Source: Planctomycetota bacterium
Lineage (GTDB): Bacteria > Planctomycetota > GCA-002687715
DNA length: 51,464 nucleotides
Assembly (NCBI GenBank): GCA_009691765.1
Contig: SIAO01000015.1
Location: 1 to 51,464, forward strand
Reading direction: 5' to 3'
Positions within the stretch are counted from its first letter, which is position 1. Each line of letters opens with the position of its first letter. This document shows, piece by piece, positions 1-51,464 of this stretch. The position numbers were made by a program, and so were the translations under genes. The notes beneath the pieces were generated by a model. It made no database searches, was not told where the DNA came from, and saw only the letters and a program-made list of their open reading frames with translations.

Positions 1-1671
1 CGTGCTGAGATCGATCAACAATTCGCCCGGTGCGGCAGGACCAGCGAGCCCCATGTTAGGAACTTGCAGACCGCAAGGCCAAGCTGCGTCAGGCAGCACC
101 GCGAGCGCGAGGATTGGCAACGAGCCGAGGCTCACCCCGGTACTCGTGGAATCCACACCGACGAGCAGCACCGAACCGAGCGACGCAGAACCCGAAAGCA
201 CAGCGAGGCTTCCATTCTCGTTCACGCCGCAACCGTACGGCGCAACCAATGCTGGCGGCACTCCCAGGCTGCCATCCATCTCGACATTCTGCACATAGAC
301 ATCATTGATGTCCGTACGCGCATCGTTCCACGCGAGCAATGCTGTGCCATCCGCCGCGACGACAGCACGCAGCTTGTCTTTGGGGCTCACCGTGCTGCTC
401 ACAACGCGCGGCGATGGTGCCCACAGCGCGACACCTGCTGCATTCACCGCGAAGCCCAAGAGCGTGGTGGAGAAATTCCCTTGCTCGACGAAACACATGG
501 CGCCATTGGCCATCGGCACCGCACGCGGATTCTCTTCCGTCACGCTGTCGTACGGCACGAACTCAATGCCATTGTTGCCCCAGAGCAACTGGCCCGTCGC
601 TGAGATGCGCTGTCCACCAATGCCCCACTGCCCCTGCGCTGCGTCACGCTTGTTGTAGAAGACGATGAGGTCGCCGGTGCCTGCAAGCTGCGCCATACTC
701 GGATTGAACTCCGACCGGTTCGCTTCGAGCGAGATCTCGACGCCATTGTGCGCAAACACTTCTGTGCCCGCGGCATTCACATGCTGCACACGGCCTTGAA
801 AGAACGAACCCACGCTCACGTGCCACGCATAAAACGCGCCACCGCTGCCGTCGCTCTGCAACTCCGGTTTGAACGCGATCGGCAACGCACCCGCGTCATA
901 GATGCTCAAGGCGCTGCTGCCCCAAACGGGGGTGCCCACAGCATCAAACTTGCGTGTGTGCAAATGACGCGGCGCAGAGAACGGCGTGATGTCACGAATC
1001 CACGCGAGGATGAAAGCCGCATTCGGTGCTGCGACGATGCCGACAAAGCCGGGGTCGTCCGTCGCGCCGCCGAAAACTTCGATGCCCGCGGTGCCGAACA
1101 GCGGCGTGCCCAGAGCATCCAACTTCTGCATCACCAAGCGCCCAACCGCACCACTCACGCTGCGCATCCACGCAAACGCAAACGTGCCGTCGGTCATTTC
1201 TGCCACCACAGGGTTGGCTTCGAAGTGTGCATCGTTCGAAAGCGCAACACCATTCGCACCCCACAAGAACGCTCCTGCAGGACTGATGCGATAGGCGTAC
1301 ACGTCAAGGTCGCCACCAGCGCGGATGTCTGTGAAAGTGAGCACCGCGTTGCCGGAGGAATCGCAGATCAAGTCCCAATCCACCAACGAAGTGGCTTGCG
1401 CGTTGGCGCTCACGAGCAACCCGTTGTGCGGCCAAGCTTCGTAACCGTTGGCATCGAGCCGCTGTAAATACACGTCATAGTTCGCACCAGCATGATCGAA
1501 CCACGCAACGTAGCCGCCGCCATCCGGCGTGGCCGCCAACTTCGGCACAGCTTGGTCCCCAGTACGATCCGCCACCGCCTTATTGCTTGCAGCGTTGGCC
1601 GACCACTGTGCGGGCAGGAAAGTGGATCCAACGAGCAGCAAAACCACCAATACAGCGCTTCGTGATGCCAT
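1..1671 (-). CDS. Secreted repeat protein, probable beta-propeller (3' end outside window)
   Basis: The frame is open from an ATG at 1671 to the left edge of the window, giving 557 codons with no stop, so the C-terminus is missing. Residues 1-22 form a signal peptide (basic MASR, then a run of V and L, then a possible AQ cleavage site). The rest is about eight degenerate repeats of roughly 50 residues, each with a core like LDAxGxxxW followed by NG and a serine-rich strand, for example RLDANGYEAW, KLDALGTPLF and RISATGQLLW. Such spacing fits a beta-propeller or similar all-beta extracellular protein. I see no catalytic motif. The gene is divergent from ugd with a 133-bp gap between them. The open frame and signal peptide make the gene secure. 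The fold is inferred from repeat spacing and the function is unknown. Confidence 0.8.
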   Translation of the reverse strand, partial: MASRSAVLVVLLLVGSTFLPAQWSANAASNKAVADRTGDQAVPKLAATPDGGGYVAWFDHAGANYDVYLQRLDANGYEAWPHNGLLVSANAQATSLVDWDLICDSSGNAVLTFTDIRAGGDLDVYAYRISPAGAFLWGANGVALSNDAHFEANPVVAEMTDGTFAFAWMRSVSGAVGRLVMQKLDALGTPLFGTAGIEVFGGATDDPGFVGIVAAPNAAFILAWIRDITPFSAPRHLHTRKFDAVGTPVWGSSALSIYDAGALPIAFKPELQSDGSGGAFYAWHVSVGSFFQGRVQHVNAAGTEVFAHNGVEISLEANRSEFNPSMAQLAGTGDLIVFYNKRDAAQGQWGIGGQRISATGQLLWGNNGIEFVPYDSVTEENPRAVPMANGAMCFVEQGNFSTTLLGFAVNAAGVALWAPSPRVVSSTVSPKDKLRAVVAADGTALLAWNDARTDINDVYVQNVEMDGSLGVPPALVAPYGCGVNENGSLAVLSGSASLGSVLLVGVDSTSTGVSLGSLPILALAVLPDAAWPCGLQVPNMGLAGPAAPGELLIDLST

Positions 1672-1804
1672 GCCTGCACAATACTCGCTGGAATGTCGCT
1701 CCAAGAAAACTACCCTTGAGGGTCGATAAGCTCCTGCTGCCTCGCCCGCGCGTGTCTGGACACAAGTTGCGCGGATAAGCGGCTTTACGGAAAGGAACCG
1801 TGGC

Positions 1805-3109
1805 ATGAGGATCGCTGTCTTTGGAGCTGGTTATGTGGGACTGGTGGCGGGCACCTGCTTCGCGGAAACCGGCAACGACGTAACTGTCGTGGATGTGGAT
1901 GCGATCCGCATCCAGCGCCTGAACGCGGGTGAAGTTCCGATCTACGAGCCCGGCCTCGAAGAGCTGGTGAAGCGCAACCGCGAAGAAGAGCGCTTGAGCT
2001 TCGTGCAAGACGGCACGAAAGCCGTGCGTGATGCGGATGTCATTTTCATCGCTGTCGGCACGCCGATGAGCGCTGCGGGCAAAGCCGACTTGCGCTATGT
2101 GCTCGAAGTCGCGCGCACCATCGGCCAAAACCTCAACGGCTACAAGGTGATCGTTGACAAGAGCACCGTGCCCGTCGGCACCGGCGACCTCGTGCGCGCC
2201 GAAATCGCAGCGCACACAAAACACGAATTCGATGTCGTCAGCAACCCTGAGTTCCTCAAAGAAGGCGCCGCCATCGACGACTTCATGAAGCCCGACCGCG
2301 TGGTCATCGGCGCAAATTCAGAACGCGCTCGCGCTGTGATGACCGACCTCTACACGCCGTTCGTGCGCACCAACAAGCCAATCTTGCATATGGATGTGCG
2401 CAGCGCGGAACTCACGAAGTACGCGGCCAACGCCATGCTGGCCACGCGCATCTCCTTCATGAACGAAATGGCGCGGCTGTGCGAACTGCTTGGCGCCAAC
2501 ATTGAACACGTGCGTCGAGGCGTGGGCAGCGACGCGCGAATCGGTTTCCCGTTCTTGTTTCCAGGTCCGGGCTACGGCGGCAGTTGCTTCCCCAAAGACT
2601 TGCAAGCTCTGATGAACACGGGACGCGAAGCAGGCTACGAACCGCAGGTGTTGCGCGCCGTGGAAGAGGTGAACACAGCTCAGAAGCACCGCCTCGCTGA
2701 AAAGGTGCAAGCCCGCTTGGGTGCCGATTTGAAGGGGCGCACGGTGGCCGTGTGGGGTCTCGCTTTCAAACCCAACACCGATGACATGCGCGAAGCACCG
2801 AGCCTCGTGTTGATCCAAGACCTCTTGGCCGCGGGCGCCCATGTGCGCGCCACGGACCCGGAAGGCATGGGCAATGCGCGCAAACTCCTCGCCCCGCACG
2901 CGAACTTGAGCTTCCACGAACGCAACTACGACGCCGCTCAAGGTGCAGACGCGTTGGTGCTCGTCACCGAATGGAACGAGTACCGCCGGCCTGATTTCCG
3001 CCGCATCAAGGAACTGATGCGCGCGCCGCACCTCATTGACGGCCGCAACATCTGGACCCGCGCCGCAGTCGAAACCCTCGGCTTCAGCTACGAAGGCATC
3101 GGTCTGTAG
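1805..3109 (+). CDS. ugd: UDP-glucose 6-dehydrogenase
   Basis: This cytosolic enzyme oxidises UDP-glucose to UDP-glucuronate with two NAD+, supplying acidic sugars for polysaccharide or lipid glycans. The 434-residue length is normal for the family. The N-terminal Rossmann motif GAGYVGL is at residues 7-13, the central segment has NPEFLKEG, and the catalytic cysteine is C261 within GGSCFPKD. The C-terminal UDP-binding domain contains AFKPNTDD. A purine-rich GGAAAGGAA lies about 7-15 nt upstream of the ATG. The neighbours are a divergent secreted protein and, downstream, a secreted dehydrogenase-like protein, so no polysaccharide cluster is visible here. Identification is secure. Whether the product feeds capsule, lipid or nucleotide-sugar interconversion cannot be told. 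Confidence 0.97.
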   Translation: MRIAVFGAGYVGLVAGTCFAETGNDVTVVDVDAIRIQRLNAGEVPIYEPGLEELVKRNREEERLSFVQDGTKAVRDADVIFIAVGTPMSAAGKADLRYVLEVARTIGQNLNGYKVIVDKSTVPVGTGDLVRAEIAAHTKHEFDVVSNPEFLKEGAAIDDFMKPDRVVIGANSERARAVMTDLYTPFVRTNKPILHMDVRSAELTKYAANAMLATRISFMNEMARLCELLGANIEHVRRGVGSDARIGFPFLFPGPGYGGSCFPKDLQALMNTGREAGYEPQVLRAVEEVNTAQKHRLAEKVQARLGADLKGRTVAVWGLAFKPNTDDMREAPSLVLIQDLLAAGAHVRATDPEGMGNARKLLAPHANLSFHERNYDAAQGADALVLVTEWNEYRRPDFRRIKELMRAPHLIDGRNIWTRAAVETLGFSYEGIGL

Positions 3110-3176
3110 CCTTCAATCACCCGCCCAGACTATGATCGCGGCCTACCATGGCGGGCTTGGCCCGCGAGGATGCCGC

Positions 3177-5477
3177 ATGCCCATACTGCTGTCGTTCGCC
3201 TTCTTGCTCTGTACCACGATTGCGATTGCGCAGGATGCGCCCGAGCGGCGCTGGTGGAACGACATGGACTACGGTCCGTTTCTGTCGTCATCGGTGGGGC
3301 TCGGCAAAGCGCGGGAACACGCTGCTGCCAAGGGCATCACCATCAGGCTTGGCGCGCAGCGCCAAATGTCGGTGACCTTCGACACCGACCTCTTGCGCAT
3401 GGCTTTCGGCTGGGAAGGTTTCTTGCGCTTGAACGGCGTCAGCTACGACGGCGGCCACGGAAGTTTTCCGTGGGCTGAAGGCAACGAGTTGTTCCACACT
3501 CGTGCGACGGCTGGCGTGGGCCCGACTCCCGATCTCGAAGACAAGCGACCGAGCGCTGCGGGCCCCATACCCAAAGACATCGGCCGCTACACCGGTCTGT
3601 ATCGCAACGGCTCGAAGGTCACCCTCGCCTACAGCATCGATGGCCACGGAGTGTTGGAGCAACCTGATTGCATCGACCTCGCGGGACGCGCTGTGCTCGT
3701 GCGTGACTTCTTCTTCGAACCCTGTGCGTCGAACCGCGTCATTCTCTTGGCCGACGCAGTGGGCTTTGTTCAAGACGATGGCGCTCGCAGCGCGACAGAC
3801 GGTGCGACGCAACAGTGCGTTGCGCTCGGCGGTGAAGGCACCTGCAAACTGCAAGTGCACAAACAAGCTGACGCCACGCGCGTGCTCTTGTTCGTCCCAG
3901 CATCACGACAACCCCTCCGCATTCGCGTCGGCCACGCACGCGGAGATGGCGCGGCCGCTGCGTTGCGCGATCTTCCCGGTCCTGCTGATCCGCGAGACAA
4001 CACGCATGGTGGCCCGGCGCTTTGGGCGCAAGAACTGGTTCAGCCCTGCGAAATGGGCAAAGGCGACGGCGCGTGGGTCGTGGACACTGTGGGCATCCCT
4101 TTTGAAAACCCATGGCACTGCGAAATGCGTTTGGGTGGATTCGAGCTGTTTCCAAACAGCGAACGCGGCGCCGTGTGCACATGGAACGGAGATGTGTGGC
4201 TGGTGTCTGGCCTCGTGCCGCAACTCACTGAAGCGCGCTGGAAGCGTTTCGCCGCTGGGATGTTTGAAACGCTCGGTCTCGTGATCGCCGATGGCAAGGT
4301 GCTCGTCAGCGGGCGCGACCAGATCACGCGACTGCACGACTTGAACGACGATGGTGAAGCCGACTACTACGAGAACTTCAACAACGATGTTCAAGCCACC
4401 ACAAACTTTCACGAGTTCGTCTTCGATTTGCAGCGCGACAGTGAAGGCAACTTCTGGATGGCAAAAGCCGCGCCTGTGCGCCCAGGTGGACGCGGCTTCG
4501 ATCGCATCGTGCCGCACCACGGCACGCTGATGAAAGTCAGTCCCGACGGCGCGCAATTGACGGTGCATGCCACAGGATTGCGCGCTCCGAACGGCATCGG
4601 CGTCGGCCCGCAAGGGCAAATCACAACGGGCGACAATCAAGGCACTTGGGTGCCGCGTTGCAAACTGAATTGGACGCGCCCCGGTTCCTTCCAAGGTGTG
4701 ATCGACTCAGCGCACAGCGCGATTGCACCCACGGACTACGAGAAGCCGCTTTGTTGGTTCCCGATGGAAGTGGACAACTCCAGTGGCGCACAAGTGTGGA
4801 CGCGCGACGCGCGCTTCGGTTTGCCCGCAGAAACCTTGCTGCATCTCTCCTACGGTCAGAGCAGCGTGTACCGCGTGCTGCAAGAAAGCGTGGACGGACA
4901 AGTGCAAGGTGGCGTCACGCGCATCCCCATGAGACTCGACAGCAGCGCCATGCGCGCTCGCTTCGATCCCCGTGACGGACAGATGTGGATCACCGGACTG
5001 CGCGGTTGGCAAACCAACGCCGCCAAGCTCGCTGGGCTGCAACGCGTGCGCCGCACGCAAACTCCGCTGCGCATGGCCTCAGGCTTGCGCGCCCTCAGCG
5101 ATGGCATGGAACTGAGTTTTGATTGCGAGTTGGCTCCAGAACTGGCCAATGATCCAGAGAGCTACTCCGTGGAAATCTGGGACTACGTCTGGAGCCCGCA
5201 GTACGGCGGACCGGAAGTGAGTGTGTTCGAACCGGACGATGCCATCGTGCAGAAGGCCAAACGCGAAGATATGCACGATTTCAAAGCGCATGACACTTTG
5301 CAAGTGACGGCCGCGAAACTGCAAGCAGATGGACGCACCGTGAAACTGACATTCAAGCGCATGGTTCCGGCGATGCAGATGCACATCACTTGCGACCTTG
5401 CCGACAAGGCCGGCAAGGACTTCAAGAGCGAGATCTGGAACACCGTGCACAAATTGGGCAGCGCGAAACAACAATGA
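3177..5477 (+). CDS. Secreted DUF6797-like / propeller dehydrogenase-type protein
   Basis: The protein has 766 residues from ATG 3177, which directly precedes a signal peptide (residues 1-20, ending AIAQ). An upstream in-frame ATG at 3132 would add 15 residues without signal character. The N-terminal third resembles DUF6797 domains of PVC-group proteins: WNDMDYGPFL, then FDTDLLRMAF, then a glycine-rich DGGHGSFPW stretch. The middle resembles a sorbosone-dehydrogenase-like beta-propeller, with recurrent phrases such as GLRAPNGIGVGP and DLNDDGEADYYENF. No CxxCH haem motif is present in this polypeptide, although family relatives often carry one. The stop overlaps the start of the next gene (ATGA), and that gene encodes five haem c sites, so the two products probably act together as a periplasmic oxidoreductase. 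The substrate is unknown. Confidence 0.8.
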   Translation: MPILLSFAFLLCTTIAIAQDAPERRWWNDMDYGPFLSSSVGLGKAREHAAAKGITIRLGAQRQMSVTFDTDLLRMAFGWEGFLRLNGVSYDGGHGSFPWAEGNELFHTRATAGVGPTPDLEDKRPSAAGPIPKDIGRYTGLYRNGSKVTLAYSIDGHGVLEQPDCIDLAGRAVLVRDFFFEPCASNRVILLADAVGFVQDDGARSATDGATQQCVALGGEGTCKLQVHKQADATRVLLFVPASRQPLRIRVGHARGDGAAAALRDLPGPADPRDNTHGGPALWAQELVQPCEMGKGDGAWVVDTVGIPFENPWHCEMRLGGFELFPNSERGAVCTWNGDVWLVSGLVPQLTEARWKRFAAGMFETLGLVIADGKVLVSGRDQITRLHDLNDDGEADYYENFNNDVQATTNFHEFVFDLQRDSEGNFWMAKAAPVRPGGRGFDRIVPHHGTLMKVSPDGAQLTVHATGLRAPNGIGVGPQGQITTGDNQGTWVPRCKLNWTRPGSFQGVIDSAHSAIAPTDYEKPLCWFPMEVDNSSGAQVWTRDARFGLPAETLLHLSYGQSSVYRVLQESVDGQVQGGVTRIPMRLDSSAMRARFDPRDGQMWITGLRGWQTNAAKLAGLQRVRRTQTPLRMASGLRALSDGMELSFDCELAPELANDPESYSVEIWDYVWSPQYGGPEVSVFEPDDAIVQKAKREDMHDFKAHDTLQVTAAKLQADGRTVKLTFKRMVPAMQMHITCDLADKAGKDFKSEIWNTVHKLGSAKQQ

Positions 5478-7540
5478 TGCTTCGTGTCTTGTGCGTCTTG
5501 TTGCTCTACGGACACCTGCACGCGCAATCTTTATCAGCCGCTGATTCAAGCGCCACGCCAGCGGCACGTACCGCCACAGCGCAAGACACCGCGCCTGAGT
5601 TGATCGCGACATATTCTGCGAGCAGCGGACGCAGCACGACTCTGTTGCGTTGCGCAGCATTGCATGTGCCAGCAGAGCACTCGCCTGCGCCCGGCCTTGC
5701 GACCGGGCCCTTCACAGTCTTGATTGAGGGTTTCCTCAATCTCGAACTGCGCACCAAGCTCACTTTCAGCGCCAGCGGCAACGGCAAAGTGCGCGTGCAC
5801 CTGCGCGATCAACTCGTGTTTGAAGGCGAAGGCAACGATTTGTCCAGCGTGCACTCCGAGCCCTTCCGCATTCGTAAAGGTCTCAATGCTCTGCGCGTCG
5901 AATACACCAGTCCGCAACAGGGCGACGCAACGCTGCGTCTGTACTGGCAGGGCGACGATTTCGTGCGCGAGCCTCTGCCGACAGAAGCCTTGTTTCACAG
6001 CGCCGATGCGCGCAGCAACGTGGTGCACCAAACAGAGCTCGGGCGTCGCTTGTTCTCAACGCAGCGCTGCACGAGTTGCCACCTTGCCGATCATCCGCTG
6101 CACACAGGCCACGCGAGTTTCAGCCTCGGCGCCGCCGCTCCATCCTTCGCACGCATCGGAGAGCGCCTGAATCCTGAATGGATCGCGCGCTGGATGCTGG
6201 ACCCGCAAGCCATGCGCCCCACGACGCGCATGCCGCGCATGCTGCCGGGCGGACTTGCCGATGCGGAATCTCGGGCACTGGCCCGCAGCGTGGCCGCGGA
6301 TCTCGTGCAAGACGCGCCGCAGTTCGATGCTTCTGCGCACCCGCCCGCTTCTGCGGCAAGCGTGCAATTGGGCGCCACGCTGGTTACCGACCTCGGCTGC
6401 GCCACGTGCCATGTGCTGCCGGGGTCACGCGCTGAAGCAGACGACACACGCACATCTCTCACTCGTGTCGCGGAGAAGTTTCGCCCCGGAGCGCTCGCGC
6501 GCTTCATCGCAGACCCTGCAGCAGATTTCCCAACCACGCGCATGCCGCGCTTCACTTTCGCTGCTGGCGAAGCTGAAGCCATCGAAGCATGGCTGCGCTC
6601 AGTAGCACCAGCACCACTTCCACCACTCTCTACAGAACCACTGCCGCGCGCTTACGGTGTCATCGTGAAGTTCCGCTGCACGCAATGCCACGACCCGCGT
6701 GAAGACACCGCGCGTCCCGCCGCGCCACTCGCTGACATCAACGCCAAAGACTGGTCCGCTGCTGGATGCGCCAGCGAGAAAGCAGCTCCGGGCATGGCGC
6801 AATTCACGTTCACCGCTGAAGAGCGCAACGCACTCGAGCAGTTTCGCCAGAGCGGCGTGCACAGCGCATTCCAAACAAGTGCCAGCGAACAATCGCGCGC
6901 AGCCGTCACCGAACTGCAATGCAACGCGTGTCATGTCCGCGACGGGCGCGTCGATACGTGGACGCAGCGCATCAGCCCGGTGGAAGTCCCTAACGCCACC
7001 ACCGAAGCGGAGAAGCTGAGTCAGACGCGGCCCGAACTGACATGGGTCGGCGAGAAGCTGCACCAAGGCTGGATGCAGCGTGTGTTCGAAGGCGACGCAG
7101 CGACACGAATACGCCCTTGGCTACGCGCGCGGATGCCAGCCTTCCCTGCGCACGCGACACTTCTCGCTCGCGGCCTCGGTGCCGAGCATGGTTTCCCTGA
7201 AACGAAACCCGAGTGCATCAAAACCGACGACGAGACGCTGACCAACGGCCGTTTCCTTGCGTCACGCGAGGGCTTCGGCTGCACGGCTTGCCACTGGCTC
7301 GGTTCCGCAGCGCCGTATGCAACCTTTGAGTTCGGCGCTACCGACCTCGCTTTGGCTTGGCCCCGCCTACGCAGCGAGTGGGTGCTGCGCTGGATGTGGA
7401 AACCGCAACGTGTGGTGAGAGGCTCGCGGATGCCCATTTATGCGAGCCCAGCCGAACCGCAAACGGCACAAGACTCAATTTGGGACGGCGACGCCCAGCG
7501 CCAATTCGCCGCCATGTGGGCATGGATGAGCTCGCTCTGA
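5474..7540 (+). CDS. Secreted pentahaem c-type cytochrome with N-terminal PA14-like domain
   Basis: The protein has 688 residues. The start ATG at 5474 overlaps the upstream stop (ATGA), which implies translational coupling; a second ATG follows at 5477. Residues 1-18 are a signal peptide ending HAQ. Residues about 65-165 look like a PA14-type beta domain (GFLNLELRTKLTFSASG, LRLYWQGDDF). Five CxxCH haem c motifs follow at C199 (CTSCH), C309 (CATCH), C402 (CTQCH), C483 (CNACH) and C603 (CTACH). The repeated phrases TTRMPR and WILRW-like segments after them are typical of tandem class I cytochrome domains with distal Met ligands. It is probably the electron acceptor for the coupled propeller protein. 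The cytochrome assignment is firm. The PA14 call and the partner are inference. Confidence 0.88.
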   Translation: MMLRVLCVLLLYGHLHAQSLSAADSSATPAARTATAQDTAPELIATYSASSGRSTTLLRCAALHVPAEHSPAPGLATGPFTVLIEGFLNLELRTKLTFSASGNGKVRVHLRDQLVFEGEGNDLSSVHSEPFRIRKGLNALRVEYTSPQQGDATLRLYWQGDDFVREPLPTEALFHSADARSNVVHQTELGRRLFSTQRCTSCHLADHPLHTGHASFSLGAAAPSFARIGERLNPEWIARWMLDPQAMRPTTRMPRMLPGGLADAESRALARSVAADLVQDAPQFDASAHPPASAASVQLGATLVTDLGCATCHVLPGSRAEADDTRTSLTRVAEKFRPGALARFIADPAADFPTTRMPRFTFAAGEAEAIEAWLRSVAPAPLPPLSTEPLPRAYGVIVKFRCTQCHDPREDTARPAAPLADINAKDWSAAGCASEKAAPGMAQFTFTAEERNALEQFRQSGVHSAFQTSASEQSRAAVTELQCNACHVRDGRVDTWTQRISPVEVPNATTEAEKLSQTRPELTWVGEKLHQGWMQRVFEGDAATRIRPWLRARMPAFPAHATLLARGLGAEHGFPETKPECIKTDDETLTNGRFLASREGFGCTACHWLGSAAPYATFEFGATDLALAWPRLRSEWVLRWMWKPQRVVRGSRMPIYASPAEPQTAQDSIWDGDAQRQFAAMWAWMSSL

Positions 7541-7626
7541 AGCCCCTGTGAACCAAAGCACACGGTTTTGTTTGGTCTGTCGGCGCTATACCCACTACGA
7601 TGCTGCGGTCATTGGAGGAACTCCCC

Positions 7627-9081
7627 GTGCGACTCTTGATGATCGTTGCCGTAGGCCTGCTCGTTGTTGGTGTCCGTGCTCAGAATGTGATCTTGCAAGG
7701 TCACGCTGATGCGAGGCTCAGTTGGAAGCACGATTCTGGCTGGTGCAGCAACCCTGCCGCGTACCCTGCAGTCGCGCACACTCATGTGCTCTATGTCCCC
7801 GGCGCGCCAGCGCTGCGTGTGGTGTTCGACATCGCAGACATTGGCCCTTCCGATTGGATCGATGTTTCGAGCCCGCTGACTGGCGAAGTGCATCGCCTCA
7901 CTCGCGCAGAGCTGGCCAAGTGGGACAACTCTTCCGCATACTTCAACGGCGACACGCTGCTCTTGAGCATGACCGTCGCGCCGGGTTCCACGGGGAAGTT
8001 CTCCATCACGCAAGTGATTGCCGGAGTGATTCCGCCACAGACGGACACGCTATGCGGCACGGACAATCGCATACCGAGCACCGACAACCGCTCGATGCGC
8101 CTTGTGTCATCGCCAACGAGCACCGGCGGCGGTTGCACCATCTGGCTGGCTGGATCGGCAGACTGCGCCTTGACCGCAGGACACTGTTTCACCGGATCGC
8201 TCTCGGTAGCGGAAGCCAATGTGCCGCCGAGCACATCTGGTGGCGCGGCGCAACATCCATCGGTCCAAAACCAGTTCAGCGTGAATGCCGCCACGAAAAT
8301 CTGGAACAGTGGCGGCGTGGGTAACGACTACGGCGTGTGCAAACTGAATGCCAATAACCTTGGTCAATCGGCCACAACACTGTTCGGCTCCTTCGTGCTC
8401 AACACCGCGATTCCAAGCGCAGGCACCACGATGCGCATCACGGGCTATGGCACGGATTCCGGCGCTTCGAATGTCACCAACCAGACCAGCACCGGGCCCT
8501 ATTCCAGCACCAGCGGCACTTCAGTGCGCTATGCAGTCGACAGCATGGGCGGAAACTCGGGATCGCCGGTGATTCGGGAATCCGATGGCAATGCGGTCGG
8601 CATCCACACCCACGGTGGCTGCACCAGCACGGGTGGCGCCAACTCTGGCACCAGCTTGTCCCTTGCTGCATTCCAGACGGCCTACCAGAACATTTGCGGC
8701 GGCACGCCACCACCAACACCTCTCACCTTGGCCATTCCTGTCATCAATGCGGGCGCGACGGTGACCATCGGCAACATCCCTTCAACGGCAACGAGTGGCT
8801 TCACTCTTTTCAGCATGAACACCACTGCGCCTGTCAACACCACAACCACAACCATAGGCCTCAGCTTCGATTCGCTGACGCAGGGATGCCTCTTCACGGC
8901 TGTTGCGCCGGGCGACTTCTTTCACTGGACTTGGCCCGTGAGCAGCCCCGTGTATCCGGCCGCACCCATGGTGTTTCCACCAGGGTCGCTCGTATCGCTC
9001 GCTGGATTGAGTATGGACGCGCAAGCCATGTCTGCTGGCGCCACGACGACATACTCCGGCGTCGTGCGCATCACCTTCTGA
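7627..9081 (+). CDS. Secreted trypsin-like serine protease with C-terminal beta domain
   Basis: I choose GTG 7627 because an ideal Shine-Dalgarno GGAGGA (7614-7619) lies 7 nt upstream and the first residues then form a signal peptide (RLLMIVAVGLLVVGVRAQ). ATG 7600 in the same frame is an alternative. The 484-residue protein has an N-terminal prodomain-like region (about 25-150) and a chymotrypsin-fold domain with the catalytic triad visible: H186 in ALTAGHC, D234 in GNDYGV and S311 in GGNSGSP. Residues about 360-484 are a Ser/Thr-rich beta domain ending SGVVRITF, a tail type also seen on neighbouring secreted proteins. It is likely a periplasmic or extracellular endopeptidase. No adjacent substrate or inhibitor gene is evident. 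Confidence 0.9.
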   Translation: MRLLMIVAVGLLVVGVRAQNVILQGHADARLSWKHDSGWCSNPAAYPAVAHTHVLYVPGAPALRVVFDIADIGPSDWIDVSSPLTGEVHRLTRAELAKWDNSSAYFNGDTLLLSMTVAPGSTGKFSITQVIAGVIPPQTDTLCGTDNRIPSTDNRSMRLVSSPTSTGGGCTIWLAGSADCALTAGHCFTGSLSVAEANVPPSTSGGAAQHPSVQNQFSVNAATKIWNSGGVGNDYGVCKLNANNLGQSATTLFGSFVLNTAIPSAGTTMRITGYGTDSGASNVTNQTSTGPYSSTSGTSVRYAVDSMGGNSGSPVIRESDGNAVGIHTHGGCTSTGGANSGTSLSLAAFQTAYQNICGGTPPPTPLTLAIPVINAGATVTIGNIPSTATSGFTLFSMNTTAPVNTTTTTIGLSFDSLTQGCLFTAVAPGDFFHWTWPVSSPVYPAAPMVFPPGSLVSLAGLSMDAQAMSAGATTTYSGVVRITF

Positions 9082-9117
9082 GTCACTTTCGGCGCTCTGC
9101 ACCCAGCGGAGCGCCGA

Positions 9118-9123
9118 TAGACT
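9118..9123 (+). promoter_or_regulatory. Probable -10 box (TAGACT), leaderless-type
   Basis: TAGACT ends 6 nt before the ATG at 9130, and no Shine-Dalgarno lies between them. Transcription would start at or next to the start codon. The same arrangement recurs at six other genes in the window. I see no clear -35 box. Confidence 0.4.
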
Positions 9124-9129
9124 TTGGAC

Positions 9130-12090
9130 ATGAAGCGCCACTTGTGCTTGCTCCTGCTCGCGGGAGCCATGCTTGGACAGAACCCGCCGCAAGGTGTGGA
9201 CGCCGCCGCCGATGGTTGGGCCAGCGAAGTTGCCTACGAGCACGCCAAGAAAGTGCTGCGCGAAGTGTGCGCGCTGGCAGCGAAGGACGCGCCCGCGAAA
9301 CCCGCCAGTGTGCACAATGCTGCGCTGTGGGACTGGCCAACACTGACGCCTCAAGCGGCATCGACTGGCGAAGCCCTCTTCGGAACCGACCCCGTTGAAG
9401 CGGGAATCGCTCAAGCTGCCGCCGCTCTCGTAGCGCCACTGCGCACCTATTCTGGGTTACGCACTGAAGTGAAAGTGCATGCCGTTCAACCACACGCTGC
9501 GGGTGGCTTCATGGTCACCGTGCGCATGCAAGCTGCTGCGTTCGCAGGCGACGCCGGATTTCAGCGCAATGCGACATGGGAGGCCGAGTTCAGCGCAAGT
9601 GCAGACTCCGCGCTGCGGTTGAGTGAACTGCGCAGCACGCCGGTGACCTGGGTTTCCATGAGCGCTCCATTGCTGCGCGACACCACACCCGAAATCTTTG
9701 GCCGCGATCCGCTCTTTTCCAAGTGCGTGGCGCGGGGGCCAGAGTTTTGGTTCGGGCGCTTGCAATCGCTTGGCGAACTCAGCTTCTTCGGTCACAACGG
9801 CCTCGCTATCGGCGACTTGAATGGCGATGGCCGCGACGATCTTTATCTGTGCATGCCGAATGGCACTCCCAACCGCCTCTATTTGCAACAAGCCGATGGC
9901 AGCGCGCAAGAATGCGCCGCAGCGTGGGGCGCAGACTGGCTCGACGACACCAAGGCCGCATTGTTCGCAGACTTCGACAACGACGGCGATCAAGACTTGA
10001 CTCTCGCAATGGGGCCCACCATCCTCGTCTTGCGCCAACACGAAGGGAAGCTGATTCCCTCGAACGGGCTGCGCTCTGCGTCCAACGCTTCGTTTTATTC
10101 GCTGTCGGCTGCTGACTACGACAACGATGGCGACCTCGACCTCTTCGCTGTGCGCTACGTGAAAACGCGCTACGGAGAGAGTGTGCCGCAACCACTGCAC
10201 GATGCGCACAACGGACCCACGAACCACTTGCTGCGCAATGATGGCGACAAGGGCTGGACGGATATCACCAACGCGAGTGGGCTCGGTGTGGCCAACGACC
10301 GCTTCTCGCTCGCAGCCGCGTGGTTGGACTACGACAACGATGGCGACAGCGACTTGTGCGTGGCCAACGATTTCGGTTTGAAGAACTTGTATCGCAACGA
10401 TGCCGGGCAGTTCACCGATGTAGCCAACGCAGCCGGCTGCGCAGATTCAGGCGCAGGCATGGGAGTCGCCGTTGGCGACCCCGACAACGACGGCGACTTG
10501 GATTTGTATTTCTCAAACATGTTCTCTGCGGCTGGGCGGCGCATTGCTTTCCAACCGCAGTTTCGCGCCGACAAAACTGAACAAACTGGCCGAGAGCTGC
10601 TGCAACGCTTCGCCTTTGGCAACTCACTCTTGTTGAACGACGGTGCAGGCCACTTTGCGGATCGCTCCACCGCTTCGGGCACATTCTTCGGCCGCTGGGC
10701 GTGGGGCGCGCTCTTCGCCGATCTCGACAACGATGGCGCCGAAGACCTGTACGTTCCCAACGGCTTTGTCACTGCGCCGCTCGAAGACGACCTTTGAAGC
10801 TTCTTCTGGCGCCGAGTGGCGTCAGAAACTCCGTTCTCCGGTGGAGAACTCGACAAGGAATACGCAGGTCGTTGGATGGACATCGGCCGCCTCATGCTCG
10901 GCGGTTGGTCGTGGAGTGGACGCGAGCGAGATGTTGTTCATCTGAACCGAGGCGCGGCACGCTTTGCTGATGTCAGCGCGGCCAGCGGGCTGGATTTCGC
11001 TGAAGATGGGCGCGCGTTGGCTTCATGCGACTGGGATGGCGACGGGCGACTCGATCTCGTCTTGCGCAACCGCAACACTCCGAGTCTGCGCTTCCTGCAC
11101 GGCAATGCACTCGCCGAGAGGCACTGGGTGGCGTTCGCACTGCGCGGCGTCACAGGCAACCGCGATGCCATCGGCGCGCGTGTGAGCGTCACTGCTGGCG
11201 GAATCACTCACCTGCGCGAACTCCGTGCTGGCGACGGGTACCTCGCGCAGAGCAGCAAGGTTTTGCATTTCGGACTAGGGCAGGCGGCAGCCATGGAGAA
11301 AGTTGTGGTGCGCTGGCCGGGCGGCGCGGTGCAAGAGTTTGCTGCGCTGCCAGCAAACGCGACCTACGACCTCGTGCAAGGTGCAACGCCCATCGCGAGA
11401 CCGGCACGCGGTGTGCAGCTCGTGAGAGCAGCAACCTCACCAGTCATGGACGCCGAGGACAGCACGCGCATGGTGCTGCGCACATCTTTACCGCTTCCTT
11501 TCCACCTGCGGCCTAAGAACAACCAAGACCGCTCGCGCGGCACCACTGCGCTCGTGCTGTGGACACCGAACGACGCGGCTTCGACGGAACTGCTGCACGC
11601 ACTCAGCGTCGCGCGACCGGAATTGCAGGCCGCCGAGATGAACATCGCTCTGCTGTGCACGGCAGGCGGTGGCAACGCTTCCGCGCCGCTCGCAAGTGAT
11701 CTGTTCCCTTCAGAACTGGAAGGGACTTGGTGGACACGAAGCGCTCTCACTGCGCTGCCAGCGCTCCGTGCCATCGTAGAAAACCTGCGCGGGACGGATG
11801 CGCCGCTTCCGCAACCAACCGTGCTGCTGATCGATGCGCTGGGTCGCTTGCAAAGTGTCCATTGGGGACGCGTGCCGGTGAGCGGCTTGCATCAAGATGC
11901 AACAGATTATGCCGCGCCAGACGACGCTGCGGCACCGCGCTCGAGCTTCCCCGGGCGCTGGTACTACGGACATATCCCCGACCTTGAAGGTCTGTCGGCC
12001 GCCGTACGCCGCAGCGGGGACAACGAAGCCACAGGTTTCTATGTCCTGATGGCTTTGGAACTTCAGAAAAAGCTGACGAAACGGCAGTAA
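9130..12090 (+). CDS. CRTAC1-type FG-GAP/UnbV secreted protein, probable selenoprotein (in-frame TGA at 10795)
   Basis: I read this as one gene of 986 residues. A TGA at codon 556 (10795-10797) splits it, but the same frame stays open for another 1.3 kb. The first part has a signal peptide (1-17) and FG-GAP calcium-loop repeats (DLNGDGRDDL, DFDNDGDQDL, DYDNDGDLDL, DPDNDGDLDL, DLDNDGAEDL). After the TGA come SFFWRR, another DWDGDGRLDL loop and an ASPIC/UnbV domain (HWVAFALRGV, IGARVSV, LHFGLG). Neither half is a complete family member and both belong to the same one. A strong hairpin follows the TGA at SECIS distance, so Sec556 is likely. From memory many planctomycete homologues have Cys in this DDLxSFFWR motif, which needs checking. 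Residues about 790-930 look thioredoxin-like (PTVLLIDALGRL) but have LWTPNDAAS where a CxxC would sit. The only candidate restart, GTG 10816, lies inside the hairpin without a Shine-Dalgarno. Confidence 0.8.
10804..10827 (+). promoter_or_regulatory. Candidate bacterial SECIS element (CRTAC1-type gene)
   Basis: A 10-bp stem (arms 10804-10813 TTCTGGCGCC and 10818-10827 GGCGTCAGAA, one G-U pair) closes a GAGU tetraloop at 10814-10817. The loop begins 16 nt after the TGA at 10795-10797 and its first base is G. These are the known requirements for SelB-binding SECIS hairpins in bacteria. The hairpin is within the coding frame, as expected for bacterial SECIS. Confidence 0.78.
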
Positions 12091-12188
12091 AATGCCGCGC
12101 GGGCAAAAGCGGCACACAAGGCAGAGTTCGGTTTCATTTGGGGAGACCTGCGGACTATACTCATGCAGTCACCTCGTGGAGCCCGCCT

Positions 12189-13160
12189 GTGATTTTGCGA
12201 ACCCTCGTCCTTGTGTCACTCATTGCAATTGTTGCCACGGCCCAGTTGCCGACGGCGCTGAATATCAGCGTCAGTAGTGGCAGCTCGTCCGTTGTGCAGA
12301 CCACACCCGGCACGCTGAACTACAGCGTCACTGCGGAACTCTCGAACACTTCGAACGAAGGCCTCGCGGCGCTTGTGTTCGATCTGGTGTGGAGCGCTGG
12401 CCCCATCGCGCAAGCGACTCCGGGCGCCTCCACCACGTCGCTGCGCATTCCGCTTGGCGTGAACAATCCTGCTGGGTTCGGAGGGACCGTCTCCGGCAAT
12501 CGCTTGAAGCAAGTGGGTGGTGCGCAGAACACCATCAACAACACCATTGGCGCCTACCCCAACGGTGCGGTGGTCACCATGATCGCTCAGACTGGCGCGC
12601 CGCTCGTGGTGGTGACTGGCAGCGTCAATGTCCCCGCCGCCGCTGGCAACTACACACTTGCTATCGAAAATGTCTGGTGCAATGTCATTCGCCAAGGAGA
12701 CCTCGGCGTCCCCTTCTGGAATGTCGATCCGGCAGCTTTGGGCAGCATCACGAATCTCGCCGTCAATTGCTCGCTGCTGAGCAGTGCAACATCAAGCATC
12801 TCGATCGCGGCTGGCGGCGCGCAGAACATGACGCTGACGGCCGGAAGCAGTTTCGGCAACACTGCATATTTCGTCGGCGGATCCACCAGCGGAACCTCTC
12901 CAGGCACTGTAGTGTCACCCAGCCTCGTGATTCCGCTCAACTTGGATTGGTACACGGACTTCACGATTAGCTACGCGAATTCTGGCATCCTCAGTAACAA
13001 CTTGGGCACGCTCAGCGCCGCTGGCAGTGCCAACATCACTTTCTCGCTTCCTGGGAATACTCTTCCGGCTGCACTCGCCGGCCTCGTTATTTCCCATGCA
13101 GCTACGGGTCTTCCGCCCAACTTCGTTTCGAATGCTGTGAACTGTGTTCTGACTCCATGA
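12189..13160 (+). CDS. Secreted all-beta protein of unknown function
   Basis: The protein has 323 residues starting at GTG 12189, which directly precedes a hydrophobic signal segment (ILRTLVLVSLIAIVATA). A TATACT box at about 12156 may be its promoter. The sequence is rich in G, S, T, N and V. The N-terminal half resembles a cohesin-like or Ig-like domain (TPGTLNYSVTAEL, GLAALVFDLVW). The C-terminal half contains LTAGSSFGNTAYFVGG, SGTSPG, PLNLDWY and SLPGNTLP, a pattern I associate from memory with a C-terminal domain frequent on planctomycete secreted proteins. It has two Cys in the middle and one near the C-terminus. It lies between a CRTAC1-type and an FG-GAP protein, so it is probably part of the same set of secreted surface proteins. 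No enzymatic motif is seen. Confidence 0.72.
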   Translation: MILRTLVLVSLIAIVATAQLPTALNISVSSGSSSVVQTTPGTLNYSVTAELSNTSNEGLAALVFDLVWSAGPIAQATPGASTTSLRIPLGVNNPAGFGGTVSGNRLKQVGGAQNTINNTIGAYPNGAVVTMIAQTGAPLVVVTGSVNVPAAAGNYTLAIENVWCNVIRQGDLGVPFWNVDPAALGSITNLAVNCSLLSSATSSISIAAGGAQNMTLTAGSSFGNTAYFVGGSTSGTSPGTVVSPSLVIPLNLDWYTDFTISYANSGILSNNLGTLSAAGSANITFSLPGNTLPAALAGLVISHAATGLPPNFVSNAVNCVLTP

Positions 13161-13231
13161 CGAACGCAGACAACACCCACACTTGCACATGAAGAGCCAC
13201 TCCAACGAGTGGCATCGAGGAGCTTGCGAAG

Positions 13232-15130
13232 ATGATCAAGACATTTGTACTTTTCTCTGTGGCCGCGCTTGCGCTGTTCGCGAATTCGCTCGCCGCTCAG
13301 GCTTTGGACAACCGCTGGGTTGAGTTTGCGGACGAAACCGCGACACGCTTGATCGCAGCGGTAGCCTTGTCCACTGGGGACCCCGACGAAAAAGATTACG
13401 GCTGGGGCGACTTAGACCGTGACGGCGACATAGACCTCATCTGCGTGCGGAAGCAACCCTTCAGTTCAGCAGGGAAGCGCGTCAACGTCCTGTTCATGAA
13501 CGAGGGCCTGAAAGAAGGACACAGTCTCGATGGAGTGCTCGTGGATCGCACCACCACGTACGCCATCAATTCTGCAACAGTGGGCGATTTCGGTTTCAAC
13601 ACCCCCACCAACGATCGCGACGTGGCTGTCGCCGATTTCAACAACGATGGTTGGCTCGACTTTGTGACTGCTGTGACCATTTCTGATGGCGATCCAAAGT
13701 ATCTCTCACATCCACGCGTCTATATGAACCGTGGCGCCAACGTGAATGGAGCGTGGCTCGGTTTTCGTTTCGACGAAGCTCGCAGCCCGCAGCTCTACAC
13801 CATCAACACCAATGGCACTGCAAACACCGCCAACCCTGTTGCCGGGCGCTTTTGCTCTGTGGCGGCTGGCGACGTGACCGGCGATGGTTACGCCGACATC
13901 TATCTCGGCGACTACGACGCAGGTGGTGGCTCGAGTGAGATTGCCGCGAACGACACCAACGACCGGTTGTGGGTGAACCAAGGCGCTGCGAATCCAGGAC
14001 ATTTCAGCGATTCACTCCGCTCGCGCATGTCGGCGAACATGCTGCTCTCAGCCTTCGCCGCGTCGTCGCACATCCTCGATCTCAACAACGACGGTCTCAA
14101 CGATGTGCTGAAAAACACTGCGCTGCAGGCTCCTCAGAATGTGTCCTGCATTTATGACTTGCCAACTCAAGGCATCTTCGACCTGCTCCAAGTCGCGCAC
14201 ACCAACGCACCCTACTTCGTCATGCCAGGCGATCTGAACAACGACAATCGCCCTGACATCGTGGTCACGGACGACGGCGCGGATCGTTTCCGTTTCAACC
14301 TAAGCAACGACCCACTCGGCCAAGTTGCATGGAGCGCGTCCTACACTTTCGCGTTCCTTAGCGGCGCGGATGACGGCTTCGGCTCGCAGTCCTCGATCGA
14401 GGACTTGGACAACGACGGTTGGCGCGATGTGCTGATCAGCGATGTCGATGTCGATATCGGCGGATGCGCACGCCGCCTGCACATTTATCACAACGCTGGC
14501 AATGCTCCGGTCAACACGATGCGCGAAGAGCGCCAATCCGCCGCGTCGCCGCTATGGATTGGAGCAGTGGGGTTCACCGCCACGAATTTGCAGGGCACGT
14601 ATCACGTTGCGCCGATCGACCTCAATGGCGACGGTTGGCTCGACGTTGTATCGGGGCGCTGCAGCACCATGCATGTGATGATGAACAAGCCCATCGGCTT
14701 GGTCTCCAGCGGCAACGGCACGCCTTCCTGCAAGGGCATCGTCACCATGAGCGGCAACATGAAGCCGAAGGTGAACACGCCCGCCTTTGCGCTCACGAGC
14801 TCGAAGTGCCCGCCAAACACCGTCGGCTACGTCGCTATCAGCGCGGTGGCCAACGCTGCTGGCAGCGACCCGCTGGGCATCGGCGTCACGTTCTATGTCG
14901 ACCCTGTAGATCCCTCGACCCTGCTCGTGCCCGTGCTGAGCGATGCCAATGGCAGGGCCGCCTTCGCCATCGGCTTGCCCAATGTGTCTGCCCTCGCAGG
15001 CATGACTTTCAAGGTCCAGTCGTTCTGGCCGTTGAACACCATGACCCAACCCAACGGCAGCCCCTGTGTGCCGCCCAACGCGATCAACTGGGGTAGCTCA
15101 CAGCTTCTCAGCCTCACCATTCAGCCCTGA
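13232..15130 (+). CDS. Secreted FG-GAP/VCBS repeat protein
   Basis: The protein has 632 residues. Its ATG is preceded by GAGGAG about 10 nt upstream, and residues 1-22 form a signal peptide ending LAAQ. At least six calcium-loop repeats are visible (DLDRDGDIDL, DFNNDGWLDF, DVTGDGYADI, DLNNDGLNDV, DLNNDNRPDI, DLDNDGWRDV, DLNGDGWLDV), diagnostic of an FG-GAP/VCBS beta-propeller that binds Ca2+. The last about 130 residues form a separate beta domain with four Cys (PSCKG, SKCPPN, SPCVPPN). Unlike the CRTAC1-type gene upstream it has no UnbV domain and no in-frame TGA. It is probably extracellular. Such propellers serve adhesion or scaffolding in other proteins, but the role here is not shown. 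Confidence 0.85.
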   Translation: MIKTFVLFSVAALALFANSLAAQALDNRWVEFADETATRLIAAVALSTGDPDEKDYGWGDLDRDGDIDLICVRKQPFSSAGKRVNVLFMNEGLKEGHSLDGVLVDRTTTYAINSATVGDFGFNTPTNDRDVAVADFNNDGWLDFVTAVTISDGDPKYLSHPRVYMNRGANVNGAWLGFRFDEARSPQLYTINTNGTANTANPVAGRFCSVAAGDVTGDGYADIYLGDYDAGGGSSEIAANDTNDRLWVNQGAANPGHFSDSLRSRMSANMLLSAFAASSHILDLNNDGLNDVLKNTALQAPQNVSCIYDLPTQGIFDLLQVAHTNAPYFVMPGDLNNDNRPDIVVTDDGADRFRFNLSNDPLGQVAWSASYTFAFLSGADDGFGSQSSIEDLDNDGWRDVLISDVDVDIGGCARRLHIYHNAGNAPVNTMREERQSAASPLWIGAVGFTATNLQGTYHVAPIDLNGDGWLDVVSGRCSTMHVMMNKPIGLVSSGNGTPSCKGIVTMSGNMKPKVNTPAFALTSSKCPPNTVGYVAISAVANAAGSDPLGIGVTFYVDPVDPSTLLVPVLSDANGRAAFAIGLPNVSALAGMTFKVQSFWPLNTMTQPNGSPCVPPNAINWGSSQLLSLTIQP

Positions 15131-15140
15131 GAATCCCCGT

Positions 15141-15159
15141 AGGCGCGCCACGCGCGCCT
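15141..15159. terminator. Intergenic perfect hairpin
   Basis: An 8-bp perfect stem (AGGCGCGC with GCGCGCCT) around a CAC loop lies between the FG-GAP gene stop and the dihaem gene start. It lacks a T-run, so it may be an mRNA-stabilising or pausing stem rather than a true intrinsic terminator. Confidence 0.4.
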
Positions 15160-15170
15160 GAGCAACAGCT

Positions 15171-16553
15171 ATGCGCCGTTTCAAACTTGCTCTCTTTGTG
15201 ATCGCGACCGCGGCAGCGCTGCTTCCGGCTCAACTCCAGTTGCAGCCGCGCAACGGTGATGCCATCTACGGACTCAGCACTGCTCAACTCGCACGCTTCG
15301 AAGCCGGACGCACCGTGTTCAACACTCCGCTACTGGTGAATCAAGGCCTCGGGCCTTGCTTCAATCAACAGTCGTGCGGTGGTTGCCACGGGATTCCGGC
15401 TATCGGCGGCGCGGGCACCATTGAGGTGACGCGCTACGGCATCACAGGCGTCGGCGCCATTCCCTTCAACCCCATGGCCAGCCTTGGTGGCTCGTTGCTG
15501 CAAGAGCAATCCACCAATCCCGCGTGTCTCGAGACCGTGCCAGCCACGGCCACTGTGGTGATCAACCGCCTCACCAATTCCACGTTCGGCATGGGCCTCG
15601 TGCAAGCCATTCCCGACGCTGTGTTGCTTTTCAATGCTCTGAATCCGCCCGCAGGCGTCAGCGGCATCGCACACATGGTGGGCGCATTTGAAGACCCTGT
15701 TGGTGCTCCGCTCCATGTCGGCCGCTTCGGTTGGAAGGCCCAAGTGGCAACAGCGCTCACGTTCAGCGCCGATGCCTCGCTGATGGAAATGGGCATGACC
15801 AACCGCTTCCTGCTCACCGAGAACGCACCCAACGGAAACTTGGTGCTTCTTGCCCAGTGGGACACAGTGCCAGATCCCGAAGATGGCCCTGACGCTCAAG
15901 GGTTCCACCGCATCGATCGCATGGCAGATTTCCAGCGCTTCTCGGCCGCACCTCCGCAGACGCCACGCTCCGGCATGGCGGGCGAAGTCCTGTTCAACAC
16001 CATTGGCTGCGCTTCCTGCCACGTCGCAAGTTTCACCAGCGGCACTGTCGCCGAAGCAGCTCTGAGCAACATCACCATCCGTCCTTACAGCGACTTCCTG
16101 CTGCACGACATGGGCTCACTCGGAGACGGCATCGTGCAAGGCGCGGGCACCGAATTTGAAATGCGCACTCCGTCGCTCTGGGGCATGCGTGCACGTCCAG
16201 CCTTGCTGCATGATGGTCGAGCAACAGGTTTGGATTTCGGCGGCAACGTCGACCTCGCTGTGCAAGATCACTTCGGCGAAGCAGCCGCTTCGCGCGCGGC
16301 ATGGATTGCACTGTCGCAGGCTCAAAAGGATGTGCTGGTGAACTTCCTCGACAGTCTCGGCCGCGCCGAGTTCGACTACGACGGTGACAACGACGCGGAC
16401 ATGGTGGACTGGTTCTACATGCGCATTGGATTCACAGGACCCGTAGGCAACTTGACACCTGAAGATGCCAACAGCCGTTGCGATGTAGACCAAGACGGCG
16501 ACCTCGACATCGTGGACTTCATCAATCTCCAGCGCGCCTTCACCGGTCAGTGA
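15171..16553 (+). CDS. Secreted dihaem oxidoreductase (DUF1111/thiol-oxidoreductase-like) with dockerin-like tail
   Basis: The protein has 460 residues with a signal peptide at 1-20 (ending LLPAQ). Two haem c motifs are visible: CGGCH at C69-H73 and CASCH at C280-H284. The arrangement SCGGCHGIPAIGG near the N-terminus, MRTPSLWGMRARPALLHDG in the third quarter and the overall length match the dihaem DHOR/DUF1111 family, periplasmic redox enzymes distantly related to MauG-type peroxidases. The last about 60 residues hold two acidic loops (DYDGDNDADMVDWFYM and DVDQDGDLDIVDFINL), resembling the paired Ca2+ loops of type I dockerins. Its stop overlaps the next gene (GTGA). The redox assignment is good. 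The substrate is unknown. Confidence 0.86.
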   Translation: MRRFKLALFVIATAAALLPAQLQLQPRNGDAIYGLSTAQLARFEAGRTVFNTPLLVNQGLGPCFNQQSCGGCHGIPAIGGAGTIEVTRYGITGVGAIPFNPMASLGGSLLQEQSTNPACLETVPATATVVINRLTNSTFGMGLVQAIPDAVLLFNALNPPAGVSGIAHMVGAFEDPVGAPLHVGRFGWKAQVATALTFSADASLMEMGMTNRFLLTENAPNGNLVLLAQWDTVPDPEDGPDAQGFHRIDRMADFQRFSAAPPQTPRSGMAGEVLFNTIGCASCHVASFTSGTVAEAALSNITIRPYSDFLLHDMGSLGDGIVQGAGTEFEMRTPSLWGMRARPALLHDGRATGLDFGGNVDLAVQDHFGEAAASRAAWIALSQAQKDVLVNFLDSLGRAEFDYDGDNDADMVDWFYMRIGFTGPVGNLTPEDANSRCDVDQDGDLDIVDFINLQRAFTGQ

Positions 16554-16957
16554 GCAAGGCTGCTCAGCAATCGTCGCGGCGAGGAACTTGGATCCTTGTA
16601 GCGCTACTACTTTTTGCGGTCACTTTCATCGGCATGGCCACGTGGCTCGGGAAGCAAGACCGCACAGAGGCCTATCCCGATTCCAATGTCACCGTCACTG
16701 AAGCTGACGTGGCGAGCGCAGCAGCGCAACTACATACAGCGCAGAGTCTGTTGGAGCAAGGACAGACCCAATCCGCACTCAAGGCCGCCGAAAGTGCCGT
16801 CGGTCTCAATCCGCGCAACGCCCAAGCGCACCGCCTCGTGGCTCGAGCCGCCAGCCTGCTGCGAGATAGCGGCAAGGCCAAACACGCGTGGCGCGTCGTA
16901 CTGCATCTGGTCCCCGGAGACGTGGAAGCGCTCGCCGGAATCAAACGCTTCGAGTGA
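16550..16957 (+). CDS. Membrane-anchored TPR-like small protein
   Basis: The protein has 135 residues from GTG 16550, which overlaps the stop of the dihaem gene and so is probably translationally coupled. A longer frame exists upstream but only as a shadow of that gene. Residues about 13-33 are a single membrane segment (WILVALLLFAVTFIGMATWL), so the protein is likely anchored with its C-terminus in the periplasm. Residues about 55-130 form about two tetratricopeptide repeats (AAQLHTAQSLLEQGQ, ALKAAESAVGLNPRNAQAH, AWRVVLHLVPGDVEAL). It probably serves as an adaptor for the dihaem enzyme. Its 3' end overlaps the convergent gene by 17 bp. Confidence 0.72.
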   Translation: MSKAAQQSSRRGTWILVALLLFAVTFIGMATWLGKQDRTEAYPDSNVTVTEADVASAAAQLHTAQSLLEQGQTQSALKAAESAVGLNPRNAQAHRLVARAASLLRDSGKAKHAWRVVLHLVPGDVEALAGIKRFE

Positions 16958-18761
16958 GTTTGGTGCTCGGAGCCGTGAGTTCGGCTGCGGTGTAGCTGCG
17001 CATTGAGAGTGCCGCCCACGAACGCGGCAAGGGAAAGCGGCACAGCCACCCATCCACTCTCACACACAGCGGCATCACGCAACGCATAAGTCCCCGCACC
17101 AGCGCGGCGCGCTGAAATGTGACAAATGCGTTGGCGATGAAGGGCGCAAGGAAATGCGCATAGCGTTCATCCAACGGCGTCGCGGCATGCTCGACGGTGC
17201 TGGTTCTGCGCGATGACACCGAACCGTCGCGACGCGTTTCGGAAAACCCACGAGTGCGTTCCCGTGCTATGGAGCGGCGATAGGCACGCTCATCAAAAAA
17301 GCGCCGCATCCAAGAAGTGAAGAAGGCGTGCATCACTCTGGAAAGTTTGGGGTGATACCCCTCGATGCAGTGGGGCCCTACGATCAAGACGACGCCATCA
17401 GGTTTCAAAACACGCTTCAAAATGAAGCCCAGTTCCGCGAGCAGCAGCGGGTGTTCTTCGAGAGCGCCAAACAAACACACCGCATCCACGGGAGTGGACA
17501 CGTTGACCGAGGCGAGATCCCCGACCGTGTAGCTGGCGCGCGCGTTCACATCCGCGGCAGTAGCCGCAGCGTTGGCTCGTACCACGAGCTCCCATGCCGG
17601 ATCCACCCCTTGAACTTGCACATCAAGTGCGGAAGCCATCCAGAGCGAATGCCGCCCATCGCCGCAACCGAGATCCAGCACACGACGCACCCTGTGGCGC
17701 CGCACAGCATTGCCGAGAAAGCGCCGGACCGGTGCATGCAACATGCGCGACAGGCCTTCGTCCTCGCTCCAATCTTCCATTAACTGTGCGCTGATAGCCG
17801 TGGTGCGGTGTGCCGCGAACTGCATCTCGACTTTGGTGCGGCCCGCCACTTCCAGCAGCCCTGCTTCCAAAGACCAGCGCGGGGCATAGCCCAACTCGGC
17901 TCGCGCGCGCTCCACCGGGAAGCGGTAGTGCATGCGCTCCGAAGATGGAGTTGCGAACAGGGGCGCTTTCAATGCCGTAAGAGCAATGCCTCGAGCGCGG
18001 GCCACCCGCTCCAAGACGCGCATCAGTTCCCCCACGGTCGGAATCTCGTTTCCCATGATGTGGTAAATGCCGTTGCCTCTCTGCACAGCACGTGTCACGG
18101 CTTGCGCGAGATCAGCAAGATGCACGGGCTGATAGCGGTGGTTGGGCCACTCTCGTTGCAGCAGTTCCACATCTTCCGACTGCAAGAGCAGCATGGCCTG
18201 CGAGAACACACCTGGATTGCCGTGGCCATAGATATGTCCTGCGCGCAGGATCACCAAACCCACTTGACGCTCCCGCGCCAAATACATGGAGTGATGCTCC
18301 ACGGCGAGAAGCGCACCACCGCTGTGCTCTGCCGGCCGGGGCTCTTGAGCCTCAAAGCGCTCGCCCTCAGCGGGTGTGAGCGGCCCAGCCACTTCGATGT
18401 TCGAGAGCAGCACGAATCGATCTGCCCCGCATGCCGACAAGACGCGCTCGGCCACGCGATAGCGCTCTTCAGCAATGCGCCACAACGCTTCAGGAGGGCC
18501 GTCGCCATCCTCCAATGCGTTGGCGAGCACGAGGACATCGCAGCGCGGCAACTCGGGCAGCGGTTCCGTCGGAGCTGGCAACGGAGCGCAGATCACACGC
18601 ACCATTTCCTCGTCCCAAGGTTGGGCCAAAGACTCTGGACGCGTCCAAGCCACCACCTTGTGCCCCTCGGCCAGCAGGGCCTCGACGATGCTCAGCCCTG
18701 GCTCGCTATCAGCGCCCAGCACCAGTACGGTGCGAAAAAAGACTGGAAGTTCCGTGTTCAT
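16941..18761 (-). CDS. NAD-dependent epimerase-like / SAM methyltransferase fusion
   Basis: The protein has 606 residues from ATG 18761; a TTG 18 nt further upstream is less likely. Residues about 10-310 are an extended short-chain dehydrogenase (NAD-dependent epimerase/dehydratase) with a degenerate glycine motif GADSEPG, a strand LVILRAGHIYGHGNPG and a C-terminal PVERARAELGYAPRWSLEAGL segment typical of nucleotide-sugar epimerases. Residues about 345-500 are a class I methyltransferase with the SAM motif VLDLGCGDGRHSLW and acidic GVDP. The usual YxxxK appears as YLARE, so classical catalysis may be lost. The last about 100 residues are basic and lack clear homology. Two activities on one chain suggest sugar modification, perhaps of surface glycan or lipid, but this is inference. 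It is divergent from the RsmC-like gene. Confidence 0.78.
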   Translation of the reverse strand: MNTELPVFFRTVLVLGADSEPGLSIVEALLAEGHKVVAWTRPESLAQPWDEEMVRVICAPLPAPTEPLPELPRCDVLVLANALEDGDGPPEALWRIAEERYRVAERVLSACGADRFVLLSNIEVAGPLTPAEGERFEAQEPRPAEHSGGALLAVEHHSMYLARERQVGLVILRAGHIYGHGNPGVFSQAMLLLQSEDVELLQREWPNHRYQPVHLADLAQAVTRAVQRGNGIYHIMGNEIPTVGELMRVLERVARARGIALTALKAPLFATPSSERMHYRFPVERARAELGYAPRWSLEAGLLEVAGRTKVEMQFAAHRTTAISAQLMEDWSEDEGLSRMLHAPVRRFLGNAVRRHRVRRVLDLGCGDGRHSLWMASALDVQVQGVDPAWELVVRANAAATAADVNARASYTVGDLASVNVSTPVDAVCLFGALEEHPLLLAELGFILKRVLKPDGVVLIVGPHCIEGYHPKLSRVMHAFFTSWMRRFFDERAYRRSIARERTRGFSETRRDGSVSSRRTSTVEHAATPLDERYAHFLAPFIANAFVTFQRAALVRGLMRCVMPLCVRVDGWLCRFPLPRSWAALSMRSYTAAELTAPSTKLTRSV

Positions 18762-18863
18762 CTTGCGACCTGAAGCCAAAACGCGAGTTCCCTCCGATTT
18801 GTTTTCAAATGGAGCCTCGCGTTCAGGTGGAAGTCATCATAGGGTGTGCGGCGACACGAACCC

Positions 18864-19985
18864 ATGCCACAGAACTTTCAACTAGGTCTCGGAGGCCAAC
18901 ACGTCGACCAAGTGCGAGGCGGCCAGTTCACCTTTGCCAGCCGCAATGGCCTAGCCATCAGCTCGCGCTTGCTCATTGAATCGCTGCCGAAAGAAGTGCA
19001 GGGCCGCGTTCTGACGGGTTTGGATCGTGATGGCGCTGTGGCCCTCGCGGCAGCTGCCCTGTATGGCTCAGACGCTGTAACAGACCATCATTTCGATGCC
19101 TACGTCGCCTCGCGAGCCCGCGCCACCTTTGAGCGCAACGGACTCGCCGAATGTTCAGCCGCCCTCACGGATCTGCCGTCAGGCCCGTTCGGTCTCGTGG
19201 CACTGCCCTTCGAAGCACGCAGCGACAGCCTCCTCGCGCGCGATTTGCTTGAAGCAGCACATGATGCGCTGCAACCCGGAGGCCGACTCATCGCGGCCAC
19301 CGATGGCGGGCACAAGTGGTTGCACGAGGCTGTGCAACATGTTTTTCGCAAGGCAGACTTGTTGCTCGTGCCAGATCAGCGCGGCGCGGTGATTCTGGCC
19401 CGACGCCTCATCCCGGAAGCGCGCTCGAAGTGCCGCCGCCATGCCATCACAGTGGTCCACGGCGAAGAGACTTTCAGCATCACCACGAGGCCCGGAGTGT
19501 TTTCTCACGGGCGCCTTGATCGAGGCAGCGCTGCGTTACTGACGCAAGCACCTGTGCTCGATGCCGGGCCCATCCTCGACCTCGGCTGCGGCGCAGGCAC
19601 GCTCGGAATTGCCGTCTCGGCGCCGGGCGGCGAGGGCTTGGTGTTGGTGGATTCCAATGCCCGCTCTCTCGCGCTGGCAGCCGAGAATCTCGTCGCCAAC
19701 AATCGCGGTGCTGGCCAAGCACTGCTGCGCACGGACCTCGAAGACCTCCCAAAACTGCCCTACACGCTGGCACTGGCGAATCCCCCGTACTTCGGAGGCG
19801 GGCGCATTGCCGAGGCCTTCGCAGCCACAGCGGCAGCCAACCTCACGGATTCGGGCCTGCTGCTCATGGTGGTCAAAGATGTAGCGCGCCATCAACCCAT
19901 CTTGGAGCGCTGCTTCGCGGCCGTCAGCGTCACGATGGTGGACGAATACGGCGTCTTCCGCGCCACCATTCCCCAGCGCTCTTGA
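18864..19985 (+). CDS. RsmC/RlmG-like rRNA (guanine-N2)-methyltransferase
   Basis: The protein has 373 residues from ATG 18864, with GTG 18846 as an in-frame alternative. The organisation matches RsmC/RlmG enzymes: an N-terminal degenerate methyltransferase-like domain (about 25-190, FGLVALPFEARSDSLLARDL, LQPGGRLIAATDGG) and a C-terminal catalytic domain (about 195-373) with SAM motif ILDLGCGAGTLGI and the exocyclic-amine signature NPPYFGGGR. Such enzymes methylate a guanine N2 in 16S or 23S rRNA in the cytosol. The exact target base cannot be decided from sequence. It is followed by folD after a 63-bp gap. Confidence 0.85.
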   Translation: MPQNFQLGLGGQHVDQVRGGQFTFASRNGLAISSRLLIESLPKEVQGRVLTGLDRDGAVALAAAALYGSDAVTDHHFDAYVASRARATFERNGLAECSAALTDLPSGPFGLVALPFEARSDSLLARDLLEAAHDALQPGGRLIAATDGGHKWLHEAVQHVFRKADLLLVPDQRGAVILARRLIPEARSKCRRHAITVVHGEETFSITTRPGVFSHGRLDRGSAALLTQAPVLDAGPILDLGCGAGTLGIAVSAPGGEGLVLVDSNARSLALAAENLVANNRGAGQALLRTDLEDLPKLPYTLALANPPYFGGGRIAEAFAATAAANLTDSGLLLMVVKDVARHQPILERCFAAVSVTMVDEYGVFRATIPQRS

Positions 19986-20033
19986 TGTCTTGCGTTGCGG
20001 TTTGGCGCCCATGCCAAGCACCAACCGTCGGGG

Positions 20034-20039
20034 TAGACT
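20034..20039 (+). promoter_or_regulatory. Probable -10 box (TAGACT) before folD
   Basis: TAGACT ends 9 nt before the folD ATG, with no Shine-Dalgarno between them. The placement predicts a leaderless or nearly leaderless transcript. It is the same hexamer as before the gene at 9130. Confidence 0.4.
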
Positions 20040-20048
20040 CGCCGCCCC

Positions 20049-20927
20049 ATGGATTCACAGATTCTCGAGGGGAAATCGGCAGCAGCCGCTTTGCGCGTCA
20101 GCGTGCAAGCAGAAGTCGCACGTCTGGGACTGCAACCTCGCTTGGTGGTTTTTGCTCCCGAAGACGACGAAGCCTCGCAGCACTATGTGCGCATGATCAC
20201 CCGCAGCGCGGCGCAATGTGGTGTCAGCGTGGAATTGCGCGCGTTCGACGTTAGAGCTCCGATCGAAACCCTGCGCAGCGCGGTAGCTCAAGCGGCCAAG
20301 GAGCCTGGCGTCAACGCCATTCAGATTCAAAAGCCACTTCCCAAGGGAGCGAGTGCAAGCCTCATCCTCGAAGGCAGCGAAGCGCGTGACGTGGAAGGCT
20401 TGAGCCCACAGCATGTGGGACTACTCCACGCCGGACGCCCCTGTTTCGTACCCTGCACTGCACTCGCGACATGGCGTTTGTTGCAATGGCATGGCATTCC
20501 GCTCGAAGGGCGACGCGCGGTGGTCATCGGTCGCAGCGACATCGTTGGTGCTCCTCTTGCAGCATTGCTGCAACAATCCGGAGCCACCGTGAGCGTCGTG
20601 CACACACGTACGCGCAATCCTGGCGCTGAAGTGGCGCGTGCCGAGATTGTTGTGTCCGCTGCCGGTCAACGCGACATCTGTAGGCCGGAAGACATCAGCG
20701 TCGGCGCCGTGCTCGCCGATGTGGGCCATCACACTTTGGCGGACGGATCCGTGAGCGGCGATTTCAGCGCGGCACATCAAGCGCGCTCTTCTGCTTACAC
20801 GCCAGTCCCAGGCGGTGTCGGCCCGCTCACCACCATGTGTTTGATCGAATCTGTCGTGCGCGCCGCAGCGTTGCAAGCAGGCCAAGGCACCGTGTTGGCA
20901 GATCCTCGCCGACCCTGTAGGCCATGA
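20049..20927 (+). CDS. folD: FolD-like methylenetetrahydrofolate dehydrogenase (cyclohydrolase site altered)
   Basis: The protein has 292 residues. It aligns along its whole length with FolD, which converts 5,10-methylene-THF to 10-formyl-THF in one-carbon metabolism. Conserved features are ASQHYV (residues 42-47), the Rossmann segment VVIGRSDIVGAP and the C-terminal PVPGGVGPLT. Two catalytic positions differ. The cyclohydrolase lysine in YVxxK is Ile50 (YVRMI), and the DVDG aspartate is Glu116 (DVEG). The QLPLP loop reads QKPLP, with a new Lys95 beside the conserved Gln94. The enzyme may therefore be dehydrogenase-only, or may use a relocated lysine. Start ATG 20049 has a TAGACT box 9 nt upstream. 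It overlaps the next gene by 4 bp (ATGA). Confidence 0.88.
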   Translation: MDSQILEGKSAAAALRVSVQAEVARLGLQPRLVVFAPEDDEASQHYVRMITRSAAQCGVSVELRAFDVRAPIETLRSAVAQAAKEPGVNAIQIQKPLPKGASASLILEGSEARDVEGLSPQHVGLLHAGRPCFVPCTALATWRLLQWHGIPLEGRRAVVIGRSDIVGAPLAALLQQSGATVSVVHTRTRNPGAEVARAEIVVSAAGQRDICRPEDISVGAVLADVGHHTLADGSVSGDFSAAHQARSSAYTPVPGGVGPLTTMCLIESVVRAAALQAGQGTVLADPRRPCRP

Positions 20928-23350
20928 AACGCTACGCACCGCTGCTCGTGGTCCTCATCCTTGTAGGCAGCGTGGCTTGGCTCACGCTGAACACGCAAGT
21001 AGAGGCGCCGCTACCTTGGGGCGACGAGCCAGTTCGCACCGCTGCACCGCCAACAGAAACGGCGCCCATAGGCATTCACGCGCAACCCTTCGTGGCTGTC
21101 GAAGCAGACGTCGAATGCAGCTTTGCAGGAACGCTCACGGGTGGCCATGCTGAAGTGGTACTGCGCGCGGTCGAACTGGATTCCCGCATGCAGCCCTACA
21201 GCGTGGCGGCGAACGTGGCCGTCGCTGCGAGCGGCAGATTCAACGCTGTGGTGCGAGGAAAGACCTGCATGGTGATCCTCACCGCCACTGACGAAGATGG
21301 CTGCGAAGCTGGCCTCTTGATAGATCCGCGCCACAGCACCGACCACATCCTGCACCTCGAGCGCGCGGAACTTGCGGACTTGCTGAGCGTGCACGACTCT
21401 GCTGGACGTGCGCTTCATGGCGCCGAGATCCGTCGAGGCTTGTTGGATCCTGTGTTGCACACCGATGCCGGAGGATTCGCACGCGTTCCCCGCACGCACG
21501 CGGCACTCCAAGTGAGCGCCGCCGGCTTCGCAACAGTTCGAGTCACCACGGGCGGCGTGCACCTGCCTCAAGAGTTTTCGCTCACACTGCAACGGACGAC
21601 TCCCATGAGCCTCACGCTGCGCGACGAGCACGGCGAGCCTCTCGCCGCGGCACGAGTGCGTGTGGTGGAAACTGGGCTGACACTCCGCAGTGACACCAAG
21701 GGCACGCTGTTGTTGGACGCCTTGCCCGAAGATCGCAGTGGATTGACACTGGAAATCAGTGCTGGGGATTCACACGGCGGATTTTTCCCTCTGCCGCTGG
21801 GCAACAACGCTTCCATCACAGTTCCGCAACCGCCACGCGTCGAAGGCGTCGTATGCAATACATTGGATCAACCGCTCGCGGGCGGGCGTGTGCGCTGCTT
21901 CGAGCAAGAATACGGCTCAGTCCTCGCGCAGACACGCACAGGTGGCGACGGGCGTTTCCGCTTGCCCTCCACGCAATCAGGACCTGTGGTGCTGGTGGTC
22001 GATGACAAGCGCAGCTTGGTGGTTCAGGAAGCTCAACTACCACTTCGTGAGCCACTCAACCTCAAACTGGATTCCAACGCTGCATGCAGTATCACCACGC
22101 TGGATGAGGCAGGAGCAATCCTTGACGGCGTGCGCGTGCGGCTGCTCTTCAACGCTCTGCTTCTCCAAGAAGTGGTCAGCGACAGCACGGGGCATTGCTC
22201 GCTGCCGAGCGCCACAGGCTGCGTTCTCAACGTTAGCCATAGCAACACCCTTGCGCATTTGCATCCGACCGTTCCTGCCGGTGCACTCACCTTGCGTATG
22301 AAAGCACGGCCCTGCGTGTCTCTCCATGTCGTTGCCGCGGAAGACGAGACCGCGTTGTTGCAAATCTCCGTGGTGCTGCAGACCGCGGAAGCTGAAAGAG
22401 TTGCGCTGTGGCCCGAACCGGGACGCACCTTCGAAAGCAAAGATGGCCATTACAGCTTGCGTTCCACCGACTTTGACAATGGCGAGCGCTGCACGCTGCT
22501 CGTCGGAGCGCCGGGTCGCACGGAGCAAACATGCACGTGGTGGGCTGAGTCCAAGACTCTGGAAGTGAAACTCGCGGCTGCAGGGCCCATCATTGGCCGA
22601 GTGCGCAGCAGTCTCGGCGCCGTAGCGCTCGAAGGTGTCGCAGTGAGCAGTCGTGCAGGTGGATCGTGCCGCACAGACCGCCACGGGAAGTTCACGCTCC
22701 CCCGCATGCCACTCGGCGAGGCTGTGCTGCGCTTCGAAGCCGAAGGCTGCGTGCCCTTGGAACTTCGTGCCCCGGCGACGGAAGCCGGAACCACGCGCGA
22801 TATCGGCGATGTCGCGCTTGATCCCGCCGCGGATGTCAGCATCGTTGTCGCAACTTGGCGCGACGGCATGGAAGCCACCGTGCATTTCACACGCGATGAT
22901 GCACCAACGCAACGGATCGAGCTCCGCGGTGCGGGCCCTTGGATCGCACGCAGTTTGCGCACAGGGCGTTGGAACGCTGTGATTTCCAGTTCCGAACCAA
23001 CGTTGGATGGTCAACGCAAGATCGTCGACATAACCCAGAGCCACTTGGGAACGCTCGATTTCACTGCGCGCGCGACGACCGCCACGCTACTCGGAACGGT
23101 GCTCATTCCTGACGGCAGCGCTTCTGTGCGCGGTGTGGCGGTACGCCTACGCGACTCGAAAGGAGCACTGGTGGCACAGGCCGCATGCGACCGCGATGGC
23201 GACTTTCAAATTGACAAGCTCACTCCCGGCATGTTGACACTCGAAGCTCTCGTCGAGAGTGCGCAAGGCGCATTGAGAGGCCAGATCACCATCGACCTTG
23301 TCGCCGGTGAATCGAGCGTCATCTTGCGCTTGCTTCGCCAAGGGCCGTGA
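20924..23350 (+). CDS. Large membrane-anchored CnaB / carboxypeptidase-regulatory-like repeat protein
   Basis: The protein has 808 residues and its ATG overlaps the folD stop. Residues 5-24 are a hydrophobic anchor or uncleaved signal (APLLVVLILVGSVAWLTL). The rest is a series of about seven beta-sandwich modules of 80-100 residues resembling carboxypeptidase-regulatory/CnaB folds. Recurrent phrases are GRALHGAEIRRGL, GEPLAAARVRVVE, DQPLAGGRVRCFE, LEGVAVSSRAGG and IDKLTPGMLTLEA, each followed by a T-G-F/R-F-like turn (GDGRFRLP, RHGKFTLP, RDGDFQID). It is probably periplasmic. Modules of this kind give structural or binding surfaces. No catalytic residues are apparent. Co-translation with folD is probably only positional. 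Confidence 0.78.
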   Translation: MKRYAPLLVVLILVGSVAWLTLNTQVEAPLPWGDEPVRTAAPPTETAPIGIHAQPFVAVEADVECSFAGTLTGGHAEVVLRAVELDSRMQPYSVAANVAVAASGRFNAVVRGKTCMVILTATDEDGCEAGLLIDPRHSTDHILHLERAELADLLSVHDSAGRALHGAEIRRGLLDPVLHTDAGGFARVPRTHAALQVSAAGFATVRVTTGGVHLPQEFSLTLQRTTPMSLTLRDEHGEPLAAARVRVVETGLTLRSDTKGTLLLDALPEDRSGLTLEISAGDSHGGFFPLPLGNNASITVPQPPRVEGVVCNTLDQPLAGGRVRCFEQEYGSVLAQTRTGGDGRFRLPSTQSGPVVLVVDDKRSLVVQEAQLPLREPLNLKLDSNAACSITTLDEAGAILDGVRVRLLFNALLLQEVVSDSTGHCSLPSATGCVLNVSHSNTLAHLHPTVPAGALTLRMKARPCVSLHVVAAEDETALLQISVVLQTAEAERVALWPEPGRTFESKDGHYSLRSTDFDNGERCTLLVGAPGRTEQTCTWWAESKTLEVKLAAAGPIIGRVRSSLGAVALEGVAVSSRAGGSCRTDRHGKFTLPRMPLGEAVLRFEAEGCVPLELRAPATEAGTTRDIGDVALDPAADVSIVVATWRDGMEATVHFTRDDAPTQRIELRGAGPWIARSLRTGRWNAVISSSEPTLDGQRKIVDITQSHLGTLDFTARATTATLLGTVLIPDGSASVRGVAVRLRDSKGALVAQAACDRDGDFQIDKLTPGMLTLEALVESAQGALRGQITIDLVAGESSVILRLLRQGP

Positions 23351-23368
23351 GCCTCGTGAATCGCAGGT

Positions 23369-25000
23369 TCAGCGCTCAAATTGCAGCACGAGGCTGACGC
23401 GCGCTCCGGCGCGCTCGACCACCATGGTCTTCTTCGGCTCACCTTGCATCAGCGCATTGCGCAACGCGAAACGGTCGGCCAGCTTCACACCATCGAGATC
23501 CATCAACACATCGCCAGCCTGAATGCCGGCAACCGCAGCCACAGAAGTTGCCGTAGCTTCTTTCACTTTCATGCTCTCGCCTTCGAAAATCAAACCCAAA
23601 CGGCGTGCCACAGGGATGGTGTCGCGCGCGCTGCGCAGAGTTTCGCGTGAGAGCAAGTGATCGAGTTGCGCGAGCCCCCATGCACCAACAGCCACCGTGG
23701 TGGCGCTCTGCTCTTGGTAATCAGGCACGGCGATGTCGTAGGTGTCGAACTGTGTATGCCAACCGTGCACATACTCGACTTTGCCCTTCTGGTCCCAATA
23801 GAACCCAGGCACATTCATGGCGAGGAATGATGAATGATCGCTACCGCCGCCGCTCATGCCTTCCACCTCGCGCACGGTGAAGGGACGCTCGGCGTTCAAA
23901 GCCAAGACGGGAGCAAACGCACGCTTCAAATCTGCTTGGTGCGCAGCGGTGCCAGCGATGCCGCTGATCCAATTGGTGCCACCGTCATGCACGAGAATGC
24001 AAGAGATCTTCTCCAACTCGCCTTGGTGCTGCTTCACCCAAGCCTCGGACCCAAGCAAGCCTTGCTCTTCGCCGGAAAACAGCATGAAACGAATACTGCG
24101 CCGCGGACGCTCTCCGCAGGCAGCGATCAGACGCGCGGCCTCCATGGTGGTGGCAACACCGGTGCCGTTGTCCGTCGTGCCGGTCGCACCATCCCACGAA
24201 TCAATGTGCGCGCCCACAACAACCCATTCATCAGGGAACTCTGTGCCCCGCAATTCGGCAATGACGTTGTAGAGCGGAATCGGCCCGCGCTTGAAATGGT
24301 TGCGAATATCGAACTCAAGCTCCACAGCCTTGCCCGCTGTCAGTTCAGCCGCAACGGCTTTCCAGTCTTCGGCAATCATGTCGATGAGCGGCAGTGTCGG
24401 CAGCTTGTCAGGATCAATGCGCCAATTGCCACTCACCCACACGCGATAGCTGCCGCTGTCTCGCACGACACCGAGTGGTGGATGCTCCGCGTACGCTGCG
24501 TCGAGCGCTTGGCGCACTTCAGTGGCCATGCCGCCGGCACCGCGGCCTCGAGGCGTTTCCAAAACCCAGCAGCCTGCAAAACTCAGCTTGCTTGCGGCGA
24601 TGGCATCCACTGTTGTCGGAGCGAGCAGCGCTTTGCCGCGTTGCCGCCCGCGAGTCCCCGCGCTCCATGCCGGCGTCACAATGGTCAGAGTGCGTTGCGT
24701 CGGCGCAACCATGGCTGCCGTCCAGGGACCACGGTTGAAACCCACCGGGAAAGTGCCCCACTCTTCGAGGCGTGCCTCGTAACCCATGCGCGTAAAACGC
24801 TCTTGGGCCCAAGCGCATGCTTGCGTCAATCCGTCCGACGAAGTCAGGCGCGGGCCGATGCCATTCACCAGCGCATCAAGGAACCCCATGGCCTGTGGTT
24901 CCTTCAAGCCTTGCTGCACCATGCGCTCGATCGGCGCATTGTCTTGGCTCGTAAGGGCTCCAACAAAAACCAGCAATAACAGTGCAAGACGCGGTCCCAT
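23369..25000 (-). CDS. Secreted M28 zinc aminopeptidase with C-terminal PDZ domain
   Basis: The protein has 543 residues from ATG 25000. A longer in-frame start at 25048 lacks signal character, whereas ATG 25000 opens a signal peptide ending LTSQ. The M28 di-zinc site is visible in order: GAHIDSWD (His and metal/general Asp), TDNGTGV (bridging Asp), SGEEQGL (catalytic Glu and zinc Glu) and a C-terminal WHTQFDTYD histidine. Residues about 450-543 are a PDZ domain (AVAGIQAGDVLMDLDGVKL). It is presumably a periplasmic exopeptidase acting on peptides, with the PDZ domain used for substrate or partner binding. The gene ends 18 bp from the convergent CnaB-like gene and is divergent from the lipoprotein gene. 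Confidence 0.9.
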   Translation of the reverse strand: MGPRLALLLLVFVGALTSQDNAPIERMVQQGLKEPQAMGFLDALVNGIGPRLTSSDGLTQACAWAQERFTRMGYEARLEEWGTFPVGFNRGPWTAAMVAPTQRTLTIVTPAWSAGTRGRQRGKALLAPTTVDAIAASKLSFAGCWVLETPRGRGAGGMATEVRQALDAAYAEHPPLGVVRDSGSYRVWVSGNWRIDPDKLPTLPLIDMIAEDWKAVAAELTAGKAVELEFDIRNHFKRGPIPLYNVIAELRGTEFPDEWVVVGAHIDSWDGATGTTDNGTGVATTMEAARLIAACGERPRRSIRFMLFSGEEQGLLGSEAWVKQHQGELEKISCILVHDGGTNWISGIAGTAAHQADLKRAFAPVLALNAERPFTVREVEGMSGGGSDHSSFLAMNVPGFYWDQKGKVEYVHGWHTQFDTYDIAVPDYQEQSATTVAVGAWGLAQLDHLLSRETLRSARDTIPVARRLGLIFEGESMKVKEATATSVAAVAGIQAGDVLMDLDGVKLADRFALRNALMQGEPKKTMVVERAGARVSLVLQFER

Positions 25001-25070
25001 GTGAGTGCTCCGCACGCATCCTACAGGACATGTGGCAAGCACACGCATTGCAGTGCGCAGGGCGGTTGAC

Positions 25071-25076
25071 TACGCT
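25071..25076 (+). promoter_or_regulatory. Possible -10 box (TACGCT)
   Basis: TACGCT ends 6 nt before the lipoprotein ATG at 25083. It has the same TAnnnT form and spacing as the other candidate leaderless promoters. No Shine-Dalgarno is visible. Confidence 0.3.
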
Positions 25077-25082
25077 GCGCGC

Positions 25083-25568
25083 ATGACGAAATCCTCCTCG
25101 CTGCTGCTCTTGGCTTTGTTGTGTTTGCTATCTGCGTGCAGCCTGCAACTCACTGCCTCCTCGACGGATTGCTGCGCGGCCGTACCACCATCGGAATCCG
25201 CCATAGCGGCATGCCGCTCAGTTCTGAACGCTCAAGTGGTGGGTTGGAATAGCGGCAGTATCGACGCGTTTGCAGCGGGCTACCACAAGGCGCCCGACAT
25301 CGTCATGGCCAGCAGCGAAGGCGTAGGTCTCGGCTACGACTCCATGCTTTCACACTACAAGAGCAGCTACGGCACGCCTGCGCTTATGGGCCAACTGCGC
25401 TTCGAATCCCTCAGCTTCGTCACGCTTAATGACACCGAGATTCTCTGCTTCGGTGCATGGCATCTGAAGCGCACGCAAGACGAACCCCACGGGCGTTTCG
25501 CTTTGGTGATGCGCTCATTCCCCGAGGGCTGGCGCATCACGCTCGATTACACCAGCGTCCTGCCCTGA
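25083..25568 (+). CDS. SnoaL/DUF4440-like lipoprotein
   Basis: The protein has 161 residues. Residues 1-19 are a lipoprotein signal with lipobox LLSAC and the acylated Cys directly after it. Residues about 40-160 look like the NTF2/SnoaL (DUF4440) cone fold: LNAQVVGWNSGSIDAFAAGY, a YDSMLSHYKSSYG helix and the closing strands GRFALVMRSFPEGWRITLDY. Many proteins of this fold bind small ligands and the role here is open. ATG 25083 is preceded by TACGCT. The 3' end overlaps the convergent nuclease gene by 54 bp, so transcription of one is likely to affect the other. Confidence 0.8.
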   Translation: MTKSSSLLLLALLCLLSACSLQLTASSTDCCAAVPPSESAIAACRSVLNAQVVGWNSGSIDAFAAGYHKAPDIVMASSEGVGLGYDSMLSHYKSSYGTPALMGQLRFESLSFVTLNDTEILCFGAWHLKRTQDEPHGRFALVMRSFPEGWRITLDYTSVLP

Positions 25569-26882
25569 CGGCCGCCATGCTTCGCTAAGCACTTCGAGAC
25601 GCGTCTGCGCCCCAGCGTAATACTGCACATGGCCACCATGCGGTGGCGCCCACGATTTCAGCCCCTGCAAACGCACGACGCGGCCGGCGCGCAAACCATC
25701 GCGGAGCAGGCGTTGCATGTCGCGCTCGTCCCACGTGAAAGAGGAATAGCCGCCCTCATTCACCAATGTGATGCGCCGCGTCACCTTTGTGCTGCCGTCG
25801 CGCATTTGCTTGGTCTTAGGCATCTTGATGCCACACACGAGGCCTTCAGCACTCATGGAATTGCCTTGCGGCAACGGCGCGCCCAGTGCCACGCCTGCGC
25901 CAGCGCTTGGAGCTTGCTTACCGGAGAGTTTGCACGTCCAGGCCGCAGGGCACACACCACACCATGCAGAGGCAGCCCCAGCGGGTTTCTCGAAACCTGC
26001 GACCTGTGCAGGTGCTGCGGGGAAATCCTCAGGTTTCCAAGAATGCTCGAGCTGGGCGCTCTTGACGAGCAGTTCCTTCACAAACTCGCCGAACGCATCG
26101 GTGGCTTCCTTGTTCGGCACCGCAAAGACCTTGGGCTCTGCAGCTCCGAGAAACCAGCCCTCGAGCCCTTCGGGACTGCCGCGCCCGAGCGCACGCTCCA
26201 TGAAGGCGTACGCAAGAAGTTGTAATTCGATTTCAGTGGAAAACACACTCGTCCCGGCACTGGCCTTGAGATCCACGATGCGCCGCCCACCTGTCCATTC
26301 ATACACAAGGTCGTACTGACCCTGGAACCAACCTTGGGGAATGACTTCGTTCCAAAATCCGCCTGCTACGACTTCGGGCGCATGCCAAGGACGCACTGCA
26401 ACCCAAGCATCGCCGACGGCGCCATAAGCCGGTAGACCCAGACGCGCACCTGAACGCGGATGGCGATCCTCCAACCAAGACTGCACTTCGCGCGTGTGGA
26501 AATCCAGACCCCGCCGCGCATAGCGACCGTACTTCTCTTCGCTGATGTTGAAGCTGCCGACGGCATTCGGATTCGCGGCATAGGCCGCAGCCGCTTTGGC
26601 CCATTCCTTGCTGAAGTTCAGTTGCACTCGTGCCGCTGCACGCGCTTCAAGATCCGTCGCTGTGACGTCGGTTGCCGGCGTGTTGTCGAACACCGCTTGC
26701 AGCACGTCTTGCACGATGTGCCCAGCTTCTTGCTCCGGCGATGTCCACGTCGCGTGCCATTCGAGCCCCACGTGCATGTACCACGCAGGGCAACGCTTGT
26801 AGGCAGCCAAACGCGAGAAGCTCATCCGCGCCCAAGGATTCTCGTTCCAGATGTTGGCGCTCGGAAGATTGCTCTCACTCAT
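25515..26882 (-). CDS. PD-(D/E)XK nuclease with RecB/AddB/Cas4-like iron-sulfur cysteines
   Basis: The protein has 455 residues from ATG 26882 (GGAG lies about 10 nt upstream); ATG 26906 is an in-frame alternative. The N-terminus has SFSRLAAYKRCPAWYM, the signature with the first Fe-S cysteine found in AddB, Cas4 and RecB-like nucleases. The core shows YDLVYEW and RRIVDLKAS (D and D-x-K) followed by ELQLLAYAF (Q-x3-Y). Three clustered Cys in WCGVCPAAWTC would complete a 4Fe-4S cluster. The last about 110 residues are beta-rich. The family cleaves single-stranded or end DNA in repair or defence. There are no CRISPR or helicase genes beside it, so I make no defence claim. An orphan PDDEXK_1 nuclease is the safest name. 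Confidence 0.85.
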   Translation of the reverse strand: MSESNLPSANIWNENPWARMSFSRLAAYKRCPAWYMHVGLEWHATWTSPEQEAGHIVQDVLQAVFDNTPATDVTATDLEARAAARVQLNFSKEWAKAAAAYAANPNAVGSFNISEEKYGRYARRGLDFHTREVQSWLEDRHPRSGARLGLPAYGAVGDAWVAVRPWHAPEVVAGGFWNEVIPQGWFQGQYDLVYEWTGGRRIVDLKASAGTSVFSTEIELQLLAYAFMERALGRGSPEGLEGWFLGAAEPKVFAVPNKEATDAFGEFVKELLVKSAQLEHSWKPEDFPAAPAQVAGFEKPAGAASAWCGVCPAAWTCKLSGKQAPSAGAGVALGAPLPQGNSMSAEGLVCGIKMPKTKQMRDGSTKVTRRITLVNEGGYSSFTWDERDMQRLLRDGLRAGRVVRLQGLKSWAPPHGGHVQYYAGAQTRLEVLSEAWRPSGQDAGVIERDAPALGE

Positions 26883-26942
26883 GCTCGTGCTCGCTCCGTT
26901 CGGCATCCTACCCGCGACCTTCGCGCCATGAACATGCGCGGC

Positions 26943-26948
26943 TATGCT
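26943..26948 (+). promoter_or_regulatory. Probable -10 box (TATGCT)
   Basis: TATGCT ends 8 nt before ATG 26957 (5 nt before GTG 26954) and no Shine-Dalgarno intervenes, which predicts a leaderless transcript for the membrane thioredoxin-like gene. Confidence 0.42.
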
Positions 26949-26956
26949 GCCGCGTG

Positions 26957-27964
26957 ATGCCAATGGACTCAGCACAAGATCATGCTGCCCGCGAGCGCGC
27001 TGCGGAAATCCGCGCCACGGACGACCGCGTCTGGGACATGGTAGGCAATCTCGTGCACCCCGCCGCGCTGTATGTGCTCTTGCAACTGCTCATCATCGAC
27101 CGCTTCAGCAACGTGCCTCCGTGGTCAACTTCGGGCCCACTGAGTGCGCTCGCTATCGGCCTTTATGTCGGCCAGTTTCTCGGCGCGTGGGCGGTGCTCT
27201 GCACCACACTTCTGCGCGACATGGGTTTGCGCAGTTGCGGAGGCACCTTGCTGCTGCTTGGGGCGAGCGCAACGGTTGTCTTGCAATACCTCCTACCCAT
27301 TCCTGCGGAAATGCCGACGTGGTTTGCCCTCACATTGCCGAGCATGCAAGCGTTGTTGGGTGGTGTCGTGTTTCTCCTCACGTGGTTGCGTTGGCGGCGC
27401 GAGAAGAAACTCTGGGAGCAAGGCAGTGGAGCGAACAAGGCGGCGCTGCTCGCTCCTTTAGTGGCCCTCTTTGCGTTGCCGCAGCAAGCACGTGCTGATG
27501 GCGCAGACGTGAGCGCGGCCAGCGACGATTTCTTCTCGTGGGTCATTTGGATCATCGTGCTGGTGCCTGCACTCGCCGTGATGCTCCTCGCGTTGAAGAA
27601 ACGCAAGAGCACGCCGCAACTGCCGCATGTGACGGATTTCACGTGGGTCGTAGAAGTGACGGATTCACGCCTGCCTGTGATTGTGCACGCGTACCACGCG
27701 TGGAGCATCGGCGATCGCGTGGTCGAGAGTCAGGTGCAGCGCTTGGATGAAGCGCTGCGCGGGCGCGCGCGTGTGTTGTGGTTGGATCTCGACAAGAACC
27801 CTGTCACTCAGGGGCAATTCCCAACGCTCGAAGCGCGGTCTGTTGCGTTCTTCCGCGAAGGCACGCTGCTGTGGCAAAGCACCGGAGTGCAGGACTACGC
27901 CACCATGCTTGCTGAACTGGAGCGCTTGAAGCTCCTGCCTCTCACAGCGGAATACGCTCAGTAA
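26957..27964 (+). CDS. Polytopic membrane protein with C-terminal thioredoxin-like domain lacking cysteines
   Basis: The protein has 335 residues. Four membrane segments lie in residues about 30-150 (HPAALYVLLQLLII, LSALAIGLYVGQFLGAW, TLLLLGASATVVLQYLL, MQALLGGVVFLLTWL). After a charged stretch come two more hydrophobic segments (LLAPLVALFALPQQARA, possibly an internal signal, and WVIWIIVLVPALAVMLLAL). The last about 115 residues follow a thioredoxin pattern: VIVHAYHAW, VQRLDEALRGRARVLWLDLDKNP, then ARSVAFFREG. The position of the CxxC is occupied by HAWSIGD, so disulfide exchange is not expected. It could be a structural or chaperone-like subunit for the neighbouring respiratory genes. The function is unproven. 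It overlaps the convergent ferredoxin gene by 7 bp. Confidence 0.72.
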   Translation: MPMDSAQDHAARERAAEIRATDDRVWDMVGNLVHPAALYVLLQLLIIDRFSNVPPWSTSGPLSALAIGLYVGQFLGAWAVLCTTLLRDMGLRSCGGTLLLLGASATVVLQYLLPIPAEMPTWFALTLPSMQALLGGVVFLLTWLRWRREKKLWEQGSGANKAALLAPLVALFALPQQARADGADVSAASDDFFSWVIWIIVLVPALAVMLLALKKRKSTPQLPHVTDFTWVVEVTDSRLPVIVHAYHAWSIGDRVVESQVQRLDEALRGRARVLWLDLDKNPVTQGQFPTLEARSVAFFREGTLLWQSTGVQDYATMLAELERLKLLPLTAEYAQ

Positions 27965-28275
27965 GGAAGCAGGCCGTTGTCGACTTCCCACTCACCGGTG
28001 GGTTGCATCACGATGGCGTCCCAAGGGCAGCCATCCAACCAAGTGCCCGCAGGACCTTTGGTAATGCACTTCGTGCAGCCAATACACTTGAGCGGATCCA
28101 CCCAGATGTAGCCGAAGGGCTCGTGCTCCTTGTCGTGAACCAGAATCATGCAGTTGTCCACGGGACATAGCGGAATGCATGCCGGCGAACCGGAACAGCC
28201 GGTGCACTGGTCCGTGATGACGGCCATTTCCTTCGGCTTCTTCTTGCGCTTCGTGCTAATGAGTTTTTCGGCCAT
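27958..28275 (-). CDS. Ferredoxin, two 4Fe-4S clusters
   Basis: The protein has 105 residues. The N-terminal cysteine set has the pattern CxxC-x5-C-x3-CP-x3-C (residues about 24-42) with a short insertion relative to standard bacterial ferredoxins. The second set is CIGCTKC followed by DGCPWDAI. This fits a 7Fe/8Fe-type ferredoxin. A lysine-rich start (STKRKKKPKE) precedes the clusters. It is a soluble cytoplasmic electron carrier. It is the last gene of the minus-strand complex III-like operon, 51 bp after the HEAT protein, and could link cytoplasmic donors to the chain. Its place there is an observation and the partnership is inference. Confidence 0.9.
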   Translation of the reverse strand: MAEKLISTKRKKKPKEMAVITDQCTGCSGSPACIPLCPVDNCMILVHDKEHEPFGYIWVDPLKCIGCTKCITKGPAGTWLDGCPWDAIVMQPTGEWEVDNGLLPY

Positions 28276-28326
28276 GGCGGTTCCGCTTGGGTAGTGATCG
28301 TAGAAGAGGCTGCCACTCGGGGCAAC

Positions 28327-29160
28327 TCAACGCTGTTTCAAGGCCTCAAGGGTGCGCGCAGCTTGAGCCGCCACATCCTTCTGTTTGCTCGCTGGACTCA
28401 ACTGCGGCAGAGATTCCACGAGAGCGACATCCGCGCTCGTTCCCACCAACTGCAATGCCAACAAGGCATTGAGCAGCGTGGGTGCATCTGCGGCGACTTC
28501 GGCCAATACGGCGCCGGCTGCAACTTCAGATCCATCCGCACACACGAGTTTGCGCAACCAGCCATTCATGAAGACAACCACGGGCGCTTTACCCTCGGCT
28601 GTGCTGATGTGGCCCAAGTCGCGCCCAATGCCAAGAGTCTCATCCACTTTGGCGCGCGTGTGAAACTTCCCAGCGATCGGAGCACTGATCACATACGGCA
28701 TGAGCGCGTCGCGCAACACTGCGAGCCCAGCGGCGTCGTTGTAGTTCGCCAAGGCGACTGCTGCATTGATACGCACACCACGATCGGTGTCGAGGATGAA
28801 CTCGCTCAACGCGGTCCGCGAGCGCCCCGCGGGATCGTGCCCCATGGCCCACGCTGCGGCGCGGCGCACTTCCCATTGCGGGTGCTTCACGAGCGCAGAC
28901 AACGGAGCCGTGAAATCTCCGCGCAGTGCCGCCGCGTCGCGCTGGGCAAAGCGAGCAACCATTTGCTCCAAAGCATGTTGCACGGCCTGTGCTGAATCGC
29001 TGTTGCGCAAAGAGCGCTGCAATGCCGCATCGTCCAGCGGCGCGCCGAACCAGTTCATTCGGAAGGAGAAAAACAGCAGCGCGAGCGTACCGACCACAGC
29101 CAGCAACAGGATGGGAACGCGCGAGCGTCCGCTACCTGTTGCTGCCACTGTGTCGCTCAT
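28327..29160 (-). CDS. Membrane-anchored HEAT-repeat protein
   Basis: The protein has 277 residues from ATG 29160 (the longer frame to 29256 overlaps the upstream cytochrome gene and is unlikely). Residues about 15-33 are a membrane anchor (VPILLLAVVGTLALLFFSF). The C-terminal part is alpha-helical with HEAT-like repeats (LVKHPQWEVRRAAAWAMGHD, DRGVRINAAVALANY, TLLNALLALQLVG). The start lies 10 nt after the eight-haem cytochrome stop, so it is co-transcribed and probably translated in the same run. It is likely an accessory or assembly subunit of the cytochrome complex. It has no cofactor motif. Confidence 0.75.
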   Translation of the reverse strand: MSDTVAATGSGRSRVPILLLAVVGTLALLFFSFRMNWFGAPLDDAALQRSLRNSDSAQAVQHALEQMVARFAQRDAAALRGDFTAPLSALVKHPQWEVRRAAAWAMGHDPAGRSRTALSEFILDTDRGVRINAAVALANYNDAAGLAVLRDALMPYVISAPIAGKFHTRAKVDETLGIGRDLGHISTAEGKAPVVVFMNGWLRKLVCADGSEVAAGAVLAEVAADAPTLLNALLALQLVGTSADVALVESLPQLSPASKQKDVAAQAARTLEALKQR

Positions 29161-29170
29161 GACTCTTGCG

Positions 29171-32100
29171 TCACTTGTTGCGCGCGTCTTGCTGGAACGC
29201 AGATTCCGCCGCGGTCCATTGCGCGAAGTAGCGCAACAGAAGTTCCGCGTGATCACCGGTGTAATCCGCGAGTTGCTTCAAACGAGCATCGCCCACGCGC
29301 CGCTTGGCTGTGGCACTGATCTTCGCGGTGTTCACAATCCAGCGCACGCCATTCGCGCCATCAGCGTGCTGCAAGATGGCCGGCATGGCTGTTCCCGGAA
29401 TGACCGTGTTGGGCTCTGTCACCCAACGGTGCGTCCAACCTGGACGAATGCGCTCACGCACCACTTCGAAAGAGGGCGCATAGGTCGTGTCGGGATTCAC
29501 GGAGGCTTCGCCGCCCAGCAAATGGCAATTGGCGCAATCGCCAGCAGTGAAGGCCGCGCGAGCGAGATCGAGCTCAGCGCCTTCCAGCGGTGCCGGATCT
29601 GGGCGCACGTAGTCCGTGGTGCTCAAGTCCGACAGTGCTTGGAAGAAGCGCACGAGCGTGCCGCGTTCACGTTCTGACAAAAAGAATGTGGGCATACGCA
29701 CGGTCATGCCTTGGCGCACACCGTTGCGCTCATGCGCCGCTGTGCCCTCGGCCGCGAGCGCAGGATTCGCGAGGAAGCGCGAGAGCCACACCGGATCCAC
29801 GCGACTGCCCTCGCCCACCAAAGTGGGTGGGCGGCCGTTCTTGCCGGGCACGCCAGTAAAGCTGGCGGTCTCTTCATAGATCGGCAGAGTCCAGAGCACT
29901 GGCGTTGCGCCCGGCAGCACTTGGTGACAACCATCGCAGTTGTATTTCTTGATCACCCACCAGCCTTGCTGGATGTCCTGCTTCGCGCCTTCGGGCATGT
30001 ACTGCAGCGATGCCGGAATGTGCGCTTCAGTACTACCGAGCAAGAAAGTCGTGAGCGCATCGATGTCGCCCTTGATCTCGCCCTTCAACTCTTCGTATCC
30101 CGACTGTCCCGGCAACGGGAAAAACTCCGGCATGCGCAAGCGATCCACCCAGCGAGAGAACTCCTTGTCCTTGTCGTAGGTGGAAGGGCTTTCCAGTTTG
30201 TGCTCGAAGAAACCCTTGTGGTTGTAGGTGTGTTCCGCCTTGTATTCCTTCGTGCGCGTGCCGAAATCCAAACGCTCGATGGGCTTGCTGCCCTCTTCGC
30301 TCAGCTCGGTACCGATGCGGCCTTCGTTCTCGAGGCCTTGGATCTCGTGGCAAGCAGCGCAACCAAGGTGCTCCACCAACTTTTTGCCGCGCTCAAGACG
30401 CGACTTGTCCGTGAGCAACGCCAAAGCATCAGCAGTGCTGAGATAGACAGCCTTGTCGCTCTTCAACGAAGCCAACCACGTAGCGATGTTGCCACAGTCT
30501 TCATCCGAGAGGCGCAGTGAAGGCATCACGGTGTAACGATTGTGGTAGCGCGGGTTCTTCACCCAGCTCGCGATGTACGCGGCGCTGGTCTTCTCGCCCA
30601 TGCGTGAGAGCTCGGCGGAAAACTCGTTGCCGATAGCGTCAAACTCGTCGGTCGTCACCTTGTGACAAGCGAGACAGCCACGCGAAATGACAAGTTCTTG
30701 TCCGCGTTCAGCGTCGCCTTCAACGCTTGGCGCCTGAATCGCCTTCGGTGTGCTGCTCTGCCAAAGGAATGCTGCGATGTCGCGAACCTGTTCGTCGTCG
30801 ATGCGGAAACGAGGCATCTTGGTGGTGGGCCGGAAAGCGCGCGGATCTTTCAGCCAAGCCAAGAGCCACTCGGGCTTCAGCTTGCTGGACGCTTCCTTCA
30901 AGTTCGGGCCGATCTTCTTCACCTCAAGATCGAGGCTCGCAAGATCTTGAACGAGTTGCTGTTCGCGCGTGCGCGTCAGATGCAAATCTTGGCGCAAGCG
31001 CGTCGCGGCGCGGTACGCAGCGTCCACAGCTTCGGCACTGGCAGCGCTGTCTTCCGTGATCTCAACTTCGCGCGCAATCGCGATTTCGACGGCCGCTTGG
31101 TCTTTGCGTGCGGTGACAACGGCCTTCTCGGCCAGTTTCAGTTCTTCAACTTCACGACCAATGCCCTCGTAGCGGTGGCAGCCAACACAACCGCGCCACT
31201 GGAACAAACGCTTGCCTTCATTGAGCGTGGATGCGTGCTCCATCCATAGATCGTTTTTGTGGCACTGCATGCAGCCGGCTTCAGTGTTTTCGCTCGCAAG
31301 CATCGGCCACAGCCAGTGCTTGTTCTTGCCGTGCGCCATGGACACCGATTCGGTCGCGATGCCGTTGCCGCCGTGGCATGGGCTGCAGCCGAATTGCTCT
31401 GGCGGATGCAGTGCCAACAGTTCCTTCGCAGGATGACTAGTGAACACTTTGCGGCCGCCGAGTTCGGAAGCTTCAAGCGGCACCGGCGAGAGAATGCCAA
31501 CATGGCAAGACTCGCAGCGTTCGATGAGTTCACCGTCATCCACTTTGATGTGGATCTGCTTGATGTCGTGTTCGAAACTATCGAGGCCATCGAGCAGCGC
31601 TTGCACAGCGGCAGGTGAAGCCGTGCGCAGATGCGCGTCACGCCAGCCCATGAATGTGGCCCGCGCGCCGTCAGCCTCGCGCCGTACGCGTGCGGTCTGG
31701 CTTTGAATGTCACCTTGCAGCGACTTCAACCGGTTGAACTCCGAGACCATCTGCTCGAAACCCCATGCTTCCGGTGCGCTGGCACCGGGCAACAGCACAT
31801 CACTCTTGCGCGCTTTCAACGCAGCAAGTTCCGCGGTGTAGTGGCGCGCTTCGTCCGCATGCCCGTGAGCGCGTGCGTGTTCGAGGCGGTACGTGATCGC
31901 CGCGGCTTCAGAACGCGCCACTTTCACTGGCAGTGACAATGCCGCGATGCGCGGCAACACTTCGCTGTTGAGTTGCGTCGTGAGACGACCGACCTCAGGA
32001 GCAGCCTTCGCGTCAGCTTCGCGCATGGCGGCTTCGAGCGTCTTGTATTCATCCGACGCCGTCACGCGCGCCCACTCTGCTGCGGAAGCGTCGCGCTTGC

Positions 32101-32305
32101 CTGCATAGGCCTTCTTCGCGCTCTCGACCCACTCGTTTTGATAGTCCTTGTAGGGACGACGCGTATAGAACTCGTCCCACACGGACCAGACGGCGCTGGC
32201 ACTCAGCGCGATCATGGCCAAGAAGACTGGCCACAGGATCGACTTAGTGACGACCGGGTCCTGCTCTTCAACCTCGGACGATGCTGCTGGAATGTTGTCA
32301 GCCAT
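29171..32305 (-). CDS. Membrane-anchored octahaem c-type cytochrome of a bc-type complex
   Basis: The protein has 1044 residues. Residues about 24-42 are an N-terminal membrane anchor (ILWPVFLAMIALSASAVW), so the body is periplasmic. Residues about 50-250 are charged and helical, probably coiled coil. Eight CxxCH motifs follow: CESCH, CSPCH, CMQCH, CVGCH, CLACH, CAACH, CDGCH and CANCH. Several are followed by TTKMPRF, YTVMPSL or TAMPAI segments with the distal Met of class I cytochromes. It lies 28 bp downstream of the cytochrome b C-terminal subunit, replacing the single-haem cytochrome c1 of standard bc1. It probably carries electrons from the Rieske centre to the oxidase or to soluble acceptors. 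The multi-haem assignment is certain and the complex membership is inferred from gene order. Confidence 0.9.
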   Translation of the reverse strand: MADNIPAASSEVEEQDPVVTKSILWPVFLAMIALSASAVWSVWDEFYTRRPYKDYQNEWVESAKKAYAGKRDASAAEWARVTASDEYKTLEAAMREADAKAAPEVGRLTTQLNSEVLPRIAALSLPVKVARSEAAAITYRLEHARAHGHADEARHYTAELAALKARKSDVLLPGASAPEAWGFEQMVSEFNRLKSLQGDIQSQTARVRREADGARATFMGWRDAHLRTASPAAVQALLDGLDSFEHDIKQIHIKVDDGELIERCESCHVGILSPVPLEASELGGRKVFTSHPAKELLALHPPEQFGCSPCHGGNGIATESVSMAHGKNKHWLWPMLASENTEAGCMQCHKNDLWMEHASTLNEGKRLFQWRGCVGCHRYEGIGREVEELKLAEKAVVTARKDQAAVEIAIAREVEITEDSAASAEAVDAAYRAATRLRQDLHLTRTREQQLVQDLASLDLEVKKIGPNLKEASSKLKPEWLLAWLKDPRAFRPTTKMPRFRIDDEQVRDIAAFLWQSSTPKAIQAPSVEGDAERGQELVISRGCLACHKVTTDEFDAIGNEFSAELSRMGEKTSAAYIASWVKNPRYHNRYTVMPSLRLSDEDCGNIATWLASLKSDKAVYLSTADALALLTDKSRLERGKKLVEHLGCAACHEIQGLENEGRIGTELSEEGSKPIERLDFGTRTKEYKAEHTYNHKGFFEHKLESPSTYDKDKEFSRWVDRLRMPEFFPLPGQSGYEELKGEIKGDIDALTTFLLGSTEAHIPASLQYMPEGAKQDIQQGWWVIKKYNCDGCHQVLPGATPVLWTLPIYEETASFTGVPGKNGRPPTLVGEGSRVDPVWLSRFLANPALAAEGTAAHERNGVRQGMTVRMPTFFLSERERGTLVRFFQALSDLSTTDYVRPDPAPLEGAELDLARAAFTAGDCANCHLLGGEASVNPDTTYAPSFEVVRERIRPGWTHRWVTEPNTVIPGTAMPAILQHADGANGVRWIVNTAKISATAKRRVGDARLKQLADYTGDHAELLLRYFAQWTAAESAFQQDARNK

Positions 32306-32332
32306 GGCTTGTTGCTTTCGTTGCAGCGCTGC

Positions 32333-33262
32333 TCAAACGTTGAACCAAGGTGTCACCCAGAAGTTTTTCACGGTGAACGCGAGGCGGGCGATGATCTTGG
32401 CGACCACAAAAATCATCAGAACCCAAAGCTGCAACATGGTCGCGTACTGCACGAGGGACATGCGTTTGCGCATCAGTGGCATGCACTTCACTACCCAAAG
32501 GTGTGTGATGCCGCCAACGATGGCGCAGAAACCGCCGACAAAGGCGAGGCCGAAGAAGAACACTTGCCAAACGCCTGTGACGCCGAAGAAGTCATGCAAG
32601 TCGTAGTTCACTTGGTGATCCACGCGGTGGTGGTCCCAAGTGTCGCCCAAGTTGAACCACAGCCACCCGGGCCCGCGGATGAAGGTGCCGATGATGACCA
32701 ACAACACCCACAACACGAGGAAACCAAACAAGAAGGTGGCGATAGCGAATTTGCGCTGCTTCCACGTGTAGTAGCCGTTGCCAAGCGGATTCACGTCGAT
32801 GTACGGAATCGCCATGAGGCCCATCAAGATGATGCTGGGCAGCACCACGCCTGCGATCCACGGATCGAAGTACACCAGCAGTTCCTGGAGCCCGAGGAAG
32901 TACCACGGCGCTTTCGAGGGGTTCATAGTGAGGCTGGGATTCGCTGGTTCTTCCAGCGGTGCGTCGAGAACGATCGACCACACAATCATCACCGTCGTGA
33001 CGATGATGGCCGCGAGAAACTCGCGCTTCAGCAAGTGCGGCCAGACGTGCACAGTCTTGGGCCAACCCGGCTTCCACGGATAAGGCACGCGATGATGCGT
33101 CTTGCGCATGTCCGGATCGAGCTCGAGCGCGGCGATCAACCGATCGTTGCGCCCCGCTTCGCGGAATGCGAGCCATGTGTAGAACGGCACCATCAGCAAC
33201 AACAGCACGATGGGGACGTTGTCAGGCAACGAAACCAACTCCCAGACTTGATGCCAATCCAT
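32333..33262 (-). CDS. Cytochrome b C-terminal (subunit IV-like) domain protein
   Basis: The protein has 309 residues. It contains the Qo-site-bearing C-terminal half of cytochrome b (NPSKAPWYFLGLQELLVYFDPW, residues about 113-134, like PetD subunit IV), followed by membrane helices (GVVLPSIILMGLMAIPYI, FAIATFLFGFLVLWVLLVII) and an extra C-terminal set (VFFFGLAFVGGFCAIVGGI, QYATMLQLWVLMIFVVAKII), giving more helices than PetD alone. The classical PEWY motif is APWY here. It lies directly after the cytochrome b N-terminal gene (17-bp gap), so cytochrome b is split as in b6f. It forms the quinol-oxidising membrane core together with that gene. Confidence 0.88.
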   Translation of the reverse strand: MDWHQVWELVSLPDNVPIVLLLLMVPFYTWLAFREAGRNDRLIAALELDPDMRKTHHRVPYPWKPGWPKTVHVWPHLLKREFLAAIIVTTVMIVWSIVLDAPLEEPANPSLTMNPSKAPWYFLGLQELLVYFDPWIAGVVLPSIILMGLMAIPYIDVNPLGNGYYTWKQRKFAIATFLFGFLVLWVLLVIIGTFIRGPGWLWFNLGDTWDHHRVDHQVNYDLHDFFGVTGVWQVFFFGLAFVGGFCAIVGGITHLWVVKCMPLMRKRMSLVQYATMLQLWVLMIFVVAKIIARLAFTVKNFWVTPWFNV

Positions 33263-33278
33263 CCGTAGCTCCTTGCTC

Positions 33279-34172
33279 TCAGTCCGTGATTTCGCTTGCG
33301 AGCATCACAGGAGCGGGCCCAGAGATGGCCCCGTCTTTCCGGATGCGCCAGAAGTGCACGATCAGCAACACTGCAGCGATGATCGGGATGGCGATGCAGT
33401 GCCAAATGTAGGCGCGCAACAGCGCGTTGGCATCCACGACCGAACCACCCAAAAGGGCGAAGCGCACGTCGTTAAATGCAGTGAAACCAAGCTCGGGTCC
33501 GAAGGGGCCTTCGTGGCCCATGACCGGCGTTGCGCGGGCCATGTTGGTTCCGACGGTGACGGCCCAGAAGCCGAGCTGATCGTCCGGCAGCAAGTAGCCG
33601 GTGAACGAGAGCAACATGGTGAACAACAGCAGCATGACGCCGATGTTCCAGTTGAACTCACGCGGCGGCTTGTAAGAGCCGGACATGAATACGCGCATCA
33701 TGTGCAGCCACGTGGTGATCACCATGGCGTGCGCGCACCAGCGGTGCATGTTGCGCAGCAGATTGCCGAAGGGCACGTCATGCTGCAAAAACATAATGTC
33801 GCGGTAGGCCTCACCCTTGCTCGGGTGGAAATAGAACATCAACAACGTGCCCGTGAGCGTAAGCAGCACAAACAAATAGAAGGTGATACCACCCATGCCC
33901 CAAGTGAAGCTGTAGCGGACAGCATCACGATTGATGCGCGCCGGATGCAAGTGCAAGAAGACGCTGGAAAGCACCGCCAGCGAGCGATTGCGAGGCGAAT
34001 CATCCAACTTGTGCCGGAAGATGGATTTCCAAACTTGCGTTTTCTTCAGCTCTGCTTGGAGTTGCGCAGGCGACTTCGCCTTTGCACGCAGTTTGGTCAG
34101 CAACCCGCCGGGGTTGCCTTCGCCTGCCGGGATTTCCGGTTCGGGCGGCGCTTCATCATGGCCATGCGACAT
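33279..34172 (-). CDS. Cytochrome b N-terminal (b6-like) subunit
   Basis: The protein has 297 residues. Haem b ligands are visible as two His pairs: H143 and H157 in the helix with MHRWCAHAM (13 residues between them) and H258 and H273 in the helix with IWHCIAIP (14 residues between them). The 13/14 spacing is that of cytochrome b6 rather than mitochondrial cytochrome b. Other marks are SFTGYLLPDDQLGFWAVTVGTN and about four membrane helices. About 85 residues of polar N-terminal extension precede the first helix. It transfers electrons across the membrane during quinol oxidation. It follows the Rieske gene by 19 bp. Confidence 0.93.
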   Translation of the reverse strand: MSHGHDEAPPEPEIPAGEGNPGGLLTKLRAKAKSPAQLQAELKKTQVWKSIFRHKLDDSPRNRSLAVLSSVFLHLHPARINRDAVRYSFTWGMGGITFYLFVLLTLTGTLLMFYFHPSKGEAYRDIMFLQHDVPFGNLLRNMHRWCAHAMVITTWLHMMRVFMSGSYKPPREFNWNIGVMLLLFTMLLSFTGYLLPDDQLGFWAVTVGTNMARATPVMGHEGPFGPELGFTAFNDVRFALLGGSVVDANALLRAYIWHCIAIPIIAAVLLIVHFWRIRKDGAISGPAPVMLASEITD

Positions 34173-34191
34173 GCTTCGTGATCTCCCGCAC

Positions 34192-34791
34192 TCAGACCAT
34201 CAACAACGGACCGCTGGTGCCCGGCTGCAGATTCTTGAATTGCTTAGTGCCCACATCAAAGTCGTACAGATTGAGCGAATCCACCAACACTTGGCCAGTG
34301 GGATCAATCTCGAGATGGCAGCGCAACATGGGCTTCGGCGCTGGTCCCTCATAGTTCATGCCGTCGGAGTCGAAACCCGAACCGTGGCACGGACACTTGA
34401 ATTTGTTCTCTGCGGGTTTCCAATCCGGCGTGCAACCGAGGTGCGTGCAGCGCGCATAGATCACGAACAACCCCGAAGCATTGCGGCAAACCCAAATGCG
34501 GTACTTCTGCTGCCACTTGGTGTCGACGCCAAAGCCATAGTCACCTGGATAACCAATCGTGAAGCGCGTCTTGGGTTCAAACAAAGTGCGCGGGAAAAAG
34601 AAGCGCGCAAAACACACTATGAGCAGAGTGATGAACCCCGCCATGGAGTGAAACACAAAGGCGCGGCGGCCTGTGTCACCTGCACTATCTGCAGGCTTCG
34701 GTTGTGACGGTTCTTTCGCGCGCGGCGCACGAGGCTGCAAGGCCTCGGCACTCGCCGCTTTCGGAGTCGCTTCGCTGTGGTCTTCTGCCAT
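34192..34791 (-). CDS. Rieske [2Fe-2S] iron-sulfur protein
   Basis: The protein has 199 residues from ATG 34791 (a longer open frame upstream lacks homology). One N-terminal membrane anchor is at about 47-67 (FVFHSMAGFITLLIVCFA), preceded by a Pro/Ala-rich cytoplasmic tail and a twin-Arg-like GRRAF, compatible with Tat export. The cluster motifs are CTHLGC (C115, H117, C120) and CPCHGSG (C133, C135, H136); C115, H117, C133 and H136 bind the cluster and C120 and C135 form the disulfide. It is the first gene of the minus-strand operon for a bc-type complex and is divergent from the cupredoxin-oxidase operon. Confidence 0.95.
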   Translation of the reverse strand: MAEDHSEATPKAASAEALQPRAPRAKEPSQPKPADSAGDTGRRAFVFHSMAGFITLLIVCFARFFFPRTLFEPKTRFTIGYPGDYGFGVDTKWQQKYRIWVCRNASGLFVIYARCTHLGCTPDWKPAENKFKCPCHGSGFDSDGMNYEGPAPKPMLRCHLEIDPTGQVLVDSLNLYDFDVGTKQFKNLQPGTSGPLLMV

Positions 34792-35174
34792 GGCATGCAC
34801 GAACGGTGAGCACCGTTCCCTAAGGATCGCCCCCGTAGGGCGGCTGTGGAAACCGACATTGCAATCAGGCGAGCGCGTTGCTGCCGCTGCCGCTGCGATA
34901 GTAGGAGCCCTCCTGCCTAGCATCAAGGAAGCGCCTTCACCCTCGATTCGTGCGGCAGGATGCCGCACCGCACTATGCCGCCATGCCGCATTGATGCAAG
35001 ACAAGAAGCACCGCAACATCTGCAACCATCATCCCTCCCACCGCGCGGGGCTTCTCGCGTGCTGTTCCGTCGGGAAGAGTGATGGTGCGCTGCGGCTCTT
35101 CCGAGTCATGGCGCTGTGAGCCAAGTGCGAGTTCACTTTGCCCAAGGGCTTGGTGTGTTCGCGGGAGAATGACC
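34792..35174. promoter_or_regulatory. Divergent intergenic region between complex III-like and complex IV operons
   Basis: These 383 bp hold no convincing gene; open frames here lack homology and signal features. It must contain the promoters for both respiratory operons. Visible structures are a CGCCC/GGGCG stem at about 34831-34845, an AGGAG/CTCCT mini-palindrome near 34907 and a GGAAGAG/CTCTTCC inverted repeat spanning 35073-35102. I cannot assign an operator. Shared regulation of the two operons is a natural guess from the layout. Confidence 0.5.
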
Positions 35175-35882
35175 ATGGTTGCTCGTGCACTTTGCATCGT
35201 CCTCGTGTTGGTTGGCGTAGTCGCTGCGCAAACCGGTTGTGTGAAGGGCGTCATCAAGTGGGAAGGCAAAACTCCCAAGAACGCGCTGATCCAGATGGAC
35301 TCCGACCCTGTCTGTAAAGCAGCGGGCGAAGGCAAAGAAATGCGCAAGGAAACCACTTTGGTCGATGCCAATGGCAACCTCGGCAACGTGGTGCTTTACA
35401 TCAGCAAGGGCTTGCCCGAAGGCCAAAAGTGGCCAGTGAAAACGGAAACCATCATGCTCAATCAAAAGGGCTGCACCTACTTCCCGCACATTGTTGCCAT
35501 GCAACTCGGGCAGAAAGTGGAAATGCGCAATTCCGACAAGACCACGCACAATGTGCATTTCCAGTCCAAACTGAATGGCGACTGGAACCTGACACAGAGC
35601 AGCGAAGGCGTTGTGCCCGCAGCGCAAGAGATGAAGCGCGCCGAGATCGGCACTTCGTCGTTCAAGTGCGACATCCACGCTTGGATGGAATCGCGCGTTG
35701 CAATTTTTGAGCATCCTTTCTTCGCAGTGTCCGCAGCCGACGGCACTTTCAAGATTGACAACCTTCCTCCCGGCACCTACACACTCAGCGCATGGCACGA
35801 AAAGGAAAAGTCTAAGGAAATTGAAGTGACGGTCGCAGCGGGAGCCGCCGCGGACGCCAACTTCTCCTTCGGCAAGAAGTGA
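35175..35882 (+). CDS. Secreted cupredoxin-type (plastocyanin-like) copper protein
   Basis: The protein has 235 residues. ATG 35175 is chosen over ATG 35169 because GGGAG (35163-35167) is then 7 nt away. The signal peptide is ARALCIVLVLVGVVAAQ. A cupredoxin core has the type 1 copper ligand pattern: His in THNVH, then C, H and M in KCDIHAWM. The C-terminal part has a carboxypeptidase-regulatory-like module (GTFKIDNLPPGTYTLSAW). It opens the oxidase operon, 100 bp before cytochrome oxidase subunit II, and is likely a periplasmic electron donor or copper carrier for it. Which of these two applies is open. Confidence 0.85.
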   Translation: MVARALCIVLVLVGVVAAQTGCVKGVIKWEGKTPKNALIQMDSDPVCKAAGEGKEMRKETTLVDANGNLGNVVLYISKGLPEGQKWPVKTETIMLNQKGCTYFPHIVAMQLGQKVEMRNSDKTTHNVHFQSKLNGDWNLTQSSEGVVPAAQEMKRAEIGTSSFKCDIHAWMESRVAIFEHPFFAVSAADGTFKIDNLPPGTYTLSAWHEKEKSKEIEVTVAAGAAADANFSFGKK

Positions 35883-35943
35883 TTTCCTCGTTCGTGTCGT
35901 GAGCAGCAGCGTTCGATTGATGACGGAATGAAATTGGAATGAT

Positions 35944-35964
35944 CGGGGGAGCCTTGCTCCCCCG
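35944..35964 (+). terminator. Perfect 9-bp hairpin before oxidase subunit II
   Basis: CGGGGGAGC pairs with GCTCCCCCG around a CTT loop. There is no T-run after it. It sits 18 nt before the subunit II start and may attenuate or stabilise the transcript so that cupredoxin and oxidase subunits are made in different amounts. Confidence 0.45.
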
Positions 35965-35982
35965 CAACCATTGGAGACCGCA

Positions 35983-37143
35983 ATGGCGCAAATCAATGCC
36001 ACGCCCACGAGCCGCCCAGTGCTGCTCGTTCTTGCATTGGCCCTCGTCGTCCTCCTCTGCTACGGCATGAGGGTGGCGTTTGAAAAACCCGGGACCGCAT
36101 TGAAAGCTGAAATGCTAGCCAGTGCAGGGGCAGGGACCAGCTTCACCTTGGAAGACGGCGCGAGAATCCCAGGGACTGGCAACATCCTCGTCGAGGATGA
36201 ACTGGTTGCTGTGCAGCGCGTCACTGCTGAAGGCAGCCCGGTGAACAGCGGCATCTTGCTGCTGAACAACCAGCACACCTTCAAGGTGGTGGAGCGCGGA
36301 GCTGCGGGCACCAAGGTCACAAACCACGCGGCAGGCGCCAGCGTGAAAGAACCGGGAACGCTGTTCTTCCCAGAGAACTTCGCATCCTTCGGCGATGAGG
36401 TGGATGAGCTTTTCTATCTCATCCTCTGGATCACAGGGATCGCCTTCATTCTCACTGAGGGTTTCTTCCTGTTCTGCGTCTTCTCATTCTGGGCCAAGCC
36501 CGGCATGCGCGCGCATCACTTGCATGGCCATCACACTCTCGAATTGGTGTGGACACTCGTGCCCGCCATCATCCTCGTGGCCCTCGCGCTCTTGCAAGCC
36601 GGCATGTGGAAATCCATGAAGATGGAGATTCCACTCGCTGACTCACCCGATGTGTTTGAGGTGCAAGTGGCCGCACAGCAGTTCCAATGGAACTTCCGCG
36701 TTGCAGGCAGCGACGGAAAGTTCGCAACCCCGGACGACGTGCCAAGCGTTGGCGAACTCCACGTCCCTGTTGGCAAGAAAGTGCGCGTCGTGCAGCGTTC
36801 GATCGACGTCATCCACTGCTTCTTCTTGCCGAACTATCGCGTGAAGCAGGACGTCGTGCCGGGCCTCGCAGTACCCGTGTGGTTCGACACCTCGCGCGCC
36901 GGGCGCTTCCCCATCATGTGCGCCGAGCTTTGCGGCTTGGGCCACACCAAGATGGGCGGCACGCTCGTGGTGCACGAAACAGCAGATTTCAAAACGTGGC
37001 TGGAGAAGGAATCAACTCTCTGGACCAGCGAAAACGACGGCCAGGACCGACCGGATTGGTCAGGCGCTTCTTCGAAGATCTGGTGGTGGTGGGACCAACA
37101 CGATGTTGGGGTGCACTACCAGGGCGAAAAGACGAACCGCTGA
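35983..37143 (+). CDS. ctaC: Cytochrome c oxidase subunit II (CuA)
   Basis: The protein has 386 residues from ATG 35983 (GGAG 35973-35976 is 6 nt upstream). The CuA ligands are H278 in DVIHCFF and C313, E315, C317, H321 and M324 in CAELCGLGHTKM. Two classical membrane helices are at about 145-165 and 185-205. An additional N-terminal helix (VLLVLALALVVLLCYG) and a roughly 90-residue extracytoplasmic beta segment (about 40-130, DGARIPGTGNILVEDELVAV) precede them, so the protein is about 100 residues longer than usual. No haem c motif is present, so this is not a caa3-type fusion. It receives electrons from the cupredoxin or cytochromes encoded nearby. Confidence 0.95.
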   Translation: MAQINATPTSRPVLLVLALALVVLLCYGMRVAFEKPGTALKAEMLASAGAGTSFTLEDGARIPGTGNILVEDELVAVQRVTAEGSPVNSGILLLNNQHTFKVVERGAAGTKVTNHAAGASVKEPGTLFFPENFASFGDEVDELFYLILWITGIAFILTEGFFLFCVFSFWAKPGMRAHHLHGHHTLELVWTLVPAIILVALALLQAGMWKSMKMEIPLADSPDVFEVQVAAQQFQWNFRVAGSDGKFATPDDVPSVGELHVPVGKKVRVVQRSIDVIHCFFLPNYRVKQDVVPGLAVPVWFDTSRAGRFPIMCAELCGLGHTKMGGTLVVHETADFKTWLEKESTLWTSENDGQDRPDWSGASSKIWWWWDQHDVGVHYQGEKTNR

Positions 37144-37161
37144 GGCGAAGGGACTACAACC

Positions 37162-38988
37162 ATGCACTTACTGGAAGCCACTGACTTCAACGTCACCACC
37201 ACTCCTTGGCTGGTCATTCTCGGTCTATGCGTCCTGATGGCCTTGGTGCGCCTCATTGCGCCCAAGTTCTACAGCCATTACCTGTGGTCCGGCGACCACA
37301 AGATGATCGGCAAACAGTTCCTCGTCTCGTCGCTGCTGTGGGCTGTCGTGGGCGGAGCCTTAGCCCTCGGCGTGCGCTGGCAGTTGGCATGGCCCGGAAG
37401 CGAAGTGCCGGGATTCAAAGCGCTCTTCGGTTGGCCTGATGGCGGTGCTGCTCCCGAGCACTACAACATCATGTTCACCATGCATGCCTCGGTGATGATC
37501 TTCTTCGTCATCATCCCGCTGCTGGTCGGCGCCTTCGGCAACTTTGTCGTGCCGCTGCAAATCGGCGCGCAAGACATGGCCTTCCCCTTCTTGAATGCGC
37601 TGTCCTATTGGCTGATGTGGCCAGCATTCATCTTCATGGCGTTCAGCTTCTATGTCCCCGGCGATGGCGCGGGCGCGGGCTGGACCAGTTACCCGCCGCT
37701 TTCAGAAACCATGTTGGGTGACGGCCAAACACTGTGGTGCATGGGCGTGTGGTTCGTTGGTTGGTCATCTATCTGCGGTGCGGTGAACTACATCACCACC
37801 ATTGTGAAGATGCGCGCCAAGGGCATGACGCTGTTCCGCATGCCGCTGACAAGCTGGAGCATTCTGATCACCAGCATTCTCGTGCTCTGCGCCACTCCGG
37901 TCCTCGGCTCTGCCGTGACCATGTTGCTCATGGACCGAGAGTTCGGTTCCAGCTTCTTTGTGCCCGCTGCGCGCGTGGTGTCTGACGCCGCTCAAGCGAC
38001 CGGCGGAGGTCAGGTCATCCTCTGGCAGCACTTGTTCTGGTTCTACAGCCATCCCGCTGTGTACATCCTCGTGCTCCCAGCCATGGGCATGGTTTCTGAC
38101 ATGCTCGCAAACGCCTGCCGCAAGCCCGTCTTCGGCTACCGCCCGATGGTGTATTCCCTGATCGCCATCGCCTTCTTGGGCTTCGTCGTGTGGGGCCACC
38201 ACATGTTCCAGTCGGGAATGAACCCGGCCCTCGGCCGCACATTCATGATCGCTACCATGATGATCGCGCTGCCTTCCGCAGTAAAGACCTTCAACTGGCT
38301 CGCCACGATCTATCGCTCGCAAATGCAGCTCGAAGTGCACACGCTGTGCTCGCTGGCCTTCGTCTCGATGTGGATCATCGGCGGTCTCTCGGGCATCTTC
38401 ATGGCGGCAACGCCTGTCGACATCCAGATCCACGACACCTACGCCATCGTCGCGCACATCCACTACATCGTGTTCGGCTCGACACTCTTCAGCGTATTCG
38501 GAGCGATCTACTATTGGTACCCGAAGATGTTCGGGCGCACGATGAACAAGCCGCTGGCCTACACGCACTTCATCGTCACCTTCGTCGCGTTCCAGTTCAC
38601 CTTCTTCCCCATGCATGTCGTGGGCTCGCGCGGCATGTTGCGCCGCACAGCAGACCCATACTTCTACGGCAATCTGCAGGGCATGTTGCCCGTGAATCAG
38701 TTGATGACCGTCGCGGCCCTCATCCTTGGTGCTGCGCAGCTCGTCCTCGCCATCAACTTCTTCTGGAGCATGTTCGCTGGCAAGGTTTGCACTGAACGCA
38801 ATCCGTGGAAAGCCACCACCATGGAATGGAACACGCCCACACCTCCTGTGGGACACGGCAACTTCGACGTCATCCCCGAAGCGCACCGTGGGCCCTACGA
38901 ATACGCCGATCCTGACGCTGCGGAAGACTTCACGCCGCAATTCCAGGCACCAGCAGGCAGCGCCAAGCCTGTGCCACACGCTCACTGA
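37162..38988 (+). CDS. ctaD: Cytochrome c oxidase subunit I, A2-type
   Basis: The protein has 608 residues with 12 or more membrane helices. CuB and haem ligands are visible: H297 with Y301 (HPAVY), H346-H347 (GHHMF), H432 and H434 (AHIHY), and an N-terminal haem a His in FTMHAS. In the D-channel the usual Glu of HPEVY is absent; the motif is YSHPAVY with Y295-S296, the mark of A2-type haem-copper oxidases. It pumps protons while reducing O2 with cytochrome c or cupredoxin electrons. It is 18 bp after subunit II in the same operon. Confidence 0.97.
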   Translation: MHLLEATDFNVTTTPWLVILGLCVLMALVRLIAPKFYSHYLWSGDHKMIGKQFLVSSLLWAVVGGALALGVRWQLAWPGSEVPGFKALFGWPDGGAAPEHYNIMFTMHASVMIFFVIIPLLVGAFGNFVVPLQIGAQDMAFPFLNALSYWLMWPAFIFMAFSFYVPGDGAGAGWTSYPPLSETMLGDGQTLWCMGVWFVGWSSICGAVNYITTIVKMRAKGMTLFRMPLTSWSILITSILVLCATPVLGSAVTMLLMDREFGSSFFVPAARVVSDAAQATGGGQVILWQHLFWFYSHPAVYILVLPAMGMVSDMLANACRKPVFGYRPMVYSLIAIAFLGFVVWGHHMFQSGMNPALGRTFMIATMMIALPSAVKTFNWLATIYRSQMQLEVHTLCSLAFVSMWIIGGLSGIFMAATPVDIQIHDTYAIVAHIHYIVFGSTLFSVFGAIYYWYPKMFGRTMNKPLAYTHFIVTFVAFQFTFFPMHVVGSRGMLRRTADPYFYGNLQGMLPVNQLMTVAALILGAAQLVLAINFFWSMFAGKVCTERNPWKATTMEWNTPTPPVGHGNFDVIPEAHRGPYEYADPDAAEDFTPQFQAPAGSAKPVPHAH

Positions 38989-39002
38989 GCGAATACTGGT
39001 CC

Positions 39003-39986
39003 ATGACTTCCTCCAACGACACCACCAAAGCGCTCAGCGGACGCGGGCTTCACGCCTTCGCCGCGGTGCTGTTGGTCACCACGCTCTTCCTGCTCTTCGC
39101 AGGCGGACAAGTGACCAGTACGGACAGCGGTGATGCGGTGGATTCGTGGCCGTTGCCGCTGCGCGTGAAAATGCCTGAAATGGTGGGCGGCGTGTTTTGG
39201 GAATTGGGTCATCGCCACGTGGCCGGATTCACCGGACTACTCACCGGGGCATTCGCGCTCACGGTGTTGTTGCGCTCACGCCAAGCGCACGCCCCTGCTC
39301 CGTGGGTGCGACGCCTTGCCTATGCCGCTTTCGGTTTGGTGCTGGCTCAAGCTGCCTTGGGCGGCCTGCGTGTGCTCGTCGGCACGAAGTTTCCTGGCGT
39401 CGCAAGCACTCCTGATGAACCGATGGTCATTCGCGCGATCGCCATTGTGCACGCCCTCATGGCGCAAGCCTTCCTCGCAGTAGTCACCACACTGTGGGTG
39501 GCCACGCGCCAAGGGTTTGGCAGCGGTGAACGCATCGCCTTGCCGCAACTAGAGCGTCGCGCCAAGATCGCGTTGGCCGCTGTGATGTTGCAAATCGCAC
39601 TCGGTGCTTGGCTACGACACACCATGACAGACATGGGCATCGTGCTGCATGTGATCGGCGCACTTGTGGCCCTTGTGGCCCTCGCACGTGTGAGCGGCGC
39701 GGTGCTCAGCACCGAACTCGCACGCATTGCCAGCCTGCGTTGGCCCGCGCATGCGATCGGCCTCGTGGTCACATTGCAGATTCTGCTCGGAGTCGCCACG
39801 CTCCTGCTCGTGGAAGACGGCACGGCGCGCACCGCAGCGTTCAACTTCAAGGCTGTAGTCCCGAGCCTGCACTTGGTCATCGCTGGTGTGCTGGTGATGT
39901 ATGTGCAGATTCTCTGGGTGCGGTCGTGGCACACGCCCGCAGCGCAAAGCAGCAATGTCGGTGTCGTTCGCGAGGTGCTCGCATGA
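39003..39986 (+). CDS. ctaA: Haem A synthase (COX15/CtaA)
   Basis: The protein has 327 residues and eight predicted membrane helices in two related halves. Paired histidines in LGHRHVAG, IVHALM, VLHVIG and SLHLVI match the haem ligands of CtaA, which oxidises the C8 methyl of haem O to make haem A. Between the first two helices is the extracytoplasmic segment TSTDSGDAVDSWP. It follows the oxidase subunit I gene by 14 bp and overlaps ctaB by 4 bp (ATGA), consistent with dedicated cofactor supply for this oxidase. Confidence 0.93.
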   Translation: MTSSNDTTKALSGRGLHAFAAVLLVTTLFLLFAGGQVTSTDSGDAVDSWPLPLRVKMPEMVGGVFWELGHRHVAGFTGLLTGAFALTVLLRSRQAHAPAPWVRRLAYAAFGLVLAQAALGGLRVLVGTKFPGVASTPDEPMVIRAIAIVHALMAQAFLAVVTTLWVATRQGFGSGERIALPQLERRAKIALAAVMLQIALGAWLRHTMTDMGIVLHVIGALVALVALARVSGAVLSTELARIASLRWPAHAIGLVVTLQILLGVATLLLVEDGTARTAAFNFKAVVPSLHLVIAGVLVMYVQILWVRSWHTPAAQSSNVGVVREVLA

Positions 39987-40885
39987 GCGCCGCCACCATG
40001 CCGACGGTGCTTGCACCGACACGTCTTCGTGCTTGGATAAGCCTGCTGAAGCTGCGCCTCAATGTGCTCGTCATCGTGGCTGCACTCGCGGGCTATCTCT
40101 TGGCTTTGCCTGTTCCGCGCAACATCGACGTGATCGCGCTGCTGGCCTTGAGCGTCGGAGTCTTGCTTTCTGCGGGTGGCGCAAGTGCCATCAACATGGC
40201 TCTCGAAGCCCACCTCGATGCACTGATGGAACGCACGCGTGGACGGCCTGTGCCCGCAGGGCACATCAGCAAGGATGAAGCCATCATCTTTGGCAGCGTC
40301 TGCACTGCGCTCGGTGTGGGCGTGTTGTTCTTTGCGCTCGGACCCGTGCCGGCCGCGCTCTCTGCGGCCACGGTGCTCCTCTATGTCGGTGCGTACACGC
40401 CGCTGAAAACGCGCTCGAACCTCAACACCATTGTGGGCGCCATCCCTGGTGCACTGCCCGTGTTGCTCGGCTGGGCCGCTGCAGGAGCGCCCTTCAGTGC
40501 TGCGGCCTTGAGCTTGTTCACGCTCATCTTCGTGTGGCAGTTCCCACATTTCCTCGCCATCGCCACACTGCATCGCGAGGACTATGCCCGGGCCGGTTTC
40601 AAGATGCTGCCCGTGGACGATCCGCAGGGCCTGCGCACAGCGCACCGAGTTCTGCTGCACGCGCTCTTGTTCGTGCCTGTGAGCATCTTGCCTGCATGTC
40701 TCGGCCTCGGCGGCGCTGTTGCACTCTGGGGCTGCCTCGCATGCGCCATCTTTTTCCTCGGAGCTGCACTCTGCTCGGTTTTGACGCGCAGCCTCGATTC
40801 GTGGAAGTTTCTGTTCTGGGCATCACTGTTGGTGCTGCCCGTGCAATTCGCATTTCTGTTGGCCGATGCCATGACCGCCTCGTAA
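39983..40885 (+). CDS. ctaB: Protohaem IX farnesyltransferase (haem O synthase)
   Basis: The protein has 300 residues from ATG 39983, coupled to the ctaA stop. UbiA-family prenyltransferase signatures are present: NMALEAHLDALMERTRGRP (first Asp-rich loop, usually NxxxDxxxD) and the YTPLKTRSNLNTIVGAIPGALP segment. FVWQFPHFLAIATLHREDY carries the second motif. Multiple membrane helices follow. It attaches a farnesyl group to haem B to form haem O, the substrate of CtaA. Confidence 0.95.
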   Translation: MSAATMPTVLAPTRLRAWISLLKLRLNVLVIVAALAGYLLALPVPRNIDVIALLALSVGVLLSAGGASAINMALEAHLDALMERTRGRPVPAGHISKDEAIIFGSVCTALGVGVLFFALGPVPAALSAATVLLYVGAYTPLKTRSNLNTIVGAIPGALPVLLGWAAAGAPFSAAALSLFTLIFVWQFPHFLAIATLHREDYARAGFKMLPVDDPQGLRTAHRVLLHALLFVPVSILPACLGLGGAVALWGCLACAIFFLGAALCSVLTRSLDSWKFLFWASLLVLPVQFAFLLADAMTAS

Positions 40886-40891
40886 GCATCA

Positions 40892-40909
40892 GGGCGCCTC
40901 GCGGCGTCC
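40892..40909 (+). terminator. Hairpin after ctaB
   Basis: GGGCGCC pairs with GGCGTCC (one G-U) around TCGC, between the ctaB stop and the subunit III Shine-Dalgarno (AAGGAACTGA). There is no T-run. It is probably a processing or stabilising stem within the operon. Confidence 0.38.
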
Positions 40910-40924
40910 GAAGGAACTGAAAAC

Positions 40925-41956
40925 ATGTCTTCAGATCATCACGCTCTGCCCCACATCGAAACCGAAGGCAACTTCGAGTTCACCAACGGCAAGTTCGCCA
41001 TGTGGCTCCTGATCGTGTCGGACGCTATGGCCTTCATCGGGTTCCTCGGCGCCTACATGGTGCTGCGGATCTCGGCGGTTGGCGAGCCTTCGCTCACAGG
41101 TCTGCCGTGGCAACCAGCTTGGAGCTTGCCGATGGACTTGATCCTCACGGGGTTGAACACCTTCGTGCTGATCTGTTCATCCGTGACCATGGTGAAAGCC
41201 CTCGCTGCGCTGCAAGACGGCAACCAAGCAGGGCTCAAGAAGTACCTCGCCATGACCATGCTCGGCGGCGCCTTCTTTGTCAGCTTCCAGTACTACGAAT
41301 GGACGCACTTCGTGCACGAAGGCATCACCATTCAGGGCATGAAGCTGGTGGACTTGGACACCGCAATGACGCGCGGCGCTGCGGCCGGCAACAAGCTGAC
41401 CAAGCTCGAGATGGCCGCGCAGATGTATGGCAAGCGTCGCTTTGAGGGAACTCCTGACGCGCCGGCCGCGTTGCCCACTGGCAAAGGCGCCCAAGATTTC
41501 CGCAGCGGCAACTTCACGGAAGCCGAGTACCTCTTCCTAGAACTCGCAGTGCGCGACCGTGCCAACGCGGATTTGCGTCCTGTGCAAGGCGGCATCATTC
41601 ATCACACGGCGTACGGCGTGCCAGGCACGACCAACGATCCCAAAGGCCGCACTGGCCGCGAATTGCAAGAGGAACTCGAAGCCGCGGAGCCCGCACAGCG
41701 TGGCAGCGTCATCCAAGCGCATCGCGCAGCAGGCTCGCGCGTAGCCAGCTTGTTCTGCTCCAGCTTCTATGTCTTGACGGGTTTCCACGGCCTGCATGTG
41801 GCGGTCGGCGTGCTTTATCTCGGCATCCTCCTGATCCGCGCTTTCCAAGGTGCGTACACCCGCGCCAACAGCAGCATCATCGAAGTCGCGGGCTTGTACT
41901 GGCACTTCGTAGACCTTGTCTGGGTGTTGTTGTTTATGCTCATCTATCTCATCTGA
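40925..41956 (+). CDS. ctaE: Cytochrome c oxidase subunit III with large extramembrane insertion
   Basis: The protein has 343 residues. Helices at the N-terminus (FAMWLLIVSDAMAFIGFLGAYMV, DLILTGLNTFVLICSSVTMV, YLAMTMLGGAFFVSFQYYEW) and C-terminus (FCSSFYVLTGFHGLHVAVGVLYLGILL, IEVAGLYWHFVDLVWVLLFMLIYL) match five-helix subunit III of bacterial oxidases, including the conserved GFHGLHV and YWHFVDLVW. Between helices 3 and 4 about 120 residues are inserted (around 140-265), polar and Ala/Glu-rich, without Cys or haem motif. Usual length is near 200, so this insertion is the main oddity. It stabilises subunit I and the proton path. Confidence 0.92.
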   Translation: MSSDHHALPHIETEGNFEFTNGKFAMWLLIVSDAMAFIGFLGAYMVLRISAVGEPSLTGLPWQPAWSLPMDLILTGLNTFVLICSSVTMVKALAALQDGNQAGLKKYLAMTMLGGAFFVSFQYYEWTHFVHEGITIQGMKLVDLDTAMTRGAAAGNKLTKLEMAAQMYGKRRFEGTPDAPAALPTGKGAQDFRSGNFTEAEYLFLELAVRDRANADLRPVQGGIIHHTAYGVPGTTNDPKGRTGRELQEELEAAEPAQRGSVIQAHRAAGSRVASLFCSSFYVLTGFHGLHVAVGVLYLGILLIRAFQGAYTRANSSIIEVAGLYWHFVDLVWVLLFMLIYLI

Positions 41957-41968
41957 GCGGAGAAAACC

Positions 41969-42265
41969 ATGTCCCATCAAGACCATGCTCACCCTGCTGC
42001 AACAGCTCACGCTCACCCTCCCTACTTGAAGGTGTTCGCACTTCTCGTGGCCCTCACGGTCGTGGAAGTGGTGGTCCCCTTCGTGCTGACTGGCAGCCGC
42101 GGCATTGCAGCCACATTGCTGATCGTCATCTCCGTGGTGAAGATCCTCTTCATTGCGCGCTACTTCATGCATTTGAAGTTCGACGCGAAGATCCTCGGGT
42201 TGGTGGCTTGCGCGCCGCTCGTGTGCGCCAGCATTCTGTCCTTTGTGCTGCTCTGGGATCACTGA
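41969..42265 (+). CDS. Cytochrome c oxidase subunit IV-like (COX4_pro/CyoD type)
   Basis: The protein has 98 residues. A His-rich N-terminus (HQDHAHPAATAHAHPPY) is followed by three hydrophobic helices (VFALLVALTVVEVVVPFVL, ATLLIVISVVKILFIARYF, GLVACAPLVCASILSFVLL). The phrase KILFIARYFMHLKFD is characteristic of prokaryotic oxidase subunit IV. It starts 12 bp after subunit III. A role in oxidase assembly is known for the family. The His-rich tail could also bind metal, which is speculative. Confidence 0.88.
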   Translation: MSHQDHAHPAATAHAHPPYLKVFALLVALTVVEVVVPFVLTGSRGIAATLLIVISVVKILFIARYFMHLKFDAKILGLVACAPLVCASILSFVLLWDH

Positions 42266-42272
42266 TGCAAGC

Positions 42273-42294
42273 GAGAGGCGCTGCGGCGCCTCTC
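42273..42294 (+). terminator. Perfect 9-bp hairpin between oxidase subunit IV and the UPNC gene
   Basis: GAGAGGCGC pairs with GCGCCTCTC around TGCG, ending 9 nt before ATG 42304. There is no T-run. It may delimit the oxidase transcript or modulate expression of the selenoprotein. Confidence 0.42.
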
Positions 42295-42303
42295 AACTCA
42301 CCC

Positions 42304-42552
42304 ATGCAACGCTGGCTACCATTCACACTGTTTCTCTTGCTCGGCCTTCTGCCGGGCACGGCCTACGCCTGACCCAACTGCAAGGCGGCGGTCGCTGCCA
42401 ACGACAAGAACGGCGAAGGCATGGCATTGGCCTACAACCTCAGCATCTATCTCATGATCGGCGCGGTGCTGAGCCTCGGTTGCTGGGTTGTATTCATGGT
42501 GCGCAAGGCCGACCGCGCCCACGCTGCCCAGGTCGGCGACTCGGACTCCTAG
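42304..42552 (+). CDS. Small UPNC membrane selenoprotein in the oxidase operon (in-frame TGA at 42370)
   Basis: The gene encodes 82 residues ending at TAG 42550-42552, with TGA at codon 23. Reading TGA as selenocysteine gives a signal peptide (residues 1-22, ending GTAYA) followed at once by U-P-N-C-K, then a polar stretch, one membrane helix (about 49-69, IYLMIGAVLSLGCWVVFMV) and a short basic/acidic tail. From memory, homologous small proteins beside planctomycete and other oxidase genes have CPNCK at this point, so U replaces the first Cys of a CxxC pair. A hairpin with GGUC loop begins at SECIS distance. After signal cleavage the selenocysteine would be at or near the N-terminus of the periplasmic part. 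Lying between subunit IV and SCO1, it may help reduce or metallate the oxidase copper sites. No Shine-Dalgarno is obvious, and each half is too short for a normal gene caller. Confidence 0.85.
42384..42399 (+). promoter_or_regulatory. Candidate bacterial SECIS element (UPNC gene)
   Basis: A 6-bp stem, GGCGGC (42384-42389) with GCTGCC (42394-42399), includes one G-U pair and closes the loop GGUC (42390-42393). Exactly 17 nt separate the TGA from the loop. From memory the E. coli fdhF SECIS likewise has 17 nt before an AGGUCU loop. Confidence 0.82.
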
Positions 42553-42588
42553 ACACTGCGGCCTCCATGGGCCTCGCGTCTCACTGCA

Positions 42589-42594
42589 TACACT
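42589..42594 (+). promoter_or_regulatory. Possible -10 box (TACACT) before the SCO1 gene
   Basis: TACACT ends 8 nt before ATG 42603 with no Shine-Dalgarno, the same arrangement as other candidate leaderless starts. It could give the SCO1 gene a promoter of its own. Confidence 0.33.
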
Positions 42595-42602
42595 GGAGCG
42601 CC

Positions 42603-43610
42603 ATGCGCATCATTCCCACGAGCCTCACGCTGCTGCTCCTGTTTGCCACGGTCAACGCGCAAGATTCTCACGCACAAGCGGAACTCCCGCGTCTTGGTTT
42701 CCGTTTGCCGACATTCAGCTTCGAGCGTGAAGACGGCAGCGCTTGCGGCTCCGAAGAACTCAAAAACGAAGTCTGGATCGCTGACTTCATCTACACCTAC
42801 TGCAGCGGACCTTGCCCAGCCATGACATCGGCCATGGGCAAGTTGCAAACGGAGCTGCGCTCGCTGAACGGCCTGAAGCTCGTGACGATCACCGTGGACC
42901 CCGAGCGCGACACGCGCAACGCGCTGCACGACTATGCGCAACGGAGCGGTGCCGATCCGACGCGCTGGGCCTTCCTACGCGGCACACCAGAATCCACAGC
43001 GCAACTCATGCGTGAGGGCTTCAAGCTCGGCGACCCAGGCGACCCCATCAATCACAGCACGCGCTTTGTCCTTGTAGACTGCGGCCTCGTGGTCCACGGC
43101 ATCTACGACCACGAAGACCCGGCCAGCATGGAGCGCCTCGTGCGCCACACACACATGCTGCTTGGACAAGAGCCGAAAATGGACCTGAGTTTTTTCCCAC
43201 CCGTGAATGCCACATTGAATGGGCTTGCAGCAATCTTGCTCTTCGTGGGTTGGCGCCGCATCAAGCGCCGCGACTTCGCAGGTCACAAGCGCGCCATGCT
43301 CGCGGCCTTCACCTGCTCGGCCGTGTTCCTCGCTTGCTACCTCACCTACCACGCACTCAAAGCCGGAGTGGTCACGAGCTTTCCAGAAGCGCATCCCACA
43401 GCGCGCATCGTCTACCTCTTTATTCTCGGGACGCACACTGTTCTCGCGGTAGCAGTGCTGCCTTTCATCATCCAAGCCATCCGCCAAGGCTTGAAAGACA
43501 ACCGCCCGAAACATGTCCGCGCCGCGCGCATCGCCCTACCGGTGTGGTTCTACGTTTCCGTGACCGGCGTGGTCATTTACTTCATGCTCTATCAGTGGTT
43601 CCCGGCATAG
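42603..43610 (+). CDS. SCO1/SenC copper chaperone fused to DUF420 membrane domain
   Basis: The protein has 335 residues. The signal peptide is MRIIPTSLTLLLLFATVNAQ. Residues about 30-185 are a SCO1 thioredoxin fold with the copper ligands C67 and C71 (YCSGPCP, CxxxC) and H151 (INHSTRF); a TVDPERDT segment is also characteristic. Residues about 190-335 carry four membrane helices of the DUF420 type (LNGLAAILLFVGW, MLAAFTCSAVFLACYL, LFILGTHTVLAVAVL, VWFYVSVTGVVIYFMLY), a fusion known from other bacteria. It delivers copper to CuA of subunit II. It is 50 bp after the UPNC selenoprotein gene, so thiol/selenol and copper chemistry are encoded side by side. Confidence 0.94.
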   Translation: MRIIPTSLTLLLLFATVNAQDSHAQAELPRLGFRLPTFSFEREDGSACGSEELKNEVWIADFIYTYCSGPCPAMTSAMGKLQTELRSLNGLKLVTITVDPERDTRNALHDYAQRSGADPTRWAFLRGTPESTAQLMREGFKLGDPGDPINHSTRFVLVDCGLVVHGIYDHEDPASMERLVRHTHMLLGQEPKMDLSFFPPVNATLNGLAAILLFVGWRRIKRRDFAGHKRAMLAAFTCSAVFLACYLTYHALKAGVVTSFPEAHPTARIVYLFILGTHTVLAVAVLPFIIQAIRQGLKDNRPKHVRAARIALPVWFYVSVTGVVIYFMLYQWFPA

Positions 43611-43672
43611 TTTCTCGGCTGCTGTCCCACCGCGGCATACAGCTATGATGGCCGCCCACGATCGGAGGAATC

Positions 43673-45136
43673 ATGCACGAGTTGCGCTTTCCCGGAGATG
43701 CCCGCAAGGCGGCCGATGCCGCCAACACCATTCTGCTTCTGGCCAGCGCTGACGCTTGGTCGGAAGGCTGGCCTTTCAACAGCATTTCCAAAGAGCTTGG
43801 CGCAGCGGCCGCCTCGTTGATGAAGGGCCTGAAGCCCGGCAGCACGGGAGCTCTGGCTGAAACACGTGTAGCGACGAAACGACTCGTGGTGGCGGTGCTG
43901 CCTACGAAGTTGTCGCGCCACAATTGCCCAGCGCGCAACGAAGCCGTGCTCTCTTGCGCCAAGCGCGCGCGAATCGAAGGAGAGTCGTTGGCGCTCGTGT
44001 GCCTCGATGCTCCGGCCCATGGCGAAGCCGTGGCCGTGGCGCTCAGCCGCGCGTTGCCGAATTTCAGCCGCAAGACCGAGGCCACAAAAAATGTGCGCCT
44101 CGCGGTGGCTGCGAGCGACCGACGCGGACATCCGGTTGCGTTCGATCAACGCACGCAGCATGTGGTGGCCGCTTCGCGTTGGGCTGCAGAGTGCGTCGAT
44201 ACGCCTCCCGCAGATCTCAACACCGACACTTTCGTCACACTCACGCGCAGCTTCATCAAAGGCTTGAAGGGCGTGAAAGTGACTGAGATCGTCGGCCCTG
44301 CGCTGCTGAAGAAGCGTTGCGGCGGCATCCATGCCGTCGGGCGCGCCGCGATGAAAGCGCCGCGCTTGCTGATCCTCGAACACGGGCCGAAGAAGTCGAA
44401 GCGCACAGTGGCTCTGGTCGGCAAAGGTGTGGTCTATGACACCGGCGGACTGTCACTGAAACCGACAACCGGCATGTGCACCATGAAAGGCGACATGGGC
44501 GGCGCCGCCGCTGTTGTGGGCGCTTTCAAAGTGCTTGTGGAATCGGGATTCAAAGGACGCCTCGTCGCGTTGGCGGCGCTTGCAGAAAACGCCATCGGGC
44601 CAGATTCATATCGCAACGATGACATTCTCACGCTGCACTCCGGGCACACGGTTGAAATCAACAACACCGACGCCGAAGGGCGTTTGCTGCTCGCTGATGC
44701 CGTCAGCTATGCCGCGCGCGTGCTGGAAGCCGAAGTCATCATTGATGTCGCCACGCTCACAGGCGCGCAACTCGTAGCCACAGGCATGCGTCACGCCGCT
44801 GTGGTCAGCAATCGCCAAGGGCTGGAAGAACTCGCCGTGCAATGCGGCAAGTCCAGCGGCGACCTCGTGCATCCCCTGCCCTTCGCGCCAGAGTTTTATC
44901 AAGCAGAGTTCGCTTCGGCTGTGGCCGACATGCGCAACTCGGTGAAAGACCGCTCGAACGCGCAGTCTTCGTGCGCGGCACAGTTCGTGTGGGCGCATAT
45001 TGACGACATAGATCCACACTGGCTGCATGTGGACATCGCTGGGCCAGCATTCCGCGACGATCGCGGCACAGGCTTCGGCGTCGGGTTGTTGGCATCTGTC
45101 GCCGAAGAGCTCGGCGCAGCGGATCTGAAGAACTGA
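43673..45136 (+). CDS. pepA: Leucyl aminopeptidase (M17)
   Basis: The protein has 487 residues; the Shine-Dalgarno GGAGGA lies 4-10 nt before the ATG. The M17 signatures are VGKGVVYDTGGLSLK (catalytic Lys and first metal Asp), KGDMGGAAAV and NTDAEGRLLLADAV (metal Asp/Glu and catalytic Arg). The N-terminal third is the divergent regulatory domain. It is a cytosolic di-metal exopeptidase that removes N-terminal residues. A TATGAT box lies at 43644-43649. It is followed 22 bp later by an M24 peptidase, so the two form a small peptide-degradation pair. Confidence 0.95.
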   Translation: MHELRFPGDARKAADAANTILLLASADAWSEGWPFNSISKELGAAAASLMKGLKPGSTGALAETRVATKRLVVAVLPTKLSRHNCPARNEAVLSCAKRARIEGESLALVCLDAPAHGEAVAVALSRALPNFSRKTEATKNVRLAVAASDRRGHPVAFDQRTQHVVAASRWAAECVDTPPADLNTDTFVTLTRSFIKGLKGVKVTEIVGPALLKKRCGGIHAVGRAAMKAPRLLILEHGPKKSKRTVALVGKGVVYDTGGLSLKPTTGMCTMKGDMGGAAAVVGAFKVLVESGFKGRLVALAALAENAIGPDSYRNDDILTLHSGHTVEINNTDAEGRLLLADAVSYAARVLEAEVIIDVATLTGAQLVATGMRHAAVVSNRQGLEELAVQCGKSSGDLVHPLPFAPEFYQAEFASAVADMRNSVKDRSNAQSSCAAQFVWAHIDDIDPHWLHVDIAGPAFRDDRGTGFGVGLLASVAEELGAADLKN

Positions 45137-45158
45137 TTTCTTGCAACGGAGGTCTGCC

Positions 45159-46955
45159 ATGAGCGTCATTCCAGAGCGTCTTAGAGCTTTGCGCGGGCTC
45201 ACCGCTGAACACGGCATCGACGATTTCATCGTGTTGAGCGTCGATGAACATCTGAACGAGTACTTGCCGCTGCATGGTGCACGACGCGAATTCATGAGCG
45301 GCTTCACAGGCTCTGCCGGAGACTTGCTCGTTGGGCGCAGCGACGCGTGGCTCTACACCGATGGTCGCTATCACATGCAAGCCGGTTTGGAGCTCGAAGG
45401 TAGCGGCTTCTCGTTGATGAAAGTCGGCACGCCCGGATCGCGGTCACTCATCGCGGACATCGAAGAACGCATCAAGTGCGGCAAGAGTCATGTGGTGGGC
45501 GTCGACCCGATGACCGTGCCCTTCGGATTCTCCGAGATGCTGACGGAGCGCATCGAGCGTCTTGGCGGCAAGGTTGTGGAAACACCGATCAATCTCGTAG
45601 ATCGCGTGTGGCGCACGCGTCCGAAGAATGCGAACTCGCGCCTCATTGTGGTGCCGCCAGAATGGTGCGGCCAAAGCACCGCCGAGAAACTCGCCGTCGT
45701 TCGTGCAGATCTTGCTGCCGCGGGCGCCGACGGCATGGCCGTAGTGAAACTCGACCAAATCGCTTGGTTGATGAACCTGCGCGCCAAGGGCGACATCCCC
45801 TACAACCCTGTGTTCGAGGCGTTCATGTACCTCGACGCGCAGACGCTGCACTTGTTCTTGCGCTCGCCAGCCGAACGCTTGCCCGCGGGGTTCGATCCCA
45901 AGTGCGGCGGTTTCGTGGTGCATGCCTACGAAGAGTTCGCTCCGTTCTTGCGCACGGTGAAAGAGCGCGTGTCTATCGACCCGTCAGGCATCACCTTGGG
46001 CGTGGTCTCCGCGTTGCAAGGTGCCGGCGCGCTCATCGTGCCGATGCTCTCGCCCATCGAACTGCGCAAGTCCATGAAGAACCCCGCAGAACAGGACGCG
46101 CAACGCCGCGCCAATCTGCGCGCGTCGGTGGCCAAGACGCGAACACTGCTGTGGCTACGCCGCGAGCTGGATGCCAAGCGACTTGTCACGGAAGACTCTG
46201 CACGCCTTGCCATCGAGGCCTATTACGCCGAGCAAGAGGGCTACTTCGATCTGTCGTTCAACACCATTTCCGCAACCGGCGCGCACGGAGCCATCATTCA
46301 CTACGGCGCTTGCGACAACACGCCACTCAAAGATGGGGACCTATACCTCATCGATTCCGGTGCGCACATCGCTGGTGGCACTACCGACGACACACGCACG
46401 GTGGCCGTCGGTCGCTGCGATTCAGAGCGCCGCAAGGTTTACACGCTGGTTCTGAAGGGCCACATCCAAGCAGCGCGCCAGACCTTCCCGGAAAACACAC
46501 CGGGCACTGCCTTGGACGCTTTGGCTCGCGCACCACTGTGGAATCAACATCTCAACTACGACCACGGCACTGGCCACGGCGTCGGCACATTCTTGAATGT
46601 GCACGAAGGCCCGTTCGCCTTGAGCGAGCGCGAGCGCAAGTCTTATGCCACCACGCCGCTCAAGCCGGGCATGGTCACCAGCATTGAGCCTGGCTATTAC
46701 CGCGAAGGGTTTGGCGGTGTGCGCCTCGAGAACTTGTATCTCCTGCGCAAGACGCACGACGACGCTCTCGGCCGCGCGTGGATAACGCTGGATCCGCTCA
46801 CATGGATCCCGTTCGATCCGGAGCTGGTGGAAGATTCACTCTTGGATCCGGCAGAAACCGAGTGGCTCGACAACTACCACCGCGGTTGCATCGAAATCCT
46901 CTCGCCTCTACTGCCGGAAACTGAGCGCTTCGAACTACGCACCATGCTGCGCTGA
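45159..46955 (+). CDS. Xaa-Pro aminopeptidase-type M24B peptidase
   Basis: The protein has 598 residues from ATG 45159, with Shine-Dalgarno GGAGG just upstream. This length matches the three-domain eukaryote-like aminopeptidase P. Metal ligands are visible in order: IDSGAH and TTDDTRT (two Asp), GTGHGVG (His), SIEPGYY (Glu) and GVRLEN (Glu). Two creatinase-like N-terminal domains precede the pita-bread domain, for example MSGFTGSAGDLLVGRSDAWLYTDGRY near the start. It cleaves the residue before proline and works with PepA in peptide turnover. Confidence 0.94.
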   Translation: MSVIPERLRALRGLTAEHGIDDFIVLSVDEHLNEYLPLHGARREFMSGFTGSAGDLLVGRSDAWLYTDGRYHMQAGLELEGSGFSLMKVGTPGSRSLIADIEERIKCGKSHVVGVDPMTVPFGFSEMLTERIERLGGKVVETPINLVDRVWRTRPKNANSRLIVVPPEWCGQSTAEKLAVVRADLAAAGADGMAVVKLDQIAWLMNLRAKGDIPYNPVFEAFMYLDAQTLHLFLRSPAERLPAGFDPKCGGFVVHAYEEFAPFLRTVKERVSIDPSGITLGVVSALQGAGALIVPMLSPIELRKSMKNPAEQDAQRRANLRASVAKTRTLLWLRRELDAKRLVTEDSARLAIEAYYAEQEGYFDLSFNTISATGAHGAIIHYGACDNTPLKDGDLYLIDSGAHIAGGTTDDTRTVAVGRCDSERRKVYTLVLKGHIQAARQTFPENTPGTALDALARAPLWNQHLNYDHGTGHGVGTFLNVHEGPFALSERERKSYATTPLKPGMVTSIEPGYYREGFGGVRLENLYLLRKTHDDALGRAWITLDPLTWIPFDPELVEDSLLDPAETEWLDNYHRGCIEILSPLLPETERFELRTMLR

Positions 46956-46967
46956 AACGCAGCATGG
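46942..46967. terminator. 10-bp hairpin between convergent genes
   Basis: CCATGCTGCG pairs perfectly with CGCAGCATGG around CTGAAA. The left arm is the end of the M24 peptidase gene. It lies between that gene and the convergent thioredoxin-like gene, so it may end both transcripts, although no T-run follows on either strand. Confidence 0.55.
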
Positions 46968-46983
46968 CGACGTGGTCTCGAAC

Positions 46984-47970
46984 TCAATCGCCCTGCTTGA
47001 GGGAGCCCTTGAGTTGCTCTGCTTGCTCCAGAGCTTTCTTGCCGGCGAAAGTACCTTCATTCTTCTTGATGAAGGCTTCGAGCTCGGTCACACGCTTTTC
47101 AGCGTCCTTCTTCGACTTCAGAGGTTCAGCCGTGAGCGCTTCGAGAGCCTTCTGAGCCTTCATGCCCTTCTTCGCTGCGTCATTGCTAGCGAAGGCGGCC
47201 AACTTCGCGCGCGCCGCGGCTTCTTCCGGCAAGCCCTTCGCGGATTTCAGCAAGCGCTGAAGTTCGCGTTCGGCACCGAGAAAATCGCCTTCTACAGACA
47301 TGCCATCGGCTGACGCGAGCGAGCCAGCAACCATGCCTTTCACAGCGTCAGCGACTTTCGTAGCTGTCTCGCCATTCGCAGCATCTTGCAGCAGTGCCTG
47401 AGATTCCTTCAGCGCGGCGGCATAGTCGCCCTTGCTGATGGCAGTACGCACCTTGGCGAATGGCTTCGGGAGTTCCCAGAGTGGTGTCGTCAGCGCGCCA
47501 GTGCACGCAGCCTTCACCATCTCGTCCGTGATTTGGTTAGGCCCGCCATCGAAGACGACCTTGCCGCTCGCATCCACCAGCATGGCATGCGGAATGCCGC
47601 TCACGCCGCAAGCGCGCATGAACTTGCCGCCCTTGTCGTAGGCGTAGCCGTACTTGGCGCCCTTCTCTGCGATCCACTTTTCCGTGGGCCCAGTGGCTTC
47701 ACTGGTCACTGCAACAACAGTAAGACCTTCGGCGCCGAACTTGTTTTGGAGCTCGTTGAGGTGGCTGACCGCCCCTCCGCACGGGCCTCACCAGAAGGCG
47801 AAGAACTCGTAGAGAACTGCACGACCAGCAAGGTCGGCGCTGGATTTCGCGCCCGTCTGGGCGAACCCTTCCAATTCCGGAGGTGACAGACGCGCACCAA
47901 CCGCAACTTGCGCGGTGGCGAGGCCACCGAGCAGCAGCAAGCAGGCACAGAGAACAGCGAAACGGCGCAT
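46984..47970 (-). CDS. Secreted thioredoxin-like UGPC selenoprotein (in-frame TGA at 47790-47788)
   Basis: The protein has 328 residues. ATG 47970 is preceded by AAGGAG (spacing 6) and opens a signal peptide ending GLATAQ. TGA is codon 61 and the frame stays open on both sides. Reading it as selenocysteine gives FFAFW-U-G-P-C, the thioredoxin/TlpA active site with U61 for the first catalytic Cys and C64 as the resolving Cys. The cis-proline is P127 in SGIPHAML, followed by LVDASGKVVFDGG, so the fold is complete. Residues about 155-328 are a charged alpha-helical region (AKVRTAISKGDYAAALKE, KSKKDAEKRVTELEAFIKKN). A strong hairpin with GGUC in the loop follows at 17 nt. It is probably a periplasmic thiol/selenol oxidoreductase. 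Without recoding the active site would be lost exactly at its nucleophile. Confidence 0.92.
47758..47777 (-). promoter_or_regulatory. Candidate bacterial SECIS element (UGPC gene)
   Basis: On the minus strand the arm GAGGGGC (47777-47771) pairs with GCC-CCTC (47765-47758) in seven pairs with one bulged A at 47762. The loop GGUCA is at 47770-47766. Exactly 17 nt lie between the TGA and the loop, the same as in the UPNC gene. Confidence 0.84.
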
Positions 47971-48045
47971 AGATGGCTCCTTAGGTCCCTTGGGTGGTGG
48001 GACCGCCACACTATACGCCCTTCCGGTCACTTGGAGCCCAAGACT

Positions 48046-49941
48046 TCAGTGCGCCGCACTGCCTTGTTTCTCGGCGGGATCAATATGCATCCACTTCGTG
48101 AGAATGGGTGAAATCAGCATCACGAGCAGCCCTGCGCCGAGGGCGTAAATGGCGATTTGACCGAACACCCCACCGTAGACGCCAATCGTCTCGATGGGCG
48201 GCGGAATCACGGTTTTGCCAGCCTCACCGTGCCCCACACCTGTGAGCGCTGCGATCTGCGCTGCCAAGAAATTGGAGAAGGCCATGGCCAAGAACCATCC
48301 GCCCATGACGGTGCTCACCATCTTGGCTGGCGACAGCTTCGTCACCATGGACAAGCCCACGGGTGACAGGCACAGCTCGCCGGTTGTTTGCAACAGATAG
48401 CCGAGCAACAGCCACTCGACACCGCAGAATCCATGCGCGTCGGAGTTCTGGGCGCCATACCAGAAGGCACCAAACCCGAGTCCGAGCTGCATCAATCCAA
48501 GACCGAACTTGATGGGTGTGCTCGGTTCGATTCTGCGTGCAGCCAAGAAGCCCCACAGTGCCGTGAGCAACAAACCAAACACCAAGATGAAAATGGGATT
48601 CACGGCTTGGAACACCGAGGCCTTCAGTGCCTCGCCACCGATACCCATGCCGACATGCGCCTGCGTTGCTCTGAAACTCACAGTGCCCACGGTGGCGGGA
48701 TCTGCGTCATCTCTGGCCTTCTCGGCACCAGCAATGTCTTCAAGGGTGTAGCGCTTGCCATTCACTTCCACGCCCAAAAACTCCTGCGTGATGGCGGCGT
48801 CCGTCACTTGCGTGCCGACATCCGCTGTGGTGAGCACCTTGTCGTTCACCACGATGTCCACGTTGCGATCTGTGAAGTTGTTCACCGAGCTGCCGGCCTG
48901 TTCGAAGAAGGCCCAGAACAGCATGGAGAAGAACATCAAGATGAACACGACGAAAAGGCGCTGACGTTCCACCTTCTGGCTGCGGATCGCTGTGATGATC
49001 AACGAAAGGAACGCGAGCCCACCAAAGACGGAAAGAACGATTCCGGCCTTCTTGTCGTGCTGCAGCAGCAGCGCAAACACCGGGATCATCACAAGGACAC
49101 CAACGGCGATGGTGAGTCCATTCGAGATGCCGAGGAAGGACTTCGCCCGGATGGCGCCTGGGTCTTTGGGTTGGCCAACTTCACCAGGAAAACCGCCACG
49201 TGACAGGGCGATCACGGATGCAAGCGCTGACAGCACCAGAGCCACAGCCATGGCGATATTGACGGCCACCACCTGAGGGCCGCCGGCGTTGAACTTCACG
49301 AGCGACCAAGCTGTGACCAACGCGCCAGCGCCAATCAGTAACTGCGTCACGCGCGTCGGCATCACAAACACCGCGAGGCCAATAAGCATGCCGATGGTGG
49401 CCAAGCCGAATCCATAGTGCCAACCGTACTTTTCGCCGATGTAGCCGCAAAGCAGCGGCGAAAGCGCCGCGCCGAGATTGACGCCCATGTAGAAAATGGT
49501 GAAACCACCATCGCGCTTGCCGCTATCGGCCGGATAGAGCGCACCCACCATGGTGGAAATGTTCGGTTTGAAGAAACCGTTGCCGAGAATCAGCAACGAC
49601 AACGCGACGAAGAACGCGTTCGCACTCTCGACCATCATCACGCCGTGACCAGCCGCCATCAGCAAGCCGCCGATGACCACCGCACGCCGTTGCCCAAGGA
49701 TGCGGTCCGCCAACATGCCGCCGATGAACGGCGTGGCATAGATCATCGAGGTGTAAGCGCCATACACCGCGTAGGCCTGCCCATCGGTGTACTGCAGGAA
49801 CCCCTTGATCATGTAGAACACAAGCAAGGCGCGCATGCCGTAGTAGGAGAAGCGCTCCCACATCTCGGCAAAGAACAACATGAACAAGCCGGTGGGATGG
49901 CCGAGGACGGTGCGCTGGTTGCCGCTGATGGCTGTGCTCAT
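48046..49941 (-). CDS. POT/PTR2-family proton-coupled oligopeptide transporter
   Basis: The protein has 631 residues and the family-typical helices of an MFS carrier. The PTR2 signature FAEMWERFSYYGMRALLV (with ExxERF) is near residues 27-45, and helix 5 has GVNLGAALSPLLCGYIGEKYGW. It imports di- and tripeptides with protons. The length exceeds the usual about 500 because of a polar insertion of about 90 residues (around 350-440, VNNFTDRNVDIVVNDKVL) between helices in the second half, probably extracytoplasmic. The Shine-Dalgarno TAGGAG precedes the ATG by 5 nt. A terminator-like hairpin with a T-run lies in the leader. Two peptidase genes nearby fit peptide use. Confidence 0.94.
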   Translation of the reverse strand: MSTAISGNQRTVLGHPTGLFMLFFAEMWERFSYYGMRALLVFYMIKGFLQYTDGQAYAVYGAYTSMIYATPFIGGMLADRILGQRRAVVIGGLLMAAGHGVMMVESANAFFVALSLLILGNGFFKPNISTMVGALYPADSGKRDGGFTIFYMGVNLGAALSPLLCGYIGEKYGWHYGFGLATIGMLIGLAVFVMPTRVTQLLIGAGALVTAWSLVKFNAGGPQVVAVNIAMAVALVLSALASVIALSRGGFPGEVGQPKDPGAIRAKSFLGISNGLTIAVGVLVMIPVFALLLQHDKKAGIVLSVFGGLAFLSLIITAIRSQKVERQRLFVVFILMFFSMLFWAFFEQAGSSVNNFTDRNVDIVVNDKVLTTADVGTQVTDAAITQEFLGVEVNGKRYTLEDIAGAEKARDDADPATVGTVSFRATQAHVGMGIGGEALKASVFQAVNPIFILVFGLLLTALWGFLAARRIEPSTPIKFGLGLMQLGLGFGAFWYGAQNSDAHGFCGVEWLLLGYLLQTTGELCLSPVGLSMVTKLSPAKMVSTVMGGWFLAMAFSNFLAAQIAALTGVGHGEAGKTVIPPPIETIGVYGGVFGQIAIYALGAGLLVMLISPILTKWMHIDPAEKQGSAAH

Positions 49942-49963
49942 GAAATCTCCTACGCCGTAGCCT

Positions 49964-49992
49964 AAAAAGCCCGCCCGGCGGTATTGGGCGGG
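49964..49992 (-). terminator. Intrinsic-terminator-like stem in the POT leader
   Basis: Read on the minus strand, CCCGCCC (49992-49986) pairs with GGGCGGG (49976-49970) around 9 nt and is followed by C and five T (49968-49964). It lies 22 nt before the POT start codon and points into the gene, so it could be an attenuator. Otherwise it stops antisense transcripts arriving from orn. Confidence 0.55.
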
Positions 49993-50031
49993 ATCCTACA
50001 CGACTGCGTGCAGCAGCCTCACACCCCGTGC

Positions 50032-50037
50032 TATGTT
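50032..50037 (+). promoter_or_regulatory. Probable -10 box (TATGTT) before orn
   Basis: TATGTT ends 7 nt before ATG 50045 and there is no Shine-Dalgarno. This predicts a leaderless orn transcript. It overlaps the divergent promoter area of the POT gene. Confidence 0.42.
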
Positions 50038-50044
50038 CGCCGCG

Positions 50045-50599
50045 ATGGCTGACTTCACCTCTCCACTCGTCTGGATCGATCTCGAAATGACCGGTCTGGA
50101 CTCCGACCGCTGCCACATCATCGAGGTCGCCACGCTCATCACCACTGGGACGCTGGAGCTCGTGGCTGAAGGCCCGAACCTCGTCATCCGCTTGAACGAC
50201 GAAGAGCTTTCCACCCTCTCCGACTGGAGCCGCGACCACTTCACGCGCAGCGGGCTCATTGAGCGCAGCCGCAATAGCCCCGTGAGCCTCGCCGAAGCTG
50301 AAGCTCATACACTCAAGTTCGTCTCCGCACACTGTTCCAAAGGCACATCGCCGCTCTGTGGCAACAGCGTGCATAACGACCGAGCGTTCCTCGCGCGACG
50401 CATGCCCGCGCTGCACGACTGGCTTCATTACCGCAACGTGGATGTCTCTTCGATCAAAGAAGTCGGACGGCGTTGGTTCGGGAATGGCTGCGCGCCGCCC
50501 AAGAAGTCCGACAAACACGAAGCTCTCGAAGACATCCGCGAATCCGTCGCCGAACTGCGCTGGTACCGCGACCACCTCTTCGTGCAGCAGCCGCGCTAG
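50045..50599 (+). CDS. orn: Oligoribonuclease (DEDDh)
   Basis: The protein has 184 residues, the family size. Exonuclease motifs are WIDLEMTGLD (D and E), GNSVHNDRAFL (second D) and KHEALEDIRES (His and last D), giving the complete DEDDh set. It degrades 2-5 nt RNA fragments, and also pGpG, in the cytosol. ATG 50045 is chosen over ATG 50033, which overlaps the -10 box. Downstream is an intergenic repeat region. Confidence 0.96.
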   Translation: MADFTSPLVWIDLEMTGLDSDRCHIIEVATLITTGTLELVAEGPNLVIRLNDEELSTLSDWSRDHFTRSGLIERSRNSPVSLAEAEAHTLKFVSAHCSKGTSPLCGNSVHNDRAFLARRMPALHDWLHYRNVDVSSIKEVGRRWFGNGCAPPKKSDKHEALEDIRESVAELRWYRDHLFVQQPR

Positions 50600-50626
50600 T
50601 GGTTCGCGAGGGTTCGCGAGGGCTCC

Positions 50627-50641
50627 GCACGGACCGAGGGG
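50627..50641 (-). repeat. Inverted copy of the intergenic repeat core
   Basis: Fifteen bases here are the exact reverse complement of CCCCTCGGTCCGTGC found in the two direct repeats downstream. Just before it GGTTCGCGAG occurs twice in tandem (50601-50620). Confidence 0.65.
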
Positions 50642-50670
50642 ACTACGCAATCCGGGTTCGGATGCACTCC

Positions 50671-50707
50671 AACGGATTGCTCCGCCCCCTCGGTCCGTGC
50701 TGCGCCC
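50671..50707 (+). repeat. 37-bp direct repeat, copy 1
   Basis: This starts AACGGATTGCTCC and ends TGCTGCGCCC. It matches 50729-50765 in 36 of 37 bases. It lies between orn and the thioesterase gene in about 190 bp without a gene. Confidence 0.8.
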
Positions 50708-50728
50708 TCGCTCACTCTTGCCTCGGCG

Positions 50729-50765
50729 AACGGAATGCTCCGCCCCCTCGGTCCGTGCTGCGCCC
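50729..50765 (+). repeat. 37-bp direct repeat, copy 2
   Basis: This second copy is offset by 58 bp from the first and has the single difference AACGGAATG versus AACGGATTG. Core CCTCGGTCCGTGC can pair with the inverted copy at 50627-50641 to make a large stem. It may be a genome-wide intergenic repeat. Confidence 0.8.
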
Positions 50766-50774
50766 ACGCTTGGA

Positions 50775-50780
50775 TAGGAT
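50775..50780 (+). promoter_or_regulatory. Probable -10 box (TAGGAT)
   Basis: TAGGAT ends 9 nt before ATG 50790, another instance of the TAnnnT leaderless arrangement. No Shine-Dalgarno is seen. Confidence 0.38.
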
Positions 50781-50789
50781 GCGCACGCC

Positions 50790-51203
50790 ATGGCACACAT
50801 CAGTCGCGAACTTCATGTCGTGCGGAGCTACGAACTCGATTCGTACGGCCACGCCAACAACGCAGCCATCGTCCAGTGGTTCGAGCACGGACGCAATCGG
50901 CTGCTTCAAGACAACGGCTTCGATTACGGCAATATCGAGGCGCGCTGGGGTGTGCGTTTCGTGTTGGTGTCCAGCAAGGTGGACTACAAGCACTCGCTAC
51001 GCATGGGCGATCGCGTAGAACTCAGTGCAACGGTGACCAAACTTGGGCGCACGAGCACCACATTTGCACAGCAAGCGGATCTGATGGCGCCCGACGGCAC
51101 TCACACTGTCGCGGCTGTTTGCGAAAGCATCATCGTGTGGACCGACCCAGGCATGACGACCCCGCAGCCCATCCCGCCGGAATTCCGCTCCCTCTACGGT
51201 TAG
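50790..51203 (+). CDS. Acyl-CoA thioesterase, 4HBT/YbgC-type hotdog fold
   Basis: The protein has 137 residues. The N-terminal YELDSYGHANNAAIVQWFEHGR matches the 4-hydroxybenzoyl-CoA thioesterase motif (D-x-x-G-H-x-N-N) with the catalytic Asp and the helix that binds CoA. Strands with YKHSLRMGDRVELSATV and AAVCESIIVWTD complete the hotdog fold. It is a cytosolic enzyme hydrolysing short or aromatic acyl-CoA thioesters. The substrate cannot be told from sequence and no tol-pal genes are beside it. Confidence 0.88.
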   Translation: MAHISRELHVVRSYELDSYGHANNAAIVQWFEHGRNRLLQDNGFDYGNIEARWGVRFVLVSSKVDYKHSLRMGDRVELSATVTKLGRTSTTFAQQADLMAPDGTHTVAAVCESIIVWTDPGMTTPQPIPPEFRSLYG

Positions 51204-51252
51204 TGCCCCCTCCGCGCGAACCACCGTGGTGTCGCCGCGGAACGCGGGCATC

Positions 51253-51464
51253 ATGGCGCGCGTGAAAGCACTGACGGCTGCTGACTTCCCGTTCGCGTTC
51301 GAGCCCGCTGTACGGGAAGCGGGAGATGTTTTGTGGAGCGAGGGCAAGGTGCACCTCGTGGAAGGCAGCAAGCCCGAAGGCGGGCGTGCCAAGGTCGATT
51401 TCTTCAGGCGCCACCACGATGTGATGGCCGAACGCATTCCCGGCGGTGTGGTGCACGATTGCAC
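51253..51464 (+). CDS. Unidentified protein, N-terminal fragment
   Basis: The frame from ATG 51253 runs open for 70 codons to the window edge. The visible part (start MARVKALTAADFPFAFEP) has a REAG-x-LWSEGKVHLVEG segment. Similar RxxG-x-GKV openings occur at the start of SWIM-domain SNF2-type helicases, but the match is too short for a claim. There is no signal peptide or membrane segment. It begins 49 bp after the thioesterase stop on the same strand. Confidence 0.55.
   Translation, partial: MARVKALTAADFPFAFEPAVREAGDVLWSEGKVHLVEGSKPEGGRAKVDFFRRHHDVMAERIPGGVVHDC

What the first reader, a model, noticed from the sequence alone, without database searches (positions are those of the whole stretch)
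42304..42552. Undescribed small selenoprotein (UPNC) inside a cytochrome oxidase operon
Seen: ATG 42304, signal peptide, TGA at codon 23, then P-N-C-K, a membrane helix and a TAG stop, all in one frame. A 6-bp hairpin with GGUC loop begins its loop 17 nt after the TGA. Known: bacterial SECIS hairpins sit directly downstream of UGA with G in the loop, and thiol CxxC pairs are the usual place for Sec. Inferred: U replaces the first Cys of the CPNC motif found in homologous small oxidase-linked proteins (recalled, not searched). Lying between subunit IV and SCO1, it may be a selenol-based reductant or copper handler for oxidase assembly. Each half is so short that annotation would drop the gene.
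Basis: partly seen in the sequence, partly recalled or inferred. Interest (0 to 1): 0.95.

Follow-up and report, generated by a model that had tools for sequence, protein, structure and literature searches.

The report
New oxidase-linked selenoprotein of planctomycetes
Among the cytochrome oxidase genes of this planctomycete lies a reading frame for an 82-residue protein with an in-frame TGA codon that is very likely read as selenocysteine; relatives across the phylum have either TGA or a cysteine codon there, so it would be a new selenium protein that likely helps the copper-loading step of oxidase assembly.

Summary
ORF 42304-42552 (TGA at codon 23, UPNC, one predicted membrane helix) lies between coxD and SCO1-DUF420. 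Its genome has selC, selA, selB and selD. Of 127 matches listed from 392 Planctomycetota genomes, 110 were examined; 108 carry the two-residue motif: 33 UxxC, 14 CxxU, 61 CxxC. So TGA stands at either cysteine of one CxxC pair. Of the 47 TGA-bearing genomes, 41 have tRNA-Sec and three more have SelA. The hairpin after the TGA (six pairs, GGUC loop from +18) is complete in 22 of 33 UxxC genes and in 0 of 61 CxxC genes. It covaries, and the protein sequence does not explain it. No Pfam or NCBIfam model or PDB fold matched the window protein, and the 2026 catalogue of 119 selenoprotein families names none like it. Oxidase, SCO or DUF420 genes lie nearby in 32 of 33 UxxC and 49 of 61 CxxC loci, but in only 6 of 14 CxxU loci. 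Best reading: a membrane-anchored selenol-thiol protein, predicted to face the periplasm, that reduces SCO/CoxB cysteines before copper loading; a copper(I) clamp is the close rival. Selenoprotein identity is near certain; function is inferred.

The parts
42304..42552 (+). coding sequence of the UPNC protein, 82 residues with TGA read as Sec, TAG stop
   Evidence: TGA-containing relatives; pN 0.10 against pS 0.43 over the 45 codons after TGA compared with G002
42304..42369 (+). hydrophobic N-terminus, likely signal peptide (residues 1-22, ends AYA)
   Evidence: hydrophobic N-terminus in 33 of 33 UxxC members; -3/-1 residues of signal-peptidase type in 27 of 33 by a simple rule of my own (no SignalP run)
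42370..42372 (+). in-frame TGA, predicted selenocysteine codon 23
   Evidence: aligned with TGC or TGT in 61 CxxC members
42370..42381 (+). U-P-N-C motif (UxxC)
   Evidence: both motif positions are Cys/Sec in 59 of 59 rows of alignment A2 (U shown as C)
42384..42399 (+). bSECIS hairpin: 6-bp stem, GGUC loop at 42390-42393 (+18 to +21)
42439..42501 (+). predicted membrane helix (about residues 46-66), followed by the basic stretch RKADR
   Evidence: hydropathy; AlphaFold2 helix 39-80
42273..42294 (+). 9-bp perfect hairpin between coxD and the start codon
   Evidence: sequence; a stem at the same place with different letters in G001 and G002
35971..37143 (+). CoxB, oxidase subunit II (bears the CuA domain)
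   Evidence: COX2 and COX2_TM
37162..38988 (+). CoxA, oxidase subunit I
   Evidence: COX1, 480.5 bits
39003..39986 (+). CtaA/COX15
   Evidence: PF02628
40058..40885 (+). CtaB/COX10 (the part of the ORF that was tested)
   Evidence: UbiA, PF01040
40925..41956 (+). CoxC, oxidase subunit III
   Evidence: COX3
41969..42265 (+). CoxD, oxidase subunit IV
   Evidence: COX4_pro
42603..43610 (+). SCO1-DUF420 fusion protein
   Evidence: SCO1-SenC 70.6 bits and DUF420 135 bits

Best explanation
The frame at 42304-42552 has a TGA that is conserved in relatives, is followed by a covarying hairpin and aligns with cysteine codons elsewhere, so it very likely encodes a membrane-anchored selenoprotein, which is predicted to act as a selenol-thiol reductant in copper-site assembly of cytochrome c oxidase. 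Shown: TGA at the same column in 33 genomes and at the second motif position in 14, Cys codons in 61 matches, the hairpin, the Sec machinery of the genome, and linkage to oxidase, SCO and DUF420 genes. Inferred: the N-terminal segment is cut off or stays as an anchor, so that U-P-N-C sits at or near an extracytoplasmic N-terminus, one helix follows, and the basic tail stays inside. Inferred: the selenolate attacks the disulfide of oxidised SCO or of the CuA cysteines of CoxB, forms a selenenylsulfide with Cys26 and frees the cysteines for copper, as TlpA does in Bradyrhizobium but without a thioredoxin fold. An upstream donor would re-reduce it.
For: Selenoprotein: TGA-bearing homologues; of 110 matches examined out of 127 listed from 392 genomes, 33 UxxC, 14 CxxU, 61 CxxC, 2 without the motif. 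tRNA-Sec in 41 of 47 TGA-form genomes against 25 of 58 genomes with only Cys forms (Fisher p 2.5e-6, not corrected for relatedness); SelA in 3 of the other 6 (G071, G040, G342). Own genome: tRNA-Sec 78.2 bits beside selA, selB over its cut-off, selD 363.9 bits. Hairpin: full 6-bp stem with GGUC loop at +18 in 22 of 33 UxxC (9 distinct stem sequences) and 0 of 61 CxxC; with the same protein and random synonymous codons mean 2.3, largest 8 in 2000 runs; covariation score 0.367 against 0.129 shuffled, 0 of 500 as high, slid controls 0.016-0.139. Ala-Val-Ala just after the motif in 23 of 33 UxxC but 1 of 61 CxxC, as expected if the hairpin dictates those codons. pN 0.10 against pS 0.43 downstream of TGA, G000 against G002. 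Role: any oxidase, SCO or DUF420 gene in the held stretch in 32 of 33 UxxC and 49 of 61 CxxC; DUF420 ends within 300 nt upstream in 19 of 33 and 38 of 61. TlpA reduces ScoI and COX II in B. japonicum (passage of PMC6696091).
Against: No experiment shows Sec or any activity. 11 of 33 UxxC genes lack the full stem in that register; 8 of 14 CxxU genes have a hairpin of -5 kcal/mol or better. The window hairpin alone is no better than shuffles. Three TGA-form genomes (G211, G213, G301; 67-79% complete) showed neither tRNA-Sec nor SelA. SelA matched over its cut-off, two of them strongly, also in 5 of 10 Cys-only genomes without tRNA-Sec, so SelA alone is weaker proof. Oxidase linkage is seen in only 6 of 14 CxxU loci and is missing in 12 of 61 CxxC loci. 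Sec at either position fits a two-ligand metal clamp at least as well as a fixed nucleophile. The protein has no room for a thioredoxin fold, and no donor of electrons is known.
Confidence: 0.55

Rival explanations
1. Copper(I) clamp: the Sec/Cys pair binds Cu(I) at the outer face of the membrane and hands it to SCO or straight to the oxidase; Sec acts as a soft ligand.
For: Sec sits at the first motif position in 33 and at the second in 14 of 108 members, as two equivalent ligands would allow; no Cox11 (PF04442) in any of 20 genomes tested and no PCuAC in the own genome, so copper donors other than SCO are wanting; the catalogue lists Sec in metal-handling proteins (Cu/Zn efflux, cation ATPase UxxC).
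Against: No conserved His or Met beside the motif is seen in alignment A1 (the nearly invariant Met51 lies in the predicted helix); Sec and Cys forms interchange, which redox pairs also do. Copper binding was not tested.
Confidence: 0.3
2. Small accessory subunit of the oxidase: the helix packs against subunits I or III, and the Sec/Cys pair protects or tunes the complex.
For: Gene between subunit IV and SCO in G000 to G004; one helix; weak profile similarity to quinol oxidase subunit II in 6 of 59 members, best E 1.5e-4.
Against: In most linked loci the gene follows DUF420, not the structural subunits; the subunit II matches lie in the helix and, where a score was shown, far under the cut-off (15.4 against 241 bits).
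Confidence: 0.12
3. TGA is a real stop, a sequencing error or pseudogene; the downstream part is not translated.
For: Table 11 ends the frame there; no protein data.
Against: Same TGA in 33 genomes, pN far below pS downstream, conserved covarying hairpin.
Confidence: 0.01
4. TGA is read as another residue (such as Trp) by a changed code.
For: None found.
Against: It aligns with Cys in 61 members; tRNA-Sec is present in the genome; coxD, just upstream, ends in TGA.
Confidence: 0.01

Closest known systems
TlpA of Bradyrhizobium (membrane-anchored reductant of ScoI and CoxB; passage of PMC6696091)
   Same: Membrane-anchored thiol pair that would serve the same substrates, SCO and subunit II; likewise part of oxidase assembly
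   Different: TlpA is a thioredoxin fold; this protein has about 20 residues between motif and helix, no PDB fold match and uses Sec
Bacterial UxxC and CxxU selenoproteins (catalogue of 119 families, PMC13188914)
   Same: Sec in a CxxC pair, Cys homologues, bSECIS after the UGA
   Different: The catalogue says most characterised ones have a thioredoxin-like fold; this one is a one-helix mini-protein, and Sec stands at either position within one family (the catalogue files such differences as subfamilies)
SO_0444 Cu/Zn efflux transporter, cation-transporting ATPase and MerT selenoproteins
   Same: Membrane-linked Sec motifs tied to soft metals
   Different: Transporters; the catalogue gives them other domains (NF033936, TIGR01525, PF02411). 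Those models were in the scanned libraries and are not among the families shown for members of A2 (25 of 35 and 25 of 34 shown)
Hypothetical protein GOS_C (NF045500, UxxC)
   Same: UxxC, named only as hypothetical
   Different: Its model is a 377-position Omp28-type protein; 0 of 14 genomes over cut-off, and no match at a locus of this family

Membership tests
bacterial selenoproteins | in-frame UGA with conserved sequence after it | tested here: met
   47 TGA-bearing members of 108 with the motif; pN 0.10, pS 0.43
bacterial selenoproteins | Cys homologues at the UGA position | tested here: met
   61 CxxC matches, codons TGC 36 and TGT 25
bacterial selenoproteins | SelA, SelB, SelD and tRNA-Sec in the genome | tested here: met
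   in the other TGA-form genomes only tRNA-Sec (41 of 47 in all) and, for 6, SelA were tested
bacterial selenoproteins | bSECIS: 3-9 nt loop, upper stem 4-16 bp, G in the first two loop bases, 16-37 nt from UGA, energy -7.5 or lower (model as given in PMC13188914) | tested here: met
   window: 4-nt loop GGUC, 6 bp, 17 nt, -9.5 kcal/mol; not every relative fits: 11 of 33 lack the full stem in this register
bacterial selenoproteins | selenium in the protein | not testable with these tools
   needs labelling or mass spectrometry
thioredoxin-fold UxxC selenoproteins | thioredoxin-like fold | tested here: not met
   AlphaFold2 model is three helices (5-14, 24-32, 39-80; mean pLDDT 77.4, pTM 0.47, motif block about 58-66); no PDB match at E 10
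TlpA-type SCO reductants | reduces SCO and CoxB | not testable with these tools
   linkage to SCO/DUF420 only
families in Pfam and NCBIfam | match to a curated model | tested here: not met
   window protein: 0 NCBIfam families, Pfam best E 0.21 at 12.2 bits under a cut-off of 23.8; of 59 members no model matched more than 7 at E 0.1, best single E 1.5e-4 (cut-offs not shown there)

The most novel reading that the evidence does not exclude
Aerobic respiration in much of Planctomycetota runs through a selenium-dependent copper-site assembly step: a one-helix selenoprotein whose selenocysteine is the first residue of the mature protein, can sit at either of two interchangeable positions, and whose flanking protein sequence (Ala-Val-Ala) is dictated by its own SECIS hairpin rather than by protein function.
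Probability: 0.4. Interest if true: 0.88.

Novelty: new variant of a known kind. Interest (0 to 1): 0.78.

Why it matters
If right, selenium enters the assembly of the oxygen-reducing enzyme itself, in a phylum-wide gene family that standard annotation reads as two fragments and that the 2026 catalogue of 119 selenoprotein families does not name. The natural set of UxxC, CxxU and CxxC versions lets one ask directly what selenium adds to a thiol pair and why its position can switch. The matching hairpin and protein sequences also show an RNA signal shaping a protein: Ala-Val-Ala is present in 23 of 33 UxxC members and 1 of 61 CxxC members.

Tried and rejected
Single-sequence folding of the region after TGA gave no significance; alignment evidence replaced it. 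A protein search with one Cys member found only itself; a 59-row alignment found 145 proteins, 120 listed. Two listed names, a short-chain dehydrogenase and an oxidase subunit 2, are single source names on short contigs and were not followed up. GOS_C was suspected and excluded. The second own-genome match (C13:140548) lacks the motif and was set aside, as was G288, whose TGA stands in SCUPP. 17 of 127 listed matches (weak or partial) were not examined. My first motif count put G151 under CxxC by mistake; corrected to CPMU. A first Fisher test counted matches; the per-genome one is used. A first neighbour search used a wrong SCO frame and was repeated. A tree of the adjacent DUF420 (72 rows, 134 columns) needs at least 12 label changes but its well-supported branches force only 2 for UxxC and 2 for CxxC, so the number of Sec/Cys switches is open; one well-supported case is Cys form G334 beside UPAC form G239, inside a UxxC clade. 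The supplementary table of planctomycete selenoprotein candidates of PMC4807772 could not be seen.

Papers, what was seen: PMC13188914 outline, abstract and sections 5 and 7 in full; PMC12013277, PMC2398784, PMC9312934, PMC5029168, PMC4807772 and PMC6696091 passages only; all others search listings.

Full report
What is there. The frame 42304-42552 reads as a leader, U-P-N-C, a short linker, one hydrophobic helix, a basic stretch and a TAG stop when TGA is read through. It lies between coxD and an SCO1-DUF420 fusion in a run of coxB, coxA, ctaA, ctaB and coxC. The window is contig C9 of a 2.58 Mb, 90% complete genome. The phylum is Planctomycetota: the contigs of the neighbours G001-G004 have the same lengths as the named planctomycete or uncultured records found.

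Can the cell make selenocysteine? Yes by gene content: tRNA-Sec (78.2 bits, anticodon tca) beside selA, selB over its cut-off and selD. The selD frame itself carries a TGA in PGGGUASK.

Is the TGA conserved? A search of 59 relatives found TGA-bearing homologues. A profile search of 392 genomes of the phylum matched 118. Of 127 listed places 110 were fetched and read: 33 UxxC, 14 CxxU, 61 CxxC and two without the motif. Thus TGA occurs at the first cysteine in 33 genomes and at the second in 14 others. One genome, G097, has a UPSC copy and a CAMC copy. tRNA-Sec was found in 41 of the 47 TGA-form genomes and in 25 of 58 genomes with only Cys forms (p 2.5e-6, relatedness not corrected). Of the six without tRNA-Sec, three have SelA; the other three are 67-79% complete. 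Against this, SelA-family matches over the cut-off also occur in 5 of 10 Cys-only genomes without tRNA-Sec, two of them strong.

Is there a SECIS? In 22 of 33 UxxC genes a full 6-bp stem closes a GGUC loop that starts exactly 18 nt after TGA, in nine distinct stem sequences; in CxxC genes 0 of 61. Random synonymous codons for the same proteins give 2.3 on average and at most 8 in 2000 runs. Covariation is 0.367 against 0.129 in shuffles and 0.016-0.139 when slid. In CxxU genes the best hairpin loop starts mostly at +20 (9 of 14), and 8 of 14 reach -5 kcal/mol. In UxxC genes the best hairpin reaches -5 in 30 of 33, and in CxxC genes in 13 of 61. Limits: 11 of 33 UxxC genes lack the full stem in this register, and the window hairpin alone is not beyond chance.

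An imprint on the protein. Ala-Val-Ala follows the motif in 23 of 33 UxxC, 1 of 61 CxxC and 0 of 14 CxxU members. These codons form the loop and inner stem, so the conserved stretch after UPNC is best read as RNA signal (inference).

Selection. Between G000 and G002 the 45 codons after TGA show pS 0.43 and pN 0.10. In a 27-codon helix stretch against G001 the contrast is weaker (0.43 and 0.31).

Topology and fold. A hydrophobic N-terminus is seen in 33 of 33 UxxC members and a helix in 33 of 33; residues before the motif fit signal peptidase by a simple rule in 27 of 33 (starts chosen by rule; no SignalP). If cut there, Sec would be the first residue. The tail is basic on average, which fits N-out. 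AlphaFold2 gives helices 5-14, 24-32 and 39-80 with mean pLDDT 77.4, lower around the motif, and no PDB match. Profile search of PDB sequences gave nothing better than E 0.053.

Context. Oxidase, SCO or DUF420 genes lie in the held stretch in 32 of 33 UxxC, 49 of 61 CxxC and 6 of 14 CxxU loci; DUF420 ends within 300 nt upstream in 19, 38 and 5 of these. In G000-G004 the gene lies between coxD and SCO/DUF420; elsewhere it mostly follows DUF420. Two loci also show ABC-transporter genes by sequence reading (G057 and G055; not tested by Pfam). Cox11 was not found in any of 20 genomes, nor PCuAC in the own genome.

Mechanism. CuA assembly needs the cysteines of subunit II reduced before copper is inserted, and TlpA reduces ScoI and COX II in B. 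japonicum (passages of PMC6696091). A UxxC pair on a membrane anchor beside SCO fits that job, and I take it as the most likely (about 0.55). The free choice of position for Sec fits a two-ligand Cu(I) clamp equally well or better (about 0.3). Selenoprotein identity itself I put at 0.97.

Novelty. Pfam and NCBIfam do not know the window protein, and no model covers more than 7 of 59 members. The 2026 catalogue of 119 families names no oxidase- or SCO-linked one. GOS_C was tested and excluded; GOS_A, known from the 2008 paper's passages, could not be tested. Proteins found are mostly unnamed or hypothetical, and the organism names shown there are planctomycetes; one search adds one from Eisenibacter elegans, a bacteroidote. 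Papers that hold both Planctomycetota and selenoprotein number 10 and none has either word in title or abstract. PMC4807772 reports planctomycete selenoproteins, but its table of candidates could not be seen.

Noticed in passing
L189 (G000:C23), frame from 5081: selD of the same genome carries an in-frame TGA (PGGGUASK), so the genome likely has at least a second selenoprotein.
   Followed up: partly
window 42273-42294: Perfect 9-bp hairpin between coxD and the start codon; G001 and G002 have a stem at the same place with different letters, G003 and G004 show no obvious like one. No shuffle control was made.
   Followed up: partly
window 42243-43610: The SCO1-DUF420 frame is open upstream across the UPNC gene to a TTG at 42243 (455 aa), which could lead gene callers to hide the UPNC gene.
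   Followed up: no
L128 and L129 (G097): One genome has both a UPSC copy (TGA) and a CAMC copy of the family.
   Followed up: no
L185 (G288:C214:1902-2123): A match with TGA in SCUPP instead of the CxxC-type motif; the genome has a tRNA-Sec match over the cut-off (53.2 bits).
   Followed up: no
P0147: A Cys member (CAMC) in Eisenibacter elegans, Bacteroidota: the family likely reaches beyond the phylum.
   Followed up: partly
20 genomes; own genome: No Cox11 (CtaG) match in 20 of 20 genomes and no PCuAC in the own genome, though an oxidase with COX15 and COX10 is present: how CuB is loaded is open.
   Followed up: no
window 43673-45136: An M17 aminopeptidase follows SCO1-DUF420; by sequence reading a similar protein follows in G003 too.
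   Followed up: no
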